From Bacillus multifaciens (lineage in GTDB: Bacteria > Bacillota > Bacilli > Bacillales > Bacillaceae_G), in NCBI RefSeq assembly GCF_030756675.1, contig NZ_JAVBXD010000010.1, positions 1 to 64,000 on the forward strand: a DNA stretch of 64,000 bases. The letters run 5' to 3'. The position numbers and the translations under genes were made by a program. This document shows, one piece after another, positions 1-64,000 of the stretch (position 1 is its first letter; every line of letters starts with the position of its first letter). Under the pieces are notes generated by a model. That model was given only the letters and a program-made list of their open reading frames with translations. It did no database searches and was not told where the DNA came from.

Positions 1-144
1 CTCTTCTTGAGTTTGTTGGGTCGCACTTACATTCTACAAGAAAGGTGTTCTTTTTTGTATTTATTTTTGGTTTTTACTGGATAATCAACACGCCTGGGAT
101 GTACTGTTTTTGAATGCTTTGGTGCAGGCCAAAAAGTTTCGCAA

Positions 145-747
145 GTGACCTTTGGGGGCGTTGATTGGAAAGACAGCCAAGAAATGGCGAAGAAAATGTT
201 CAATGTGTTCCCGGTTATGCAGCAACTCCATGAGATGCTCTCGTATTTGACGGAAGCATTGACGTTGAAAGCCACTCGGCCAATTCACGGAGAGATTAGA
301 CGCTCACTTGATGAAACAGAACGACTTTCGCAACTTAGTCCCGATTTACTTTTAGAACTAGACATTCCATCACACCGAGCGAATGTAAATGATTTACTTT
401 TAAAGACAAGCGAACTCGTGTGGATAGAATCAAGTCGTCAGAGCAAAGGGAGCAAAAAAAGAAAGAGAATTAACCATCGAAGCGCTATTCTTATGGGTGC
501 CAATCTTAAAGGCGCGGATCTTAGAGGTGCTAACTTAAGAGGAGCATATATGATTGCAGCTAACCTTCGCGGTGCAGATTTGCGAGCAGCTGACTTAATT
601 GGTGCAGATTTACGAGATGCAGATCTTAGTGGAGCAGATCTTACAGAGAGTATCTTTCTTACTCAAGTGCAGATAAATTCGGCGAAAGGAGATGCTCGTA
701 CAAAATTACCTCGTTTGATTTCTCGTCCGGCACATTGGTCTGTTTAA
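145..747 (+). CDS. Pentapeptide-repeat protein, probably 5'-truncated
   Basis: The C-terminal half carries about ten A(D/N)Lxx pentapeptides (GANLKGADLRGANLRGAYM and onward, residues about 115-170), which fold as a right-handed quadrilateral beta-helix. The reading frame opens right after a stop at 82-84, and residues encoded from about 95 (GCTVFECFGAGQKVSQ) already look like the middle of a longer family protein, so the GTG at 145 is only the first usable start. No clear ribosome-binding site precedes it. From memory, full-length relatives have a further roughly 80-residue Cys-rich N-terminus. Function unknown; probably a pseudogene. Confidence 0.6.
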   Translation: MTFGGVDWKDSQEMAKKMFNVFPVMQQLHEMLSYLTEALTLKATRPIHGEIRRSLDETERLSQLSPDLLLELDIPSHRANVNDLLLKTSELVWIESSRQSKGSKKRKRINHRSAILMGANLKGADLRGANLRGAYMIAANLRGADLRAADLIGADLRDADLSGADLTESIFLTQVQINSAKGDARTKLPRLISRPAHWSV

Positions 748-778
748 AAGAATTTCATGAATAAAGTGGTTATTGATC

Positions 779-810
779 AACAAGGTTCCGCTATGAAACG
801 GAGCCTTGTT
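779..810. terminator. Bidirectional terminator hairpin
   Basis: Arms 779-790 and 799-810 (AACAAGGTTCCG / CGGAGCCTTGTT) pair with one G-T wobble around an 8-nt loop. It lies between the convergent pentapeptide gene and the MFS gene. Confidence 0.75.
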
Positions 811-813
811 GAT

Positions 814-1953
814 TTAATTATGTTCCGGTTTAATAAACGTAAAAGCCAATATAGCTCCTAAAAGAGCAAAAAAGATAGAAAGGTAAAAGATATAATTATC
901 TGGTCCTTTCATTAACATAGCAAATAAAGGCGGACCAGCTGCTACACCTACAAAACGCATAGAACTATAAAGTGATGTAATAGATCCCCTTTGTTCCTTT
1001 TCTACACCTTCTGTCACTAAAGCATCTAGGCTTGGAAGAGCCACTCCGACCCCAATTCCACTTATCACAAGACTAATTATAATAATATAAATATTTTTAA
1101 AGAATATCGGGATTATTAATGTTATTCCTAATATGACAAACCCAGCACATATACACCATTTCATCACACTTTTTTTATCTCCAATCTTCTTTCCGGTTAT
1201 ATAAGAAGTAAGGGAGAGCGAAGCTAGGGGCATTGCTAGTACAAGACCTTTCCAAACGCCTTCTAAGTGATAACGTTTTTCTAAAATTGAGGATAAATAA
1301 AAAAGAATACCGAATAAAATAAACATGATGATTCCACCTAGCAAGAAAATAGGAAGAAGCCAACGCCCTTTTTCCATTAAGATACTTTTTACATTTTGCA
1401 GGAAGACTTTTAATGGAGGCACTTCTTTAGTGGGTTTCGGTGGTTTAACAAGAAAAATAATTAAAACAATTGAAATAATGCACAAAATAGGGATAAACCA
1501 AAAAGGCAAGAACCAGACAAATGAAGCTAATAAAGAACCTAAAATCGGGCTTAAAACTTTCCCTAGTGTATTGGATGTTTCTACAAGGCCTAGACCAGAA
1601 CTGACTTGTTCTTCATCTTGAAACATATCACCTACACAAGGAATAACCACAGGCATTGCACCAGCTGAGCCAATCCCTTGAATGACTCTTCCAATTAGAA
1701 TCCACGTATAAGGATTGTCTAACTTCCATGATACCCAACCAGTAACAGCTCCCCCAATAGCTGCTATAAATAAGCTAGGAATAATTACTTTTTTTCTTCC
1801 CCATTTATCTGATAAATATCCAGCTACAGGAATCAAAATAATAGCGACAATAGAATAAATGGTAATAATAAGAGAGACTTGGAGGTCAGTAATTTTCAAA
1901 TTTTTTTCGATTAATGGAAGGACTGGAATTAACATGGAGTTTCCAAGTGTCAT
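814..1953 (-). CDS. MFS multidrug-type efflux transporter
   Basis: Hydrophobic 379-residue protein with about 11-12 predicted membrane segments and the MFS motif A (GYLSDKWGRKK, near residue 45), as in 12-TM drug:proton antiporters. The annotated ATG is internal: the frame stays open upstream through the codons for NRKEKWSLWALSSVPLV, and a good ribosome-binding site (AAGGAG, 2023-2028) stands 9 nt before an ATA codon at 2011-2013. The native start therefore looks like ATG changed to ATA, and the annotated start would cut off the first part of TM1. Substrate cannot be told from the sequence. Confidence 0.8.
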   Translation of the reverse strand: MTLGNSMLIPVLPLIEKNLKITDLQVSLIITIYSIVAIILIPVAGYLSDKWGRKKVIIPSLFIAAIGGAVTGWVSWKLDNPYTWILIGRVIQGIGSAGAMPVVIPCVGDMFQDEEQVSSGLGLVETSNTLGKVLSPILGSLLASFVWFLPFWFIPILCIISIVLIIFLVKPPKPTKEVPPLKVFLQNVKSILMEKGRWLLPIFLLGGIIMFILFGILFYLSSILEKRYHLEGVWKGLVLAMPLASLSLTSYITGKKIGDKKSVMKWCICAGFVILGITLIIPIFFKNIYIIIISLVISGIGVGVALPSLDALVTEGVEKEQRGSITSLYSSMRFVGVAAGPPLFAMLMKGPDNYIFYLSIFFALLGAILAFTFIKPEHN

Positions 1954-2083
1954 AACTAATGGTACAGATGAAAGAGCCCATAAACTCCATTTTTCTTTTC
2001 GATTTATATTTATAAGTATTCACTCCTTAATCAAACTTTCAAAAGTCAATATTCATGTTGCAAAAATGACTTGTTCAATGTAA

Positions 2084-2420
2084 TTAAAATTATTTGCTTT
2101 TTATTGAATCTCTATGCAAATTGTAACTTTGAAATAAAGGATCATTTTTTATAAACGCTTTAACCTTGTTATAGGAGGCACCATATCAAAAAAGAAAATT
2201 GTACGTTTATACACAATTTGGACGCAATTTAATCAGTCCCCTGTCAACGTAATATGTTTCTCGAAAATAATTTTCTCTAGTATCTTAGAGTACTATCCTT
2301 TTTTTCTAATTTTAATTATTCGCATTGTTTTTCTTATGGTTTTATTGCAAAAAGAATTTATTTTCACAACACATAATCTAAACCACAAAAGATCGCACCT
2401 GATATTCCTAACAGAGAAAA
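2084..2420. other. Intergenic, no supported gene
   Basis: AT-rich spacer between two leftward genes. An AGGAGG at 2174-2179 is followed by an open frame beginning with ATA at 2183-2185, but the translation is low-complexity (I/F/L-rich) and not convincing. The block CACCATATCAAAAAAGAA at 2179-2196 recurs at 4045-4062. Confidence 0.4.
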
Positions 2421-2459
2421 CAAAAACCTTGAGTATAATTAGCACACTCAAGGTTTTTG
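2421..2459 (-). terminator. Rho-independent terminator
   Basis: Perfect 14-bp arms 2421-2434 and 2446-2459 (CAAAAACCTTGAGT and complement) with T-rich flanks. It lies downstream of the leftward carboxymuconolactone-decarboxylase-type gene. Confidence 0.85.
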
Positions 2460-2529
2460 TTTTTATTGTGTAAGAATAGTAACATATAAACTCAAGAAAT
2501 ATATCCCTTAATCCATGATGATATTCTTA

Positions 2530-2886
2530 TTACTGCTTTAACTCTTGCATACATTCTTGTACAAGAGTAACTGCCTGACTCATAGTAGCTCCACCACCAA
2601 ATGCAGCTGTCACTCCCACTGCCTCAAAGATCTCCTGTTCCGAAGCTCCTTGATCTAGACATCCTTTAATGTGATAAATGATACAATATTCATCCTGAGA
2701 ATAAAGGCTAATACCTAATGCAATTAGGTGTTTTTGCTTTTTGGATAAGGTGCCTTCTTTAAAGCATTCCTCTGTAAAAGAATTAAATTGTTCAGCTAGC
2801 TTAGGCATCTTCTCAGTAAATAAACCCAAGCCATACTTATAATGATGAAGTGCAGATTCTGTAGAGTTTCTACCTTCAAATTCCAT
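2530..2886 (-). CDS. Carboxymuconolactone decarboxylase/AhpD-like protein
   Basis: 118-residue all-helical protein. The segment DEYCIIYHIKGCLDQGASEQEI is followed by AVGVTAAFGGGATMSQA, the layout of the CMD/AhpD family. The Cys-x3-His pair (CIIYH) fits the active site of small peroxidase-like members rather than the CxxC of true AhpD. It probably acts in thiol-linked peroxide detoxification or as an uncharacterised CMD enzyme. It is monocistronic, with its own terminator. Confidence 0.8.
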   Translation of the reverse strand: MEFEGRNSTESALHHYKYGLGLFTEKMPKLAEQFNSFTEECFKEGTLSKKQKHLIALGISLYSQDEYCIIYHIKGCLDQGASEQEIFEAVGVTAAFGGGATMSQAVTLVQECMQELKQ

Positions 2887-2959
2887 TTTAATCCAGCTCC
2901 ATTTCTCATATATTTAAACAAAAGTTAGTATTAACCTAATCCGAATTGATTAAACCCAA

Positions 2960-3079
2960 ATGATATTTATATCAGGAGGAGTAAAAGGTGATTTTGATTC
3001 AGAAAGTCATAAGTTAATACATGATATTTTAGATAAAGATAGGGAACATATAAATGTATTAAAACAACTTACGCATTAA
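2960..3079 (+). pseudogene. Possible 39-aa ORF or gene remnant
   Basis: An ATG-initiated frame ending in a hydrophilic tail (GDFDSESHKLIHDILDKDRE...) that looks protein-like, but no ribosome-binding site precedes the ATG. It may be the 3' end of a lost gene. I do not recognise it. Confidence 0.25.
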
Positions 3080-3166
3080 CATTTTTAGTTACCCTGTATC
3101 ATAATTAAGTAGGGCTATTTAAAATATCTCCACATATTTTCCACAAAATAGGTAAATACTAATACT

Positions 3167-3200
3167 TGATTTAATACTTTAATTTCAAAGTATTAAATCA
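3167..3200. promoter_or_regulatory. 14-bp inverted repeat upstream of small membrane gene
   Basis: TGATTTAATACTTT (3167-3180) is repeated inverted at 3187-3200 around a 6-nt loop, 34 bp before the ATG at 3235. With no T-run after it, an operator or mRNA structure is as likely as a terminator. Confidence 0.5.
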
Positions 3201-3234
3201 TAATTACTAACTGCGATACTAGGAGGACGTTACT

Positions 3235-3408
3235 ATGAATATTCGTGAAGGATTAATTCCAACTACACTAGGTACAGCAGTTACAGCTGCGGGTTATGCT
3301 CTTAAGCAAACTCGTGGGTCTAATAAGATGATTGCAAATACAGTATTTGGATTTGGTTTAGCTCACGTTGTTTTAGGTGTAATTGATCTTGTGGAACATC
3401 GTCGTTAG
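3235..3408 (+). CDS. Small membrane-associated protein, 57 aa
   Basis: Begins MNIREGLIPTTLGTAVTAAG and has two short hydrophobic stretches (about 8-25 and 34-52) ending in DLVEHRR. AGGAGG lies 7 nt before the ATG and a terminator follows directly, so it is a well-formed single-gene unit. The Asn/Gly-rich sequence suggests an asparagine-type structural peptide; function unknown. Confidence 0.75.
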   Translation: MNIREGLIPTTLGTAVTAAGYALKQTRGSNKMIANTVFGFGLAHVVLGVIDLVEHRR

Positions 3409-3415
3409 AAGATAG

Positions 3416-3444
3416 GGCAAGCACCTTTTGATGCTTGCCTTTTT
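3416..3444 (+). terminator. Rho-independent terminator
   Basis: GGCAAGCA (3416-3423) pairs with TGCTTGCC (3432-3439), followed by TTTTT. It ends the 57-aa gene. Confidence 0.9.
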
Positions 3445-3650
3445 AATATCGAAAGTGTTTAATTAACTTTTAATTTTGTATATTTTATTAAAGTAATCCC
3501 CAAATTAGCTACTTATGTATACGAAAAGGATTTTGTTAGCCAGGTTAAAGGAAGGGTCTCGTTCCTTTCAAAAGTTACCGACTGCATTCTATTGAGGTGA
3601 TGAATAAAATCCTAGAGTTAAGAAAAATTTTAAAACAGGTATTGTTATTA

Positions 3651-3674
3651 AAAGTAGTATCTAAATACTACTTT
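3651..3674 (-). terminator. Terminator hairpin
   Basis: AAAGTAGTAT (3651-3660) and ATACTACTTT (3665-3674) form a perfect 10-bp stem with a 4-nt loop. It overlaps the end of the leftward 56-aa gene. Confidence 0.75.
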
Positions 3675-3844
3675 TATTTTGAAATTTTCGTTTTGGAGTG
3701 TTCTTTGTCTTCTATATCAGTTTCAGGCATTCCATACAATCCATTCATGGCTTGTTCTACTGGTTGAAGTCCAGTTGTTGTAGTCTCAGACTTTAAGTTT
3801 TTTGAGTTGTTACTCTTTTCTTTGTTAGAATGTGGAAAACTCAT
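3674..3844 (-). CDS. Small hydrophilic protein, 56 aa
   Basis: MSFPHSNKEKSNNSKNLKSE... is hydrophilic, with a conserved-looking core (GLQPVEQAMNGLYGMPETDIED). The start at 3844 was chosen because GGAGG lies just upstream; an in-frame ATG at 3862 overlaps that site. It resembles the many small sporulation-time proteins of bacilli, but no specific family is recognised. Confidence 0.6.
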   Translation of the reverse strand: MSFPHSNKEKSNNSKNLKSETTTTGLQPVEQAMNGLYGMPETDIEDKEHSKTKISK

Positions 3845-4163
3845 TTTTATACCTCCAAACACTAAGTTTTAAAAAAATAAAAAGCGTATGAAAGAGTTTG
3901 ACAGATAGACAAATGTATTATCTGTCATTGAATGAACAATTATTTGAGCCACTAATGTAATAGCATATACATAGTATGTTATCTTTTCTAGAAAATATGT
4001 AAGATGCTATAGCAAGATTTTAATTTAGATGTATATTTAGGTCTCACCATATCAAAAAAGAACACTACAAAATAGAATAACATGTACTTAGATAGGTTAA
4101 TCATAAATAAGAACTTCATATTTCTTCATATACACTTAAATGGTTAAAAGGAGGATTTTGATC

Positions 4164-5837
4164 TTGGATATGGCAGAAAATACATTATCTATCTTTGCTT
4201 TAGGCGGTGTAAATGAAATAGGGAAAAATATGTATGTAATACAATATACAGACGATATAGTCATTATTGATTGCGGTTCCAAGTTCCCTGATGAAAGTTT
4301 ATTAGGAATTGATTTAATCATCCCAGATATTACATACTTGCAGGAAAATAAAGATAAGATTCGAGCGCTAGTCGTAACGCATGGGCATGAAGATCATATT
4401 GGCGGTATTCCATATTTATTAAAACAATTGAATGTGCCAATTTATGCAACACGTTTAACGCTAGGCTTAATTGAAGTTAAATTAAAAGAACATGGACTGC
4501 AAAATGAAACAGATCTATTTGTGATTGATTCTGAATCGTTAATTGAACTTGGACAAATAAGTCTTACTTTTTTCAAAACGAATCACAGCATTCCAGATTG
4601 TCTTGGCATTGCTTTTCATACGCCAGAAGGCACTGTGGTACACACAGGAGATTTCAAGTTTGACCTAACTCCAATCAATAATCAATATCCTGATATTCAT
4701 AAAATGGCTAAGATTGGAGAAAGCGGTGTCTTAGCTTTACTCTCTGAGAGTACAAATGCAGAACGGTCTGGCTTTACACCATCAGAACGATTAGTCGGTG
4801 ACCATATTGAAGAGGCATTTTTTAAAGCACATAGAAAAGTAATTATTTCAACCTTTGCTTCTAATGTTAATCGCGTTCAGCAAGTAGTAGACGCTGCCAT
4901 TAAAACAAATCGAAAACTCGCTTTGCTCGGAAGGAGTATGGTAACTGTAGTATCTGTCGCCTTAGAACAAGGATATTTGAATATTCCAGAGGGAATGTTA
5001 ATTGAAGCACATGAAATTAATCAAATGGAGCCAGAAAAAGTAGCTATTCTTTGTACCGGTAGCCAAGGTGAACCGATGGCTGTTTTAGCTCGTTTAGCTA
5101 GTGGCAGCTATAGACAGGTAGATATTCTGCCTGAAGATACTGTTATTATCGCTGCGACTCCCATACCAGGGAATGAACGAAATGTATCACGTATTGTAGA
5201 CAACTTATTTTTATTAGGAGCTAATGTGATTTATGGATCAGGAAGTTCAACAGGGATGCACGTTTCTGGACATGCTTATCAAGAAGAATTAAAACTAATG
5301 CTTACTTTAATGAAGCCAAAATATTTCATTCCGATTCATGGAGAATTTAGAATGTTACATCATCATCGCCTTTTAGCAGAATCCGTTGGTGTGAAGAAAG
5401 ACAATATTTTTGTTATGAATAATGGTGATGTTGTTGATATAAGAAATCAGGCGGCTTATCAAACTAGACGAATACCTGCAGGAAATGTATATGTAGATGG
5501 ATTAGGTATCGGAGATGTTGGAAATATTATTTTACGTGACCGCAAACAGCTTTCTGAGGATGGTATGCTTGTTATAGTCGTAACTCTAAGTAAAGCAGAG
5601 GGGAAAATGATTTCTGATCCGGACATCATTTCGCGAGGATTTGTGTATGTTCGTGATTCGGAAGACTTTTTAAAGGGTATTAATCAATTAGTTACAACAA
5701 CAGTTAATAATATACAAAGGACAAATATTATCAATTGGAATGTTCTAAAAAAACATATAAGAGAAGCGCTTGGGCGTTTTTTATACGAACAGACAAAAAG
5801 AAAACCAATGATTCTTCCTATAATCATTGAAGTTTAA
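4164..5837 (+). CDS. Ribonuclease J-type metallo-beta-lactamase/beta-CASP nuclease
   Basis: 557-residue protein with the full RNase J layout: FALGGVNEIGKN at the N-terminus, the zinc motif HGHEDHIGG near residue 73, HTGDFKFD, the beta-CASP stretch SESTNAERSGFTPSE, and HVSGHAYQEELKLML with PIHGEFRML before the C-terminal domain. RNases J are endo/5'-exoribonucleases in mRNA and rRNA turnover. Start: AAAAGGAGG (4147-4155) fits TTG 4164 better than ATG 4170 or the upstream ATG 4140, which precedes the site. It diverges from typical J1 sequence and stands alone, so it may be an extra paralogue. Confidence 0.88.
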   Translation: MDMAENTLSIFALGGVNEIGKNMYVIQYTDDIVIIDCGSKFPDESLLGIDLIIPDITYLQENKDKIRALVVTHGHEDHIGGIPYLLKQLNVPIYATRLTLGLIEVKLKEHGLQNETDLFVIDSESLIELGQISLTFFKTNHSIPDCLGIAFHTPEGTVVHTGDFKFDLTPINNQYPDIHKMAKIGESGVLALLSESTNAERSGFTPSERLVGDHIEEAFFKAHRKVIISTFASNVNRVQQVVDAAIKTNRKLALLGRSMVTVVSVALEQGYLNIPEGMLIEAHEINQMEPEKVAILCTGSQGEPMAVLARLASGSYRQVDILPEDTVIIAATPIPGNERNVSRIVDNLFLLGANVIYGSGSSTGMHVSGHAYQEELKLMLTLMKPKYFIPIHGEFRMLHHHRLLAESVGVKKDNIFVMNNGDVVDIRNQAAYQTRRIPAGNVYVDGLGIGDVGNIILRDRKQLSEDGMLVIVVTLSKAEGKMISDPDIISRGFVYVRDSEDFLKGINQLVTTTVNNIQRTNIINWNVLKKHIREALGRFLYEQTKRKPMILPIIIEV

Positions 5838-5881
5838 ATAAATTCTTTATTTCACGGTAGGGAATAGATAAAGATTATTGT

Positions 5882-5921
5882 ATACAAAAACAGACTATCG
5901 TAGAAAAGTCTGTTTTTGTAT
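5882..5921 (+). terminator. Rho-independent terminator
   Basis: Perfect 15-bp arms 5882-5896 and 5907-5921 (ATACAAAAACAGACT) with a 10-nt loop, followed by TTTT. It ends the RNase J gene. Confidence 0.9.
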
Positions 5922-5999
5922 TTTTAATCAATAATTTTGTATGTTGTTCCAAAAATAACGGGGTTTATACTTTTGATTTCGTATAAAAATACAAAATTG

Positions 6000-6377
6000 T
6001 TATTTTGTTGTATACATCACAAGCGCTTTTTGAATGCTATAAATACTATCGTCTTTTCTAAATTCTTTCGTAATTGGTGTATGCATACCAGATATCCAAA
6101 TTTTTAATTCAGCATCTAAATCAAAATGCCCAGCTGTTTCGATGCTAAATTGTGTAATACTTTTATAGGGAATCGAATGATATTCCGTCTTTTTACCAGT
6201 CATACCTTGTTTATCTACTAAAATCATACGGCGATTTGTAAATACGATTAAATCACGAATTAACTTATAAGCGTGTTCTACTTGCTCATCATCAAGCATA
6301 ATTGCTTGTAAATCACGTTCTACACCACTTATATCTGCATCAGATGCATTTCCTAAAAAACCACTAAATAAACCCAT
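6000..6377 (-). CDS. PH-domain (bPH-type) protein
   Basis: 125 residues. LIRDLIVFTNRRMILVDKQGMTGKKTEYHSIPYKSITQFSIETAG is the bacterial pleckstrin-homology pattern (strand FTNRRMI, then the IPYKSI loop). No signal peptide or membrane segment, so cytoplasmic. GAGGAGG precedes the ATG. Molecular role unknown; relatives are general small PH-domain proteins. Confidence 0.85.
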   Translation of the reverse strand: MGLFSGFLGNASDADISGVERDLQAIMLDDEQVEHAYKLIRDLIVFTNRRMILVDKQGMTGKKTEYHSIPYKSITQFSIETAGHFDLDAELKIWISGMHTPITKEFRKDDSIYSIQKALVMYTTK

Positions 6378-6580
6378 TATGAATTCCTCCTCTATGTATA
6401 GAAATAGAATGAATCTCTTTTATTGTAACATGTAATGAAAAAGCAGATTCTTACTTTTCGATATAAGAATTAAATTGTAATTGCAAAGAAGAAATTTAAT
6501 ACTTCATCATAATATCTTATGCTAATATATTTGTGTAAGAACTTTTTATACAAAATGAACTTATGATAGAGGGACAATAG

Positions 6581-7429
6581 ATGAATAATACCGGATTAGT
6601 TTTAGAAGGCGGAGGAATGAAGGGACTTTATACAGCAGGTGTATTAGAATTTTTTATGGAACAAAATTTGTATTTTCCATATGTAATAGGTGTTTCAGCA
6701 GGAGCTTGTATGGCTGCTACGTATTTGTCTCGTCAAAAAGGACGAAATAAGAAAGTAAACACAGAACTTGTAAGTGACCCGCGTTACATTTCATTTCGAA
6801 ATTTTTTACGAAAACGCGAATTGTTTGGTATGGATTTTCTATTTGATGAGGTACCGAATAAACTTGTACCATTTGACTTTCAAACATTCCAAGACGGAGC
6901 AGAACAGTTTGTTATTGGTACAACGGATTGCGAGACAGGAGAAGCCGTGTATTACAATAAGCATGAACATGGAGATGATATTTTAAAAATTATCCGTGCA
7001 TCAAGCTCTGTTCCATTTATTGCACCAGCAGTTGAGTATGAAGATAAATGGCTACTTGATGGAGGAATTACTGATCCAATTCCGATTCAAAAAGCACAAG
7101 TTGATGGAAATCAAAAAAATGTTGTGATTATGACAAAGCCAGCAGGATATAAAAAAGCGCCAAGCAAGATAGCTTTCATGGCGAAATGGTTATATAGGCA
7201 GTATCCTAATGTGGCAGAACGTCTTGTTCAGCATTCTGAAATCTACAACAATACTATATCCCATCTTTATTCAGAAGAACAAAAAGAGAATTTCTTTGTT
7301 ATACAACCGAGTGTTCAATTACCTGTAAGTGGATTGGAACGTAATTCAGAAAGATTGGTTCATTTATATGAACTTGGCTATAACGATGCGAAGAATCAAT
7401 TTAAGCAGTTGCAGGAATGGCTTAAATAA
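6581..7429 (+). CDS. Patatin-like phospholipase
   Basis: 282 residues with the patatin oxyanion motif GGGMKG (residues 10-15), nucleophile elbow GVSAG (Ser about 41) and catalytic Asp motif DGG (LLDGGITDPIPI, about 163). This is a Ser-Asp dyad acyl hydrolase of the RssA/YjjU type acting on phospholipids or lysophospholipids. There is no signal sequence, so it is probably cytoplasmic or peripheral. Length is typical of the bacterial group. GAGGGA upstream serves as ribosome-binding site. Confidence 0.9.
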   Translation: MNNTGLVLEGGGMKGLYTAGVLEFFMEQNLYFPYVIGVSAGACMAATYLSRQKGRNKKVNTELVSDPRYISFRNFLRKRELFGMDFLFDEVPNKLVPFDFQTFQDGAEQFVIGTTDCETGEAVYYNKHEHGDDILKIIRASSSVPFIAPAVEYEDKWLLDGGITDPIPIQKAQVDGNQKNVVIMTKPAGYKKAPSKIAFMAKWLYRQYPNVAERLVQHSEIYNNTISHLYSEEQKENFFVIQPSVQLPVSGLERNSERLVHLYELGYNDAKNQFKQLQEWLK

Positions 7430-7466
7430 GTTATGGATTACTGAATTACACTAAAACGCGTACTTA

Positions 7467-7486
7467 AATTTCATTTACCGTATTTT
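7467..7486 (-). promoter_or_regulatory. Copy 1 of 20-bp motif AAAATACGGTAAATGAAATT
   Basis: The identical 20-mer occurs here (minus strand), at 33727-33746 and at 35526-35545. In each case it reads antisense to the neighbouring gene and ends 111-119 bp from that gene's start codon. Here the gene is the Nudix hydrolase. No known factor site is recognised. Confidence 0.5.
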
Positions 7487-7597
7487 TACAATGCAAAACA
7501 AATAGTCAATAAAACACATCTGTATTCATTCAGTAAAGGAATTTGACTTCTCATATTAGAATTTAATATTTGATGAGTAAATAAGGGGGACAACGAT

Positions 7598-8044
7598 ATG
7601 AAAAGTCAATTCCACCACATTGTAAGGGGAATACTTATAAAAGATGGAAAGCTTTTGGTAGCACATTATAAAGGGCATCATTGTTTTTTGCCAGGAGGAC
7701 ATATTGAATTAGGTGAATCGGTCGAAAATGCACTTAGACGAGAATGGGAAGAAGAAATAGGTGCTTCTTGTTCAATTGAAAAATTTCTCGGCGTAATTGA
7801 AAATCAGTGGAGAGATGGGGACACACTGCACTATGAAATTAACCATGTCTTTAAAGTGAATAGCGATCAATTAAAAGTGGAAACACCTCCAAAATCTAGA
7901 GAATCTCATCTAGAGTTTTATTGGATTGTACCTACTGAAGAAAATTTAAAAAGATATAAAGTGATGCCAGATCGTGCTATACAAACACTACTGAAAAAAA
8001 TTCAAGAACATGATATAGAAGCATGTTGGGTTAGTACACTTTGA
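7598..8044 (+). CDS. Nudix hydrolase
   Basis: 148 residues with a canonical Nudix box, GGHIELGESVENALRREWEEEIG (residues about 33-55, fitting GX5EX7REUXEEXGU), which binds Mg2+ for hydrolysis of nucleoside diphosphate-linked substrates. AGGGGGA precedes the ATG. The next gene, DHFR, starts 33 bp downstream, so the two probably share a transcript; an obvious joint role (nucleotide or pterin metabolism) is inference only. Confidence 0.9.
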   Translation: MKSQFHHIVRGILIKDGKLLVAHYKGHHCFLPGGHIELGESVENALRREWEEEIGASCSIEKFLGVIENQWRDGDTLHYEINHVFKVNSDQLKVETPPKSRESHLEFYWIVPTEENLKRYKVMPDRAIQTLLKKIQEHDIEACWVSTL

Positions 8045-8077
8045 CTTTTGGTAAGGTCGAGTAAAGGAGATGAGAAC

Positions 8078-8563
8078 ATGATAATATCCGCAATGGTTGC
8101 TGTAGCAGAAAATAATGTAATTGGCAAAGACAACGATCTTCCTTGGAGACTCCCGAATGATTTGGCATATTTGAGACGAATTACTATGGGACATTCTATC
8201 ATTCTAGGAAGAAAGAATTATGAATCAGTAGGAAAGCCTCTAGATGGCCGTAAAAACATCGTCCTAACTACAAATAAAGACTATAAAGCAGAAGGCTGTC
8301 ATATAGCTTATTCAATTGAAGACGCTCTTTCTAAATGTGAAGGAGAAGAAGTTTTTATTCTTGGGGGAGAAGAAATCTATCAGCAATTCCTTCCTTACAC
8401 TAAAAAGTTATACATAACCAAGATTCACGCTCCTTTTGAAGGAGATCGTTTCTTCCCAACGATTGATTTGTCCTCGTGGAAAGAATTATCAGTTGAAAAA
8501 GGAATGAAAGATGAAAAGAACTACTATGAGCATTACTTTCATATATTTGAGAGAATAAAATAA
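8078..8563 (+). CDS. Dihydrofolate reductase
   Basis: 161 residues. MIISAMVAVAENNVIGKDNDLPWRLPNDL carries the DHFR N-terminal strand, Met-20-type loop and catalytic Asp (LPND). It continues with MGHSIILGRKNYES, RKNIVLTTN and VFILGGEEIYQQFLPY (NADPH-binding GG). It reduces dihydrofolate to tetrahydrofolate with NADPH. Start set at 8078, where AAAGGAGATG precedes the ATG; upstream in-frame codons lack such a site. No thyA neighbour is present, so it may be a second DHFR beside the thyA-linked copy usual in this group. Confidence 0.9.
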   Translation: MIISAMVAVAENNVIGKDNDLPWRLPNDLAYLRRITMGHSIILGRKNYESVGKPLDGRKNIVLTTNKDYKAEGCHIAYSIEDALSKCEGEEVFILGGEEIYQQFLPYTKKLYITKIHAPFEGDRFFPTIDLSSWKELSVEKGMKDEKNYYEHYFHIFERIK

Positions 8564-8599
8564 GTTCAAGAAGAACTACCGATAACTAAATTTATGTTA

Positions 8600-8634
8600 A
8601 AAAAGGTGTTTTCTAGACGTGAAAACACCTTTTT
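8600..8634 (+). terminator. Rho-independent terminator
   Basis: Perfect 14-bp arms AAAAAGGTGTTTTC (8600-8613) and complement (8621-8634), ending in TTTTT. It closes the Nudix-DHFR unit. Confidence 0.9.
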
Positions 8635-8791
8635 AGTTTGTAAAGCTTTGTATAGTCTAATATTTATTCTATATAGTCCTAAATATAAATTTTGTTCACA
8701 AAATATACACTATACCCACAGTAAATAGCGAGGAAACAAGCGCCTTGTTACTGAAATAAATATAGAGTTCGAAAGAGAAAAGGAGGCAAAA

Positions 8792-9985
8792 ATGAAAAAA
8801 CTAACGAGTCCGCTTATGCACGATTTGGCGAAGCAGTTAAATGAAAGGAATCCTTCTGCTGTTACTTTGTTTTTAGAGAGAATAAAAAAACAAGAAACAC
8901 CTATTGTGGAGACTTGTCCAATTGATGATGAGTACTATCTTGTAACATACATTTGGATAGGTGATGAACAAACTGAAAATGCATATGTATTTGGAAGTTT
9001 TCCTGGTTGGGATATAGCAGCAAATGAAATAAATAAGCTTTCACACACAAACATATGGTATAAAACGTTTCGAACAAAAGAAAAATTTGCTTCGACGTAT
9101 TACTTTTCAATCAATGATCACTTTGAACAAGATTGGGTAAAACGAAGTGAAAATTATAAACGGGATCCATTGAATTCTAAAATGTTTGGGCATGAAGCAG
9201 AACCAATGTCTTTTTTAGAGGTAGGCCTATCATCGCATATTGACAAAACAAAGCAGCAAACTCATATTCCAAAAGGAAAAGTGGAAACACATCAGTTCTA
9301 TAGTTCTATTTTAAAGAATGAACGACAACTTTGGATTTATACTCCACATAATTACTCACCTGAACAATCTTCTTATAACCTTCTTATTATGTTTGATGGC
9401 AGATCTATGCTGCAGTCGTTATCAGCGGCGGCAACGTTAGATCATCTTATACATACAAATGAAATTCAACCATGTATCCTAATTGGTATTGATCATGTAG
9501 ATCGATTTACAGAACTCACATTTTCTGAAGAAATGAATATGTTTTTAACAAAAGAACTACTTCCTTGGATTCAGCAAAGATATCATGTTAATACAAATCC
9601 ATATCATACAACAATTGGCGGATTCAGTCTTGGTGGATTAGCAGCTTTTTATGCAGCATTGCAATATCCTGACCACTTTGGAAACGTTTTATCAATGTCT
9701 GGTTCTGTACATTGGAAAAAAGAAAATTACACAGGATTACACCATTGGATTGAAAATCAATTTAAAAGTAGCAGCACGTTACCATTACAGATTTATATGA
9801 GTGCTGGGGAGCTAGAAAATAAGCCTTTGTTAGAAGCGAATAGGAGCTTATCACAAGTACTTAAAGAAAAAGAATACCAAATTGCTTACGTTGAATTCCC
9901 TGGTGGTCACGATGCATTGTGGTGGCATAAACAGTTTACTGATGGATTAATATCCCTACAACAATTAAAAATACCTATGAAATAA
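8792..9985 (+). CDS. Fes/IroE-like alpha/beta-hydrolase esterase
   Basis: 397 residues. The N-terminal part (about 1-150) resembles the enterochelin-esterase N-terminal beta-sandwich (YLVTYIWIGDEQ, VFGSFPGWD). The C-terminal part is the esterase-D fold with nucleophile GGFSLGG (about residue 285) and catalytic His in GGHDALWWH. Relatives cleave siderophore trilactones or other esters in the cytoplasm; no signal peptide is seen. No clear Fur box was found upstream, so a siderophore role is unproven. AAAAGGAGG precedes the ATG. The DUF1992 gene follows after 21 bp. Confidence 0.85.
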   Translation: MKKLTSPLMHDLAKQLNERNPSAVTLFLERIKKQETPIVETCPIDDEYYLVTYIWIGDEQTENAYVFGSFPGWDIAANEINKLSHTNIWYKTFRTKEKFASTYYFSINDHFEQDWVKRSENYKRDPLNSKMFGHEAEPMSFLEVGLSSHIDKTKQQTHIPKGKVETHQFYSSILKNERQLWIYTPHNYSPEQSSYNLLIMFDGRSMLQSLSAAATLDHLIHTNEIQPCILIGIDHVDRFTELTFSEEMNMFLTKELLPWIQQRYHVNTNPYHTTIGGFSLGGLAAFYAALQYPDHFGNVLSMSGSVHWKKENYTGLHHWIENQFKSSSTLPLQIYMSAGELENKPLLEANRSLSQVLKEKEYQIAYVEFPGGHDALWWHKQFTDGLISLQQLKIPMK

Positions 9986-10006
9986 TAAAAAGGGAGGAGT
10001 TAACTT

Positions 10007-10420
10007 ATGAAAGATAGAGAAAAAGATTTAGATAAGGCATTAAAGAAACAAGAGATTTTAGTAAAAGATGAAAAAGTATGGTCATATACGTATGGAGATC
10101 ATATTAGTTCGATTATTAAACGCTCGCAAAAAGAAGGTGTATTTGATGACTTAGTAGGAAAAGGAAAACCACTGCAAATGGATAAAAGTCTCTCTTATAA
10201 TCCAGAAAAACAACTATATAAGACGATGAAGGATAATCATATTTTACCGAGATGGATTGAGCTTTCGAAAGAAATTGATACGTTAAAGGAGAAAATGCAT
10301 ACATGCATGGAAAAGGAAGAAGTTGCTACAATGGTTGAAATGATTAATAAAAAGATTCATGAGTACAATTTAACCTGTCCGCCGTCAGCGCAAAAAATGA
10401 AGATAAGTAAACCGAGCTAA
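10007..10420 (+). CDS. DUF1992 (DnaJ-C28-like) protein
   Basis: 137 residues with the family signature IIKRSQKEGVFDDLVGKGKPLQ at about 27-48, as in bacterial YhdN-type DUF1992 proteins related to the conserved region of DNAJC28. The rest is charged and helical. GGGAGG lies upstream of the ATG, and it probably forms an operon with the esterase gene. Molecular function unknown. Confidence 0.88.
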   Translation: MKDREKDLDKALKKQEILVKDEKVWSYTYGDHISSIIKRSQKEGVFDDLVGKGKPLQMDKSLSYNPEKQLYKTMKDNHILPRWIELSKEIDTLKEKMHTCMEKEEVATMVEMINKKIHEYNLTCPPSAQKMKISKPS

Positions 10421-10467
10421 TTTGGTAGGGAAATTAGTAAGCATCTAAGAAAATAAAAGCCATTTTA

Positions 10468-10502
10468 AGAAATTCTCCCTAAAATAACAAGGGAGAATTT
10501 CT
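10468..10502 (+). terminator. Rho-independent terminator
   Basis: Perfect 13-bp arms AGAAATTCTCCCT (10468-10480) and complement (10490-10502), followed by TTTT. It ends the esterase-DUF1992 unit. Confidence 0.9.
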
Positions 10503-11037
10503 TTTGCCTTTATAAAGGTATTATGTTAACTAGAAAACGAAAATTGATTAAGGGAAAAGCAGAATAGAGCCGAATTATGAAAAATTGTTATGTACACAAG
10601 TTGTTGTATATATTTAGGAAATAAGATGTTGATGTTGAATATAAAGCAAAAAGAAAGTTTACAAATAAAATTCTCAGTGCGATCCAATATAATATATATT
10701 ACTGTAATGATTCCTTATAAAATTGCTACGGCGCTGTATGTAACGAATTGCTGTGTGTGAGATTTTAGTTTGTATTTAAAATTATGATGTTATAAGCCAG
10801 TATGTAAATATGGTATGGATTGTTTCAAAAATCTCTGTTTCATCTCAAAATGTATAGTTTACTTAATTTAAGAGACCTGGAACTCCTTCCGTTTCACAAC
10901 TGCCTATAATTTATATTATGTTAACTGTAAAAAATAAATCAACTAAAAATAAGTTAGTTTCATCTCCCTACTCTTACGATGCAAATATACCAATTTTTTT
11001 GCACGTTTGCTGTTCTGATGTAATAAAGTAATTTATA
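10503..11037. other. Intergenic, nothing identified
   Basis: About 530 bp of AT-rich sequence with frequent stops in all frames. No repeats or structured RNA were recognised. Confidence 0.5.
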
Positions 11038-11075
11038 AAAAAAGATTAGCAAGTTGCAACATGCTAATCTTTTTT
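11038..11075 (-). terminator. Bidirectional-type terminator
   Basis: Perfect 14-bp arms AAAAAAGATTAGCA (11038-11051) and complement (11062-11075). It is downstream of the leftward endonuclease gene. Confidence 0.88.
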
Positions 11076-11090
11076 GGTTTTAGTTAGCAA

Positions 11091-12083
11091 TTATTGACTT
11101 TTGTTGAGTATCACAGCTAGCTGTTCAAATTTCTTTTTAAATTCTAAATCCTTTTTTAGCCAGCTGTGAAATGCTGCTTTTTTGATTCCGATACTTTCAC
11201 AGCAGTTATCAATAGAATTGTCTTGCTGATATTTAATAAGAAAATCTTTTTTTCTTTTAGTAACAGCAATTTGGGTTCTTTTTAGCTTCCTGTCTTGTAA
11301 TTGTTCTAAATTTAGCGTTTCTTGTTGAAACACTTCGTATTTTCTTTGTAAAAATAATTCTTTTTCTTTATAAATCCAGTCGGAAAAAAGTTTAATAGTT
11401 CTTCTACCACTTAAAATTACTCGGTAGTGTGTGTCTTTATTGATAAAATTCGGCTGAAAATTTTGTTCGTATAAGATTTCGCTTAAAGATTGCATAAAAT
11501 TATGAGAACCACCTACAAAGCTTACAGTATATTTTTGATAGTTTACATAACCATCTCCATCAAAATAACCTCTAATAAAATGATGTAAGAATTCTTTCGG
11601 GACATATGGGAATTGTATATCGTGTGATTTACAAGGAGTAACACCGTGTAAACCTATTAAGTCATATTTCATGATTTTGCTATTCAGGTTTAACATATAC
11701 ACTCCAGTATTTTTATTTATACATAACGGCTGGTTTGAATTTATTTCTTTTTTAATATCTTCTAAAATCCCTTTTTCTTTTTGAGAAATGCTAACTGTAT
11801 GATAGTTTTTAACTATTACGCCGTCAGCGATGAAAAAACCTAAAATGTATGCCATGTTGTTAGACCAAGTTTTAAAGTAATCTTCATTGATATCATATTT
11901 ACGCTTCCAACTGCCGCGCGCTCTCATTACGACATTATTATCTGTTAGGACCATGCGAACGTATCTAGAAGTAACGTTCGCTAAATTGGCAATGTCTGAT
12001 GTGCTAGAACCATCTAAATATAACTTAATCATTTCGCTCTTTTCCATTGTACATTTAGACCTTCCTCTGTTCTTTCTACACAT
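11091..12083 (-). CDS. Free-standing LAGLIDADG-type endonuclease with flanking HTH motifs
   Basis: 330 residues. Two LAGLIDADG helices are visible, YILGFFIADG (79-88) and FIRGYFDGDG (169-178), both with the metal-binding Asp, so the protein should be monomeric and catalytically competent. An HTH-like segment precedes them (IKLYLDGSSTSDIANLANVTSRYVR, about 19-43). A second HTH-like segment near the end (NSIDNCCESIGIKKAAFHSWL) may add DNA contacts. AAAGGGGA lies about 10 nt before the ATG. It is not inside an intron or intein in this window. Role: probably a selfish homing element. Confidence 0.82.
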   Translation of the reverse strand: MCRKNRGRSKCTMEKSEMIKLYLDGSSTSDIANLANVTSRYVRMVLTDNNVVMRARGSWKRKYDINEDYFKTWSNNMAYILGFFIADGVIVKNYHTVSISQKEKGILEDIKKEINSNQPLCINKNTGVYMLNLNSKIMKYDLIGLHGVTPCKSHDIQFPYVPKEFLHHFIRGYFDGDGYVNYQKYTVSFVGGSHNFMQSLSEILYEQNFQPNFINKDTHYRVILSGRRTIKLFSDWIYKEKELFLQRKYEVFQQETLNLEQLQDRKLKRTQIAVTKRKKDFLIKYQQDNSIDNCCESIGIKKAAFHSWLKKDLEFKKKFEQLAVILNKSQ

Positions 12084-12227
12084 TAGAATTATCCCCTTTC
12101 GACAGATATAAATTCAGTGCAACTTCTTCTCTATCATATAAGAGAACCTATGTTCCGTCTATTGGGAATAAAAAAGATTACTAACAAAATAAATTATTTC
12201 ATTTCTTCCTTTTCTAACTAATAAAAC

Positions 12228-12263
12228 AAATTACCGTGGAATCTTTACATTCCACGGTAATTT
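12228..12263 (-). terminator. Rho-independent terminator
   Basis: Perfect 15-bp arms AAATTACCGTGGAAT (12228-12242) and complement (12249-12263), downstream of the Fe-ADH gene. Confidence 0.9.
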
Positions 12264-12307
12264 GGTACCTTTTTAAGTAAAATAAGAATATTTTAAGAGT
12301 AACACTC

Positions 12308-13498
12308 TTATTCTTTTATCATTTGGTAAAGCTGAACCATGTCTTCTTTTGAAAGAATTTTGGGAACGGGATAGAGCGGGTTCGCCTCTTTTAAAGCCCG
12401 GTTTACCATAACAGGAATATCTTTATCAAGAATGCAGCTGAACTTTTTGGGTATATTCATGTCTTCATTGAGTTTCTTTATTGCATCTATAAATTTTTTT
12501 GACTTTTGTTCATCGGTGTCAGATGAATTACTGATTCCAATTAAATCTGTCAGTTCAGCTAAAGGTTTATGTACTGATTTACCATAGTACTCTAAAACAT
12601 ATGGCAAGATTATAGCGTTAGCTAATCCATGAGGAACGGAATAAAATCCTCCCAATGTATGTGCAATAGCATGAACATATCCAATATATGCACGGGTAAA
12701 CGCTACACCAGCTAAATATGACGCTTTCTGCATGTTTTTGCGTGCATTTATATTTGAACCATTTATATAGGATTCATAAAGGTTATTAAATATCAATTGA
12801 ACTGCCTCTCTACTGTTCTGTTTTGTTTCTTCTGTATTACTTTTTCCAATGTATGCCTCAACTGCATGTGTCAAAGCGTCCATTCCAGTAGTTGATGTTA
12901 TATGGGGAGGTAAATTAACTGTAAGCATCGGATCCAGTACGGCTAACTTCGGGATGAGTGCATGATCATTAATTGCATACTTTTCATGTGTCTCACTATT
13001 AGATACAACAGCAGCAACTGTAGCCTCACTTCCTGTACCTGATGTTGTAGGGATCGCGAATAAGGGTGGAATCTTTTTTCTGACCTTTAAAACCCCTTTC
13101 ATTTCAGGAATACTTTTTTTCGGTCTAGCAACACGCGCCCCGACCGCTTTTGCACAATCAATCGGTGATCCACCACCAAATGCAATGATACCTTGACACT
13201 TACTTTCGTGGTAAAGAGATAGTGCATCTTCAATATTATAAATTGTAGGGTTTGGAACGGTTTTATCATAAATAAAATATTTTACTCCTGCTTCTTTTAG
13301 TTGTTTAAGAAATTCATCTAATAATCCAATTGACGTAATACCCTTGTCTGTCACTATTAACACTCTATCAATATTGTTCCTATTTAAGTGAATTGGAAGT
13401 TTACTCAAGCTATTTTCTCCAGTTAATAATTGAGGTTCACGCCAAGGTAGAAAACAGGAAACCAACTTAAACGTGTTTTGATATAATCTACAATACAA
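12308..13498 (-). CDS. Iron-containing alcohol dehydrogenase
   Basis: 396 residues of the Fe-ADH (group III) family: NAD(P)-binding GGGSPIDCAKA (about 108-118), PTTSGTGSE, and metal ligands in DALTHAVEAY and HAIAHTLGGFYSVPHG (three His plus the Asp before them). It oxidises alcohols or reduces aldehydes in the cytoplasm. The N-terminus (MYCRLYQNTFKLVS) matches my memory of B. cereus-group members, which supports the start even though the ribosome-binding site is weak. Monocistronic. Confidence 0.92.
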   Translation of the reverse strand: MYCRLYQNTFKLVSCFLPWREPQLLTGENSLSKLPIHLNRNNIDRVLIVTDKGITSIGLLDEFLKQLKEAGVKYFIYDKTVPNPTIYNIEDALSLYHESKCQGIIAFGGGSPIDCAKAVGARVARPKKSIPEMKGVLKVRKKIPPLFAIPTTSGTGSEATVAAVVSNSETHEKYAINDHALIPKLAVLDPMLTVNLPPHITSTTGMDALTHAVEAYIGKSNTEETKQNSREAVQLIFNNLYESYINGSNINARKNMQKASYLAGVAFTRAYIGYVHAIAHTLGGFYSVPHGLANAIILPYVLEYYGKSVHKPLAELTDLIGISNSSDTDEQKSKKFIDAIKKLNEDMNIPKKFSCILDKDIPVMVNRALKEANPLYPVPKILSKEDMVQLYQMIKE

Positions 13499-13583
13499 CT
13501 TGTATATATTAAGACCTACCTTTCCTTTTTTTCGTAAGTATTAAGATACATAGCTATTATTCGTTTTGAGGTCCCCATCTTTG

Positions 13584-14672
13584 TTAACATAAAACTATAT
13601 ATGTTTGATTTTCTTGAGCAATATTTTTTATTTTGCTGCATTTAATTAATTCTTCAGTTACTTTTGTATAGAAAAAGTGATACCACCATATAAAGAATTC
13701 TTCATAAGTTATTTCTTTAGCGTATGAGCTTGATAAATAATATCCTTTCAGAAAATGTTCATTTTCCTGTAACAAAGTGATTAGATCTTCACTAATTGTG
13801 TCAGCGATCTCATCTAGTACTATTAAGTCAGCTGCTTGGAATACTGGGATAATGGGCTTCGAGTTCTTGTACAATCCTACCCTTTCATAAAATGAACGAA
13901 GTGGTACATCTATTTGTGTGTCAGAAGAAACGAATTTTTGTACCAGTTGTTTTTTTAATTGATTAACATCGAGGATGGTCTGTTGAAAATATTCTTCTAA
14001 CGTCTCTTCATTAGCAGTTATTAGGTTAGTTGTTGTATATCTTCTATTTCCATAGAGACAGATTTGAAGTTCTCCTAAGTCTAAATAATGATTTCCGTAT
14101 ATACCAAAAGCTTCTTCGTTTGTTTTTTCTTTTTCTTGAATGGAATAGTAATATCTTTTGTTATTTCTAAGAGGTCGCTCACTTTTTAGGTAATTTTTCT
14201 CTATATTATTGATTTGTCCAAAATCTAATAAAACACCGCTATATAGTAAGAGACTACACGCTTCTATGGATAATTGTTTAAATGTATCAATTTTTTTGCA
14301 AAGAGTAATGATTTGTTTTGAGTGTTTTTCAATGATTTGAAGTGTAGGTGTAATTAGAGGTTCGCATAGATTATATAACTGCTTTCCTTCATGAGCTGTT
14401 ATAACCATACAAGCAGGAAAATAAGTATCGTTTATTTCTTTTAATAATCCTTCTTTCAATAATGTATTGATATGTTGATTTATCTCTTTTGTATTCCAAT
14501 TCAGTTCTTTCTTTATATCCTGTATGTCTATGCCTGAGCGAATCATTACAAGTAGATAATGGAGTCGTGATTCAGATATATCAATACTCGGAAAGTTGTT
14601 TCCAGATGAAATGATTTTAGTTTCATAATCTGTATGTGTTATGTTCTCTTGAAATTGACTATAAGATGGCAT
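13584..14672 (-). CDS. Unknown protein with N-terminal winged-helix-like region
   Basis: 362 residues, not recognised. Residues about 34-85 (SRLHYLLVMIRSGIDIQDIKKELNWNTKEINQHINTLLKEGLLKEI) read as a winged-helix/MarR-like HTH. The remainder is helical, without membrane segments or a recognisable ligand domain. It could be a transcription regulator with an unassigned sensor domain. AAGGAGGGG precedes the ATG. It lies between the Fe-ADH and GW-transpeptidase genes without clear operon linkage. Confidence 0.6.
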   Translation of the reverse strand: MPSYSQFQENITHTDYETKIISSGNNFPSIDISESRLHYLLVMIRSGIDIQDIKKELNWNTKEINQHINTLLKEGLLKEINDTYFPACMVITAHEGKQLYNLCEPLITPTLQIIEKHSKQIITLCKKIDTFKQLSIEACSLLLYSGVLLDFGQINNIEKNYLKSERPLRNNKRYYYSIQEKEKTNEEAFGIYGNHYLDLGELQICLYGNRRYTTTNLITANEETLEEYFQQTILDVNQLKKQLVQKFVSSDTQIDVPLRSFYERVGLYKNSKPIIPVFQAADLIVLDEIADTISEDLITLLQENEHFLKGYYLSSSYAKEITYEEFFIWWYHFFYTKVTEELIKCSKIKNIAQENQTYIVLC

Positions 14673-14696
14673 TTTTCCCCTCCTTAATTATGCTTA

Positions 14697-14727
14697 AATA
14701 GTGGATAAGATTCGCTTATCCACTATT
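14697..14727 (-). terminator. Terminator-like hairpin
   Basis: Perfect 13-bp arms AATAGTGGATAAG (14697-14709) and complement (14715-14727) with a 5-nt loop, in the gap after the GW-transpeptidase gene. Confidence 0.7.
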
Positions 14728-14824
14728 CTCAGTTTATTCAATTTTATATTTAGATCTTAAATTAATATATACTATAAACACTAAGTCTAAATATACCTCT
14801 ATAGTCATTGGCTAGACTGTGAGA

Positions 14825-17158
14825 TTAGTAGTTTTTAATCTCTTGTTCATTATTTACATTGATAATATAAGCACCCTGTTTGATTTGCTTCATTAATTCA
14901 TACATTTGATTTTCTGGAATAGCTATACAACCTGCTGTTGGTCTTCCATTAGCCACATGTAAGAAGAAACCGGAACCTGCACCTTTTTGAATGTTTTCTG
15001 TATTATAGTTGATTACAATACCGTATTTATATTGTACAGGATAGTCAATTAAGTGTTCATCGCTTCTAGAAGAACTACCACGCTCTTGCCATGTGTTATA
15101 TTGATCATCATTTACGTTACTAATCCAATAAGAATTAGGTGTAATTTGACGGAATGGTAAGTTAGTTCCTGGGTTGGAAGTTCCGAATGCGAATCCTAGA
15201 GAATAAGAACCTTTAGGAGTTCTACTTGTAGACTCACTTGCTTGTCCTACCCCTTGAGAGCCAACAAAACCGTTTGCAGATAGCTTTTCATTCCATAAAC
15301 CGTTCTCTTTTTCTAAGAATGTTACTTTAGCAGTTGTTCCTGAAGCTATCACAGTTACAATTTGATTTGTACGTTGTGCAGTTTGAGAAGATGCTACAAG
15401 ACCACTTAAACCACTTTGTTGAACCGCACCTTTTTCTAATGCTCTTGAGTCAACCCAGTTCATTTGACCGTTATAATCAAAACCATACCATGTTATCCCA
15501 TTAAAGTCTAAAGCCATACGAACATTTAAGTTTTTATTAGCTAAGTTACTTGCAGGTTGAAGGTATGAAGCATTCTGCATACCCCAAGGTCTTGAAACTA
15601 CCCCATGATTTCCTGCATTACCAACATGGAATGTTTCGTTCATTGTTCTAATGTTTGATGCGTTAGATACCGCTCTAGAATCAACCCAACCTTGTTCTTT
15701 ACCGTCTACTTCAAAGTTATACCATGTAGTAGAACCACTAACTAAACTACGAGTTACATGAATTGGTTTGTTCATATAAGCACTTGCACCATTAACCCAT
15801 CTAGCACCGTTTTGACCGTATGGTAAAGACCATACACCGTTTCCGTATACGTCACCAAGCATAACAGTTTTATTTTCATTTTTGATAGTAACATCAGTAG
15901 TAATCGTTTTAGCGTCTACCCAACCTAGTTGTCTACCGTTTAAGAAAACTCTATACCATTTTGTACCATCTTTCACTACACTTTCAACAATTTTCACTTG
16001 TTTATAAGTATAATTACTTACTGAATCAATCCAGTATGCTCCAAATAACCCGTAAGGCACACTCCAAACACCGTCTGAACTATTAGCAGTTCCAATATAA
16101 GCATCCTTATCTTCGTCTTGGGAATTAAGTTCCGGCATCATGACTCTAGCGTCTACCCAACCTAATACTTTGTTTCCTTGTTTAATTTTATACCATTTAG
16201 TCCCGTTTTTAGTCCCACTTTGAATAACTTGTACTCTTTGGTAGTTATACTTATTAACAGAGTCAATCCAGTATGCACCAGGTTCACCATAAGGAGCAGA
16301 CCAAACGCCGTCTGAACCTCTATCAGTTCCAATGGATTGTGAGAAGTTTTCATCTTTTAAATTCTCTAAAGAAGATAAAGATTTATTCCCATCAATCCAA
16401 CCGATGTTTTTACCGTCTTTGCTTATGAAGTACCAGTTAGTGTTATTTACCTTTAACGTTTTTGATACATGTACATTTTGATAAGCGTATTGATTTGTAG
16501 AACCACTGTATTCAGCATAGTTAGTACCGTAAGGAGCAGACCAAATAGCATTACCTTGTGTATACCCAATCGTTACATCTAAGTTAGCAGGTTTTACATT
16601 ACCTTTGTCAATTACTGCTTTATCTACCCAACCTACAACTTTTCCGTCTACACTGATTTTACACCAAGTCGTATTTCCTAGGCTTGCTTTTTCAAGAATT
16701 TTAATGTCTTTATAAGCGTACTTATCAGTTGGAAAATTGTATTTTCCACCGTCAACCCCATAAGGAGCAGACCAAACACCATGAGCGTCTGTTGCTTTAT
16801 ACCCCATATAAGCGTTCTCATTTACTTTCTCTATGTTTGTTAAACGACTAAACGCTCTACTATCTACCCAACCTACAACTTTTCCATCTACACTGATTTT
16901 ATACCAAGTTACTCCGTTTAAATCAATCTTTTGATTAAATTCAATCTCTTTGCCTAAATATTGACTTGTAGAACCAACATAGTTAGCACCAGGTAAACCA
17001 TAAGGTGTAGACCAGATACCGTGAGTTCCTACTCCAATAATTTGACTACCTTGAACATTTACAGTAGGTGTTTCCGCCTTAGTTATTGTTGGTGACGCTA
17101 ACATTAATGTTGTTCCTGCTACACATAATAAAGTACCTAGATTTGTCTTTTTAGACAT
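14825..17158 (-). CDS. Secreted GW-module protein with C-terminal L,D-transpeptidase domain
   Basis: 777 residues. A signal peptide (about 1-28, MSKKTNLGTLLCVAGTTLML) is followed by seven GW/SH3-like modules of roughly 75 residues, each opening with a variant of G..GVWSxPYGxxG and ending WYKxxVDGKxxGWVDxR (last module diverged: VVSRPWG). GW modules bind lipoteichoic acid or the wall. The C-terminal YkuD fold has His734 and the nucleophile Cys744 in GRPTAGCIAIPE, so it should form 3-3 peptidoglycan crosslinks or attach proteins outside the membrane. The seven-module array makes it longer than ordinary YkuD enzymes. Confidence 0.9.
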   Translation of the reverse strand: MSKKTNLGTLLCVAGTTLMLASPTITKAETPTVNVQGSQIIGVGTHGIWSTPYGLPGANYVGSTSQYLGKEIEFNQKIDLNGVTWYKISVDGKVVGWVDSRAFSRLTNIEKVNENAYMGYKATDAHGVWSAPYGVDGGKYNFPTDKYAYKDIKILEKASLGNTTWCKISVDGKVVGWVDKAVIDKGNVKPANLDVTIGYTQGNAIWSAPYGTNYAEYSGSTNQYAYQNVHVSKTLKVNNTNWYFISKDGKNIGWIDGNKSLSSLENLKDENFSQSIGTDRGSDGVWSAPYGEPGAYWIDSVNKYNYQRVQVIQSGTKNGTKWYKIKQGNKVLGWVDARVMMPELNSQDEDKDAYIGTANSSDGVWSVPYGLFGAYWIDSVSNYTYKQVKIVESVVKDGTKWYRVFLNGRQLGWVDAKTITTDVTIKNENKTVMLGDVYGNGVWSLPYGQNGARWVNGASAYMNKPIHVTRSLVSGSTTWYNFEVDGKEQGWVDSRAVSNASNIRTMNETFHVGNAGNHGVVSRPWGMQNASYLQPASNLANKNLNVRMALDFNGITWYGFDYNGQMNWVDSRALEKGAVQQSGLSGLVASSQTAQRTNQIVTVIASGTTAKVTFLEKENGLWNEKLSANGFVGSQGVGQASESTSRTPKGSYSLGFAFGTSNPGTNLPFRQITPNSYWISNVNDDQYNTWQERGSSSRSDEHLIDYPVQYKYGIVINYNTENIQKGAGSGFFLHVANGRPTAGCIAIPENQMYELMKQIKQGAYIINVNNEQEIKNY

Positions 17159-17518
17159 GATGTTAAATCCCCTTTAGTTTGTTTTAGCTTTATTAAATAT
17201 GTTTACCAAACAATTTATGTATATTAAAATTGTAGTCTATACAAAATATGATATATTAACTACTTTTATATTATATCAATACAATTAAAGAAAAAATAAT
17301 GAAACAGATATTTTTAAATTGATTAATATAATTTCTTTGGATTTCTTTCCAAGGTAACTTATAAATCGGCCATCTATTTGAATCTCATGCCCTTGCTTAA
17401 TTATTAAATCTAGAAGTTTTTCAAAATTTTTGTTCTTTATGTACTTAGCAATGAATCAATAAAATAAAAGATGGCATAATAAGCGGAAAATTAAATATAA
17501 TAAAGCCTCTAACATGGG
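17159..17518. other. Intergenic, no gene found
   Basis: AT-rich divergent region carrying the promoter for the leftward GW-transpeptidase gene. Only short frames are present. Confidence 0.4.
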
Positions 17519-17525
17519 CATACTA
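17519..17525 (+). promoter_or_regulatory. Candidate sigma-F/G -10 element CATACTA
   Basis: CATACTA matches the forespore sigma-G/F -10 consensus and lies 27 nt before the ATG of the 54-aa gene. The -35 region is poor, so this is a weak call. Confidence 0.35.
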
Positions 17526-17551
17526 CACTTATTCTAACTAGGAGGTGCTCC

Positions 17552-17716
17552 ATGAAAAATCAATCGAACGACTCTCATCGCACTGGAGATGAGAGATTCA
17601 ACACAGCTGGACCTACTACTGACGAAGCAACTACGAGTTTTGTTCGTGCGAAAGATACTTCTCAGTCCAAAGGGAAATCTGGCGGTGAATTATCAACTAA
17701 AAAAGATATTCTATAG
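17552..17716 (+). CDS. Small hydrophilic protein, 54 aa
   Basis: MKNQSNDSHRTGDERFNTAG... is very hydrophilic, Ser/Thr/Lys-rich and cysteine-free, ending ELSTKKDIL. GGAGGTG precedes the ATG and a strong terminator follows at 17760-17788. With the CATACTA box upstream it may be a forespore protein. Family not recognised. Confidence 0.7.
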   Translation: MKNQSNDSHRTGDERFNTAGPTTDEATTSFVRAKDTSQSKGKSGGELSTKKDIL

Positions 17717-17759
17717 TTAAAAATGAATTTTTTAGTAAATGTTCTAGATAGCTTTATTC

Positions 17760-17788
17760 AAAAAGCATGGTAAATTCCCATGCTTTTT
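17760..17788 (+). terminator. Rho-independent terminator
   Basis: AAAAAGCATGG (17760-17770) pairs with CCATGCTTTTT (17778-17788), followed by further T. Confidence 0.9.
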
Positions 17789-17925
17789 TTGTGTATTATG
17801 AACTAATTTTACTTAATAAAGCACTGCTAAATCCAAGATCTTTCACTTTATTTTTAAAATTTTTCCATTTTTAATTGTTATTCATACCTACTTTCTATTT
17901 TCAGCTTTTAGATTTACATTTACAA

Positions 17926-17974
17926 AAATAAAGAATGCACATACTAGATGTATCTATATGTGCATTCTTTATTT
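17926..17974 (-). terminator. Rho-independent terminator after nadE
   Basis: Perfect 18-bp arms AAATAAAGAATGCACATA (17926-17943) and complement (17957-17974). It ends the leftward NAD-salvage unit. Confidence 0.9.
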
Positions 17975-18042
17975 GGTTTGTTATCGAACTAATCTATATC
18001 GTTAATTAAGCAGTAATATTTACTTCATAACATTGCTTTATA

Positions 18043-18864
18043 TTATTTCCACCAATCATCAAACATTGTTGTAGGGAGTTGGCGTTTATGTTCTGTAGCT
18101 AAATATCGCTTTTCGATTGCTTCTGCTACTTCATTAGATACTTGCTTACCTTCTAAATAGTCATCTAGTTCTTCATAAGAAATTCCTAGTTCGGTTTCAT
18201 CTGCTTGTTGTGGTTTATTATCTAATAAATCTGCAGTTGGAACTTTTAAATACAATCTTTCTGAAGCGTCTAATGCCTTCAATAGTTCTCTTCCTTGTCT
18301 TTTTGTTAATCCAGACAATGGAAGAATGTCAGCACCACCATCACCGTATTTCGTAAAGAAACCTGTCACAGCTTCTGCTGCGTGGTCTGTACCAATTACA
18401 AGAAGGCCGTTTTGTCCACCTACTGCGTATTGTGAAATCATTCGAACCCTAGCTTTCACATTTCCTTTATTGAAATCTGTAAGTTGCTCTTTTGCATCTT
18501 TTTCATATTGCTCTGCAAAAGCGTCAACTGTCGTTTTAATATCAAATGCAAGTTCTTCATCTGCTTGAATGAATTGTAACGCTGCTTGTGCATCATCTTC
18601 ATCTTTTTGAACACCGTAAGGTAAGCGAATTGCTACGAATTTCACATTATGTCCTTCGGTTCTCAATTCTTCTATCGCTAGCTGAGCGAGTCTTCCAGCT
18701 AAAGTTGAATCTTGACCACCGCTAATTCCTAAAACGAAGCCTTTTGCTCCTGTTTTAAGTGCGTACGACTTTAAAAAATCGATTCTTTTACGAACTTCTT
18801 GAATAGGATCAATTACTGCTGACACATTTAAGTCCGACATGATTTTTTGTTGTAAACTTGTCAT
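18043..18864 (-). CDS. nadE: NH3-dependent NAD+ synthetase
   Basis: 273 residues, the usual length of Bacillus NadE. ATP-pyrophosphatase P-loop [12 protein letters not shown] near 45-57; also [43 protein letters not shown] and [21 protein letters not shown], which form the deamido-NAD and ATP sites. It converts nicotinate adenine dinucleotide, ATP and ammonia to NAD. Last gene of the nadD-like/pncB cluster, 52 bp after the nadD-like gene, closed by a strong terminator. Initiation region has AAGGGAAG. Confidence 0.95.
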
Positions 18865-18916
18865 TTTAAAATCTTCCCTTTCAGTTTTTAGCGTTTTATA
18901 TGAAATGTATTCCCTA

Positions 18917-19618
18917 TTATTGATACAAACCTTTTTCTTTAATGTAATCGTAGCAGCTATCCGGGAGAAGGTAACGCGGTTCGCCGCCTTTAGAAAATTC
19001 TTCGCGTATATATGTAGAACTAATTTCCATAGCTAATCCTTTATCGATTAATTGAAACCTACCATCGTCATAATTGCGAAGTAGAGCGGATCGACTAATC
19101 GTTTGAAGCATATCGATACCATTGCGAGCCATAACGATAAAATTATTCTCACTTATCAATTCTTTATCCATCTTCCATTTTCCATTAGCGATATCTACTA
19201 AAAGGTCTGCACCCATGATAAAGAACAATTCCGCTTCTTTTAATATAGTCCTAAAATGCTTCATTGTATAGTATGTATAATGTTTACCTGGTAATACGTT
19301 TAATTCATGAGTGTCTAGAATGAACTTCGGGTTATCTTGTATGGCTAAACTAATCATCTTAGCGCGGTGATCGCCGGACGTTTGTATTTTCTTATCAATA
19401 CGCATGTTTGTAGAAGGTAAAAAGATAATGTAATCTAGTTTTTTACGATGCGCTACAGTTGAAGCAGTCCACAAATGAACATTTGTGATTGGGTCAAATG
19501 ATGAACCATATATTCCAATTCGACGTCCTTTTTTAAACAGTTCACTTATATTTTTTTCTGGATTCAACTCTTGAAGATATTCCATACTTTTTGTTAAATC
19601 GATTTCATTTATTTTCAT
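18917..19618 (-). CDS. NadD-like nicotinate/nicotinamide mononucleotide adenylyltransferase
   Basis: 233 residues of the HxGH nucleotidyltransferase superfamily: [18 protein letters not shown] (about 34-51) and [10 protein letters not shown] near the C-terminus, both ATP-binding signatures. An N-terminal extension of about 30 residues precedes the core, which differs from the housekeeping NadD. Start at 19618 was chosen for the GGAG ten bases upstream. The gene overlaps the end of pncB by 14 nt, which implies translational coupling. Position between pncB and nadE argues for nicotinate mononucleotide as substrate. Confidence 0.85.
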
Positions 19619-21064
19619 TCTCAATCATCTCCGCAACTTTTTGTTTTACTTTCTCAATATTCTTCATTTTGTTGTCCCAACACTTTTGACTAAGGTCTAA
19701 AGGATATTCTTCTGGATTTAACCCACGTTTATATTCATCCCAAAGCAAATCTAAGTTATTTTTTGTGAATTGCTGGACTTCTTGAAGGGATGGAGATTGA
19801 TATACACATTTGCCTTCTATGAAAATATCGTGATGAAGCTCTTTAGCCTCAAAGTTCGTTACAAATTTACTAATAAAAGTATGCATTGGATGAAACATTT
19901 TTAACCTATCTTCTTCATCTGGATTTTCTATCTCTAACGCGATGTAATCTCCTTCTGATTTTTTGTTTATCGTATTAATAATGCGGTATACTTTCTTAAG
20001 ACCTGGAGTAGTTACTTTTTCTGGATTGGAGCTGATTTTAATTGTATCCACCATTTCACCGCTCTTATCTTCGATGGAAACAAGCTTGTAAACGGCCCCT
20101 AAAGCAGGAGAATCAAACGCTGTGATTAATTTTGTTCCAATTCCCCAAATATCAATTTTCGCTCCTTGTGATTTTAAATGAGTGATCGTTTTTTCATCTA
20201 AATCATTAGAGGCAATAATTTTTGTTTCTGTAAATCCTACTGCATCTAACATTTTCCTCGCTTCTTTAGATAAATAAGCTAAATCTCCGCTATCTAATCG
20301 AATTCCTTTAAAATTAATTTGATCGCCAAGTTCTTTGGCCACTTTAATAGCATTTGGAACCCCTGATTTTAATGTATCGTAAGTATCTACTAAAAATACA
20401 CAATCCTTATGTCTACGAGCGTATTTATGAAAAGCGGTATATTCATCGTGATATGCTTGAACCATTGCGTGTGCATGTGTACCAACTACAGGAATTCCAA
20501 ACAGTTTTCCAGCACGCACATTAGATGTAGCTTCAAATCCACCAATATACGCAGCCCTTGTACCCCAAATCGCTGCATCCATTTCATGAGCGCGGCGAGT
20601 TCCAAATTCCATTGCAGTTTGTTCACCTACTACTTGCTTCATTCGCGAAGCTTTTGTTGCGATTAATGTTTGGTAATTTACGATGTTTAGAATAGCTGTT
20701 TCAATAAGCTGGGCTTCTACTAAAGGCGCTCATTCCCAAAAACTAATTCACCCTCTTTCATTGAGCGGACTGTTCCAGTAAACTTTATACCTTTTAAAAA
20801 CGCTAAGAAATCATCTTGATATCCTAATTCATCGCGAAGATAGGCAAGATCACTTTCAGTAAAACGGAAATTTTGTAAGTAATTTATGATTCTTTCTAAA
20901 CCAGCAAAAACAGCGTACCCGTTTCCAAATGGAAGTTTTCGAAAGAATACCTCAAATACTGCTTTACGATCATGTATATTGTCTTCCCAGTATATTTCCG
21001 CCATATTAATTTGATAAAGGTCAGTATGTAACGCTAAGCTATCATCTGTATTTTTATGATTCAT
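19605..21064 (-). pseudogene. pncB: Nicotinate phosphoribosyltransferase, frameshifted
   Basis: The N-terminal part (MNHKNTDDSLALHTDLYQINMAE...KEGELVFGNERL, 21064 down to 20720) stops at two tandem TAG codons. The rest of the family sequence continues in another frame (LVEAQLIETAILNIVNYQTL..., then MKQVVGEQTAMEFGTRRAHEMDAAIWGTRAAY). Between Asn and the expected Ala-Pro-Leu-Val-Glu-Ala only two bases remain where relatives encode Glu-Pro-Leu-Val-Arg-Val-Glu, implying loss of about 19 bp near 20723. GGAGGG precedes the ATG at 21064. The intact enzyme makes nicotinate mononucleotide from nicotinate and PRPP; this copy should be inactive. Confidence 0.88.
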
Positions 21065-21109
21065 TATAATTCCCTCCAATTATTTCATATATTATATATA
21101 TGCACCGAT

Positions 21110-21141
21110 AATATTTAACAATTAACAAATTGTTAAATATT
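21110..21141. promoter_or_regulatory. Putative NrtR operator upstream of pncB
   Basis: Perfect palindrome: AATATTTAACAATT (21110-21123), 4-nt spacer, complement (21128-21141). It shares the core TTAAC-N5-GTTAA with the palindrome upstream of nrtR. Its place 46 bp before the pncB start fits a repressor site. Confidence 0.75.
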
Positions 21142-21154
21142 GATTTTAAAAAAA

Positions 21155-21931
21155 TTAATATCTAGCCGTGTATATTGGTTGCACTATCTCCATCTCCACA
21201 AAACGATACAATTGTGCAGATTTTTTCGATGTTCGTTGGGTCGTTTGTCCCGTAACTTCCTGAATGAACGGCAAAGTTTTTATTTTTCTCGCGAATGCCT
21301 GTCCACTCTTAATTGCTGGGTCTTCAGTAACAGTCAATAATACGGCTTGCAGCTCAGAGTATGTAAAACTCTTTGGTAAAAAACTTTTTGCTACTGTTGT
21401 TTGAAGTAAATCAATTGTAATGACTTTAATTGCGTCGCTTATGATCTGATTATGATCAAAAGCTAAGTCTAATTTTAGTACTTCATCAATTGAAAATAAT
21501 GCAACTTCTGCAGCATCGTCATTGGCTTGACGTTTTTCTAAATAATACTCTGGTACAATCGCATAATGAGCGTTAGAAATAATCCAACCACGCGGGTCAC
21601 GACCAGGTTTATCATACACACCATAATGCTTAATATGTATACCTTCTACACCTGTTTCTTCCTCTAATTCTCGCTTTGCCGCTTCAAACGCCGTTTCATC
21701 ATCCTGTACAAAGCCCCCAGGTAACGCCCATTTCCCTGCTTCAATATTAGATTTCCCTTCTGAATTGGTTAATGCCCGTTTTATCAGCATTAATTTCAGA
21801 GCCATAACAGGAGGTTTATGTTCTTCTTTTTCCTCAGTAACGATAGTAAATACTGCGATATCTGACGTATATCCATCAGGTGTGTGGTATTTTTTTGCAT
21901 CATATTGTTTTAAAGCTTCTTGGTTTGACAT
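21155..21931 (-). CDS. nrtR: NrtR-type Nudix transcriptional regulator of NAD metabolism
   Basis: 258 residues: an N-terminal Nudix-like domain (box GGFVQDDETAFEAAKRELEEETG, about 71-93) fused to a C-terminal winged helix (about 170-258, SFTYSELQAVLLTVTEDPAIKSGQAFARKIKTL). This is the NrtR architecture, where the Nudix domain senses ADP-ribose or related NAD metabolites and the winged helix represses NAD genes. The box is nearly intact, so some hydrolase activity cannot be excluded. Two matching palindromes flank the gene, one before its own start and one before pncB. Confidence 0.88.
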   Translation of the reverse strand: MSNQEALKQYDAKKYHTPDGYTSDIAVFTIVTEEKEEHKPPVMALKLMLIKRALTNSEGKSNIEAGKWALPGGFVQDDETAFEAAKRELEEETGVEGIHIKHYGVYDKPGRDPRGWIISNAHYAIVPEYYLEKRQANDDAAEVALFSIDEVLKLDLAFDHNQIISDAIKVITIDLLQTTVAKSFLPKSFTYSELQAVLLTVTEDPAIKSGQAFARKIKTLPFIQEVTGQTTQRTSKKSAQLYRFVEMEIVQPIYTARY

Positions 21932-21974
21932 TTACCTACCTCCTAAGCGGTTAGCATTATTCTTTACATGCTCC

Positions 21975-22003
21975 TTAATAATTAACGATGTGTTAATTAT
22001 TAA
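21975..22003. promoter_or_regulatory. Putative NrtR operator upstream of nrtR
   Basis: TTAATAATTAAC (21975-21986), 5-nt spacer GATGT, perfect complement (21992-22003), 44 bp upstream of the nrtR start. The core TTAAC-N5-GTTAA is identical in spacing to the pncB site. Confidence 0.75.
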
Positions 22004-22100
22004 TCGCAATTATGAACTAATTATTTTTATTTGTCCATAGAATTTTTAAAAAATCCATATTTCACAACATTTGTTTTTATATAATGAATGACATCTTAAT

Positions 22101-22223
22101 TTACAATATTTCTTTTTCTTCCTCTGTATTCGCATCTGAAAAGATATTAGTAACAACATCAGCTGTAACTTCAACTACGAATTCACATAAGCCAGCTACC
22201 ACTTCTTCAATCACTTCATGCAT
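22101..22223 (-). CDS. Small acidic protein, 40 aa
   Basis: MHEVIEEVVAGLCEFVVEVT then ADVVTNIFSDANTEEEKEIL: an amphipathic helix with an acidic tail and one Cys. Start at 22223 was chosen because GAGGAG lies about 10 nt upstream; a longer frame exists but lacks a site. Not recognised. Confidence 0.55.
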   Translation of the reverse strand: MHEVIEEVVAGLCEFVVEVTADVVTNIFSDANTEEEKEIL

Positions 22224-22370
22224 ATTTTCCCACTCCTCTTTTTGTAAATGTATCTTTAGTATATAATCTGGGGATTTTTTGATGCTATTGAAAAAGATGA
22301 CAGATCCCTTACAGTTTTGTAAGACTAATAGAAAGAATGATTTGTCTGACAAATACGTACAATAAATAGA

Positions 22371-22551
22371 TTAAGATTTTCTTTTACTCCATTTCACTTC
22401 ACTGCTATTAGGATCATCATGTGTTGGTTTTGCAAATTTATAGCTTTCCCATTGCATCTAGCAATTAAGAAAAAGCGTTCTCTAATCGTCGGCGCACCAA
22501 AATTGCTCTAAGCTCACGCCTATCAACCTTGTATCCTTGTTTTTTAAGCAT
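22371..22551 (-). pseudogene. Remnant of a cytosine-5 DNA methyltransferase
   Basis: Reading leftward, three frames in turn give MLKKQGYKVDRRELRA, then NFGAPTIRERFFLIARCNGK, then SYKFAKPTHDDPNSSEVKWS. These match the order of the C5-methyltransferase region around the conserved GAP-xxRxRFFLIA block. At least two frameshifts separate them and neither the PC nor ENV catalytic blocks are present, so this is a decayed 3' fragment, probably phage- or restriction-modification-derived. Confidence 0.8.
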
Positions 22552-22643
22552 TTACAAACAATTGCTAGATATGTGGAGTAAATATTTTTATAATTGATAT
22601 ACATATTATATAAATATTTTCTTGCTATTGGAGGGGTTTCCTA

Positions 22644-24023
22644 ATGGTTGATAATATGCAACAACTGATTCAAGAGCATAAACAATTTTTCCATCTTGAT
22701 CATACAAGAAGTCTTCAGTTTCGGCTTGAACAGTTAGAAAAATTAAAAATGTCTATTCGAAAATATGAAAATCAAGTACTGAATGCATTATATCAAGATT
22801 TACACAAAAGCGAGTTTGAAGCATATGCTGCAGAAATTGGTTTCGCCTATAACAGTATCAACTTTATTATGAAATACCTAAAACAGTGGATGAAACCTCA
22901 AAAAGTAAAAACGCCTATCCATTTTGCACCTTCCAAAAGTTACATAATAAAAGAGCCATATGGTACAGTGCTAATTATTGGACCTTTTAATTATCCATTT
23001 CAATCATTAATTGAACCTCTTATCGGGGCAATTGCGGCAGGGAATTGTGTTGTTCTCAAGCCTTCAGAAAATGCACCGAATGTTTCAGTTGTAATTAATA
23101 AAATAATAAGTGAAACGTTTGATAAGCAATATATTCGTGTAATTGAAGGAGACAGAGAAATAACTTCTTTATTAATTCATGCACCGTTTGACCATATCTT
23201 TTTTACTGGTAGCGTTCAAATTGGGAAAATTGTCATGGAAGCTGCGGCGAAAAATCTTATACCAGTAACATTAGAACTTGGTGGAAAAGGACCAGCTATT
23301 GTCGATGAAACCGCTAACATAGATATAGCAGCCAAACGTATTATCTGGGGGAAATTCATAAATGCTGGGCAATCCTGTATTGCACCTGATTATGTTATTG
23401 CACACAAATCTGTTAGGGTACAATTGATTTCGAAAATGAAAGAAATCATTACAAGCTTTTATGGATCAGATGTATCAAAAAGCAATGATTATGGTCGAAT
23501 TGTCAATGAGAAGCAATTTGATAGACTTATTTCTATATTAGAACAAGACCAAAATCATATAATATTTGGTGGAAATTCATCTAGAAGTCATTTATATATT
23601 GAACCAACACTTCTTGAAACAAAATCGTGGGATGATGCAGCTATGAAAGAAGAAATTTTCGGACCGATTTTACCAATTATGGAGTACAACGATTTAGATG
23701 AGGTCATTCATATGGTTAACAACCATCACAAACCGTTAGCTTTGTATGTATTTACTGAAAATAAAAATGTTGAAAAACAAGTATTAGGACGAGTGTCTTT
23801 TGGAGGAGGATGCGTCAATGATACAATGTCACATATGGCGAATCTCCACTTGCCTTTTGGTGGAGTAGGAAGTGCAGGATTCGGTGCCTATCATGGGAAA
23901 CATAGCTTTGACGCTTTTACACATCATAAAAGCATTTTAAAGAAAAGCTCAATCGTAGACTTTGGGTTTGTATTTCCACCGTATAGGGACAAAATTAAAA
24001 TTTTACGAAAGATTTTTAAGTGA
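22644..24023 (+). CDS. NAD(P)-dependent aldehyde dehydrogenase
   Basis: 459 residues, the short class-3-like ALDH length (B. subtilis YwdH group). Motifs: IIGPFNYPFQSLIEPLIGAIAAGNCVVLKPSE, FTGSVQIGK, LELGGKGPAIV (catalytic Glu) and FINAGQSCIAPDYV (catalytic Cys), then EEIFGPILPI and the LPFGGVGSAGFG block. It oxidises fatty or aromatic aldehydes to acids. The C-terminal tail (about 30 residues, Lys/Phe-rich) may be membrane-proximal. GGAGGGG precedes the ATG. Single gene with terminator downstream. Confidence 0.93.
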   Translation: MVDNMQQLIQEHKQFFHLDHTRSLQFRLEQLEKLKMSIRKYENQVLNALYQDLHKSEFEAYAAEIGFAYNSINFIMKYLKQWMKPQKVKTPIHFAPSKSYIIKEPYGTVLIIGPFNYPFQSLIEPLIGAIAAGNCVVLKPSENAPNVSVVINKIISETFDKQYIRVIEGDREITSLLIHAPFDHIFFTGSVQIGKIVMEAAAKNLIPVTLELGGKGPAIVDETANIDIAAKRIIWGKFINAGQSCIAPDYVIAHKSVRVQLISKMKEIITSFYGSDVSKSNDYGRIVNEKQFDRLISILEQDQNHIIFGGNSSRSHLYIEPTLLETKSWDDAAMKEEIFGPILPIMEYNDLDEVIHMVNNHHKPLALYVFTENKNVEKQVLGRVSFGGGCVNDTMSHMANLHLPFGGVGSAGFGAYHGKHSFDAFTHHKSILKKSSIVDFGFVFPPYRDKIKILRKIFK

Positions 24024-24141
24024 TAAGAAAGAAACAGTTTGCTGAACATAGAGTATGGCAACCAAAAGTAAAATAGGGATGGAATACTTAACTATTACCA
24101 TTATTTATTATTTATAAAATATGATTCCACATTCTCAATAC
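24024..24141. other. Intergenic 5' part after ALDH, nothing found
   Basis: Short AT-rich spacer before the hairpin at 24142; the remainder up to 24361 holds no recognisable gene or motif. Confidence 0.4.
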
Positions 24142-24180
24142 TAACAAGGCATCCACTGAGGATCAGCAGATGCCTTGTTA
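24142..24180 (+). terminator. Terminator hairpin
   Basis: TAACAAGGCATC (24142-24153) and perfect complement (24169-24180) with a 15-nt loop, about 120 bp after the ALDH stop. Confidence 0.7.
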
Positions 24181-24361
24181 TGTTTTAGTTTATGACTTTG
24201 TTTTAAACTAATGTTGATAATTAAGATGGCCATTAAAGTGCTATTAGGCAAAACAAAAATGGATGTTATGCTAAAATTAATGTGAGATTGTGAAAAATTG
24301 TACTTAAACCAAAGGTCAAGCTTGGTCAAGAAATAAAGTGGAATAGGAAGTGGGATAATCT

Positions 24362-25432
24362 GTGAATAGTTCAAGAAACAGGATTGAAAGTATTCGTGTA
24401 CTTGTTAATAAAATACTTGATTTGAACAGCTTAGTTAACAGACAAGAAGCTTATGCTCAACTTAATGGGGTATCATCTTTCGCTTCGATGCTTGCAATGA
24501 AGCGAGGATTAGAGACAGAAATTGCGGCTATCACAGGTTTGCTTCACAACTATTATTTCTATAAAACTGGTATCAGTTATTTTCCCGGAATTAATAGTGC
24601 TGAAACCGTCAGACCTATCATAAGAGATTTAAATATTTTTTCTAAGGATGAACAACTTACCATTCTTCGGGCAATATTCTACCAGAATCAGCGTGGGAAA
24701 GTTCACGGTCCATACGATGAATTGATCAAAGATGCTATTATACTTAATAATTTCTTTCAGCACTTGGATTACACCGTATTCCATATGGATGTTCAAAGAT
24801 TTCATAATGTATTTGGCAAATTGTCCATTCCAAAGGACCAATTTGAAGGAGTTATTCCAACCAATCATAATGAAAAGATTACAAAAAACGAAAAAGACAA
24901 ACGAAGCTTGTTGGCCGATATTTCAGAAGAACTAGCAAGTCAAAACATTATTGGTATTCCACAAGATAAACTGTATACGGAAATTTGCCATTATTGGCCT
25001 GATCCCGATATATATAAAGTACTCCAAGGGAACTGGTGTGCAGCATTCGTATACCATTGCTGTATGCAGGCAGGAATTTTGCTGCCGATACGTTATCCAA
25101 ACGGTAATCATCGACTAGCTGGTGTAGGTGCTATATTTGAGTGGGCTAAATTGCCCGAAACTGGATTTTTTTATTATGATGACCAAAACTTTAGACCACA
25201 ACGCGGCGATATAGTTATTTATGAAAAACTTTTATCAAATAATTCTCACGACCATATTGGAATTGTCCTTGATTGCGAAGACCAAGAAATTCTTGTCGCA
25301 GAAGGGAACAAAGATAATGAGAACTATTCAAGCGTTCTTCGTAGGTGTAGGGAACGCAACATTCTAGGCTATATTCGAATCGACAATGAATACGAATTTC
25401 ATTTCGATGGTGACTATAATCCTATTATTTAA
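24362..25432 (+). CDS. Two-domain protein: HD-like N-terminus and CHAP/NlpC-P60-like C-terminus
   Basis: 356 residues from a GTG start. Residues about 30-160 (MKRGLETEIAAITGLLHNYYFYKTG ... GPYDELIKDAIILNNFF) resemble an HD-domain helical bundle, but the HD pair itself reads HN. Residues about 215-335 contain NWCAAFVYHCCMQAGI (nucleophile Cys) and SHDHIGIVLD (catalytic His), the pattern of CHAP/NlpC-P60 cysteine peptidases or amidases. No signal peptide or membrane segment is seen, so it is probably cytoplasmic. Function unknown; the pairing is unusual. Confidence 0.65.
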   Translation: MNSSRNRIESIRVLVNKILDLNSLVNRQEAYAQLNGVSSFASMLAMKRGLETEIAAITGLLHNYYFYKTGISYFPGINSAETVRPIIRDLNIFSKDEQLTILRAIFYQNQRGKVHGPYDELIKDAIILNNFFQHLDYTVFHMDVQRFHNVFGKLSIPKDQFEGVIPTNHNEKITKNEKDKRSLLADISEELASQNIIGIPQDKLYTEICHYWPDPDIYKVLQGNWCAAFVYHCCMQAGILLPIRYPNGNHRLAGVGAIFEWAKLPETGFFYYDDQNFRPQRGDIVIYEKLLSNNSHDHIGIVLDCEDQEILVAEGNKDNENYSSVLRRCRERNILGYIRIDNEYEFHFDGDYNPII

Positions 25433-25518
25433 ATACTGTATACCAACAGATAGTAATATCTATTGCTTAACGTTGTAAATCCGCATTTTTCTGACGTTAC
25501 CCTAACTATTTCTTTTTA

Positions 25519-26358
25519 TTAGGAACTAAGTTTTACAATTGATTCTATCATTTGTTCCCAGTCTTCACTATGAAGCTCATGCCCTGATCCATCAAGAGTC
25601 ACTAGTTCAGCATGGGAAATGGCTTTCGCAAGAGCAATCCCATGTTCGTATGGCAAAGCTGGATCTTCTGTTCCATGAATAATGAGTACCGGTACGCTAA
25701 TTTCTCCCATCCTATCGTAATAATCACCTCCGCCCTGCAGCATAGCATGATTAAATCTACTTGGAAGCTGTTTAGCGCGGGTAACCTCCCTTTTCGCCAA
25801 TTTGTATATTCTTTCCCTCTCATAAGGTTTGGAACCGGCTAAAGTTTTCCATCCACCCGCAATATAGGAAATAGCCGCCTCTTGATTTGACCAGTCTATG
25901 GAAGTACTCTTTGCATGGTAATTTAGTATTTTCTGATCCATCGGAGGAAGTTTTTCCATCTCAGTACCGAACACACTTGATGCAATTAAAGTAAGTGTAA
26001 ATACACGCTTTGGATATCTCAGGGCAAAAATTTGGCCAATCAAACCACCTAAGGACATTCCAACGATATGAGCCCGTTTTATGGAATATGCATCCAGAAC
26101 TCCAACTGCATCGGCAGTCATGTCTAATATTGTGTAGTTGGAAGTACCAGGCTCATAAGTAGTCGATCGTCCCAGATCACGATGATCGTATCGAATGACA
26201 AATCTTCCTTGGTCAGCGAGGCGGAGACAGAAGTCCTCATCCCACCAATCTAATGAAGACATAGCCCCCATGATTAAAAGTACAGCAGGGTCCTTAGGAT
26301 TTCCAAAAATTTCTACACAAATCTCTACTTTATTTATTTTCAGTATCCGCTCACCCAT
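25519..26358 (-). CDS. Alpha/beta-fold hydrolase
   Basis: 279 residues: VLLIMGAMSSLDWW (oxyanion), YDHRDLGRST, nucleophile GMSLGGLIGQ (Ser about 102), HGTEDPALPYEHG (Asp) and GSGHELH (His). This is an RdmC-like alpha/beta hydrolase acting on esters or as a haloperoxidase-type enzyme; substrate unknown. GGAGGGGG lies just before the ATG. Monocistronic. Confidence 0.9.
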   Translation of the reverse strand: MGERILKINKVEICVEIFGNPKDPAVLLIMGAMSSLDWWDEDFCLRLADQGRFVIRYDHRDLGRSTTYEPGTSNYTILDMTADAVGVLDAYSIKRAHIVGMSLGGLIGQIFALRYPKRVFTLTLIASSVFGTEMEKLPPMDQKILNYHAKSTSIDWSNQEAAISYIAGGWKTLAGSKPYERERIYKLAKREVTRAKQLPSRFNHAMLQGGGDYYDRMGEISVPVLIIHGTEDPALPYEHGIALAKAISHAELVTLDGSGHELHSEDWEQMIESIVKLSS

Positions 26359-26509
26359 GTTCCCCCTCCTTTAACATTAATCCCCTCATATTATAAGATA
26401 TCAGGATGTATTAGATCATGTATATTTCATAAGTGGCAGTTTTTTATGTAGGTGAATGATAGTAGAACCCAATGATCGACCATAAAACTAATCGTACTTT
26501 TAAGATGTA

Positions 26510-27934
26510 TTATTCTTGTTCTATCATCGCTTCCTTTGGGACACCGAAGAAATAGGTTACGATAAACCCAGCGGCGTATCCTGCAAATAATCCAATCACG
26601 TATTTCCACCATACACCACCGGCAATTAAAGGAATTAATGCCACACCAGATGGTCCGATAGCAATTGCACCAACGTTGCCAAGCAATCCGATGACTGCTC
26701 CTCCGATACCTCCACCGATACATGCGGTGATAAAAGGACGGCCTAATGGTAATGTAACACCGTAAATTAACGGTTCCCCTATACCAAGAATTCCTACCGG
26801 GAGTGCACCTTTGATCAAATTTGTTAATGATTTATTTTTATGACAGCGGATCCATAATGCCGTTGCTGCTCCTACTTGCCCAGCCCCTGCCATCGAAAGA
26901 ATAGGAAGTAATTGTGTCATACCTGTTGTATGGATCATTTCAATATGAATTGGTATTAATATTTGATGTAACCCTAACATAACAAGTGGTAAGAATGTTG
27001 CGCCAAGTACAAATCCAGCAAATGCGCCACCGCGTAATAATACCCAATTGATAGCACCAATTAAGTTTTCTGAAACGAAACCTGCTAATGGCATAATGAA
27101 GAAAATTGTTATAAGCCCTACTATTAATAATGTGATTGTTGGTGTCACGATCATATCAATTGTATCAGGAATCACTTTACGTAATTTCTTTTCTACAAAT
27201 GCTAAGATCCAAACAGCCAATAATACACCAATAACTCCACCTTGTCCTGGTGCTAACGGCTGAGCAGTGAAGATATTATGAATTGGATTTTCTGGAGTCA
27301 CACCAGTTAACAAGGTAATGCCACCGATTACTCCACCAAGTGATGGCGTTGCCTTGAATTCTTTTGCCGCATTCATGCCGACATAAATTACTAAATAACT
27401 AAAAAGTGCATTTTTAATCACATTTAAAACGGTTACATATTGTCCCCAAGTTTCTTTATCTAAATTTCCAGCAGTAATATTATTTAATAGAATTGAAGCA
27501 ATACCAGCAATTAACCCTGCTCCAACAAATGCTGGTATAAGAGGAACGAAAATATTTCCTACTTTTCTTAAAAAATTTTTAAATGGTGTATTATTCTTTT
27601 TCTTTAATTCAGTCTTTATATTTGCCCCTTTTGCTTGTAGTTCTTCTGCAGAAGAAGCATTTAAATAATCGCCTTGTCCTTTTTTCTCTGCTAACACAAT
27701 ACTGAATTGTTCTGCTACTTTTGTTACAATACCTGGTCCAAGGATAATTTGATATGTTTCATCATCAACAGTACCAAGAACCCCATCAATCTTTTTTAAT
27801 AATTCTTCATGAATTAAATTACGATCTACAAGTGTAATACGAAGACGTGTCATACAGTTTGTGTATGCTGAAACATTATCACTACCACCAACTGCATCTA
27901 AAATTTGAGATGCCATGCTATGATATTTGTTCAT
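26510..27934 (-). CDS. murP: MurNAc-specific PTS transporter, EIIBC
   Basis: 474 residues. The EIIB domain (1-85) has the phospho-acceptor Cys27 in AYTNCMTRLR. The EIIC domain (about 115-470) has ten or so membrane segments, including GIGEPLIYGVTLPLGRPF. No EIIA domain is fused, as in MurP, which uses EIIA of another system. It imports N-acetylmuramic acid as its 6-phosphate. Assignment as MurP rests mainly on the adjacent murQ 19 bp upstream; other glucose-superfamily substrates are possible without it. Confidence 0.9.
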   Translation of the reverse strand: MNKYHSMASQILDAVGGSDNVSAYTNCMTRLRITLVDRNLIHEELLKKIDGVLGTVDDETYQIILGPGIVTKVAEQFSIVLAEKKGQGDYLNASSAEELQAKGANIKTELKKKNNTPFKNFLRKVGNIFVPLIPAFVGAGLIAGIASILLNNITAGNLDKETWGQYVTVLNVIKNALFSYLVIYVGMNAAKEFKATPSLGGVIGGITLLTGVTPENPIHNIFTAQPLAPGQGGVIGVLLAVWILAFVEKKLRKVIPDTIDMIVTPTITLLIVGLITIFFIMPLAGFVSENLIGAINWVLLRGGAFAGFVLGATFLPLVMLGLHQILIPIHIEMIHTTGMTQLLPILSMAGAGQVGAATALWIRCHKNKSLTNLIKGALPVGILGIGEPLIYGVTLPLGRPFITACIGGGIGGAVIGLLGNVGAIAIGPSGVALIPLIAGGVWWKYVIGLFAGYAAGFIVTYFFGVPKEAMIEQE

Positions 27935-27953
27935 CGTGTCGTCCTCTTTTCGG

Positions 27954-28841
27954 TTATTTTACAACTTGTTTAACAAAACCTTGCGTTTCTACTAATTTCT
28001 TCATTGCTTCTTCTTTTGAAAGTCCTGTCAAAATCATTACAATCGCGATTTTAGGTTTATTATCTGCTTTTACTAAGTATGTTCCAGCTGTTTCATAATC
28101 ACAAGATGTTGCCTCCATCACGATACGCTTTGCGCGTTCAACAAGCTTTTCATTTGTTAATTGAACATCAACCATTAAATTCCCATATACTTTCCCGATT
28201 CCTACCATAGTGGCTGTTGAAAGCATATTACAAATTAATTTTTGTGATGTACCTGCTTTTAAGCGTGTTGAACCTGTTAATACTTCTGGCCCGCTTACTA
28301 CTTCAATAGCAATGGACGCGACTTTTCCAACTGCTGAGCCTTTGTTACAGCAAACTGCGACTGTTTGAGTACCAATTGAATTTGCATATTCTAATCCTCC
28401 AATAACGTATGGAGTTCGTCCGCTTGCTGCAATTCCTACTACAATATCTTTATCTGTTAAATAAATATTCTTTAAGTCTTGAATACCTAATTCTTTCCTG
28501 TCTTCTGCACCTTCTACCGCTTTAATGAAGGCTTTTTCACCTCCAGCAATTAATCCAATTACTTCTCCTGAATCTGTTCCGAATGTTGGAGGACATTCAA
28601 CTGCATCTAACAAACCAATACGTCCGCTAGTACCAGCTCCTATATATATTAAGCGGCCACCTTTTCTTTTTGCTGCAACAATCGCTTCCACTGCCTTAGC
28701 GATTTGTGGAATTTCTTGTTTCACTGCTTCTGCGACTTTTGCATCTTCTTCATTCATGATTGTTAAAAGATCAATTGTTGACATTTCGTCTAAGTTCATT
28801 GTTTTTTTATTGCGTGCTTCAGTTATTAAATTTTCTAGCAT
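27954..28841 (-). CDS. murQ: N-acetylmuramic acid-6-phosphate etherase
   Basis: 295 residues. SIS-type sugar-isomerase fold with AGTSGRIGLLDAVECPPTFG (about 69-88), the conserved MurQ signature, then LIAGGEKAFIKAVEGAED and GSTRLKAGTSQKLICNMLST. It cleaves the lactyl ether of MurNAc-6-P to GlcNAc-6-P and lactate in wall recycling. First gene of a murQ-murP operon; a murR regulator is not adjacent here. Confidence 0.95.
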   Translation of the reverse strand: MLENLITEARNKKTMNLDEMSTIDLLTIMNEEDAKVAEAVKQEIPQIAKAVEAIVAAKRKGGRLIYIGAGTSGRIGLLDAVECPPTFGTDSGEVIGLIAGGEKAFIKAVEGAEDRKELGIQDLKNIYLTDKDIVVGIAASGRTPYVIGGLEYANSIGTQTVAVCCNKGSAVGKVASIAIEVVSGPEVLTGSTRLKAGTSQKLICNMLSTATMVGIGKVYGNLMVDVQLTNEKLVERAKRIVMEATSCDYETAGTYLVKADNKPKIAIVMILTGLSKEEAMKKLVETQGFVKQVVK

Positions 28842-28944
28842 TATTCATCACCCTCATTTATTTATAGAAATCGCTTTATTTTGTTAGTTTCATGATGTTT
28901 CATCTTCTCCATGGGTATGTTTTATATTGCTATGCTAAATGCTC

Positions 28945-28978
28945 AAAAAAGAGTCTTAAATTATTAAGACTCTTTTTT
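28945..28978. terminator. Bidirectional terminator
   Basis: Perfect 15-bp arms AAAAAAGAGTCTTAA (28945-28959) and complement (28964-28978), ending in T6. It separates the DUF2785 gene from murQ. Confidence 0.85.
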
Positions 28979-29051
28979 GATAAACAACATATTTATTATT
29001 GATTGTTTTTTTACATAGAAATATGAAAAAAATTATATATTACAACCCAAA

Positions 29052-29876
29052 TTAAAACCTATGCCATTTTTGTAAAGTCTCTAGTATTGCAACTGTAAAC
29101 CCGGAGTTCCCCTCTTGTTCTAAAGCTCGGAAATACAAGCTTCTTAAAAAGGTTCTAATGTTTTGTACTAAAATATCATTTTGAGAAGCTGGAGCGTCTT
29201 CAATGATCGTAAAGCTGTGAAGCCAATTGTTCCATTCTTCTTGGCTTAAGATATTTTGATTCCATAAAGACATAACTGCCGTCACTAATCTCTCATCCTC
29301 AAAGTTTATGTATATGTAATCGTGCAGACGAACCTTATGACGAACAACAGTAAGGATTGCATGCGAAAATTCGTGATTTCGTATCGTACGAGCTAATGCG
29401 TCTAGCGCATCTGCAGCATGTGCGGTAGAATGAGCCCATCCCCTGCCATCTACATAGCCGCGTACATCTTGCTCAAGATATACATATTCAAGAACTTGTT
29501 CTGCCACGCTGTAGAGCTGTTCTTCAGATAAGAACGGTTCTTTTTCATGAACGGATAAAATAAGTGGCGGGATTAAAATGGAGAAAGCACGCTTAAAAAC
29601 AGAGTCTGTTCCCTTTTCACCGATTTTATAAAACAAATAATCAGGACTAAGCGCCTGTAGCAATAGTCCGCGTAACTCTTTTTGTCTAAATACTTCGCCT
29701 GTAATCCATCGTTCGAGCGTACTGTAAATTAATTCATCCCGCAGTTCAGCATCAGTTGATCCGATATAATCCATCATCCATTGTGCGTATGGAAAGGCGT
29801 CCACATCTTCTGGTACGACGTAATTGTTCTTTTTGATTTGTTGTAGTTCTTGTTTTAATTCTTGTCCATCCATCAT
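29052..29876 (-). CDS. DUF2785 protein
   Basis: 274 residues, helical. DVRGYVDGRGWAHSTAHAADALDALARTIRNHEF is the family hallmark: paired His residues in a helical array resembling HEAT-type or metal-binding repeats. Cytoplasmic, function unknown. The start has two adjacent ATGs and a weak AGAAAG site. Confidence 0.85.
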   Translation of the reverse strand: MMDGQELKQELQQIKKNNYVVPEDVDAFPYAQWMMDYIGSTDAELRDELIYSTLERWITGEVFRQKELRGLLLQALSPDYLFYKIGEKGTDSVFKRAFSILIPPLILSVHEKEPFLSEEQLYSVAEQVLEYVYLEQDVRGYVDGRGWAHSTAHAADALDALARTIRNHEFSHAILTVVRHKVRLHDYIYINFEDERLVTAVMSLWNQNILSQEEWNNWLHSFTIIEDAPASQNDILVQNIRTFLRSLYFRALEQEGNSGFTVAILETLQKWHRF

Positions 29877-30074
29877 AATACTTTCTAACCCCTTTTATAA
29901 TTTTTCTATTTTGCTTTTATACTACCTTAAATTTCATTTGCATGTAACTACATCTCTAAAATTATATTTAATCTATCTGTAACTTTTCTGAATACCGTAA
30001 ATACTATTGTATGTTTTGCGGTATTGTTCTTTCATTCCATCTTTTGTAACAAATATGAGTCCCTCATAAAAATG

Positions 30075-30123
30075 AAAAAAGAAAAGAATCGATTCTATAT
30101 TGTAGAAGATTCTTTTCTTTTTT
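30075..30123 (-). terminator. Rho-independent terminator
   Basis: Perfect 16-bp arms AAAAAAGAAAAGAATC (30075-30090) and complement (30108-30123), downstream of the OFA transporter gene. Confidence 0.88.
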
Positions 30124-30153
30124 CTTTAAACCTAAAGTTTGTCTCTTACATCT

Positions 30154-31350
30154 TCACGCTACACCGCGATGATTTTCTTCTTTTTGCTCATTAGGTGGTC
30201 GGATCAAAATAGCAATGATAAATGATACAACACATAATGCACCGATTACCATAAAAGTTGGTTTAAATCCACCTAGAATTGCACCAATAAAGGAACCGGC
30301 AAGTGCCCCAAAACCAAAACCTTGATACACGATACCGTAGTTTTTACTATGATTTTTTAGACCGAAGAAATCGCCAACAATGGCTGGGAAAATCGTGATA
30401 TTTCCACCAAAGCAAAAAGCAACGCTTGCTACACAGGCAAAATAGATACCGTAATTTAAGTCCACAAAACTGAGAACAAAAACAGACGTAGCTATAATGA
30501 CAAAAGTTGCAGACACAATTTTTAAGCGACCGATTTTATCTGATAATGGACCTAGAATGATTCGACCAACTGTATTAAAAATAGCAATCATTGCAACGGC
30601 ATTAGCTGCCGTTGCTGCGCTAAGCCCTACAAGTTTAACACCGATATCTTTTACCATACCAATTAAGTATAAGCCACTCATACATGATGTAAATAACATG
30701 ATGAATAACAGATAAACTTGTTTTGTGCGCAGCATTTCACTTGTTGTATAATCATGACTCTTTGTTTCATGAACTGTATCTTGTTCAGCGGCTTTGTGGA
30801 TAAAACAAGCGCCTATCACTACCATAACTGCAACAATTAAGCCCCAATAAAAAAACGCTTGCGATACACCGACTGAATCAATGAACTTTGCGTTAATGTA
30901 TTTAAAAATTAGGCTACCCGTGCCGTATGAAGAGACACATATCCCAGAAATTAAACCTTTACGCTTTGGAAACCACTTTATTAAATTAGATAATGAAGTG
31001 ATATATGCTGTACCGTCTGCATAACCTACAACAACACCTGCTAGTACATAAAGCATTGGTAATGAGGAAACTTGTGAACTAAGCATCAAGCCAATCCCTA
31101 GAGATAATCCAGCTATCATAATGAGTTTACGAAGCCCCAATTTCTCTTGTAATTTACCCGCAAACAAAGTTGAAAATGCTAATGAAAAGCTAGTGATTGA
31201 GAAGGTTATAGCAACAGCGTTAAGATTCCAGCCGTATTTACTCACTAAAGGCTGATTGAATAAGCTCCATGTATATATCGTACCAAGGCCCATTTGGACA
31301 ATAACAGTACCGAAGACAACAAGCCATGGATTAACAGATGAATGTTTCAT
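30154..31350 (-). CDS. OFA-family MFS transporter (oxalate/formate antiporter-like)
   Basis: 398 residues with 12 predicted membrane segments. MGLGTIYTWSLFNQPLVSKYGW near the N-terminus and GPLSDKIGR in the middle loop are typical of the OFA group (E. coli YhjX, OxlT). It probably exchanges small carboxylates; substrate unproven. Start at 31350 (MKHSSVNPW) is preferred because AAGGAAGG lies just upstream; the longer open frame to 31473 adds an unlikely basic segment. Confidence 0.88.
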   Translation of the reverse strand: MKHSSVNPWLVVFGTVIVQMGLGTIYTWSLFNQPLVSKYGWNLNAVAITFSITSFSLAFSTLFAGKLQEKLGLRKLIMIAGLSLGIGLMLSSQVSSLPMLYVLAGVVVGYADGTAYITSLSNLIKWFPKRKGLISGICVSSYGTGSLIFKYINAKFIDSVGVSQAFFYWGLIVAVMVVIGACFIHKAAEQDTVHETKSHDYTTSEMLRTKQVYLLFIMLFTSCMSGLYLIGMVKDIGVKLVGLSAATAANAVAMIAIFNTVGRIILGPLSDKIGRLKIVSATFVIIATSVFVLSFVDLNYGIYFACVASVAFCFGGNITIFPAIVGDFFGLKNHSKNYGIVYQGFGFGALAGSFIGAILGGFKPTFMVIGALCVVSFIIAILIRPPNEQKEENHRGVA

Positions 31351-31490
31351 ACCATCCTTCCTTCTCTTTTCTAATTTGAATTTTTTAAATAATTGTCTAA
31401 CGATGCTTATTATGCCCACAATGTTCCGTGAGATACGGATATTAAGATGAAAATTAGTACGGAGTAACACCAATAACTTTATCGCTGTTA

Positions 31491-31535
31491 ATCAACAAAA
31501 AGACACTTACCAATTTGAAGTGTCTTTTTGTTGAT
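31491..31535 (-). terminator. Rho-independent terminator
   Basis: Perfect 18-bp arms ATCAACAAAAAGACACTT (31491-31508) and complement (31518-31535), after the serine-hydrolase gene. Confidence 0.9.
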
Positions 31536-31598
31536 TACAAATATTCTATTAATACGCATATTCTAATGCTTATGTACAAATCGTATTAACTGTTATGA

Positions 31599-32603
31599 TT
31601 ATTGAGCAAATATATCAGCCACTAAATTGCTAAACTCTCTTAAATATTGAAGATAATTGTCTCCTTCATAGTTATACCTTTTGTTATACATCTTTGCGAC
31701 AACGACATTATATTCAGGAATAACTAAAATTGTTGGCCCTGTTACACCTAGTATTTGATAAGATCCTTTTGGAACTCTTTCACCTATTTCACTTTGCAGT
31801 GCTGGTGCATTTTGAACAAACCAAAATAATCCGTTTTGTGGTAAATTTGTATTTTTATAATGGGGAGAATGAACTTGTGTTGCAATTTCAATGACTTCTT
31901 TCGGTACAATTTGTTTCCCATTCATATATCCTTTATTTAGATGAAGGTTTCCCCAATAAGCAAATTCTCTAGCGGAGACAAAAAGATTCGATTCTGTCCC
32001 ATCATCTGATGCGCCTATCTTGCTTTCAGCTGGTTCACCTGGATTTATGACTACTTTTACTAAATTGTCATGATCTGCTTTTTGCCAAGCTGTTTCTGTA
32101 AAACCTGCGGGTATAAAAACTCGTTCTCTTAGTAATTCCGGAAAGCTTTTATTATATAGCTTATGAATTAACTGTGTCATCATTTCAACATTAATACCTC
32201 TATACGCCCATTCTTCCCCAGATTCAAATTCTCGGTACACCATCCCGCTGTCATTCATATTGAGACCGTGTGAATGAGTTACTAAGTGTCTTAAGGTTGT
32301 ATGACCAAGTAAAGTTTTGTCATACTCTTCAAAGTAATCTACAGCATAATCGTCTAGACTTCTAATTTTCCCTTCATAAAGTGCATAGGCAATCGTAAGT
32401 CCTAAGTAACTTTTTCTAGCAGAAGCAACATTAAACTGTGAAGTTGCTGTAATAGGAGAACTATTTTTTGTATTAGAATGAGTTCCGCTATAATGCTCCA
32501 ATACAACTTGATTATCTTTCATAATAAAAAGTGCTGCTGCAGAGCTATGATTTCGGTCTTTAATATTTTCTACCCATGAAATTAATTGCTCGTATTTGTT
32601 CAT
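31599..32603 (-). CDS. Serine hydrolase of the beta-lactamase/AmpC fold
   Basis: 334 residues. SxxK motif in VASARKSYLGL (about 59-69), then LVTHSHGLNM. No signal peptide, so this is a cytoplasmic esterase or D-aminopeptidase-like member rather than a true secreted beta-lactamase. Single gene with its own terminator. Confidence 0.85.
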   Translation of the reverse strand: MNKYEQLISWVENIKDRNHSSAAALFIMKDNQVVLEHYSGTHSNTKNSSPITATSQFNVASARKSYLGLTIAYALYEGKIRSLDDYAVDYFEEYDKTLLGHTTLRHLVTHSHGLNMNDSGMVYREFESGEEWAYRGINVEMMTQLIHKLYNKSFPELLRERVFIPAGFTETAWQKADHDNLVKVVINPGEPAESKIGASDDGTESNLFVSAREFAYWGNLHLNKGYMNGKQIVPKEVIEIATQVHSPHYKNTNLPQNGLFWFVQNAPALQSEIGERVPKGSYQILGVTGPTILVIPEYNVVVAKMYNKRYNYEGDNYLQYLREFSNLVADIFAQ

Positions 32604-32727
32604 TTTTTATTCCTTTCTTTATTGAATCTATACCAAAATTCAAATTCGACAAAAAATGAAAAACACCTTTCTTCAGTACTGCGATTTCTAATCATAAAAA
32701 CTGACTAATTTTCACATCGAAAAAGTA

Positions 32728-32756
32728 AAAAAGCAGGAGAAGTTTTCCTGCTTTTT
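32728..32756 (-). terminator. Rho-independent terminator after speD
   Basis: AAAAAGCAGGA (32728-32738) pairs with TCCTGCTTTTT (32746-32756). Confidence 0.88.
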
Positions 32757-32774
32757 AGTGATATTTTGGATGTT

Positions 32775-33611
32775 TCATTCAGTTGAATCCTCTTCAATTG
32801 AGCCATGATTCATATTCTTTCCGTAAAATATTTCATCCATTTCCAATTTTAATTTCTTGGTAATTTCTTGTTGTTCGTCTACAGATAATGTTTCCTGTGT
32901 ATATCCAAACAAATAGTTATTTAAGTCAAATTTTTTTAGTTTGCACTTTGTATGAAAAATGTGTTCTTGATATACATTCACATCAATCATGTCATACGAA
33001 TTTTTTATATTCTCTGGAATGTAATTTTGGATGGAGCTTATTTCGTGATCAATAAATAATTTGTTACCCGTTATATCTCTTGTAAATCCACGAACTCGGT
33101 AATCGATGGTCATAATATCCGTATCAAATGAGTGAATTAAATAATTTAGCGCTTTAAGAGGTGAGATTTCTCCGCAAGTCGACACATCAATATCTGCTCT
33201 AAAAGTGCTGATTCCTTCATCTGGGTGATATTCAGGATATGTATGAACTGTTATATGGCTTTTATCTAACTGTATAACGACTGATCCCGGAAGGGGGCCG
33301 GGTGATTCGCTAAATGATTCAGTTGGAACTTCTACAATCGGTCCTTCTGAAACTAATATTGTAACGCTCGCTCCTTGTGGAACGTAGTCTTGTTTAGCGA
33401 CATTTAATACGTGTGCACCTATAATATCCGATACATTTTTTAAAATCTTTGTTAATCTGTCTGCATTATATTGCTCATCTATGTATTCAATATAGGCTTC
33501 TCGTTCTTCTCTTGTTTTTGTATAGCAAATATCATACATATTAAAACTTAATGATTTTGTAAGGTTATTAAATCCATGCAATTGAATTCGTTGCTCTGGC
33601 GTTAACTTCAT
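32775..33611 (-). CDS. speD: S-adenosylmethionine decarboxylase proenzyme (long, E. coli type)
   Basis: 278 residues. [20 protein letters not shown], then [46 protein letters not shown]. The proenzyme self-cleaves between Lys117 and Ser118, with Ser118 becoming the pyruvoyl group. It makes decarboxylated SAM for spermidine synthesis. This long form differs from the short (about 125 aa) class typical of B. subtilis. A copy of the 20-bp motif lies 115 bp upstream. Confidence 0.95.
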
Positions 33612-33726
33612 AGTGAAATACCTCTCTATTCAAAAATGATTTACACATCCATCATGAAATATAGTTCCATCCTACATTTTTTTCATGCATATGTTAGTTG
33701 TTTTTGATATTTCAATTTTTAATCCC

Positions 33727-33746
33727 AAAATACGGTAAATGAAATT
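33727..33746 (+). promoter_or_regulatory. Copy 2 of 20-bp motif AAAATACGGTAAATGAAATT
   Basis: Identical to the copies at 7467-7486 (minus strand) and 35526-35545, reading antisense to speD and 115 bp from its start. Confidence 0.5.
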
Positions 33747-33780
33747 CAGTTTATATATATCATGGTTGGATCTCTATCAT

Positions 33781-33820
33781 TTGAAAAAGCTTGGATTCCA
33801 TCAAATCCAAGCTTTTTCAA
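33781..33820 (-). terminator. Rho-independent terminator
   Basis: Perfect 17-bp arms TTGAAAAAGCTTGGATT (33781-33797) and complement (33804-33820). It ends the leftward 41-aa gene. The stem closely resembles the hairpin at 37428-37475. Confidence 0.88.
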
Positions 33821-33839
33821 TATTTAATGGCTCAAAAGA

Positions 33840-33965
33840 TTATTTATTTAAATCTTTTTTTGTTACTTCACTTCTAATATTTACATCTTTAGAGAACTCA
33901 GTATCTTGTTTTAGATTGTTCGGATATTTATTTTTACGCTCTCGATTATCATTTCTATTCGTCAT
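33840..33965 (-). CDS. Small charged protein, 41 aa
   Basis: MTNRNDNRERKNKYPNNLKQ..., hydrophilic and Asn/Lys-rich, ending VTKKDLNK. AAAAGGAGG precedes the ATG and a strong terminator lies 20 bp after the stop, so expression is credible. Resembles small spore-type proteins; family not recognised. Confidence 0.65.
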   Translation of the reverse strand: MTNRNDNRERKNKYPNNLKQDTEFSKDVNIRSEVTKKDLNK

Positions 33966-34094
33966 AAATGATCCTCCTTTTGTTAAGGTCTGTATCTATT
34001 TTTTACGAAAGGAACCATTTCATACAGAATATATTGACATTTTCCTTCCACTTTTTGCGAAATATATTTTAGACAAAACATGTTCCGATTAGCA

Positions 34095-34101
34095 CATACT
34101 A
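34095..34101 (+). promoter_or_regulatory. Candidate sigma-F/G -10 element CATACTA
   Basis: Perfect CATACTA 19 nt before the ATG at 34121; the -35 is weak. The same box occurs before the 54-aa gene at 17552. Confidence 0.35.
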
Positions 34102-34120
34102 TTTATTGGAGGTGACAAGG

Positions 34121-34273
34121 ATGGGAAACAATCAAAACCCGTTTACAACAAAGAAACGGAATGCTAATGGACAATATGATAAGGAAGCGCATAGCATAGA
34201 TAGTCATGGGAATTATGTACCTAATACACCGACAAATGATGCAATTCTTCGTGCTGAAAGAGCAAAAAAATGA
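34121..34273 (+). CDS. Small hydrophilic protein, 50 aa
   Basis: MGNNQNPFTTKKRNANGQYD ... NDAILRAERAKK. GGAGGTG precedes the ATG. Its TGA overlaps the ATG of the next gene (ATGA at 34270-34273), so the two are translationally coupled. No family recognised; composition and the CATACTA box suggest a forespore protein. Confidence 0.72.
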   Translation: MGNNQNPFTTKKRNANGQYDKEAHSIDSHGNYVPNTPTNDAILRAERAKK

Positions 34274-34602
34274 CTGTCCTAAAGGATAAAATATTAGAAT
34301 TAGTACCAGAATCGGTGAAAAAATTGCTTCAAAAAGATATTGTGGGTGAAAATCGATCTCTCGTTGATTTTGTTGTAGATGATGTAATCGCTTATGAGTT
34401 TGAACCCGAACAAGTAGCCCCCTGTATTATGGCGGCTTATTATGTTTACGAATCAACGGCTTATCCAAGAGATATGGAAGATGAATGGAAGTTAAGCTTA
34501 GTGTTTCACGCTGCTATTCGTTCAGCGATGAAGCTTCTGTCTTACGGTAAATATAAAGCAGAACGTTCTGAAAGTGGCTGGATGAGGTATGAAAATGTTT
34601 AA
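34270..34602 (+). CDS. Unknown 110-aa protein
   Basis: MTVLKDKILELVPESVKKLL..., helical and moderately acidic, with DFVVDDVIAYEFEPEQVAPCIMAAYYVYESTAYPRDMEDEW in the middle. No membrane segment. It overlaps the upstream 50-aa gene by ATGA and is followed by a terminator, so the pair forms one unit. Function unknown. Confidence 0.72.
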   Translation: MTVLKDKILELVPESVKKLLQKDIVGENRSLVDFVVDDVIAYEFEPEQVAPCIMAAYYVYESTAYPRDMEDEWKLSLVFHAAIRSAMKLLSYGKYKAERSESGWMRYENV

Positions 34603-34646
34603 GTAACGTTTGCTAATAAGCAACCACTTTAAGATAATTTTGACAT

Positions 34647-34690
34647 AAAAAGTCCGATTGTAACTTCAATAAAGTTATATCGGGCTTTTT
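34647..34690 (+). terminator. Rho-independent terminator
   Basis: AAAAAGTCCGAT (34647-34658) pairs with ATCGGGCTTTTT (34679-34690), with an inner stem in the loop. Confidence 0.85.
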
Positions 34691-34977
34691 ATATTCATGA
34701 AAGTAATGATACACAAAAGTGATATTTTCGCTTTTGTTATTGTTATACTTCACGACTCCCTCTATAAAGTGCTTTTTATATGATTCTCAAGATCCAGCCT
34801 TTACTACATACGTATATTTTTTAAAAATAGATAACCTGTCCAATCAAGAGGGGCTATCTTCAAATAGTATGGTATGAGAGCTACTTTCAGAGATCCAGTT
34901 CAAGCATCCATCTACATAGGAATTATGGGTTATTTAGAGAGGAGAGGTCTACAATCGCTTACGTATTCGAACAATGC

Positions 34978-35205
34978 ATGAATATATGTTTGGAAATTTT
35001 AATTGCTCCAGATACAGATATAGAGCTATCTATAAGTGACTATGACACATGTTCATCAGGGGTTATAATTGATGGTGATGTAATTATTATTACGTTACCG
35101 TTAGTAGCTTGTGTTGTAATTACGCTTCATGATGATTTTAGCATTTCAGTTGAGCTTATTGATTCGTTAGTATTTCTTTCTATTCCGCCTTCTAAAGAGG
35201 AATAA
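34978..35205 (+). CDS. Unknown small protein, about 75-83 aa
   Basis: A beta-rich sequence (LEILIAPDTDIELSISDYDTCSSGVIIDGDVIIITLPLVACVVITL). The only good ribosome-binding site (GAGAGGAGAGG, 34937-34947) is about 30 nt upstream of the ATG. The frame stays open between them, starting ATC GCT TAC at 34954, so the native start may be an altered ATG. A terminator follows at 35223. Not recognised. Confidence 0.5.
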   Translation: MNICLEILIAPDTDIELSISDYDTCSSGVIIDGDVIIITLPLVACVVITLHDDFSISVELIDSLVFLSIPPSKEE

Positions 35206-35222
35206 ACGAAAGTTCGTTAACT

Positions 35223-35262
35223 AAAACAGGAACAGAAACAATATCATTTCTGTTCCTGTTTT
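35223..35262. terminator. Bidirectional terminator
   Basis: Perfect 16-bp arms AAAACAGGAACAGAAA (35223-35238) and complement (35247-35262), between two convergent small genes. Confidence 0.9.
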
Positions 35263-35406
35263 TTAATACTCAATTTCATCATAATCTTTTGGCTGTGGTA
35301 TTGGTTGCATATTACTCGCATCTTTCGGATCGCTATAAATAGCATTTTCTTCTGTATTTAATTTTTTGATGTTTTGTTTTTTATTATCATTAAGTGGCTT
35401 GTCCAT
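35263..35406 (-). CDS. Small hydrophilic protein, 47 aa
   Basis: MDKPLNDNKKQNIKKLNTEE ... QPKDYDEIEY. AAAGGAG is 9 nt before this ATG; an earlier in-frame ATG sits on the site itself and was rejected. A copy of the 20-bp motif lies 119 bp upstream. Its terminator is the shared hairpin at 35223-35262. Family unknown. Confidence 0.65.
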   Translation of the reverse strand: MDKPLNDNKKQNIKKLNTEENAIYSDPKDASNMQPIPQPKDYDEIEY

Positions 35407-35525
35407 CTGATTCATCTCCTTTACATCTTTTCAAATGTAATTATGTCCTATACTACTCTTTTCTACTCTGTAAGAATAATTAGTGGTTGATTGACGTGTT
35501 TACTCATTTATTTTTATCAATTGTA

Positions 35526-35545
35526 AAAATACGGTAAATGAAATT
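35526..35545 (+). promoter_or_regulatory. Copy 3 of 20-bp motif AAAATACGGTAAATGAAATT
   Basis: Identical to the copies at 7467 and 33727. The match to copy 1 extends to TGTAAAAATACGG... on the left. It reads antisense to the 47-aa gene, 119 bp from its start. Confidence 0.5.
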
Positions 35546-35714
35546 TGGTATTGATTTTTTATTGCCCAATTGTTTTCCCCGTACTAAAAAACAAGTAAAA
35601 CTATTACATCAAAATTGCGAAAAACAAAGAAGATTTTGAGTAAATCTTTAATTTGGCAGTACCGCTTTTTTCCGATTTTGTATTAAAATAAGGTTAATTA
35701 AGGGGGCGGAGAAA

Positions 35715-35978
35715 ATGATGATTTTTGTTCCGGTTGGTTTGGGAATATTAGTAGGTGCAATTGTAATATTGCTAACTGTTTTTTTAAGAAAAAGAACAGA
35801 TTCTAGAGTTCTAAAAAACGTTCCGGCTATTGTAGGAACATTGGCTGCATTGTACCTGCTTTATAGAGGTTTTTTTGAAGTGAGAGGGTTTGAGGGGGCA
35901 GCTTATGGCGTTATCTCAATAACGCTAATTATATTTGCTTTACTTTCAATATCAATAGCGAATAAGAAAAAGGAGTAG
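35715..35978 (+). CDS. Small membrane protein, 87 aa
   Basis: Three hydrophobic segments (about 3-24, 35-53, 60-80) separated by short basic loops (LRKRTDSRVLKN), ending in NKKKE. AAGGGGGCGGAG precedes two adjacent ATGs. It resembles YesK-like small integral membrane proteins; this is a shape match only. Confidence 0.65.
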   Translation: MMIFVPVGLGILVGAIVILLTVFLRKRTDSRVLKNVPAIVGTLAALYLLYRGFFEVRGFEGAAYGVISITLIIFALLSISIANKKKE

Positions 35979-36299
35979 CACGCACATTTTAACATTTTTA
36001 TACGCTAAGGAATTTTTACGGTTTCAAATGATTATAAACGCTTATTAATGTTGCAAAGATCTTTTTCTATTTTGCTACAAATATCACGTTATTATTAAAA
36101 AATGATTTACAACACCTCCCTTAAATCCATATTCATGTAATCAAGCTTCAATAAAATTCATACCAAAGTCCTACTGTTTATTAGTTTATACGTCTTTCAT
36201 CTTAAGTAACTCTCCCCAAAATGGGGGATTTTAAACCTTATATCTCTAACTTATAATAACTATTGTAAGAGCTTTTAAAATTTAAAAGGAGGGAATTAC
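35979..36299. other. Intergenic, nothing identified
   Basis: AT-rich leader region before the VOC gene. A short CCCCAAAATGGGG palindrome occurs near 36216-36228. No gene was supported. Confidence 0.4.
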
Positions 36300-36689
36300 A
36301 TGAAGAATTGGGTTCAGTTTAGATTTGCAAGACCAACAGATAAATTTGAAGAAGTTATAAATTTTTATGAAACAGGATTAGGTTTACAACGCATAGGAGA
36401 GTTTCAAAATCATGCAGGTTACGACGGGGTCATGTTTGGATTGCCTGATGAAGAGTACCATCTTGAGTTTACCAGGCATGTGAATGGAAGCCCCTGTCCT
36501 GCGCCAACAAAAGATAATTTACTTGTCTTTTATATACCTAATAAAGATGAAATTGAAAAAATAACGAATCGATTAAATAAAATGAACTATTATGAAGTTG
36601 AACCTGAAAATCCGTATTGGATAGAGAAGGGAACTACGATAGAAGATCCGGATGGTTGGAGAATTGTACTCATGAATACAGATGGATAA
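36300..36689 (+). CDS. VOC/glyoxalase-like protein
   Basis: 129 residues. The paired beta-alpha-beta pattern of the vicinal-oxygen-chelate fold is visible: VQFRFARPTDKFEEVINFYETGLGLQRIGEF, then YHLEFTRH, and IEDPDGWRIVLMNT at the C-terminus (Asp-Pro-Asp-Gly typical of the family). Probably a metal-dependent lyase, dioxygenase-like or binding protein. AAAGGAGGG precedes the ATG. Confidence 0.88.
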   Translation: MKNWVQFRFARPTDKFEEVINFYETGLGLQRIGEFQNHAGYDGVMFGLPDEEYHLEFTRHVNGSPCPAPTKDNLLVFYIPNKDEIEKITNRLNKMNYYEVEPENPYWIEKGTTIEDPDGWRIVLMNTDG

Positions 36690-36912
36690 AACAATCTTTT
36701 ATAAAGTATTATTTCTAGTGAAAAATAATAAAATGTAACATTTTGAAGTAGCCCTGAAACGAAAATTTTATATCACTACAACAGTTATTTATGAGAATTC
36801 AGGTCAGTTTTTTCGTTTTGGGGAACAATGAATTTCTTAGCTTGATGGCGATGTAGAAACGAATGGTAATTAACAATACCCTCTAAAATCACTATTATTA
36901 ATCATTTATTTT

Positions 36913-37167
36913 TCAAAATTTCATTAAGTTTTTTTCGATAATATTTTTGATAACTATCTTTATTAATTTTTTTATATTAAATTTACCAATAGCTCGTCTT
37001 ACTTTTAAATCATGTATTATAAGATAAGCATTTTTTTCATCTTTATATAAATCTTTAAACCATTCATATTTCTTTAATTCATTTATGTTCCTAATTATGT
37101 CTTCTTCACTTGGTTTTAAAAAAGGAAGATATATAGAAAGGTTAAATATATCTAATAAAAACCACAT
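36913..37167 (-). CDS. Unknown 84-aa protein
   Basis: Hydrophobic start (MWFLLDIFNLSIYLPFL) then a charged helical body (KPSEEDIIRNINELKKYEWFKDLYKDEKNAYLIIHDLKVRRAIGKF), strongly AT-rich. AAGGAG is 12 nt before the ATG. It lies downstream of the bacteriocin operon on the same strand but beyond its terminator. Not recognised; might be immunity-related, which is a guess. Confidence 0.45.
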   Translation of the reverse strand: MWFLLDIFNLSIYLPFLKPSEEDIIRNINELKKYEWFKDLYKDEKNAYLIIHDLKVRRAIGKFNIKKLIKIVIKNIIEKNLMKF

Positions 37168-37182
37168 ATTTATTTCAACTCC

Positions 37183-37287
37183 TTATAAAGTTAAACAATC
37201 ATTTTTTATTTTTTCTTTAATACCAATATATATTAACTTATTCTTCAAAAAGAAAAAAAACCCTCCTATATTTCCAATTATACCCAT
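37183..37287 (-). CDS. Possible 34-aa membrane peptide
   Basis: MGIIGNIGGFFFFLKNKLIY then GIKEKIKNDCLTL: a short hydrophobic segment with a basic tail. It ends 16 bp before the 84-aa gene. No ribosome-binding site is visible, so confidence is low. Confidence 0.25.
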   Translation of the reverse strand: MGIIGNIGGFFFFLKNKLIYIGIKEKIKNDCLTL

Positions 37288-37427
37288 TAAAACGAAAGAC
37301 TTTGCTATTCACAATTTTTTTAAAAAATCATTGACCGGCTGATAATCAGTGGGGATGAAGCCCCCACCACTGATTAAAGTTTCACTATATAACCATCGCC
37401 GATTTGCGTTTTGTTAAGAGTGTTTAC

Positions 37428-37475
37428 TATATGAAAAAAGCTTGAATTCATTAGAATCCAAGCTTTTTTCATATA
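37428..37475 (-). terminator. Terminator of the bacteriocin operon
   Basis: Perfect 17-bp arms TATATGAAAAAAGCTTG (37428-37444) and complement (37459-37475), 11 bp after the SagB stop. Confidence 0.88.
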
Positions 37476-37486
37476 ATAACGCTTTT

Positions 37487-39055
37487 TTAACTATGCAAAC
37501 TCCCTTTCAACCAAGGTCGTTGTCGATAAAAGCCGATTGGAATTTGGATGAGACTCGTTTTTTCTTCTGAATCTAGCTTGTAAATTTCATCACACAATTT
37601 CACATCGAATCCAAGAAGCGGGTGGCCTCCGAGTCCTATTGCAGAAGCTGCTAACAATAATTTCTGTACTAGGATGCCTGCTTCCATCTGTTGGATGCGG
37701 TATCCTCTATATCCAAGTTCAGTTTTAAGATGATTTTTATCCCCTACTACATGTAAACAAAGTGGTACTTGGAAGAGATTCACGTTGTGGAATGTCATCC
37801 CGCTTTGCAGTAAGAATCGATGATCTCCAAGATGTACTTGTCGTAATGCATGAGCATCGCTGTCATAATGATAAGCGCCATTTGGGATCCCTTCAACACC
37901 AAATAAACATACGTATAAGGAAACGCGGGATACCAGTTCTTCATGCTTTGTATCTAAATCGTTTTGATAGGAAAAAGAAGCAGTTGTATCATGTAGCAAC
38001 GTAGTCAATTGTTCTTGATTCATTTTCCGAAAAGTAAAATCCATTTCCGGTGAAAATCGATTTTGGCATGCGGCTGTTAAGTCGTACGACATTCGCTGTA
38101 TACGAGGAAGAACTAACGCTTGACCATCACGCATTCTATTCGTTTCACTCTTGATTTTTTGAAACGATCGTGTTGATTCAATCATAGATGCTTTATTCAT
38201 TTGAATCAACATTGGATACTGTGCAATATTTCGTGATCGGACATAGTGATTGTGGTGAATAAATGGTAATTCTTCACATAATTGAGTGGCAGAGACTTCT
38301 TTATTCGTAGCATCATTTTCAGTATTGAACTGTGTGGTTACAGAATTTACCGACAGAGGGATAACTGCATATACACTCTCCTCTTGATCGGATAACCCGA
38401 GTAAATGGTTGATGGCCCGGTCTAGAAATTGAAAATGCACACTTGGTGTGAACTGAAATCGTTTTGCTACTTCTAGCAATTGTCCGATTAACACACCTGA
38501 ATCCAATCCTTGCAGACGATAAGAAAAGTTATGGTATTTAAAGAAATTTTTCCAAAACATTGTCGATACAAAAATAACACCGAAACAAGCGGATGTGTCA
38601 CAGCTATTCCCAAGAGTCCGGGCTACATATGAATCAAAATTCCCTTCTCTTAATAATACTAAGCGGTGATGTGCAACGTCATAGTGGTAAATCCCAATAG
38701 GCACATTTTCCATCTTTAAATATATATACAATTCATTTGGATATAAGCCACCACCCGAGGGAATAAATCTCCGATAAGACTGCATAACATGTTTTTCTGG
38801 CGATGGTAAGGTTGACTGACAGAATTGAGTAAGCCCAAATACGTACCAAAGAAAATGACCGATTTCGCGAAGATTCGGTTCTATTGATACTTCGAGATTT
38901 TCAAGTGTTAACGTAACATCAGAAGGTAACGGAATTACCGGTAAGTCCCGATAAAGCTTATAGGGAAGTGGCCCGTCTTCCCAGTCAACCTCCCAAGTCG
39001 AGGAGGTTGATTCGTCATTAACGTGTAAATTGTTCAAAAATGTCTCTAAACTCAT
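37487..39055 (-). CDS. SagB-type dehydrogenase of the heterocycloanthracin locus
   Basis: 522 residues with two nitroreductase-like halves. Each has the Gly-rich pattern SGGGLYPNELYIYL (about 101-114) or a degenerate version, plus GVLIGQLLEVAKRF in the first half and GILVQKLLLAASAIGLGGHPLLGF in the second. SagB enzymes use FMN to oxidise thiazolines and oxazolines in TOMM peptides to azoles. AGGAGG is 7 nt before the ATG; the gene starts 22 bp after the YcaO gene. Fused double-domain SagB proteins are known from Bacillus TOMM loci. Confidence 0.9.
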   Translation of the reverse strand: MSLETFLNNLHVNDESTSSTWEVDWEDGPLPYKLYRDLPVIPLPSDVTLTLENLEVSIEPNLREIGHFLWYVFGLTQFCQSTLPSPEKHVMQSYRRFIPSGGGLYPNELYIYLKMENVPIGIYHYDVAHHRLVLLREGNFDSYVARTLGNSCDTSACFGVIFVSTMFWKNFFKYHNFSYRLQGLDSGVLIGQLLEVAKRFQFTPSVHFQFLDRAINHLLGLSDQEESVYAVIPLSVNSVTTQFNTENDATNKEVSATQLCEELPFIHHNHYVRSRNIAQYPMLIQMNKASMIESTRSFQKIKSETNRMRDGQALVLPRIQRMSYDLTAACQNRFSPEMDFTFRKMNQEQLTTLLHDTTASFSYQNDLDTKHEELVSRVSLYVCLFGVEGIPNGAYHYDSDAHALRQVHLGDHRFLLQSGMTFHNVNLFQVPLCLHVVGDKNHLKTELGYRGYRIQQMEAGILVQKLLLAASAIGLGGHPLLGFDVKLCDEIYKLDSEEKTSLIQIPIGFYRQRPWLKGSLHS

Positions 39056-39077
39056 CCTTCTCCCTCCTAATCATCAC

Positions 39078-41021
39078 TTATGCAAACGGATGTGGATGTG
39101 GATTGAGTTGTTCAAACGTTAGCGATTGCTTCGTATACCCAAGTTTCATTGGCACGTCTAATACTCTTTCTAGACCTATTAAGCGCGTAAGATGATGCCC
39201 AAATGTCATTGGCAACATTCCCGGAATGATTACTTTCACACAATGTAATCCATTTCGCATTATTTCTGGTGTCGTCTGATCTACTACAATCACATCGAGG
39301 TTTAACTGGTGTAACATATGAAGCATTTCTCTTAAATCATCTGTCAAATCCTCATGTCTCGTTTTCTGCTTGAATGCCTCGGTAAATGTTTGTAACGGTC
39401 GATTATTATTTAGCAAAAACTGAAACCGTTCTTCTGCTTCTGGCAAAGCGCATACCATAGGATGGTCATGCATTGTCTTCACAAGAGAAGGATTGTGGAA
39501 CATCTGTACATATTTCTTGTGATTCGCCTCAAGTTTCTTATCAAGTGTTAACATCATGCCTGCTAATTCAAATATTGCACTTTTCGCTCCTCGTACCGGA
39601 TCTAAATGGGCTCCAGCTGCACAGAGAATATTCATCCCCTTCTCTTTTCTGTTTTTTGCCAATGCCCAAATGCTTGGAATTCCGTGCTCCATTGTCGAGT
39701 TAAATACATGTATATCATATCCCCCTACTGCACGTACACGTTCTATCATTAACTGCAACTCTTGATCATTGACAGAAGAAAGATCAAGACGCGGGAGGGA
39801 AAGCTTTGCATACCAAGTTAACAGAAATGAATCGCGCTCAATGACTTCTAAAATGCCATAAAAAATTGCTTCTTCTAAACTGCCACCTAATGCACAACCA
39901 TTGGAAGTCTCATAAACAAAACCATCTTTACTACCTAAACTATAATAAGCAAGTAGTTCTGGAACTAAAATTGGACGTTCTTGTAGAAATGAATAACCCC
40001 ATACCCAGTTCATTGGACGATCTGGATGAAATGGTTTAAACGGGAAATTCGGTTTCATATATTGTTCCTTTGCGTGTACCCCTACTTCAAGAGGATTTAA
40101 TGCTTGATGACCTAGATTGCGGAACGTATCGTGAATGACTGTCCGTTTTCCCCGAGGCTCTAGACCGCAATATCGTTCTAATCCTTCTAAAATAGCAGTT
40201 AATTCACTCGTTGCATATGAATGAGTCCGGCCAGCCGTTGGTTCATTTCCGAAGAGAAGCGGAAGATTCACACTTACATCAGCAAATGGGGGCGTAAGAT
40301 CATACATTTTATCATTTAAAAAACCAGTCTCATAATCTAGATAATCTTTAACTAGTACTTTACTTAAATCAGATATTGAACGACAACGATAATTATCTAA
40401 GTTAACCTTTGGGCTTGATTGCAATGAAATTTTAGCTGAATGTGATGAATCATTAGGCATTTGGCTACAATTTGAGCATAAAGGATGAGGTAGAAAAAAA
40501 TGATAGGAGCTTTTCAAAGTTTGTAAATTTACGAAAAACATGTGTCCTTCTGATCGTACATAATCATTTTGTAGAATACACTGCACTTCTCTTAACAGAA
40601 TATGTGTCATCTGTCTTAATCCATTACTTGATGTCCATATGTCCCCGGGGATTTCCTTTTTCGATGATAAGATTCGCATTATTTCCCACATCTCTTTCGA
40701 ATCACTTCCTGCAAAAGTACGGCGTATATCTGCGCATTGGGAACATCCTGGTGTGCCAGGACGAACGAGCGGACCGATTATTCCTTTTCCAAATGAAACG
40801 AAAGCTCGCAACCAAGGGATATTCGCCGATTGAACTACACTTTCTGCCTGTTTATGAATAGAAGGATTCCAAGTATCATGTAAAACGAGAACTAAATCGG
40901 TTGTTGCTGGTATATTTAGATTAAAATTGGTGTTCTTGGTGATTTCATATCGGACAGCTAATTCTTCATATACACGATTTGCTAATAGTCCCTCTCCAAT
41001 AATTAAAATGGAAGCACTCAC
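39078..41021 (-). CDS. YcaO TOMM cyclodehydratase with N-terminal partner domain
   Basis: 647 residues. The N-terminal part (about 1-220) is a Rossmann/E1-like partner domain with Cys pairs CSQCAD and PLCSNC that probably bind zinc. The YcaO domain (about 240-647) includes TSELTAILEGLERYCG, SNGCALGGSLEEAIFYGILEVIERD and a Pro-rich C-terminus, NPHPHPFA. It uses ATP to cyclise Cys/Ser/Thr of the precursor to azolines. GTG start 41021 was chosen because AGGAGG lies 7 nt upstream; it overlaps the stop of the preceding gene as GTGA. Confidence 0.92.
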   Translation of the reverse strand: MSASILIIGEGLLANRVYEELAVRYEITKNTNFNLNIPATTDLVLVLHDTWNPSIHKQAESVVQSANIPWLRAFVSFGKGIIGPLVRPGTPGCSQCADIRRTFAGSDSKEMWEIMRILSSKKEIPGDIWTSSNGLRQMTHILLREVQCILQNDYVRSEGHMFFVNLQTLKSSYHFFLPHPLCSNCSQMPNDSSHSAKISLQSSPKVNLDNYRCRSISDLSKVLVKDYLDYETGFLNDKMYDLTPPFADVSVNLPLLFGNEPTAGRTHSYATSELTAILEGLERYCGLEPRGKRTVIHDTFRNLGHQALNPLEVGVHAKEQYMKPNFPFKPFHPDRPMNWVWGYSFLQERPILVPELLAYYSLGSKDGFVYETSNGCALGGSLEEAIFYGILEVIERDSFLLTWYAKLSLPRLDLSSVNDQELQLMIERVRAVGGYDIHVFNSTMEHGIPSIWALAKNRKEKGMNILCAAGAHLDPVRGAKSAIFELAGMMLTLDKKLEANHKKYVQMFHNPSLVKTMHDHPMVCALPEAEERFQFLLNNNRPLQTFTEAFKQKTRHEDLTDDLREMLHMLHQLNLDVIVVDQTTPEIMRNGLHCVKVIIPGMLPMTFGHHLTRLIGLERVLDVPMKLGYTKQSLTFEQLNPHPHPFA

Positions 41022-42943
41022 TGGGATTCCTCCTCTCCCAATAATACTCCAAATAGTCCCGCCAGTTCCTCCTTCCAAACGTCTTCTAGCGATATTTCAA
41101 ATACGTAAAGCCGCATTCCATTTTGTTTTAATGTCTGTTCAGCAGATTGTAATATTTCTTCTTGTGTCATGTTTTCACAAGAAGAAATATTGAAATGTAA
41201 TGGCAGTTTTTCTTGTAATAAAACTGATGAAGTCTTTAGTGCTTGTGATGCGTGGCAATCATCACAATTTTGTGCTTCTGTAAGTGCCTGTTGTAATGCT
41301 TTACGTAACGCTAATGTTTTATTTAACCCTACACTTCCGTACCAGCGATTATTTGTACTAATCCAAATCACAGGGAAATTAAAAACGTCCTCTCCTAAAG
41401 CGATTGTTGGTGTTCCTTGCAATGTAGTAAGTGCTTGCAAATAAACGCTGCAGCGCTCATCTTCAATTACATCTAATTTTAGCGTGGAAACAGAAATTTT
41501 TTGTTTTATTTGTCTCTTACGAAATTCTTCATCCAAACATTTTTGTAATCCCCTAGACACACATTCTGCAATCGTATCCCCGGCTCCAATTCCTATAAAT
41601 TGCTCATGTTCAGAAATTATTGAACTAGCAATTCGCGATATATAGGTCTCAACTCCGGCTAATCCAGCTTCATACCTTGCTTCCAAATGGGTCAAACCTG
41701 TACAAATCATATCTGGCAATAATTCAGCAGGGCCTTCTGACAGCGGGTCAACTGTTTGAATACGACATTGAGCCAATGGCAGCTGTTTTAAGTCACCTGC
41801 TTCCCAAATATGAAAAATCCCTGCTTCTTTTGATACAAGGGAATTCAAGTTCAAAGTAGGTTCATCCCATTTATTTTCACTTGAGCTCTGCTTGATTCTC
41901 GTATTGAAATCTGGAACCCATTTGATTTCCATCTTCTCAGTTACTAAGGGATGAGATAAAAAGGAATGCCAGTTTCCTTCTAACGTTTCGGAATTTAACA
42001 GAAAAAATTGATTTGTTTGCGTATGTTTCGTTACATCTGTAACCTTTTTGAACAGTTCAAATACAATTATATTTGCTAACATTGCCTCCGTTGTAGAAGA
42101 AAAAGTGTGTTCCCCTGAAGTTTTAGAAAATGCAGACTTGTGTAGACGTCGCCAAGCTGATTCCCAGCAAGCATCATTTTCTGGATGTACGAGTGGCCCG
42201 GCTAATCCAATGCCTTGCCTAGATATGGCAGGGATGAAAATCTTTTTTTCTTCTTTACAAATAGCATGAAGAATTTTTAATTCCTCTATGTCTTCTCCTT
42301 GTGATATATACAAAATCGCCTGAAATGGCTGCACTGCATCTTTCAAACCATTTCTTTTTTCTTTTTGTAAAAAAATTTCTTCAATTGCCATTTCAGGATC
42401 TGTTCTTTGTGCATATTCTATTAATTCTTTTAACCTTCTTTTATTAGTTTGAACGGAATCAGTAATTAGCATCTGGAATTGTGGTAATCCTGATTCAAGT
42501 AACGCAGAAACTAGGGAAACAAAAAAAGAACCAGAACCAACAACTAATACTTTCGTTTGGCGATAAGATTGAAAACGATATGCACCTGAAACGCCGAGGT
42601 TATCTAAAAATTCAATTTGAGATGCGTATTTTTTAAGAATATGTTCTGACAATTGGTGTGGATGATCTTGACTTATGTCTATTGCAAATTTATTTTGGTA
42701 CAGTATTTCTGCTATTTCAAATACTCGCTTTCGATATAGCTCAGGTAAGCCATCTGTCAAATTTCCTAATGTATTTTCCCCATTAAACATCGGCACCAGT
42801 TTTTCAATCCATTGATTGATTGATTTTCCTTCCATACGGAATGAACTGGCATTATTTCTAAAATACACTTCTCCTTTTGGATTAGAGAGAAAAAAAGTAT
42901 CTCGTTTCATTTTCAAACGCGTAGAAGAGTTAAATTTTGTCAT
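41018..42943 (-). CDS. ThiF-like TOMM maturation protein
   Basis: 641 residues. A Rossmann-like segment, SYRQTKVLVVGSGSFFVSLVSALLESGLPQFQMLITD, is E1/ThiF-like. It also carries REGIONS reminiscent of cyclodehydratase partner proteins (LVHPENDACWESAWRRLHKS; YEAGLAGVETYISRIASSIISEHEQFIGIGAGDTIAECVSRGLQKCLDEE). It matches my memory of the 'putative thiazole-containing bacteriocin maturation protein' of B. cereus/anthracis. Role: probably leader recognition or delivery to YcaO. AAGGAGGAG precedes the ATG. Confidence 0.85.
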   Translation of the reverse strand: MTKFNSSTRLKMKRDTFFLSNPKGEVYFRNNASSFRMEGKSINQWIEKLVPMFNGENTLGNLTDGLPELYRKRVFEIAEILYQNKFAIDISQDHPHQLSEHILKKYASQIEFLDNLGVSGAYRFQSYRQTKVLVVGSGSFFVSLVSALLESGLPQFQMLITDSVQTNKRRLKELIEYAQRTDPEMAIEEIFLQKEKRNGLKDAVQPFQAILYISQGEDIEELKILHAICKEEKKIFIPAISRQGIGLAGPLVHPENDACWESAWRRLHKSAFSKTSGEHTFSSTTEAMLANIIVFELFKKVTDVTKHTQTNQFFLLNSETLEGNWHSFLSHPLVTEKMEIKWVPDFNTRIKQSSSENKWDEPTLNLNSLVSKEAGIFHIWEAGDLKQLPLAQCRIQTVDPLSEGPAELLPDMICTGLTHLEARYEAGLAGVETYISRIASSIISEHEQFIGIGAGDTIAECVSRGLQKCLDEEFRKRQIKQKISVSTLKLDVIEDERCSVYLQALTTLQGTPTIALGEDVFNFPVIWISTNNRWYGSVGLNKTLALRKALQQALTEAQNCDDCHASQALKTSSVLLQEKLPLHFNISSCENMTQEEILQSAEQTLKQNGMRLYVFEISLEDVWKEELAGLFGVLLGEEESQ

Positions 42944-43047
42944 TGTACTCCTCCTTCACTGTTCGTTGCATTAAACTGTCATCATAACAATTTTATGTAT
43001 CCTATTTTTTCTTATGTCAAACGGAAAAAAGAAGAGTGGTTTATCAT

Positions 43048-43103
43048 ACTTAAAGAAAAGTGTCTCTACAATAAAGGTACAGTAGAAACGCTTTTCTTTA
43101 AGT
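43048..43103 (-). promoter_or_regulatory. Hairpin between precursor and maturation genes
   Basis: 21-bp stem: ACTTAAAGAAAAGTGTCTCTA (43048-43068) against 43083-43103 with only two wobble positions, 24 nt past the precursor stop. No T-run follows, so it looks like an attenuator or mRNA-stabilising structure that lets the precursor be made in excess over the enzymes. Confidence 0.7.
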
Positions 43104-43127
43104 AAAGTTTCAATTAAAAAATTGGGA

Positions 43128-43430
43128 TTAAATAATCCATATTCCGTCCCACCAGAATCCGGCGCCACCACATCCTCCGCAACCACCACAACCACCGCAA
43201 CCGCCACAGCCAACGCATCCAAAGCATCCAAAGCAACGGAATCCGCCGCAACGTCCGAACCCTCCACAGCGACCACCACAACCACCACAGCGGCCACAAC
43301 CACCGCAACGACGAGTATAGTCTTCTTCAATATAGTATGGAGAAGGAGTTTGACTATCCCAGTACACAACATTTCCAGTCTGATAATCATTTAAATTTAA
43401 CGTTTGAAGTTCTTGTTGAAAATTATTCAT
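43128..43430 (-). CDS. Heterocycloanthracin-type bacteriocin precursor peptide
   Basis: 100 residues: a leader of about 41 residues (MNNFQQELQTLNLNDYQTGN ... EEDYTRR) and a core with 14 Cys (42 to 87), mostly spaced Cys-X-X with X = Gly, Phe, Arg or Val. Cys66-Cys87 is an unbroken run of eight. The core ends in an aromatic tail (GFWWDGIWII). Start 43430 has GGAGG 7 nt upstream. The Cys residues should become thiazoles through the downstream YcaO and SagB enzymes. This class is described as heterocycloanthracin in B. anthracis/cereus. Confidence 0.95.
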   Translation of the reverse strand: MNNFQQELQTLNLNDYQTGNVVYWDSQTPSPYYIEEDYTRRCGGCGRCGGCGGRCGGFGRCGGFRCFGCFGCVGCGGCGGCGGCGGCGGAGFWWDGIWII

Positions 43431-43531
43431 TTCATAACCTCCATGTATATACTTTGCAAGTCGTAACAAAAAACAACTTGTAACAAAAGAGACGATAGAC
43501 CATTTCGAATTGCACTCCCCAACAAAGTATG

Positions 43532-43545
43532 ACCTAAAATTAGGT
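43532..43545. promoter_or_regulatory. Palindrome upstream of the precursor gene
   Basis: ACCTAAAATTAGGT is a 6-2-6 inverted repeat about 100 bp before the precursor start; a related CCTAATTTAG lies at 43565-43574. Could be a dimeric repressor site. Confidence 0.4.
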
Positions 43546-43618
43546 ATTGTGACTTGTTCAAATGCCTAATTTAGAATTATGTAATTTCACGTATGCTCTT
43601 CTAGCTTTAAAAAAAGAA

Positions 43619-43641
43619 AAAACACACTCTATGTGTGTTTT
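43619..43641 (-). terminator. Terminator hairpin
   Basis: AAAACACAC (43619-43627) pairs with GTGTGTTTT (43633-43641), just past the acetyltransferase stop. Confidence 0.75.
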
Positions 43642-43646
43642 CAAAT

Positions 43647-44078
43647 TTATAATTTCATTAACAATGTTTTTATATCATATTGCTCTAAGCACCAATTATA
43701 TTTATCTATAATCTGTTTAGGAACCGCAGTTAAATCTACTACTTCTTGAAATCCATGTTTACTATAAAAAGGTTTTAAATGTTCAAATGGTATACAATAT
43801 ACATTTTGAATTTGAAGTTTCCGTGCTTCATTAATTAGAAATGCAACGATGCTATCAGCGATTTTCTTTCCTCTATAGTCTTCTAACGTATATATTCCAC
43901 CCATTTCAAAGCTATTTTCATCAATTTTTACTAATCTTCCTAAGCCGGCTTTTTGACTATTAAAATATGCAATTGCAATCTCTTCATTTTCTAAATGTGA
44001 TGGTACAAAATCAACCTTTTCGTATTGAAAATTAACCCATTGTAAATCATCAAGTTTTGCTTTTTCTATATGTAACAT
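43647..44078 (-). CDS. GNAT-family N-acetyltransferase
   Basis: 143 residues. MGGIYTLEDYRGKKIADSIVAFLINEARKLQIQNVYCI is the acetyl-CoA-binding motif A (Arg-Gly-Lys-Lys-Ile variant), followed by FYSKHGFQEV (motif B). Start 44078 chosen because ATGGAGG lies 8 nt upstream; the upstream ATG is part of that site. Substrate unknown. It sits between the bacteriocin locus and the MFS gene with its own terminators. Confidence 0.85.
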   Translation of the reverse strand: MLHIEKAKLDDLQWVNFQYEKVDFVPSHLENEEIAIAYFNSQKAGLGRLVKIDENSFEMGGIYTLEDYRGKKIADSIVAFLINEARKLQIQNVYCIPFEHLKPFYSKHGFQEVVDLTAVPKQIIDKYNWCLEQYDIKTLLMKL

Positions 44079-44124
44079 TAGATTGGCCTCCATTTGATAA
44101 TTTTTTATGATTTAAACATAAATT

Positions 44125-44153
44125 CCCCCAAAGTTTATAGAACACTTTGGGGG
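44125..44153 (-). terminator. Rho-independent terminator
   Basis: CCCCCAAAGT (44125-44134) pairs with ACTTTGGGGG (44144-44153), directly downstream of the MFS pump gene. Confidence 0.88.
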
Positions 44154-44159
44154 AGTATT

Positions 44160-45383
44160 TTATTCTATATTTCGATTCATTTTATGGTGCGCAGTAACAC
44201 CCACCTCAACTTTTTTTATTGGCAAAAACGTTCCAATACATGCAATACATGCACAAACTGCAAATACAAATGGTAATGACTTAACGGCTACGAATGATAG
44301 TGTTCCGAAAATAATAAGGTCCAATATCGAATCTAAAACAGACAATAACGAAATCGTTGTTGCACGCACATGAGACGGAATTATGTCATTACTAAGCTGC
44401 GAGTATATCGGATAACGAATTGCACGTACGAACCGTAAAATAAAGAACGCTCCTAATACAACCCACAATGTATCTCCAAAAAATGTTGATAATAGTAAAC
44501 CACTAACAGCTAACCCTCCTGATACATTCATTAACATTGTACGTGAGAATCTATTAGTAAGCCATCCGATTGATATCGAAGAAAAGTATCCAAGGATAGC
44601 TGCTAAAGCATACATAACGCCAATTGCAAATACAGGAAGGCCTGCGTTCGTAAACAACGGTTGGTTAAAAGCGTCATATACTGCACTTGCTGGAATAAAA
44701 ACAAGCGAGACGTTTAAAAACATAATAAGTAATTGCGGTGCTTTACGAATTACCTTTATCCCTTTAATTATTTGCGAAACAGATTCTTCTCGGTAAGATG
44801 ATAGTTTCTTTGGACTTTTGATAAAAAATAGTAAAGCAAGTTCTACCAAATGAAATACTATTCCAAGAACAATTAATAATGTAAATTGTTCTTCTCGTAA
44901 ATCTTTAGCGAAATACGAGCCGAAGATTACAGCGATTAACATGGAAATAAAGCCTGCTGATTGGATTTTCCCCATTGCTTGATCCATTTCATGTTGCTCA
45001 TTATTTTCTTTTAACGATTCATAAATAAGTGCTTCATCTGCACCGGAGAAAAATGTAACTGACAAACCGTTCAATAAACTGTATACACAAAAAATCCATA
45101 GATTGTCTGCAAATAATAAGATAGAAATACTGACAGTTTTTATGATCGATCCTGTCAAAAATGATAATTTTGCACCGAATCGATCCGCATAAACACCTGC
45201 TGGGATTTCCCCAATAAGTACTGCCACGCTCCAACACATCATGACAATAAAGATATTTGCTGCCGTTAAGCCTTTTTCCATATAAAAAAGAGTCATTACG
45301 GGCTGTAAAAAGCTAATTGTTCCAAAAAATTGTACCCAAAATAAAATCGAAATATTATGTGTTGCGATTGTTTGTTTCTTCAA
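44160..45383 (-). CDS. MFS transporter under leader-peptide control
   Basis: 407 residues, about 12 membrane segments, motif A in EIPAGVYADRFGAKLSF (about 58-74) and a central cytoplasmic loop. TTG start with AGGAG 4 nt upstream. The 5' region holds an 18-codon leader with a strong ribosome-binding site and two competing hairpins, one of which hides this gene's ribosome-binding site. That layout is common for antibiotic-inducible resistance genes, so a role in export of a ribosome-targeting drug is inferred. Confidence 0.85.
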   Translation of the reverse strand: MKKQTIATHNISILFWVQFFGTISFLQPVMTLFYMEKGLTAANIFIVMMCWSVAVLIGEIPAGVYADRFGAKLSFLTGSIIKTVSISILLFADNLWIFCVYSLLNGLSVTFFSGADEALIYESLKENNEQHEMDQAMGKIQSAGFISMLIAVIFGSYFAKDLREEQFTLLIVLGIVFHLVELALLFFIKSPKKLSSYREESVSQIIKGIKVIRKAPQLLIMFLNVSLVFIPASAVYDAFNQPLFTNAGLPVFAIGVMYALAAILGYFSSISIGWLTNRFSRTMLMNVSGGLAVSGLLLSTFFGDTLWVVLGAFFILRFVRAIRYPIYSQLSNDIIPSHVRATTISLLSVLDSILDLIIFGTLSFVAVKSLPFVFAVCACIACIGTFLPIKKVEVGVTAHHKMNRNIE

Positions 45384-45388
45384 TTGTT

Positions 45389-45473
45389 CTCCTACTTTCC
45401 GTTATTCATTTTTCATAATGGATTTAGGAAGCAGGAGTGCTATATTACGTTAGTTGATATTCACTCCTCTTCC
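45389..45473 (-). promoter_or_regulatory. Translational attenuator of the MFS gene
   Basis: Three segments in mRNA order: A = GGAAGAGGAGTG (45473-45462, inside the leader ORF), B = CACTCCTGCTTCC (45439-45427), C = GGAAAGTAGGAG (45400-45389, containing the MFS ribosome-binding site). A pairs with B (12 bp, one bulge) and B pairs with C (11 bp including one G-U, one bulge), so the two stems exclude each other. Confidence 0.7.
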
Positions 45474-45506
45474 TACGCTTGAAAATGTTTTTAGTGTTTT
45501 TTGCAT
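45450..45506 (-). CDS. 18-aa leader peptide
   Basis: MQKTLKTFSSVGRGVNIN, with AAAGGAGG (45514-45521) 7 nt before the ATG. The last codons form segment A of the attenuator. It has no signal or known motif; its likely purpose is to sense ribosome stalling. Too short for homology. Confidence 0.7.
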   Translation of the reverse strand: MQKTLKTFSSVGRGVNIN

Positions 45507-45671
45507 GTTATTTCCTCCTTTAATATAGATAGGTTTATTATAGCAATTTTCTTAATATTAAAGAAATGTTTTTGAAAATCATGATAAGATTGTAGGAACA
45601 TGTAAAGTAGTATATAATAAAAAACAATAAATGATTATTTTAGGTATTCCTAAAATAAAGGAGCGATACAT

Positions 45672-45776
45672 ATGAACATTACTATTTATTTTGGAAGCCA
45701 TGAAGATCAAGAAGTACGTACAATGGATTGCCATTTAGATGTCGAAGATGCTGAAGAAATTTCATCTATTTCTTAA
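45672..45776 (+). CDS. Small acidic protein, 34 aa
   Basis: MNITIYFGSHEDQEVRTMDC then HLDVEDAEEISSIS. AAAGGAGCG lies upstream of the ATG and a terminator follows at 45826-45848. Acidic, one Cys. Not recognised. Confidence 0.5.
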   Translation: MNITIYFGSHEDQEVRTMDCHLDVEDAEEISSIS

Positions 45777-45825
45777 TATAAATATACATAATATTATGGG
45801 GAAGTTCTCTTCCCTATTCTTTATT

Positions 45826-45848
45826 AAGATGCCTTTTTAAGGCATCTT
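45826..45848 (+). terminator. Rho-independent terminator
   Basis: AAGATGCC (45826-45833) pairs with GGCATCTT (45841-45848), followed by T-run. Confidence 0.85.
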
Positions 45849-45976
45849 TTTTGTTTATTTTTGAGGATAAAACATTTACTTTTTAACGAATAAATAGTAC
45901 AATATGAACATAAGAACAAATGTTCGTTTTTTGTCTCATCCCCCTTTGGGATAGATACTAGGAAGGATGGATTTCA

Positions 45977-46681
45977 TTGGCTCAAAATAAACGCAGAGGA
46001 AGAAAAAAGCATACTCCGACTATATCAAATACAGGCTTTATTGGCTCTGTGTTTATCGATACATTAGAACTTCAAAAAAAATCATATTACTTTTCTCGTA
46101 AACGACTGCATATTGCGCATCATGTATTAGATGGTCTTGCACAAGCAACAAGTTCTCTTTTCGCTGAACATCATGTTTCTGCTTACTTATCGTGTGTGTA
46201 TCTACATAAACAAAAGAAAATTGGGTTTGTTCTTTCGACGAAACCTTTTAAAGAAGCTGAAGGTGTTGCATATTTTAAAAATTATTTAATTGAAAAGAAC
46301 TTTTATAACGGAAATATTGAAGAAGAAAATTATCAAGAAATTTTTAACACTGGTTTTATTGGTGTTGTTTTTGCAGATTTATCAAGCATCGATCGTTTTA
46401 ATTTTGATTTTGAAATGACTCTTTTATCAAAGTTAATGAAAGACATGATTATTCCAGTTAAAGAGTTATTTTTACGTAATAAAATTCCAGCATACATTTC
46501 TACTGTCAATTTGGAAGATCAACAAAAATTAGGGTTTGTTTTATCTGTAAAGCCATACGATGAACGTTCTGAAGCTGATTTGTATTTTGAAATGTATTTG
46601 AGAGAACGTGGTTTATATATTGGTGATGAAGAAGATGATATTGATAAGATTGTCATTCGAAAAAAAGTTGAGATATTATAA
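45977..46681 (+). CDS. Unknown protein with two tandem homologous domains
   Basis: 234 residues from a TTG start (GGAAGG about 10 nt upstream). Two units of about 100 residues are alike: ...NTGFIGSVFIDTLEL...ISAYLSCVYLHKQKKIGFVLSTKPF...YFKNYLIEKNFYNG and ...NTGFIGVVFADLSSI...IPAYISTVNLEDQQKLGFVLSVKPY...YFEMYLRERGLYIG. No membrane segments or catalytic motifs are recognised. The duplication suggests a symmetric two-lobed fold. Function unknown. Confidence 0.75.
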   Translation: MAQNKRRGRKKHTPTISNTGFIGSVFIDTLELQKKSYYFSRKRLHIAHHVLDGLAQATSSLFAEHHVSAYLSCVYLHKQKKIGFVLSTKPFKEAEGVAYFKNYLIEKNFYNGNIEEENYQEIFNTGFIGVVFADLSSIDRFNFDFEMTLLSKLMKDMIIPVKELFLRNKIPAYISTVNLEDQQKLGFVLSVKPYDERSEADLYFEMYLRERGLYIGDEEDDIDKIVIRKKVEIL

Positions 46682-46682
46682 C

Positions 46683-46719
46683 AAAAAGGATGGTTAATAT
46701 ATAATTAGCCATCCTTTTT
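46683..46719. terminator. Bidirectional terminator
   Basis: AAAAAGGATGGTTAAT (46683-46698) and ATTAGCCATCCTTTTT (46704-46719), one wobble pair, between convergent genes. Confidence 0.88.
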
Positions 46720-46726
46720 GCTTAAA

Positions 46727-47236
46727 CTATTTAAAGTTTTCATTTTCTAATACTACAACATCTTCATTTGTTAATCTTCCAGCCTGCTTTGTATATTCAA
46801 CGAGCCTGATTATATTATCGCAAGCTTGTTTTGCACCGGAAACTAATAATGGCACGCCAATAAAATCAATTTTTAATCTTCTCGAAAATAAACCACCGAT
46901 CGTCATCGCAAATGGTACAGTTGGTGATGTATTAGAAAACACAATTTTTTCGTGGTTTTGATACTTATCTTGTAATAGTATACTTAAATTTTTTAAAGCT
47001 GGAACCACAACTTTAGATGCACCATGACCGACTGTATAAACTGGATCACCGTTTTCATCTCGTCCGTGAAAAATAATTTTCCCCATATCGGAAGTTTTTA
47101 GTTTATTAAAATAATCAACGTTTAATATCTCGTCTTTCGTAAGTTTCCGATCCGTTGGTAGTTTTTTTAAATGATATGCTGCCGCTAATGAAGTTGTATG
47201 TGTCCCGCCATAATCAGTATAAATATAAATCATCAT
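46727..47236 (-). CDS. DUF3189 protein
   Basis: 169 residues, beginning MMIYIYTDYGGTHTTSLAAA (the family's opening strand and loop) and containing KIIFHGRDENGDPVYTVGHGASKVVVPAL. Start 47236 was chosen because AAAGGAT lies directly upstream; the longer frame to 47278 adds an unlikely N-terminus. Cytoplasmic, function unknown. Confidence 0.85.
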   Translation of the reverse strand: MMIYIYTDYGGTHTTSLAAAYHLKKLPTDRKLTKDEILNVDYFNKLKTSDMGKIIFHGRDENGDPVYTVGHGASKVVVPALKNLSILLQDKYQNHEKIVFSNTSPTVPFAMTIGGLFSRRLKIDFIGVPLLVSGAKQACDNIIRLVEYTKQAGRLTNEDVVVLENENFK

Positions 47237-47340
47237 ATCATCCTTTAAATTGATATACATGATTATTATTGTTACCAATATTTAGCGTTATAATCTAAAA
47301 GTAGTATTTAGCATCAGCATAAATAATATCAAAAACTTTT

Positions 47341-47459
47341 GGAACAAGGGAGTTAGCTCGGCGGTCTTAGACTAATTCGTTAGCTATCAAAAGTAACGAC
47401 TAACCGAGAAGCCCCCACTTCAAACAATCCGTAAGGACGCTAAGTGGCGGGTAGTTCAC
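47341..47459 (+). mobile_element. Solo right end of an IS200/IS605-type element with omegaRNA-like fold
   Basis: A GC-richer block with nested hairpins: CTCGG (47357-47361)/CCGAG (47404-47408), CGTTA (47378-47382)/TAACG (47394-47398), and CCACTT (47415-47420)/AAGTGG (47442-47447) extended by CCC/GGG. It ends GGGTAGTTCAC. This is the layout of the 3' end of tnpB-type IS605 elements, which encodes the omegaRNA scaffold. No tnpA, tnpB or left end is present. Its last bases supply the stop codon of the bcrC-like gene. Confidence 0.6.
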
Positions 47460-48055
47460 GCTGTATGATTGTACTTAGACAGTATTGGAATTCGTTTTGT
47501 TATTATAGCGTAAATTTGAAATATGAGACGTGCCAAAGGTTCTACTTTGTTTGTATATTTGACTACTAAAGCACTTGTTATGAAAGATAAAACAGCTCCG
47601 CCTATAATATCTGCCGGATAATGAACACCTACATATATACGTGAAATGCCAACTAGTATAGCCCAAAACAATGCGATATTTTTCCAAGCTTCTCCTCGTA
47701 AAATCATTGTAAATGCTATAGAAAATACAAGTACAGCATGGTCACTTACAAACGAGGAATCAGCAGCGTGTGGCACTAATTTGTGCACATGATATGTGAC
47801 AAATGGTCGTGGATGATAATAAAGTGCATGAATCAAAACATTTACAAGTAGTGCTGTACAGACAGAAATTGCTGTGTACAAAACTGTATATTGTTTACGC
47901 ATAGCTGTTTCTTTTTGTCCATTGCTAAACCATAAAGAAAGCATCAAGATAATTGCAACATATGGGGCGCTGCTTGTAATAAATATCATCCCTTTGTCTA
48001 ACAAAGCGAAGGATCCTGCCCAATTATTAATCCAGTGGAATATTGTGTAATTCAT
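47456..48055 (-). CDS. Undecaprenyl-diphosphatase, BcrC/PAP2 type
   Basis: 199 residues with five or six membrane segments and the PAP2 signature: HALYYHPRPFVTYH, SSFVSDHAVL and ISRIYVGVHYPADIIGG. It dephosphorylates undecaprenyl diphosphate to recycle the wall lipid carrier and gives bacitracin resistance in relatives (BcrC). The C-terminal codons abut the IS605-type end at 47459, so the last residues may differ from those of unbroken relatives. Confidence 0.9.
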   Translation of the reverse strand: MNYTIFHWINNWAGSFALLDKGMIFITSSAPYVAIILMLSLWFSNGQKETAMRKQYTVLYTAISVCTALLVNVLIHALYYHPRPFVTYHVHKLVPHAADSSFVSDHAVLVFSIAFTMILRGEAWKNIALFWAILVGISRIYVGVHYPADIIGGAVLSFITSALVVKYTNKVEPLARLIFQIYAIITKRIPILSKYNHTA

Positions 48056-48170
48056 ATAATTCTCTCCTTGTTTACATTCAGTACGTAATTACCTATTTCG
48101 TTGATTTACTCAGTATATACTGGCAAAATGAAATGTTCTTAAATTTTTTCTCATCTTTTTCTCATTTTTC

Positions 48171-48210
48171 TTCGGTATTTATAAAATGTATTCGGTATTT
48201 ATAAAATGTA
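48171..48210. repeat. Tandem duplication of a 20-bp unit
   Basis: TTCGGTATTTATAAAATGTA occurs at 48171-48190 and again exactly at 48191-48210, in the gap between the histidine kinase end and bcrC start. Confidence 0.85.
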
Positions 48211-48226
48211 TAATAAGTCCACAAAT

Positions 48227-48261
48227 AAAAGCGAGAAGTATGCAATCTACTTCTCGCTTTT
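48227..48261 (-). terminator. Rho-independent terminator
   Basis: Perfect 14-bp arms AAAAGCGAGAAGTA (48227-48240) and complement (48248-48261). It overlaps the end of the histidine kinase gene. Confidence 0.9.
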
Positions 48262-49668
48262 TACACAATTAAACACTAAAGTAACTGTCGTTCCTTTTTG
48301 TTCTTTGCTGTCTATCATAATACGTCCATTGTATTTTTCTACAAGGCGCTTTGCGATGGAAAGTCCTAATCCATTTCCGCCTTGTTTTCGGCTTCTTGCT
48401 TTGTCGACTCGGTAAAAACGATTTAGTACATATGGCAATTCAGACTCTGGTATTCCGACTCCGTGATCTGTAATGGTAATCTTAATTTTCTCTTCTTCTA
48501 CCTCGCTTTGCAAGCAAATGTATTTTTCATGTTCTTTTGTATATTTGATCGCATTATCTAGTATAATAACTAAAATTTGTTCGAGATAAGAAGCTGGAAT
48601 AGAAACACATGCATGATTCGTATGTAATTGTCTCTCAAATTGAAAATTCGCATGCAGCAATTCGAAATTTTGTGTAACTTGTTCTATTACTGAATTTACA
48701 TGTACAGGGTCGGCTGCAAGAGGATACATTTGTTCCGATTCTGCCCGGGATAATTCTAATAACTCTGACACAAGTTTATTGAGACGATCTACTTCTTTTA
48801 GGCTAGAATCTAACGACTTTTGTAATATAGCAGGGTCATCCTTTCCCCAGCGGTTTAACATAGAAAGATGTCCTTGTATAATCGCAAGTGGTGTGCGTAA
48901 TTCATGGGATGCGTCTTCAACGAATTGCTTTTGTTGCATAAAGGATGTTTCTAGATTGTTCATAAGCTCATTAAAAAGCAGTCCGAGTTTGGTGAATTCA
49001 TCATTGTTTTCGTGAATTGGTACCCTTTCTTTTAATCCATTTGTCTTAATTTTGTTCATCGTATCTGTAATAGCTTGCACACTTAATAGAAGTTGCTTTG
49101 CAAGAATGGTACCGCCTAAAAAGCTAAGAAGCAATCCCCCAATACCGGCAGCAATCATAACAAGAAAAATAAGCTTCATTAAATGATCAAAAGCTTCAAA
49201 GTTTTGTGCAACTTCAATTGTACCAGTAAATGTATGTGTTGTAATCGGCGTGCGCTGTACAAATATTCTATCTTCAAGCTGCCTTTTCATAGAAGTTTCA
49301 GGTCGATCGACGTGCTTTGGCTTAACTAAATTCGGTTCAAAGTCACGTGAAACAATGACAAGTTCCTTTCCTTTTGCATCCAAAATTCGAATCATTTGAT
49401 GTTTATCATTAATAGTTGCAAGAAAATCCTTACTGTTTTCAATCATATCTGCAGAAAAATTTGTATTCTCATTCTTAAAATAAGCTTCTATTTCTGTTAC
49501 TTGCCTATTAATTTGCTTTTTTTCATAATCAAGCGTCCAATGGTCAATAATCACATATTGTAAAATATTATATAAAAAGAATAAAACAAATATTAATGTG
49601 CTGGACCATAGTGTTAATTTCCATTTTACAGGAAGATTCCGGATGCGATTTCTTAGTTGCTTCATCAT
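48247..49668 (-). CDS. Sensor histidine kinase
   Basis: 473 residues: TM1 about 18-40, an extracytoplasmic sensor loop (about 40-160), TM2 about 166-190, HAMP, HisKA with phospho-acceptor His in FVEDASHELRTPLAIIQGHLSML, then HATPase blocks (ILDNAIKYTKEH, DHGVGIPESELPYVLNRFYRVDKARSRKQGGNGLGLSIAKR). OmpR-class partner immediately upstream; the start overlaps the regulator's stop as ATGA. It reads an envelope signal; target genes unknown. Confidence 0.93.
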   Translation of the reverse strand: MMKQLRNRIRNLPVKWKLTLWSSTLIFVLFFLYNILQYVIIDHWTLDYEKKQINRQVTEIEAYFKNENTNFSADMIENSKDFLATINDKHQMIRILDAKGKELVIVSRDFEPNLVKPKHVDRPETSMKRQLEDRIFVQRTPITTHTFTGTIEVAQNFEAFDHLMKLIFLVMIAAGIGGLLLSFLGGTILAKQLLLSVQAITDTMNKIKTNGLKERVPIHENNDEFTKLGLLFNELMNNLETSFMQQKQFVEDASHELRTPLAIIQGHLSMLNRWGKDDPAILQKSLDSSLKEVDRLNKLVSELLELSRAESEQMYPLAADPVHVNSVIEQVTQNFELLHANFQFERQLHTNHACVSIPASYLEQILVIILDNAIKYTKEHEKYICLQSEVEEEKIKITITDHGVGIPESELPYVLNRFYRVDKARSRKQGGNGLGLSIAKRLVEKYNGRIMIDSKEQKGTTVTLVFNCVKSEK

Positions 49669-50339
49669 CGCATCACATATCCTACGCCTCTGACAGTTTG
49701 TATATACGTTTCTTTGTCTTTGCTATTTAATTTATTACGTAAATAACGTACATAAACGTCTACTATATTCGTCTCTACCACTGCATTGTATCCCCAGACT
49801 TGCTCTAAGAGCATGTCTCTTGTTAATACGCGATTGATATTTTTCATAAACATCATAAGCAACTCGAATTCTTTATTTGTTAACTCAATTATCTCTTCTG
49901 TTTTGTGTAAAGTTCGAGACTCTACATCAAGTTCTAAATCTTTAAATCTTAAAAGAAGTTTATTTTTATGCTCTTCTTTTTGATTTCTTCTCAAAATCAC
50001 ACGCATTCTTGCTAACAGTTCTTCAATGGCAAAAGGCTTCGGTAAATAATCATCTGCACCGCTATCTAATCCAGTTACACGATCCATGATACTATCACGA
50101 GCTGTTAACATAATAATAGGCGTTTCTTTTGTTGCACGTAATCGGCGGCATACTTCAATTCCGTTAAGACCAGGAAGCATTAAATCAAGAAGAATGATGT
50201 CATAATTATGCTCAAGAGCTGTTTCTAAACCTTTTCTTCCATCATACACAACATCGACTGCGTATCCTTCATATTTGAGTTCTAATTCTAAAAATTCTGC
50301 TAAACTTTCTTCATCTTCAATAATTAAAATACGTTGCAA
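49665..50339 (-). CDS. OmpR/PhoB-family response regulator
   Basis: 224 residues. Receiver domain with LLDLMLPGLNGIEVCRRLR (phospho-acceptor Asp about 53), MLTARD and PKPF. Winged-helix DNA-binding domain (about 130-224), ending YIQTVRGVGYVMR. TTG start at 50339 has AGGAG 8 nt upstream and is preferred to the GTG at 50348 that overlaps the site. First regulator gene of a three-gene unit with the kinase and membrane protein. Confidence 0.93.
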   Translation of the reverse strand: MQRILIIEDEESLAEFLELELKYEGYAVDVVYDGRKGLETALEHNYDIILLDLMLPGLNGIEVCRRLRATKETPIIMLTARDSIMDRVTGLDSGADDYLPKPFAIEELLARMRVILRRNQKEEHKNKLLLRFKDLELDVESRTLHKTEEIIELTNKEFELLMMFMKNINRVLTRDMLLEQVWGYNAVVETNIVDVYVRYLRNKLNSKDKETYIQTVRGVGYVMR

Positions 50340-50350
50340 TATTATCACTC

Positions 50351-50881
50351 CTATACAGAAAGGTGTATGAGTAATCCGATCCCGAATATAACAGCAACAG
50401 TTTGATGTGCTTTACGGTATGTTATATATTTTTTCTTATCTTTCAATTTGTGTAATAGTATACCAGCTATCGCAACAAGGATTAATCCAATTAAAGCAAA
50501 AATTCCACTATAAATTCGAATCATATGGCGGCTACCTACAATTAAAAAATAGATCCCATGACTAGTAGCGACCACGAAAACTGCATACCCGATTAACGTA
50601 TGATACTGCTTTAATAACATATAAAGTTCTTTCGTATATTTAGAAACCATTATTTTTCTTTTATGCAAATACAACCAAATATTACGAATTAACCATAAAG
50701 AACCTGCTGCAATCGCTCCGTATTCTGCAAGGGATCCAAGATTTTTATTTAGACCTTTTAATGCTATTAGACTTCCTACCACAAAGTCTAATACTAACAT
50801 AGTAACACCAAATGCAATAATGGAGGCGCCTATAATTTTTATGGACACATGAAAAATTTGATTTAGTAGACTTTTTGACAT
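50351..50881 (-). CDS. Cytochrome b561/ferric-reductase-like membrane protein
   Basis: 176 residues with about five membrane segments. His residues sit within or at the edges of helices (LKQYHTLIGYAVFVVATSHGIYFL, KAHQTVAVIFGIGLLIHL), as in diheme b-type membrane proteins. It ends 11 bp before the response-regulator start, so it is probably cotranscribed with the two-component system and may sense or serve redox at the membrane. Confidence 0.7.
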   Translation of the reverse strand: MSKSLLNQIFHVSIKIIGASIIAFGVTMLVLDFVVGSLIALKGLNKNLGSLAEYGAIAAGSLWLIRNIWLYLHKRKIMVSKYTKELYMLLKQYHTLIGYAVFVVATSHGIYFLIVGSRHMIRIYSGIFALIGLILVAIAGILLHKLKDKKKYITYRKAHQTVAVIFGIGLLIHLSV

Positions 50882-51114
50882 TTTGATCCCCCTCTTTCTG
50901 TAGCTATGAAATGTAATTGTTCGTTTCTATTTTAACCATAAAAATGGAAAATCTAATGAAAGGAAGATTAAAATTAGATGAGAAAATGTATAGTCGTTTC
51001 TTAAAGAAGAGGGTTACGAAAATCTTTGATGATATTGACTTGGATAAAAATTGAGGGTTCATATTTTATAATTTTTGAAAGGTTCGGTCTAGTAGTTGAA
51101 ATATAATGAAAAAA
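50882..51114. other. Intergenic, nothing identified
   Basis: AT-rich spacer upstream of the leftward cytochrome-like/response-regulator operon. No gene or known motif seen; a weak terminator follows at 51115. Confidence 0.4.
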
Positions 51115-51156
51115 GAGTAAAAGAATGTTTCTGATCAAAAACCAGTTCTCTTACTC
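51115..51156 (-). terminator. Weak terminator hairpin
   Basis: GAGTAAAAGAA (51115-51125) against TTCTCTTACTC (51146-51156), one mismatch, with T-rich sequence on the minus-strand 3' side. Downstream of the PAS kinase. Confidence 0.5.
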
Positions 51157-51313
51157 CTATGTGTTTATAAACATAACGAACATTTTTTTATAAATCCATT
51201 TTGATCTTTTCAACATTTGAGTTTTTGCTATGTAAAAGTAACTAGCACTCATTTTATCTTTATGTATTACCGTTACATGAGGTAGGAAAATGCTCTGTAT
51301 GATCTCTCATAAA

Positions 51314-53041
51314 TTAAGAAGTTTGAGTAATTGGTAAGTGAATTTTCACTGAAGTTCCTACTCCAACCTTACTCTTTATATGGATTCTTCCTTGATGACG
51401 TTCAATAATTTTATAGCTAATCATTAAACCAATACCCGTTCCTTTTTCTTTCGTACTATAAAAAGGTTCTCCAAGTTTTATTATTCTCTCTTCCGGAATA
51501 CCAATCCCCTCATCGGAAACGCAAATCATGACCTCATTGTCGCTTGTTTTCTTAGCAGTAATTATGATGTCTCCTCCATTTGGCATTGCTTCAATTGAAT
51601 TTTGTAAAACGTTTATAAATACTTGCTTTAACTGTTTTTCGCTACAATCAATATATAAGAAGCTAGGATCTGGTTGGAATGTAATATGAATATTTGTCAT
51701 GATTGCTTTTGTGTTAATTAATGACACAACATTTTCTAATATAGAATATAGATTCTTTTTTTCAAAAGAAGTAATTTCAGGTTTTGCAATCGATAAAAAC
51801 TCACGAATAATAGATTCAATACGCTCAATTTCAGACAGCATTAGCGTAAAGTATTCTGAATCATTTTTCAATTGCAATAATTGTATAAAGCCTTTTATAA
51901 CAGTTAAAGGATTACGTACTTCATGTGCAACGCCTGCAGCAAGTTGACTGACTGCAGCTAAAGTGTCTGATTTATTTAATAATTCAGCTGTCTTCCTTTG
52001 TTCCGTAATATCACGAACAATAACCATAATTTTATCTGTTAAAAGCGGCAAACATCGCGCTTCAAAATAATACATACTATCGTGCATCGCTAAAGAGTAA
52101 TCTACAATTTCTATGGAATTATTTTCATGTACTTTAACAATTGCGTCATGTAACTGATCGGCAACATCTGGAGGTAAAACATCTTGAAACTTTTTGCCCA
52201 TAAATTCTTCAATCGGTACATAAAACTTTGATGAAGAAGCAGCTTTATAATCATCAATTATTCCATCCAAATTAGTTAAAAAACATAAATCTGGTAACGC
52301 TTTAAAAATTAATTCTAACTCAGATGACTTTTGGATGAGTTCTTCATCTATCTTCTTTCGATGTGTAATATCGATACCGATTGCCCAATGGCTATATCCA
52401 GGGATGGGAAACTCATCTGATAAGTTTGACCACATTATTGTTTTTTGATCACCGTTTTTACAAGTAAGTGTCATTTCCCAATCTCGAAAGTTTTTCCCAC
52501 GTGTTGAGAACTCATAAAGCAGTTGATTTCGATATTCATTATCGGGATAAAGGAGCTCTAATGCGCGGGGATTGTTTACAATTTCAGCTGCGCTGTAGCC
52601 TGTTACTAGTTCACACTCTCGGTTCCATATAACAATATTTCCTTCTTCATCACACGCATCGACCATAGCGGGCATGTTTTGCAAAATAGTACATACTTTT
52701 TCAGCAGGTATTGATTGATTCTCCTGAAGTTGTTGCAATGTATTCATTCCGATATTGTTCATAAGTGTTGCAAGGGATTGGAAATATATTGTACAAGTAT
52801 CAATACGGTCTTGAGGAGAATCAATGATAAAATTGCCAATCATCTGTTCATAAATCATGATTGGGACATGAATTTTTGTATATAAATGTGTATCATTGGA
52901 CTCGGTGCCGTAATGGAATAGTATCTCTTGATTGGAATCAAGAAGCTGATGTGAAATATGTGTTAAAAAATAAAATTGTTCTGCCATTTTTTGTATTTCT
53001 ACAATATTAATAAGTTCTGTAAGCCGATACATATCTGACAA
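51314..53041 (-). CDS. Soluble PAS-domain sensor histidine kinase
   Basis: 575 residues without membrane segments. The N-terminal domain (about 1-115) resembles a PocR-like sensory module (LLDSNQEILFHYG). Two PAS domains follow (MPAMVDACDEEGNIVIWNRECELVTGYSAAEI; LPDLCFLTNLDGIIDD), then HisKA (AAGVAHEVRNPLTVIKGFIQLLQL) and HATPase (FINVLQNSIEAMPNGG; GEPFYSTKEKGTGIGLMISYKI). This layout resembles sporulation-type kinases feeding a phosphorelay. No cognate regulator is adjacent. Target unknown. Confidence 0.88.
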   Translation of the reverse strand: MSDMYRLTELINIVEIQKMAEQFYFLTHISHQLLDSNQEILFHYGTESNDTHLYTKIHVPIMIYEQMIGNFIIDSPQDRIDTCTIYFQSLATLMNNIGMNTLQQLQENQSIPAEKVCTILQNMPAMVDACDEEGNIVIWNRECELVTGYSAAEIVNNPRALELLYPDNEYRNQLLYEFSTRGKNFRDWEMTLTCKNGDQKTIMWSNLSDEFPIPGYSHWAIGIDITHRKKIDEELIQKSSELELIFKALPDLCFLTNLDGIIDDYKAASSSKFYVPIEEFMGKKFQDVLPPDVADQLHDAIVKVHENNSIEIVDYSLAMHDSMYYFEARCLPLLTDKIMVIVRDITEQRKTAELLNKSDTLAAVSQLAAGVAHEVRNPLTVIKGFIQLLQLKNDSEYFTLMLSEIERIESIIREFLSIAKPEITSFEKKNLYSILENVVSLINTKAIMTNIHITFQPDPSFLYIDCSEKQLKQVFINVLQNSIEAMPNGGDIIITAKKTSDNEVMICVSDEGIGIPEERIIKLGEPFYSTKEKGTGIGLMISYKIIERHQGRIHIKSKVGVGTSVKIHLPITQTS

Positions 53042-53210
53042 CTCCTATATTAATAATTCAAATATATATATTGATTTTTCGATTTTGTTTAATTTTCAAA
53101 TTTATTTAACTTTTCCATTATACGAATTAAATTTATCAAGGTACATAGAAAAATAGAGTTATTCATGAATTTTTTTATTTTTCAACAAGAAAGTAAGGGA
53201 AAGTGAATAA

Positions 53211-53263
53211 AAACACGCAAAAAGGAACAGATTTTGTCGAAATCTGTTCCTTTTTGCGTGTTT
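53211..53263 (-). terminator. Strong rho-independent terminator
   Basis: Perfect 24-bp stem (arms 53211-53234 and 53240-53263) with a 5-nt loop, containing the core CAAAAAGGAACAGATTT. Downstream of the HAD gene. Confidence 0.9.
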
Positions 53264-53353
53264 AACTAATATGAAGTTTAAGTAATTGAATTAATAAGAG
53301 CATTTTTGTCTCTTTCATCATTTTTTGGCCGTGGTCTAACTAGCAAAATAACT

Positions 53354-54208
53354 TCAGCCAATTACATAACAGCGAAGGGCATGAGCAACACCATGATCAT
53401 CATTTGAAAGTGTTTTATAGCGACAAATTGCTTGAATCTCTTCCACAGCATTCTCCATTGCAATTGATATATTTGCCTTTTCCATCATAGACATATCATT
53501 TAAACCATCACCAATTGCGACGGTATGTTCTTTTAATATACCTAAATGATTTGCTAGTGTATATAATCCGTTCCCTTTCTGAGCATAAATATGATTTATT
53601 TCAAGATTGTGCCAGTAAGATGCCGTAATCGATAGCTCCTCGTTATTTATAAATTGCGTTTTTAATAACTTTAATTTTTCTCTTTGATACGAGAATGGGA
53701 GAATTTTATGAATGTGAATTGGCGTTGAAAATAGCGATTTGCAGCTTTCGATTGGTTTCGTTTCAGTATGCTCTAAATATAATGCTGCTATTTGTTTCAG
53801 TTCTTCTTCATCAGCGTGTATATCAGAATTTATGATTAAATTCATCTCAAGTTCAATCGTTTTTTCTCCGTATTCTGGGATATATACCCCTTGATCTGTA
53901 TACAATTGATAAAATATATTTTTTTCTTCTAAATAATTAACAATCTCTTCTGCATGTTTATTTGCAATCGGATATCGCTGTAACATTTCATTATCTAAAT
54001 ACAAAATTGCACCGTTTTCTGCAATAATTGGACATTTTAAATTTGCTTCATGGAGAAGTTTTTGAACATCTATTATAGAGCGTCCAGTACAAATCACAAC
54101 GACATGTCCTTTTTCTTGACACTCTTTAATAGCTGCCGCATTTTCCTCACTAATTACCTTCTTTGATGTAAGAAGAGTGCCGTCTAAATCAATTGCAATA
54201 AGTTTCAT
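53354..54208 (-). CDS. Cof-type HAD phosphatase
   Basis: 284 residues. Motif I IAIDLDGTLL (Asp8/Asp10), motif II CTGRS, and GDGLNDMSMME (motif IV), with a type-IIB cap between. It hydrolyses sugar phosphates or cofactor phosphates; YwpJ/YkrA-like. A 16/19 match to the Fur box lies at 54357-54375, about 150 bp upstream. Confidence 0.9.
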   Translation of the reverse strand: MKLIAIDLDGTLLTSKKVISEENAAAIKECQEKGHVVVICTGRSIIDVQKLLHEANLKCPIIAENGAILYLDNEMLQRYPIANKHAEEIVNYLEEKNIFYQLYTDQGVYIPEYGEKTIELEMNLIINSDIHADEEELKQIAALYLEHTETKPIESCKSLFSTPIHIHKILPFSYQREKLKLLKTQFINNEELSITASYWHNLEINHIYAQKGNGLYTLANHLGILKEHTVAIGDGLNDMSMMEKANISIAMENAVEEIQAICRYKTLSNDDHGVAHALRCYVIG

Positions 54209-54356
54209 TTCTATTCCCTACTTTCGTTTCTATAAATGCGATAAATGATATCGTTCTCATATGCAACATTATAGTTATAATGTATGAAACGCATTTCAGG
54301 TCAAGAGAAAACATTTATTATGCAAAATTTTTATATTCTTTACATATAAAAAGTAT

Positions 54357-54375
54357 GAAAATGATTGTTATTATC
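54357..54375 (-). promoter_or_regulatory. Candidate Fur box
   Basis: Minus strand GATAATAACAATCATTTTC matches the classical 19-bp Fur consensus GATAATGATAATCATTATC at 16 positions. It lies 149 bp upstream of the HAD gene. Confidence 0.45.
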
Positions 54376-54392
54376 AATAATATACATAAGAC

Positions 54393-54420
54393 AAGGGTAA
54401 CCTAGATTGTGGTTACCCTT
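54393..54420 (-). terminator. Terminator hairpin
   Basis: AAGGGTAACC (54393-54402) pairs with GGTTACCCTT (54411-54420), just past the DUF1540 stop. Confidence 0.85.
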
Positions 54421-54426
54421 CGAGAC

Positions 54427-54582
54427 TTAAACTTCTGGTATAAATGTTTTGCAATCTGTTTCTTTACTATCAGATGCTTGTTTCCCTGTATGACTTATTA
54501 CATAAATGGACTCAGCATTGCACTTATTTCCATTTCCCCAATATTTGCAGTTGTTTACTTCACAAAGAACATCTTGAGCCAT
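54427..54582 (-). CDS. DUF1540 Cys-motif small protein
   Basis: 51 residues: MAQDVLCEVNNCKYWGNGNK ... ETDCKTFIPEV. Cys at 7, 12, 21 and 44 fit the CxxxxC...C...C metal-binding pattern of DUF1540. GGAGG is 9 nt before the ATG but lies within a 13-bp inverted repeat (54583-54636), so translation may be controlled by folding. Confidence 0.85.
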   Translation of the reverse strand: MAQDVLCEVNNCKYWGNGNKCNAESIYVISHTGKQASDSKETDCKTFIPEV

Positions 54583-54636
54583 AGTATGACACCTCCTTTA
54601 TTGTCTAGTATGAACAGCTTTGAGAGGTGTCATACT
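54583..54636 (-). promoter_or_regulatory. Hairpin hiding the DUF1540 ribosome-binding site
   Basis: AGTATGACACCTC (minus strand, 54636-54624) is perfectly complementary to GAGGTGTCATACT (54595-54583), with a 28-nt loop. The 3' arm contains the GAGG of the ribosome-binding site and ends next to the ATG. Confidence 0.6.
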
Positions 54637-54653
54637 GTTTCTTATCCGTTCAC

Positions 54654-55877
54654 TTAGAAAGATAATGGTAATTCTTCTAAAGAACGCATTAAATAATTCC
54701 CACTCCATTTTAAGTCTTCTCTTTTTCCTTTAAATCCAAGACCTGGCATACGATGTAATAAAGTAGGAATTGCAAGTTTTGCTTCTAAACGAGCAAGCGG
54801 TGCACCAAGACAGAAATGACTGCCATGGCCAAAAGCGATATGACGGTTATTTTTTCTTGTAATATCAAATATATGAGCATTTGGAAATATCTTCTCATCG
54901 CGGTTCGCAGAGGCTAAGGAAATAATAACCTCATCTTTCGACTGAATATTTTGACCATGTAATGTAAATGATTCTGACGCCCAGCGCATTGTCGTTAATT
55001 CAACTGGACTGTAAAATCGTAACGACTCCTCAATTGCTGAGTCAATCAAATCTGGATTTTGCCGTAAAAGCTGCAACTGATCAGGATGTTCAAGCAATAC
55101 TAGCGTCATATTTGTGATTAAATTGACAGTTGTTTCGTGCCCTGCCACGATAAGCAGCATAACCATTGAATATAATTCCGTGGCACTTAATTTTGTTCCT
55201 TCACTTTCTGCTTGTATTAATGCACTGACTAAATCGTCTGAAGGATTTTCTCGTTTTTTATCCACTAAATATCGTAAATAGTTAATGAATTCACCTAATT
55301 TTTTATCAACTTCTTGCAAAGCTTCCTGCGTTTCTGGAGAATCTATAACCGCATGTGACCAAACTCTAAATTTATCTCGATCTTCTTGAGGAATACCGAG
55401 CATTTCGCTAATCACAATAATTGGAAGTGGGAAAGCATAATCGTTTACGAGGTTTATAGTGTGCTGAAATTCTATTTTGTCAAGTAAACTATCAGCAACA
55501 GATTGAATGTTATCTTTCAGTTGTAGAATCATCTGGGGAGTAAACGCTTTTTGAACAAGGGATCGTAGCCGGCTATGGTCAGGTGGGTCAAAGTTCAGCA
55601 TATGTTTTCTCAAAAACTCTCCATTTTCTAATGTAAAAGTGACTTCTAATTCTTTTTTACTAAATACATTTTCAGCATTTTTCAGTAAACGTGCATCTTT
55701 TAATAAACTAACTGCATCTTCATATCTTGTAATGAGCCAAGCGTTGGGATATACCTGATAAACAGGATGCGATGAACGCAACTCTTTATAAATGTCATAT
55801 GCTTCATGTTTAAACTTAGCTGAAGTTAATTGGATCTCAGGCAATGTGTTACGATTCATTTCATTATTTGAAGACAT
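54654..55877 (-). CDS. Cytochrome P450
   Basis: 407 residues. I-helix AGHETTVNLI, ExxR in EESLRFYSPVELTTMRWASE, and heme-binding FGHGSHFCLGAPLAR with Cys at about 356. Soluble bacterial class (CYP107-like). Start 55877 was chosen because GGAGG lies 8 nt upstream; the longer frame to 55931 adds a poor N-terminus. Substrate unknown; no redox partner gene nearby. Confidence 0.92.
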   Translation of the reverse strand: MSSNNEMNRNTLPEIQLTSAKFKHEAYDIYKELRSSHPVYQVYPNAWLITRYEDAVSLLKDARLLKNAENVFSKKELEVTFTLENGEFLRKHMLNFDPPDHSRLRSLVQKAFTPQMILQLKDNIQSVADSLLDKIEFQHTINLVNDYAFPLPIIVISEMLGIPQEDRDKFRVWSHAVIDSPETQEALQEVDKKLGEFINYLRYLVDKKRENPSDDLVSALIQAESEGTKLSATELYSMVMLLIVAGHETTVNLITNMTLVLLEHPDQLQLLRQNPDLIDSAIEESLRFYSPVELTTMRWASESFTLHGQNIQSKDEVIISLASANRDEKIFPNAHIFDITRKNNRHIAFGHGSHFCLGAPLARLEAKLAIPTLLHRMPGLGFKGKREDLKWSGNYLMRSLEELPLSF

Positions 55878-56000
55878 ACCGCTAACCTCCACCTTTAGAA
55901 ATATTTGGTGACCATTGCACCTAATGACCATTATAACGTATTGAATTTTATAAAAGTTGAGAAATTATAACTAAACAACTTATTGTTACACCTTCAAATT

Positions 56001-56032
56001 AAAAAAGTCCGTTATACATAACAGACTTTTTT
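56001..56032 (-). terminator. Terminator hairpin
   Basis: AAAAAAGTCCGTTAT (56001-56015) against ATAACAGACTTTTTT (56018-56032) with one mismatch and a long T-run. After the lipoprotein gene. Confidence 0.8.
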
Positions 56033-56045
56033 TTTCAGACTATAT

Positions 56046-56495
56046 TTACTTACCTAAATTTTGAATCTTATCTTTTGAATCTTGAATTTGTTGAATTGTC
56101 TGCATAAGTTCCGAGTTTTTGAATTGTTCTACATCCATTTTTCCTTCTTCTACCTTCTTCATGGTTGTATCAATTAATCCATTTAACTTTTCATTATATC
56201 CAACAATTTGCTGATGAATATCCTTTGCTACATCAGGAGGTGTCAAATCATTAAAAGCTGAAATATCCTTTTGGATTTCTCTGAGTCTAGTTTCTAATTC
56301 TTTGCGGGAGGCACTATCGTTGATTGCTTTTTCTACTAATCCCGGCGCTTCATTTGCAAACGCACTCACTTTATTAACATAGTCTTTTGCCTTTTGAGCA
56401 TAGTCAATTGAATCCTTACCTTCTTCAATCATAGAGCATCCTGTTAAACCAATTACCATCATAAACAAGAATAACAAAGCTTTTTTTATCGTCAT
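56046..56495 (-). CDS. Lipoprotein of the DUF6376 type
   Basis: 149 residues. Signal peptide with lipobox LTGC (Cys about 20), then a helical body with DYAQKAKDYVNKVSAFANEAPGLVEKAINDSASRKELETRLREIQKDISAFNDL. Membrane-anchored, extracytoplasmic. Start 56495 was chosen for the GGAGG 7 nt upstream. Function unknown. Confidence 0.8.
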   Translation of the reverse strand: MTIKKALLFLFMMVIGLTGCSMIEEGKDSIDYAQKAKDYVNKVSAFANEAPGLVEKAINDSASRKELETRLREIQKDISAFNDLTPPDVAKDIHQQIVGYNEKLNGLIDTTMKKVEEGKMDVEQFKNSELMQTIQQIQDSKDKIQNLGK

Positions 56496-56600
56496 TTTTT
56501 TACCTCCCCTAAATTCGTACAAATCCACCTATTTATTATTAACTTTTGGAAAATAAACGTCAACTAACTCCAAAATATACAATAAAGGTTGATTTTAAAG

Positions 56601-56783
56601 TTACTTTTTGTTTGCTTCACTTTTTTTCGGTACTTTGCAACTAGATGATAAATCCATTGACCACTTAGACTTCACATAGAAACTGTCAGGACCTTTTCCT
56701 ACCTCGTGCAATGTATAAAACAAAAGGAGAGCATGTAGTATTCTACATAGCAGCGACTTATATATAGAGAAATTAAAATGCAT
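56601..56783 (-). CDS. Possible 60-aa protein
   Basis: MHFNFSIYKSLLCRILHALL then a polar tail (GPDSFYVKSKWSMDLSSSCKVPKKSEANKK) that looks protein-like. It starts 12 bp after the preceding gene but no ribosome-binding site is seen. May be a degraded gene. Confidence 0.35.
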   Translation of the reverse strand: MHFNFSIYKSLLCRILHALLLFYTLHEVGKGPDSFYVKSKWSMDLSSSCKVPKKSEANKK

Positions 56784-56795
56784 ATATATGACTTA

Positions 56796-57146
56796 CTACT
56801 CTAACTTTATTATGTTAGGCACATCTTCCCTTTCAAATATTTTTGTGTACGTGTTTCCATCTAGAGTAACAAATAGTAAAGTAATATTACCGCAAACACC
56901 TGAGTAAAATTGAAACTCCCCTTGTGAATTTGTGACAGCACGTTCTTTATTAGAGATTGAAGCTTCATACACTTGTACATCAGATAACGGCTGTCCCTTA
57001 TAATCTACCAAAACAGCTTTGATTTGAACGGCACTTGCTCTACAATCTAAATTATTTTCACGACTTATTTTATTATATGCCGCAATTCCGATTCCAAAAA
57101 TAACGATTACAATACATGTAAAAAAGACTACTCTTCTTCTTTTCAA
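56796..57146 (-). CDS. Membrane-anchored carboxypeptidase-regulatory-like protein
   Basis: 116 residues: MKRRRVVFFTCIVIVIFGIG is one N-terminal membrane segment. VDYKGQPLSDVQVYEASISNKERAVTNSQGEFQFYSGVCGNITLLF is the beta-sandwich of CarboxypepD_reg-like domains, outside the membrane. TTG start with GAGGG upstream, 16 bp after the DUF817 gene, so probably cotranscribed. Role unknown. Confidence 0.7.
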   Translation of the reverse strand: MKRRRVVFFTCIVIVIFGIGIAAYNKISRENNLDCRASAVQIKAVLVDYKGQPLSDVQVYEASISNKERAVTNSQGEFQFYSGVCGNITLLFVTLDGNTYTKIFEREDVPNIIKLE

Positions 57147-57162
57147 GACGGATCACCCTCTT

Positions 57163-57963
57163 TTATTTAGGATGAAGAGACTTATTTTGAGAGAAATCTT
57201 TGCTTTTTTTCATTTTAAGTTGTTTTAATTGTGCGACTATCATAATGCTAATGACAACGAGTAAAAACCATGAACTAATTTTTCCAATGTGAACGAGTTT
57301 CCACGTTCCATGTTGATTTGGATATTGCCACGCTCCAAAGAAAGTTGCGATATTTTCTGCAATCCAAATGAAAAAACCTATCAAAAAAAACGAAAGAACA
57401 AGTGGCATTTTGTATGTAACCTCTTGTAAATAAAAATGTACATAAGTACGAAAAAACACTCCAAATAATAAGATTGTTAAAACCCAGCGGAAATCATACA
57501 TAAAGTGATGGGTGAAAAAATTAAAATAAATCATTGCTCCTAGCGGAATCGTCCATATCGCATTTGGCCATCCTTCTATTTGCAAATGAAACCTGCGCCA
57601 TGCCTGACATATATAACTCGCAACACTCGCATACATGAAACCACTATATAACGGTACGCCCAGCACCTTTGTCCATGCATCTTCCGGATAAGACCAAGAA
57701 CCTTGATGCACTTTGTATATTTCTAATGCCAATCCAATAAGGTGGAAAACAGTAATCACTTTAAGCTCGTCTTTTGTTTCAAGCCCGCTTTTATACATGC
57801 CGTATTGAATGAGAAGGCAGACGAGTAAGATGAAATCATAACGGTATAGACCCGGAATATGGATCACCTTCGAAAGAGCAAGTGTCAAAAAGATTAGTAC
57901 AGGAAAAATACAGGAAAGAGCTTGTTGATAGCCAAAACAAACTAATTGTCGTAAATAAATCAT
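57163..57963 (-). CDS. DUF817 integral membrane protein
   Basis: 266 residues with about eight membrane segments. Typical loops are KVHQGSWSYPEDAWTKVLGVPLYSGFMYASVASYICQAWRRF and AWQYPNQHGTWKLVHIGKISSWFLLVV. Start 57963 chosen for GAGGAG 7 nt upstream. Function unknown; relatives are seen across bacilli. Confidence 0.85.
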   Translation of the reverse strand: MIYLRQLVCFGYQQALSCIFPVLIFLTLALSKVIHIPGLYRYDFILLVCLLIQYGMYKSGLETKDELKVITVFHLIGLALEIYKVHQGSWSYPEDAWTKVLGVPLYSGFMYASVASYICQAWRRFHLQIEGWPNAIWTIPLGAMIYFNFFTHHFMYDFRWVLTILLFGVFFRTYVHFYLQEVTYKMPLVLSFFLIGFFIWIAENIATFFGAWQYPNQHGTWKLVHIGKISSWFLLVVISIMIVAQLKQLKMKKSKDFSQNKSLHPK

Positions 57964-58141
57964 TGTTACTCTCCTCAAAAGTGTGTATCTATTGTTGATT
58001 TAATCACCACTCATTTTTTGAAGATATCTCTACAATCTTTAGATTCAGAAAAATTTGGTAATCGTAGCGTTTAATTATTATAACGCATTTATTTTTATAA
58101 AAGTCTAGAAAGTTGCAATTATATATTACTTTTCATATGAA

Positions 58142-58181
58142 AATGAAAAAGGAGATGTTCACATAGACGCCTCCTTTCATT
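58142..58181 (-). terminator. Terminator-like hairpin
   Basis: AATGAAAAAGGAG (58142-58154) against CTCCTTTCATT (58171-58181) with a 2-nt bulge, just downstream of the DUF1835 gene. Confidence 0.6.
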
Positions 58182-58186
58182 CGCTA

Positions 58187-59218
58187 TCATTTTTCCGGCT
58201 GTGCTAATCGTACGCTATAAAACCTCATGGAATGCAAAGAGCCTTTCATAAGAAAAATACCTTGTTTAATTAATGTTTTTAAACGATATTCAATGAAATC
58301 ATCTCCTACATATTGTTCAAAATGTCCTAAAACCTCCCCAACTAATCGAGCAGATTTATAAAATTGATTTGTAAATCCATCAGTTTCTAAACTTCTAGCA
58401 CATTGTACGATGAAATCATCAATATAATCTTCTGGAACAGAAACAACACAATTATTCTCCCATATACGTAAAACTGCGTGCTCTTCACGTAATGTTTCCC
58501 ATTCATTTTCAAGTGTTTGTCGCTCTTCTTTTGTTAGAGGAGATGATTCTTTGTAGCTTTCGCGTATTGCGATTAACTTTTCAGGAACAATTTCTCCAGT
58601 ATGGCGGACAGTGTAATCTAAGTTTGGTTTGTGAAACAACTTATCGAAGCCGTCAGCTGTATTTATGACATATAAATCATTAGTAGCAGCTCTCAATAAA
58701 AATAATACAAAAGTAAGCCCTACATGTTCGTAAGCATTATTTCCTGTCCAAATTGTAATTGAAACATGAGATGGGATTGCATATAATTTCCCCAGAGCTT
58801 CTTTCATTTCTGGCAAGTATTCCTCATAACCGTAATCTTCTAATGGTATTTTCTCCTGTAGCCATTGCTGCCGTGCAACTTGCCCTTCTTCTTCATCTAA
58901 ATGAAAAAGAGGTCCAACAGAAAAAGCATCGGAAAACAATAGAACATGCTCATCGTGAATATTGGCTGTTTTTAAGGCATATTTTAGAGATCCTGCTGCG
59001 GAATGGCCAAAAACAACATGAACATGTTTGCCTTTCGTAATATCAGTTTTTTGAATATACTGTTCTATCAGTTCTTTCGGTGTATTTGTAAGTGAAGTTA
59101 ATGTTTCCTTATTAAAATTTGTTTCTAGTGAGTGAAGTTGTGTGAGTGTCTTGAAGAGTAGTTCCCTTGCTTCTCCTTCAGTTAAATGATTGATTGCTTT
59201 TTGTAGGTGTTTTAGCAT
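58187..59218 (-). CDS. DUF1835/DUF3658-type protein
   Basis: 343 residues. VHVVFGHSAAGSLKYALK opens the DUF1835 domain (about 66-83), with LLFSDAFSVGPLFHLDEEEGQ and ISIWTGNNAYE-like blocks. The C-terminal part (about 230-343) fits DUF3658. Cytoplasmic. Function unknown; nucleotide-binding Rossmann-like fold is inferred. Confidence 0.82.
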   Translation of the reverse strand: MLKHLQKAINHLTEGEARELLFKTLTQLHSLETNFNKETLTSLTNTPKELIEQYIQKTDITKGKHVHVVFGHSAAGSLKYALKTANIHDEHVLLFSDAFSVGPLFHLDEEEGQVARQQWLQEKIPLEDYGYEEYLPEMKEALGKLYAIPSHVSITIWTGNNAYEHVGLTFVLFLLRAATNDLYVINTADGFDKLFHKPNLDYTVRHTGEIVPEKLIAIRESYKESSPLTKEERQTLENEWETLREEHAVLRIWENNCVVSVPEDYIDDFIVQCARSLETDGFTNQFYKSARLVGEVLGHFEQYVGDDFIEYRLKTLIKQGIFLMKGSLHSMRFYSVRLAQPEK

Positions 59219-59250
59219 TGTTTCTCCTCTATCAATGTATTTTTATTAGG

Positions 59251-59660
59251 TATTGACACTCCCACCCCTAAAGGGGCAAGCTGACTAACGTCAGTGGGAT
59301 TCTTGCTACCAAAGGCGAAATTCATTTCTGATATCGCTGACGTGCAAGATTGCGGTGTGCCATCACCACTCCCACGACAGACCGTATAGGTTCGTGGGCT
59401 ACGGTACTGTTACCATACCGTACAGCTTTTTGGATTCTCCACCATGTTTTAACGTCTTGTTCTTGACGACACATATTGTTTTACACACGAAATGAAATTG
59501 ATTCGTGCAACCTCATACAATATTCGTTTTTCAGAGAACATAATTGTTTTAGAGTCTTTTGCATGACTATGGCTTTATGATAACAGAACGAATGTTTTTA
59601 TTCAAAAAGCAATACTTTCATCCCATGCCTAAAGGCGCACTAAAGTCCTACATGGGCTTT
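59251..59660 (-). mobile_element. Non-autonomous IS200/IS605-type element
   Basis: About 410 bp without an intact ORF. The lower-coordinate end has the structured terminus CCCAC (59261-59265)/GTGGG (59294-59298) around CCCCTAAAGGGG and CTGAC-TAAC-GTCAG stems, and on the minus strand reads GGGGTGGGAGTGTCAATA, as in tnpB right ends. Internal stems occur at 59371-59398 (CCCACGA/TCGTGGG) and 59401-59421 (ACGGTA/TACCGT). The other end has CCCATG (59622-59627)/CATGGG (59651-59656). It lies 32 bp upstream of the DUF1835 gene. Confidence 0.6.
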
Positions 59661-59693
59661 CTCGTATCGCAAATTCTGTAATCGGTCAAATTC

Positions 59694-60248
59694 TTATTCC
59701 TCTTCCTCTTCCTCTTCTAACCAAGGGATACAATAATATAACTCACTTAATTCTTCAGGAAATCCCCAAGCGATTTCCATGCTATTACTTAAAAGGTTAG
59801 ATAATCTCTCAGCATATGGTGTATAGTAAGATTCATCTTCTTCACATAAATCTACTAATTTTGCAAACATGGATAAAAGTTTATTATAAAATTTTCCACC
59901 TATATCTCCATACGATCTTGTAAAATCTACACCCATTTCTACATAATACAACATTAAATCGATTGTTCTGATCGGATCATCTGTTGTTTTTTGAAAGCTG
60001 AGAATCATTTTTTCTAAATCAGCAAGTCTTAATTTTGGTAAACTACGCTCTGGGAAAAATTCATTTTCAATTTTCTTTCGTAATTGTTTATGTAAGTCTT
60101 CGTTTACTTCATCACCTAAAAATTTACTAGATAAATATTGTTGCACTTCTTTATTCATCTTAAATAAGTCAACAATTAGCGTAATTAGTTCTGTCTGGTC
60201 ATATTCTTTTAATTCTTTTTTTAACGTAGGGATTTTTATTTTTTTCAA
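59694..60248 (-). CDS. DUF6155-type protein
   Basis: 184 residues, helical and acidic, beginning MKKIKIPTLKKELKEYDQTE and ending in a run of Glu. SYGDIGGKFYNKLLSMFAKLVDLCEEDESYYTPYAERL is the family's central block. Cytoplasmic, function unknown. GGAGCGATC upstream of the ATG. Confidence 0.78.
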   Translation of the reverse strand: MKKIKIPTLKKELKEYDQTELITLIVDLFKMNKEVQQYLSSKFLGDEVNEDLHKQLRKKIENEFFPERSLPKLRLADLEKMILSFQKTTDDPIRTIDLMLYYVEMGVDFTRSYGDIGGKFYNKLLSMFAKLVDLCEEDESYYTPYAERLSNLLSNSMEIAWGFPEELSELYYCIPWLEEEEEEE

Positions 60249-60403
60249 AAGTGATCGCTCCTTTGTTTTTATTGTAGTTTATTTTCTAGTTAATGAGAAA
60301 ATCCTCTAGTAATAATTGTTGATGGTGAAAATTATATAAAATAAGTATACAAATGATCACATAAAAAAGGTACATCTAATAGTAAAATGTACCTTCCTCT
60401 ACA

Positions 60404-61519
60404 TCATTTCCCCATCAAAAACCAAGCCGGTTTATACTTTGTCGCCCGATTCCCTTTCGCCATATAGCGGAAATAAATGCTATGTTCTTTTAGAGGGAAT
60501 AAAATTTCGTTAAGCTCCCAACCGCCGATGATCCATAATGCTCCGCCGCGGTTGCGTTTATCTATCATTTCAACATTGTGTTTTTTCAAATATGCCATAA
60601 GATTAAACTTTGTTGTTTTTGTCTGCTCTTGCTTTACATCTTGTTTTGTTGTTATTTTTGATTTTCCATTTGTAATGTATGAACCAAATAAAAACCAAGC
60701 TGGCTTTCCTCTTGTTATCCGGTTTCCTTTTTCCTTATAGCGGAAGAATATTTTCTTTTCTTTTAATGGGAATAAAACTTCATTTAACTCCCAACCGCCA
60801 AGAACCCACAATGTGCCTCCAATTTCACGTTTGTCAATTACATTTACATTGTGTTTTTGAAAATATGCGTCTAAATCAAAAGGTGCATCAAGTGCTTGTT
60901 CTGTTTTTTCTTCATTTGAAGTAACAATTTCTGTTTCTTCTTGCTTTTTGAGATCGACATTAAACATCGCTTGTTGCATCATCATATGTGCGAATACTTC
61001 TTGTATCGTTGTTTGAATGGATTTTTCAATCGCTACTTCTACTGTTTTACTTAATAGTTCTGTTAATTCATCGTTATGATTCTCCGCTGTCTGTTGCGGG
61101 ACCTCTGGAGCTCGATAGCCCGGAGCTTGAAATCCTTCATCGCCATATGACTCCATAAACCAAACAGCAACTTTAAAAACAATACGATAGATTCGCATAG
61201 AATCCACCATACTGCCGTAATGGACATCATGAGCAGCCTTATTGCCTATGGAACGGATTAAATCAAAATAACCACGGAATGTTTCATCAATAATTCCTTC
61301 ACGAAATAATTTTTGTATGCGCTGAACGTACTTTATCTCATATACGCTTTGTAATTTTTCTTGATCCCAAATTTCATTTACTACAGCTTCAAGAAATAGG
61401 CAAGCTTTCACAATTGCTTCATGTGGATCTTCGTAGATGTTCTTTTCTATGCTATATGCAATCTCGGCTAAATTTGGATATTGCGGTTGCAAAAAGGAGA
61501 GTACATAATTATCTTTCAT
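60404..61519 (-). CDS. DUF4145/HEPN-like protein with two C-terminal repeats
   Basis: 371 residues. N-terminal region (about 1-115) is DUF4145-like, with RSIGNKAAHDVHYGSM, reminiscent of HEPN helical nucleases (Arg and His in order but spaced wider than R-X4-6-H). The C-terminal part has two copies of a roughly 67-residue unit: FDLDAYFQKHNVNVIDKREIGGTLWVLGGWELNEVLFPLKEKKIFFRYKEKGNRITRGKPAWFLFG, and a close copy starting FNLMAYLKKHNVEMIDKRN. Function unknown. Confidence 0.75.
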   Translation of the reverse strand: MKDNYVLSFLQPQYPNLAEIAYSIEKNIYEDPHEAIVKACLFLEAVVNEIWDQEKLQSVYEIKYVQRIQKLFREGIIDETFRGYFDLIRSIGNKAAHDVHYGSMVDSMRIYRIVFKVAVWFMESYGDEGFQAPGYRAPEVPQQTAENHNDELTELLSKTVEVAIEKSIQTTIQEVFAHMMMQQAMFNVDLKKQEETEIVTSNEEKTEQALDAPFDLDAYFQKHNVNVIDKREIGGTLWVLGGWELNEVLFPLKEKKIFFRYKEKGNRITRGKPAWFLFGSYITNGKSKITTKQDVKQEQTKTTKFNLMAYLKKHNVEMIDKRNRGGALWIIGGWELNEILFPLKEHSIYFRYMAKGNRATKYKPAWFLMGK

Positions 61520-61657
61520 GACGCCCTCCCATTGTTAATTTTTTCTATATATTTAACTATAAAATATTCATTCTAATTGGACAACGGCTATTTTTTACAA
61601 AAACGCGCTTTTATATTTATTCTTGTTCAAATTTATGATAATTAATATGTATATTAT

Positions 61658-61720
61658 TACAACGAAAAAACCCGTAATGCCTATCGATTATTTGTAGACA
61701 TTACGGGTTTTTTCGTTGTA
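61658..61720 (-). terminator. Rho-independent terminator
   Basis: Perfect 22-bp arms (61658-61679 and 61699-61720, core AAAAAACCCGTAATG) with a 19-nt loop. Just after the leftward membrane-protein gene. Confidence 0.88.
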
Positions 61721-61732
61721 AAAGAACATTCT

Positions 61733-62500
61733 CTATGCATTATAACGATTTTTTCTTCGTTCCATTCTCGTTTGTCCTTGTGCTGTTCCAATATCATTAT
61801 GTTGCTCTGTTGGCGTTGTATGATAAGTTGGTGCTGCTTCTTGATGATTTCGTTCATACGTGCGAGTGTCTCTCTGTTTAGAAGATTTTTTACCGAACTT
61901 TAGCATTTTAAATTTTAATCTCGGTAAACTCGGAATGCGAATTTTAAATGTAGGTCTCATTCGCTTCTTTTTTTGTTGAAATGCGCTTGTTTTTTCTTGC
62001 TTTCCGTTATCACGGTGCAGCGCGTTTGCAAGCAAACCGCCGAGTAAGAAGCCTGCCACTAAAATGACTAAATACAACCGTTCTGTTGTAAGTAGGTTCA
62101 TCATGCGCTGAAGAACTGCTAGTGATTGAATTTGCTTTGCATCCCAAAGCATTACGCCCCATAATGCAAGAAGTCCTAGTGTAATCGCATATGTACGGAA
62201 TCGGAATAAAAACGGGATGACAGCAATACATGCAGCGATTTTTGCGTTCGCAATTAAAGAATCAACTGTTATGTATTGATTCCAAATTGACATCAAGAGT
62301 GTAATAAATGCTGCGTATGCTACCCAACTAAATATTCGTGAATGCATTCGTTTGGCATGATAGCTCCCAAAACTAGTTAAAAATAATAAACCACCTATAT
62401 ATAATGATAATTGTAGGGGCATTTGTTTCATTAAACCTGTAACTGGGAATAGGGCGCTGAGCACCATTAACAGTACATCAAGTTTTCTCACAATTCTCAA
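61733..62500 (-). CDS. Unknown membrane protein with basic C-terminal tail
   Basis: 255 residues. About six hydrophobic segments in residues 1-160, then a strongly basic, Pro/Lys/Arg-rich cytoplasmic tail (KKKRMRPTFKIRIPSLPRLKFKMLKFGKK, about 175-205) that could bind nucleic acid or phospholipid. Not recognised. No neighbour suggests a role. Confidence 0.7.
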   Translation of the reverse strand: MRIVRKLDVLLMVLSALFPVTGLMKQMPLQLSLYIGGLLFLTSFGSYHAKRMHSRIFSWVAYAAFITLLMSIWNQYITVDSLIANAKIAACIAVIPFLFRFRTYAITLGLLALWGVMLWDAKQIQSLAVLQRMMNLLTTERLYLVILVAGFLLGGLLANALHRDNGKQEKTSAFQQKKKRMRPTFKIRIPSLPRLKFKMLKFGKKSSKQRDTRTYERNHQEAAPTYHTTPTEQHNDIGTAQGQTRMERRKNRYNA

Positions 62501-62920
62501 TCCCTTTCAGCTTTCTAACTTCTATAGCATAATGGTATTTTTCTGTTTTGTATATATGCATTCAGCTATACAATAACATGCTTATAAAACATCTTAATCC
62601 TATTCATGCTAAGAAGTAAACAAAAAAAGTGGAGTGATAATTGACAAGAAATGATTATTTTAAAATTAGAAAATATCTGAGTGATAAACAAGATGTTTAA
62701 TGAAGGGTTTAAAAATGGTTGTTAAATTATATCTTTTAGTGCGATTGTGAAAAAACTAAGTATTATGGTGTGCCTCAAATTACTGCGTCTATATGAATTT
62801 TTAACGTGAGTAAGTATCTTATCTTTATCCAAGTAGATAAGTGCAAGTAAGCATTTTTTCATCTATACATTCATGATGAATACAAAAAGCCTTATTGTAA
62901 TACAATTTAAATTTTGTAGA
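62501..62920. other. Intergenic, no gene found
   Basis: AT-rich spacer between the membrane-protein gene and the CRISPR array. Frames are short and no motif was recognised. Confidence 0.4.
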
Positions 62921-63087
62921 ATTTCAATCCATGCACCCTATGAAGGATGCGACTTTTTAAGTATGTTAGTTATTCATATACAAAACAATTTCAATCCACG
63001 CACCCTATGAAGGATGCAACTTGGCGTTTCGGGTTCCGGGAAAAGTGTAGCAATATTTCAATCCACGCATCCTATGAGGGATGCGAC
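62921..63087 (-). CRISPR. Orphan type I-C-like CRISPR array, three repeats and two spacers
   Basis: Three 33-bp repeats at 62921-62953, 62988-63020 and 63055-63087, spaced by 34-bp spacers (62954-62987, 63021-63054). Reverse-complemented they run GTCGCATCCTTCATAGGG and TGCGTGGATTGAAAT, matching the type I-C repeat pattern. Each repeat differs at one or two positions, the third having compensated stem changes (GCATCC/GGATGC). No cas genes lie in the window, so the array is an orphan or relic. Transcription should run leftward. Confidence 0.85.
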
Positions 63088-63204
63088 AGCGATTTTTGTT
63101 CAAAATAACACGCAAATACGTAAATTCTGTATAAAAACCAGTTATTTTCTTTAATAAAATTAAAAACCTTTACAGAAAATCATAAAATTCAATCGTAAAT
63201 CGTG

Positions 63205-63275
63205 AAAATTCAGGTGCGAATCCCCTTGGAATTTTATGTGCGCTTTACATTCGCACATAAAAATTAAAGGACTTT
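63205..63275 (-). promoter_or_regulatory. CRISPR leader-like flank
   Basis: On the minus strand this holds CGCACATAAAATTCCAAGGG followed by GATTCGCACC, plus the perfect stem TTTTATGTGCG (63234-63244)/CGCACATAAAA (63254-63264). Paired GCGAA/TTCGCACC blocks resemble type I-C leaders as I remember them. It lies about 120-190 bp from the leader-proximal repeat. Confidence 0.5.
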
Positions 63276-63518
63276 ACAAAATTAGTTGTTTCTTTTCCAC
63301 CAATAAGTTCTACCTAGTACTTGTCTCGAATGAAGCTACCACTTCACTATTTTAGCATTCAATGAGTATTAAGTAGAAATTAATTTATATCTAAATTTCC
63401 AATAACATCAAACTCTCATATAACAAAACTCTAATTTCAATCATAACAATTAGAATCCATACAAAAAGCTTGTGGTTGACTATTCCTTCTCGCTCAAAAC
63501 TTTTACAGATTTACTATT

Positions 63519-64000
63519 TTAAAACACATAGCGTTTAACTGATGCTTTGTTGACAGGTAAATATAAAACGAGCTGAGGCCCAATCGGCCCCATTCGACGC
63601 TGTCCTCTATCTTCAAAACCAACTGTTATGTATAATTTTTGCGCAGGAATATTTTTTTCATTGACTGCCAATACGATTTCTTCTATGTTTGGAAAGTATA
63701 AACCTACATAATTTGGTAGCAGTTGCAGTGCGCGTTTTGCATACCCGTTTCCTTGTTCAGTGTAATTAATCGAAAATGAAGTGAGTAACAAAGACTTTTC
63801 TTTCGTTGTATATTCTTGCACACGACTTCCTGATTGTAAGGAAAAAATACCTACTGGCTTGTCATCAGCTAAAATAACAATAGGATTTCGAGTTGGATCC
63901 TGCTTCGCATGATTTAATAGTTCCATTGGATGAGCAGTAAATTGTACTTGTTCTTCGGGTAAAGTATAGGTTTGAAAAGTTTCTTTATATTCCTCTGTAT
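63519..64000 (-). CDS. GNAT acetyltransferase, cut by the window edge
   Basis: The frame continues beyond 64000 without a stop (TEEYKETFQTYTLPEEQVQFTAHP before the Met at 63926), so the 5' end lies outside. Visible: IVILADDKPVGIFSL, LLTSFSINYTEQGNGYAKRALQLLPNYV (acetyl-CoA motif Gln-x-x-Gly-x-Ala variant), then VLAVNEKNIPAQKLYITVGFEDRGQR, typical RimJ/GNAT C-terminus. Substrate unknown. Confidence 0.88.
   Translation of the reverse strand, partial: TEEYKETFQTYTLPEEQVQFTAHPMELLNHAKQDPTRNPIVILADDKPVGIFSLQSGSRVQEYTTKEKSLLLTSFSINYTEQGNGYAKRALQLLPNYVGLYFPNIEEIVLAVNEKNIPAQKLYITVGFEDRGQRRMGPIGPQLVLYLPVNKASVKRYVF

What the first reader, a model, noticed from the sequence alone, without database searches (positions are those of the whole stretch)
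45389..45521. Leader-peptide attenuator controlling an MFS pump
An 18-codon ORF (MQKTLKTFSSVGRGVNIN) with a strong ribosome-binding site precedes an MFS gene. Its end (segment A, 45462-45473) can pair with B (45427-45439), and B can instead pair with C (45389-45400), which contains the pump's ribosome-binding site. Full translation of the leader would open A and let B hide the site; a ribosome stalled early, or no translation, would leave A:B formed and the pump expressed. This is the logic of drug-inducible resistance genes, but I do not recognise this leader as described.
Basis: partly seen in the sequence, partly recalled or inferred. Interest (0 to 1): 0.75.

Follow-up and report, generated by a model that had tools for sequence, protein, structure and literature searches.

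The report
Leader-peptide RNA switch before pump gene
A tiny gene and three short matching RNA segments in front of a membrane-pump gene look like a switch that opens the pump gene when ribosomes stall early, and the same arrangement is found in many related bacteria.

Summary
The design is conserved. Of 70 pump loci compared, 56 have such a leader; the A:B pairing covaries clearly, the B:C pairing only weakly. A covariance model hit 51 of 397 genomes of one order, once each, beside this pump every time. In one family 24 of 36 genomes had a hit; 15 of these were new, and all 15 lay next to the pump. Folding with a ribosome placed on each leader codon gives a sharp switch: in the window the pump's site is 85% free with the ribosome at codon 6 and about 1e-7 free from codon 10 on. 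A translated leader should hide the site; a ribosome stalled early, or absent, should expose it. This is trp/bmrB-like logic applied to translation initiation, unlike erm/cat. No Rfam family matches, and ten paper searches showed no description. No expression data were available; the inducing drug, and whether there is one, are inferred. New variant of a known kind.

The parts
45537..45545 (-). extended -10 promoter element TGCTATAAT; would put the transcript start about 20-25 nt before the leader start codon
   Evidence: read; in the 52 aligned rows, 23 have a hexamer with at least 5 of 6 matches plus TG at the extended position, and 50 reach 5 on the call's scale, in which TG counts 1.5; not listed by the promoter scan, which asks for a -35 hexamer; start site not mapped
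45514..45521 (-). strong Shine-Dalgarno region of the leader ORF (AAAGGAGG)
   Evidence: an SD-like purine run stands here throughout the alignment, stronger in some rows than in others
45450..45506 (-). leader ORF, 18 codons, MQKTLKTFSSVGRGVNIN, stop TAA
   Evidence: codons 2-9 in 17 sister pairs of relatives have pN/pS 0.45 (0.70 and 0.82 in the other frames)
45462..45473 (-). segment A, inside the leader ORF (codons 12-15): anti-sequestering arm
45427..45439 (-). segment B: pairs with A or with C
45389..45400 (-). segment C: contains the pump's Shine-Dalgarno sequence GGAG
44160..45383 (-). MFS pump, 407 aa, TTG start; Pfam MFS_1 102.6 bits; best NCBIfam match TIGR00900 63.3 bits, below its cut-off 319.6
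44125..44153 (-). hairpin CCCCCAAAGT...ACTTTGGGGG just after the pump, possible end of the transcript (by eye)
   Evidence: sequence; the terminator scan did not list it

Best explanation
This is a translational attenuator of reversed sign. The leader ORF is a ribosome-loading device: while ribosomes read through to the stop codon they cover segment A, so B pairs with C and hides the pump's Shine-Dalgarno sequence (pump off). If ribosomes stop within about the first seven codons, or fail to load, A is free, takes B by the stronger A:B pairing, and C is exposed (pump on). Shown here by computation: conservation, A:B covariation, spacing, and a predicted switch point near codons 7-10. Inferred: that the off state is kept by repeated leader translation, that ribosome-targeting antibiotics are the natural trigger, and that the pump exports such a compound.
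For: Leader and A/B/C in 56 of 70 pump loci. A:B: 90.8% of 520 cells paired, covariation score 0.358 against a shuffled mean of 0.185 (0 of 500 as high) and at most 0.177 slid; both-side changes in 14, 12 and 19 sequences at three pairs; RNAalifold draws this stem unprompted. B:C: 79.9% of 618 cells paired, score 0.194 against 0.157 (0 of 500) and at most 0.158 slid. A stands in all three frames relative to the leader start (37, 13 and 2 of 52), so it is kept as RNA. Leader start to A core is 39 nt in 33 of 52 and 34 nt in 13 of 52. A terminating ribosome would leave RNA free from a median 2 nt before B (range 45 before to 3 inside). SD access by P-site codon: window 0.85 at codon 6, 7e-8 at codon 10; median of 52 rows 0.073 at codon 7, 6.8e-7 at codon 10; steepest fall at codons 7-10 in 48 of 52. 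Early-stall access is over five times stop-state access in 52 of 52 and in 17 of 17 further loci, two of them sharing one leader region. A:B is stronger than B:C in 48 of 52. Model hits with 40 bits or more lie only beside this pump. Pump tree: 4 changes of the leader label against 14.7 for shuffled labels.
Against: No expression, probing or ribosome data. B:C covariation is weak: three of six slid versions have more both-side-changed cells (28, 26 and 46 against 25), and 186 of 500 shuffles have as many pairs with such a change (for A:B 85 of 500). In 12 of 52 rows the early-stall state still has under 1% SD access, and in 27 of 52 the free RNA has under 1% (medians 7.5% and 0.8%). In L044 and L046 the SD then pairs with the pump's first codons, and in L065 B:C beats A:B. 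Energies were computed for RNA alone, with an assumed footprint of 15 nt beyond the P-site's first base. 14 of 70 pump loci lack the leader: a clade of ten, three scattered rows, and one truncated pump (L080) whose upstream region says little. The leader's conserved start (M-x-K) may serve efficient initiation rather than a stall.
Confidence: 0.75

Rival explanations
1. A classical erm/cat-type attenuator: a drug-bound ribosome stalled in the later part of the leader unzips the hairpin that hides the pump's Shine-Dalgarno sequence.
For: A short leader with a strong SD, a downstream efflux gene, and an SD-hiding helix are all shared.
Against: In the window the SD-hiding helix B:C lies wholly outside the leader ORF, and across 52 rows a terminating ribosome usually ends before B (median 2 nt short). 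A ribosome stalled late covers A and so favours hiding, median access about 3e-7 to 7e-7 at codons 10-16.
Confidence: 0.07
2. The leader raises pump expression by translational coupling, re-initiation or mRNA stabilisation, and A/B/C are incidental.
For: Leader genes that increase downstream translation have been proposed (PMC4833913, seen only as a listing with the start of its abstract).
Against: A and B covary, and A is kept in different reading frames; leader stop and pump start are 49-102 nt apart, median 63, in 55 of the 56 loci.
Confidence: 0.08
3. An amino-acid-starvation attenuator of the trp type.
For: The three-segment logic is that of trp (trp details recalled, and as told in PMC4191407).
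Against: No run of one amino acid is conserved in the leader; in the two main spacing groups only codon 3 (Lys or Asn) is near constant before A in both, and the target is an MFS pump.
Confidence: 0.05
4. A riboswitch or protein-binding element in which the leader ORF is not read.
For: A conserved hairpin of the A:B kind could bind a ligand.
Against: Leader SD throughout the alignment, pN/pS 0.45 in codons 2-9 on small numbers, narrow start-to-A spacing, no other stem in the RNAalifold consensus, no Rfam match.
Confidence: 0.05

Closest known systems
Bacillus subtilis bmrB-bmrCD ribosome-mediated attenuator (PMC4191407; passages seen)
   Same: Undisturbed translation of the leader gives the off structure; a ribosome slowed by drugs such as lincomycin allows the on structure; the downstream genes encode a drug pump.
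   Different: bmrB acts by transcription termination and controls an ABC transporter; here no terminator was listed before the pump and the hidden element is its ribosome-binding site.
E. coli toiL-topAI uORF (PMC12121999; passages seen)
   Same: A short uORF whose translation state decides whether the next gene's SD is hidden; at least five drug classes act there.
   Different: toiL itself pairs with the topAI SD and the authors propose that a stall anywhere in it unmasks the site; here the leader pairs with the anti-SD segment B, and only an early stall should unmask.
B. subtilis vmlR (PMC9226507) and C. difficile cplR (PMC10201436); passages seen
   Same: A stall on a very short uORF (consensus MIN for VmlR, MR[I/M] for CplR, MK[L/Q] for VmlR2) switches a resistance gene on, in part by freeing its SD.
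   Different: Those also use transcription termination; their targets are ABCF resistance factors; mutating the vmlR uORF start or SD virtually abolished expression, whereas the present design predicts the opposite.
erm and cat translational attenuators (PMC5418344 passages; further details recalled)
   Same: Leader peptide plus alternative structures that hide or free a resistance gene's ribosome-binding site.
   Different: There the stalled ribosome itself breaks the structure that keeps the gene off; here it must stop short of A so that A can.
mef/mel macrolide efflux operon (PMC4335068; only listing and start of abstract seen)
   Same: MFS efflux gene under a leader attenuator.
   Different: Transcription attenuation on mobile elements; the pump here matches the Mef(A) model only weakly, 26.1 bits against a cut-off of 675.

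Membership tests
Leader-peptide translational attenuators (general kind) | short translatable ORF with its own SD directly upstream | tested here: met
   56 of 70 loci; pN/pS 0.45 in codons 2-9; translation itself not measured
Leader-peptide translational attenuators (general kind) | two mutually exclusive helices, one hiding the downstream SD | tested here: met
   A:B and B:C share B; covariation of B:C weak
Leader-peptide translational attenuators (general kind) | drug-dependent ribosome stall in the leader | not testable with these tools
   needs toeprinting or reporters
bmrB/vmlR-type transcription attenuators | intrinsic terminator between leader and gene | tested here: not met
   consensus scan of 44000-46000 lists no minus-strand terminator between 45506 and 45383; the window only, relatives not scanned
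erm/cat-type attenuators | ribosome stalled in the leader directly opens the SD-hiding helix | tested here: not met
   B:C lies outside the leader ORF in the window; late stalls keep the SD hidden in masked folding; folding only
toiL-type uORF | uORF sequence itself pairs with the downstream SD | tested here: not met
   A is purine-rich and resembles C; it pairs with B
Any Rfam 15 family | covariance-model match above gathering score | tested here: not met
   window 40000-50000 none; 45200-45700 at E up to 5 gave four matches below their gathering scores; six relatives gave only cspA and purine elements, in L044 and L017, away from the leader
TIGR00900 H+ antiporters (DHA3 label recalled) | score above the curated cut-off | tested here: not met
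   63.3 bits, cut-off 319.6; best of several weak matches

The most novel reading that the evidence does not exclude
A lineage-wide sensor of leader occupancy: translation of the leader is itself the repressor, so any agent that stops ribosomes in the first seven or so codons, or keeps them from loading, opens the pump, whatever its class. It would be a trp-like attenuator working purely on translation initiation, kept through most of the history of one pump family.
Probability: 0.45. Interest if true: 0.75.

Novelty: new variant of a known kind. Interest (0 to 1): 0.62.

Why it matters
It gives a concrete, conserved candidate for inducible control of an uncharacterised pump present in 65 of 397 genomes searched, and a set of natural variants in which to test how a ribosome's position on a leader decides downstream initiation. 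It also supplies a searchable model (160 positions) whose hits in the genomes searched fall into two groups: 40 bits or more beside the pump, and 33 bits or less without it. If the inducers were found, they would point to what the pump exports.

Tried and rejected
Rejected: erm/cat logic; transcription attenuation (no terminator listed); amino-acid sensing (no codon run); Rfam families. The plasmid collection gave one close pump, in Cytobacillus spongiae; the viral collection none. The class-wide draw of 398 genomes gave 4 real hits, 2 of them already in the model; six weak places in five other genomes (30.4-33.2 bits) had no pump by tblastn in the loci held; one of these loci (L132) was cut by a contig end, so its hit region was not viewed. 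Among solved structures the pump has only remote MFS relatives. Whether the 12 of 36 genomes without a hit hold the pump was not examined there. Ten paper searches ran and showed no description of this leader; the library holds open-licence PMC papers only, and most listed papers were not opened. PMC1262725 (passages) treats attenuators of amino-acid genes in Actinobacteria and was no match.

Rows left out: the 14 loci without a leader, and L040, L057, L061 and L074, which have a leader but were judged too divergent to align, were left out of alignment A1 (52 of 56); the model later found L057, L061 and L074 but not L040. G005 (truncated pump) was not among the 70 loci; its leader was found by the model. 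L022, L079 and L080 (short or broken pump reads) were left out of the tree, whose 16 rows without leader include three outgroups. L019 was first given a wrong leader start by my script; I corrected the range by hand for the alignment, and L019 is not in the distance count.

Full report
What is there. On the minus strand of the window an 18-codon ORF (45506-45450) with the Shine-Dalgarno (SD) sequence AAAGGAGG (45521-45514) stands behind an extended -10 element (45545-45537) and before a 407-residue MFS pump with a TTG start (45383-44160). A lies inside the leader ORF; C contains the pump's SD. The free RNA folds into A:B, z = -2.0. The pump matches Pfam MFS_1 at 102.6 bits and, below cut-off, TIGR00900 and several drug-efflux models. 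A hairpin after the pump stop (44153-44125, by eye; not listed) suggests that the pump is transcribed apart from the bacteriocin cluster beyond it.

Relatives. No whole genome is held for the window. The bacteriocin precursor nearby is of the heterocycloanthracin/sonorensin family, which suggests the B. cereus group (recalled, not tested). One scan of genome contigs gave five loci, at 58-65% identity: Rossellomorea vietnamensis, three Sporolactobacillus and Bacillus sp. B1-b2. With the last as centre, 397 genomes of its order were searched with the pump; 65 matched at E <= 1e-60, at 66 places. I compared 70 pump loci: 65 of those 66 places (the truncated pump of G005 was left out), three more, a plasmid-borne relative in Cytobacillus spongiae, and the window. 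Of these 70, 56 have a leader ORF and A/B/C; 14 do not. Leaders differ widely (MQKTFKTLSLFQEGVNVLN, MLKILELMTLQRRDDSI, MQKNLMIFSTPAAGVNAV, MQKRIKIFFKSMKRGFANTE), yet A and B change together.

Covariation. In the 52-row alignment A1 the ten A:B pairs are standard in 90.8% of 520 cells, score 0.358 against a shuffled mean of 0.185 (0 of 500 as high) and at most 0.177 for slid versions; the number of pairs with a both-side change, 6, is reached by 85 of 500 shuffles. B:C is weaker, as C must also be an SD: 79.9% of 618 cells, score 0.194 against 0.157 (0 of 500) and at most 0.158 slid; but 186 of 500 shuffles have as many pairs with a both-side change, and three of six slid versions have more such cells. 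RNAalifold, given no hint, draws only the A:B stem.

Spacing and frame. The core of A begins 39 nt after the leader start in 33 of 52 rows, 34 nt in 13, and 30, 36, 38 or 41 nt in the other six. The 34-nt group reads A in another frame, so A is kept as RNA, while its distance from the start varies little. In 17 sister pairs, codons 2-9 show pN/pS 0.45 and codons 2-6 0.33, against 0.70 and 0.82 when codons 2-9 are read in the other frames: mild protein-level selection at the leader's beginning, on small numbers (19 synonymous, 30 nonsynonymous differences in codons 2-9).

The switch. I folded the RNA downstream of a ribosome placed at each leader codon, assuming that it covers 15 nt beyond the first base of its P-site codon. 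In the window SD access is 0.64-0.85 for codons 1-6, 0.02 at codon 7, 0.001 at codon 8, 2e-5 at codon 9 and about 7e-8 from codon 10. The median over 52 rows goes from 0.073 at codon 7 to 6.8e-7 at codon 10; the steepest fall is at codons 7-10 in 48 of 52. With the ribosome at the stop codon the first free base lies a median of 2 nt before B, so B is free to take C. Early-stall access (codon 5) exceeds stop-state access more than fivefold in 52 of 52 rows and in 17 of 17 loci outside the alignment (L112 and L113 share one leader region, the same as that of L045 in the alignment). A:B is the stronger core duplex in 48 of 52. Weak points: 12 of 52 rows have early-stall access under 1%, and 27 of 52 have under 1% in free RNA. 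In L044 and L046 the SD then pairs with the pump's first codons, and in L065 B:C wins.

Specificity and age. The covariance model R1 hits 51 of the 397 genomes, one place each. Checked by script, all 51 lie on the contig and strand of a pump place: in 50 the hit's end lies between 27 nt inside and 19 nt before the pump match, and in G183 it lies 183 nt before a match that starts only at pump residue 72. Forty-seven of the 51 supplied rows of the model; G005, G022, G067 and G376 did not. In the family of G107, 24 of 36 genomes have a hit; 15 of these are new, and all 15 loci carry the pump next to it at 61-66% identity. In 398 genomes drawn from the class, four true hits were found, two of them not in the model (G005 and G626); six further weak places had no pump. 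On the pump tree the leader label needs four changes against 14.7 for shuffled labels (16 of the 70 rows lack the leader, three of them outgroups). Rows with a leader stand on most of the main branches and one well-supported clade of ten lacks it, so loss from an ancestor with the leader is the simplest reading, though the deep branching is unresolved.

Known relatives of the mechanism. In B. subtilis bmrB, free translation leads to termination and drug-slowed ribosomes allow read-through (PMC4191407, passages). In E. coli toiL the uORF itself hides the SD, and a stall anywhere in it is proposed to unmask the site (PMC12121999, passages). [quoted passage not shown] The present element has bmrB's sign but acts on an SD. 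A survey of B. cereus efflux pumps (PMC5417439, passages) uses the term leader peptide once, for BmrB; I did not establish whether it covers this pump.

Judgement. That this is a conserved leader-ORF RNA switch on the pump I hold at about 0.9; the direction (translated leader = off; early stall = on) at about 0.75; drug induction as the natural role at about 0.65; the particular drug is unknown.

Noticed in passing
37487-43430 (-): Heterocycloanthracin/sonorensin-type TOMM bacteriocin cluster: precursor 43131-43430 (TIGR03601, 118.4 bits), an ocin_ThiF_like protein, SagD-like and SagB-like proteins. It follows the pump and a GNAT gene on the same strand, with a hairpin after the pump; whether pump and bacteriocin are linked in function was not tested.
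   Followed up: partly
45672-45776 (+): Divergent small ORF of 34 codons (MNITIYFGSHEDQEVRTMDC...) behind AAAGGAGC, read by eye; no family search made.
   Followed up: no
45977-46681 (+): A 234-residue protein of two similar halves (each has NTGFIG.VF, by eye), without any Pfam or NCBIfam match at E 0.001.
   Followed up: partly
11091-12083 (-): ORF with motifs resembling a LAGLIDADG homing endonuclease (AYILGFFIADG, FIRGYFDGDG), by eye; label recalled, not searched.
   Followed up: no
L025, L028, L030, L031, L032, L035, L036, L037, L038, L039: A clade of ten pump homologues that groups with the window and L016 (95/89) shows no such leader; how these pumps are regulated is unknown.
   Followed up: no
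L123: A leader (MLKIYLHMLYSTKKE) in which A overlaps the stop codon, with the A core 41 nt from the start, a third reading frame for A.
   Followed up: no
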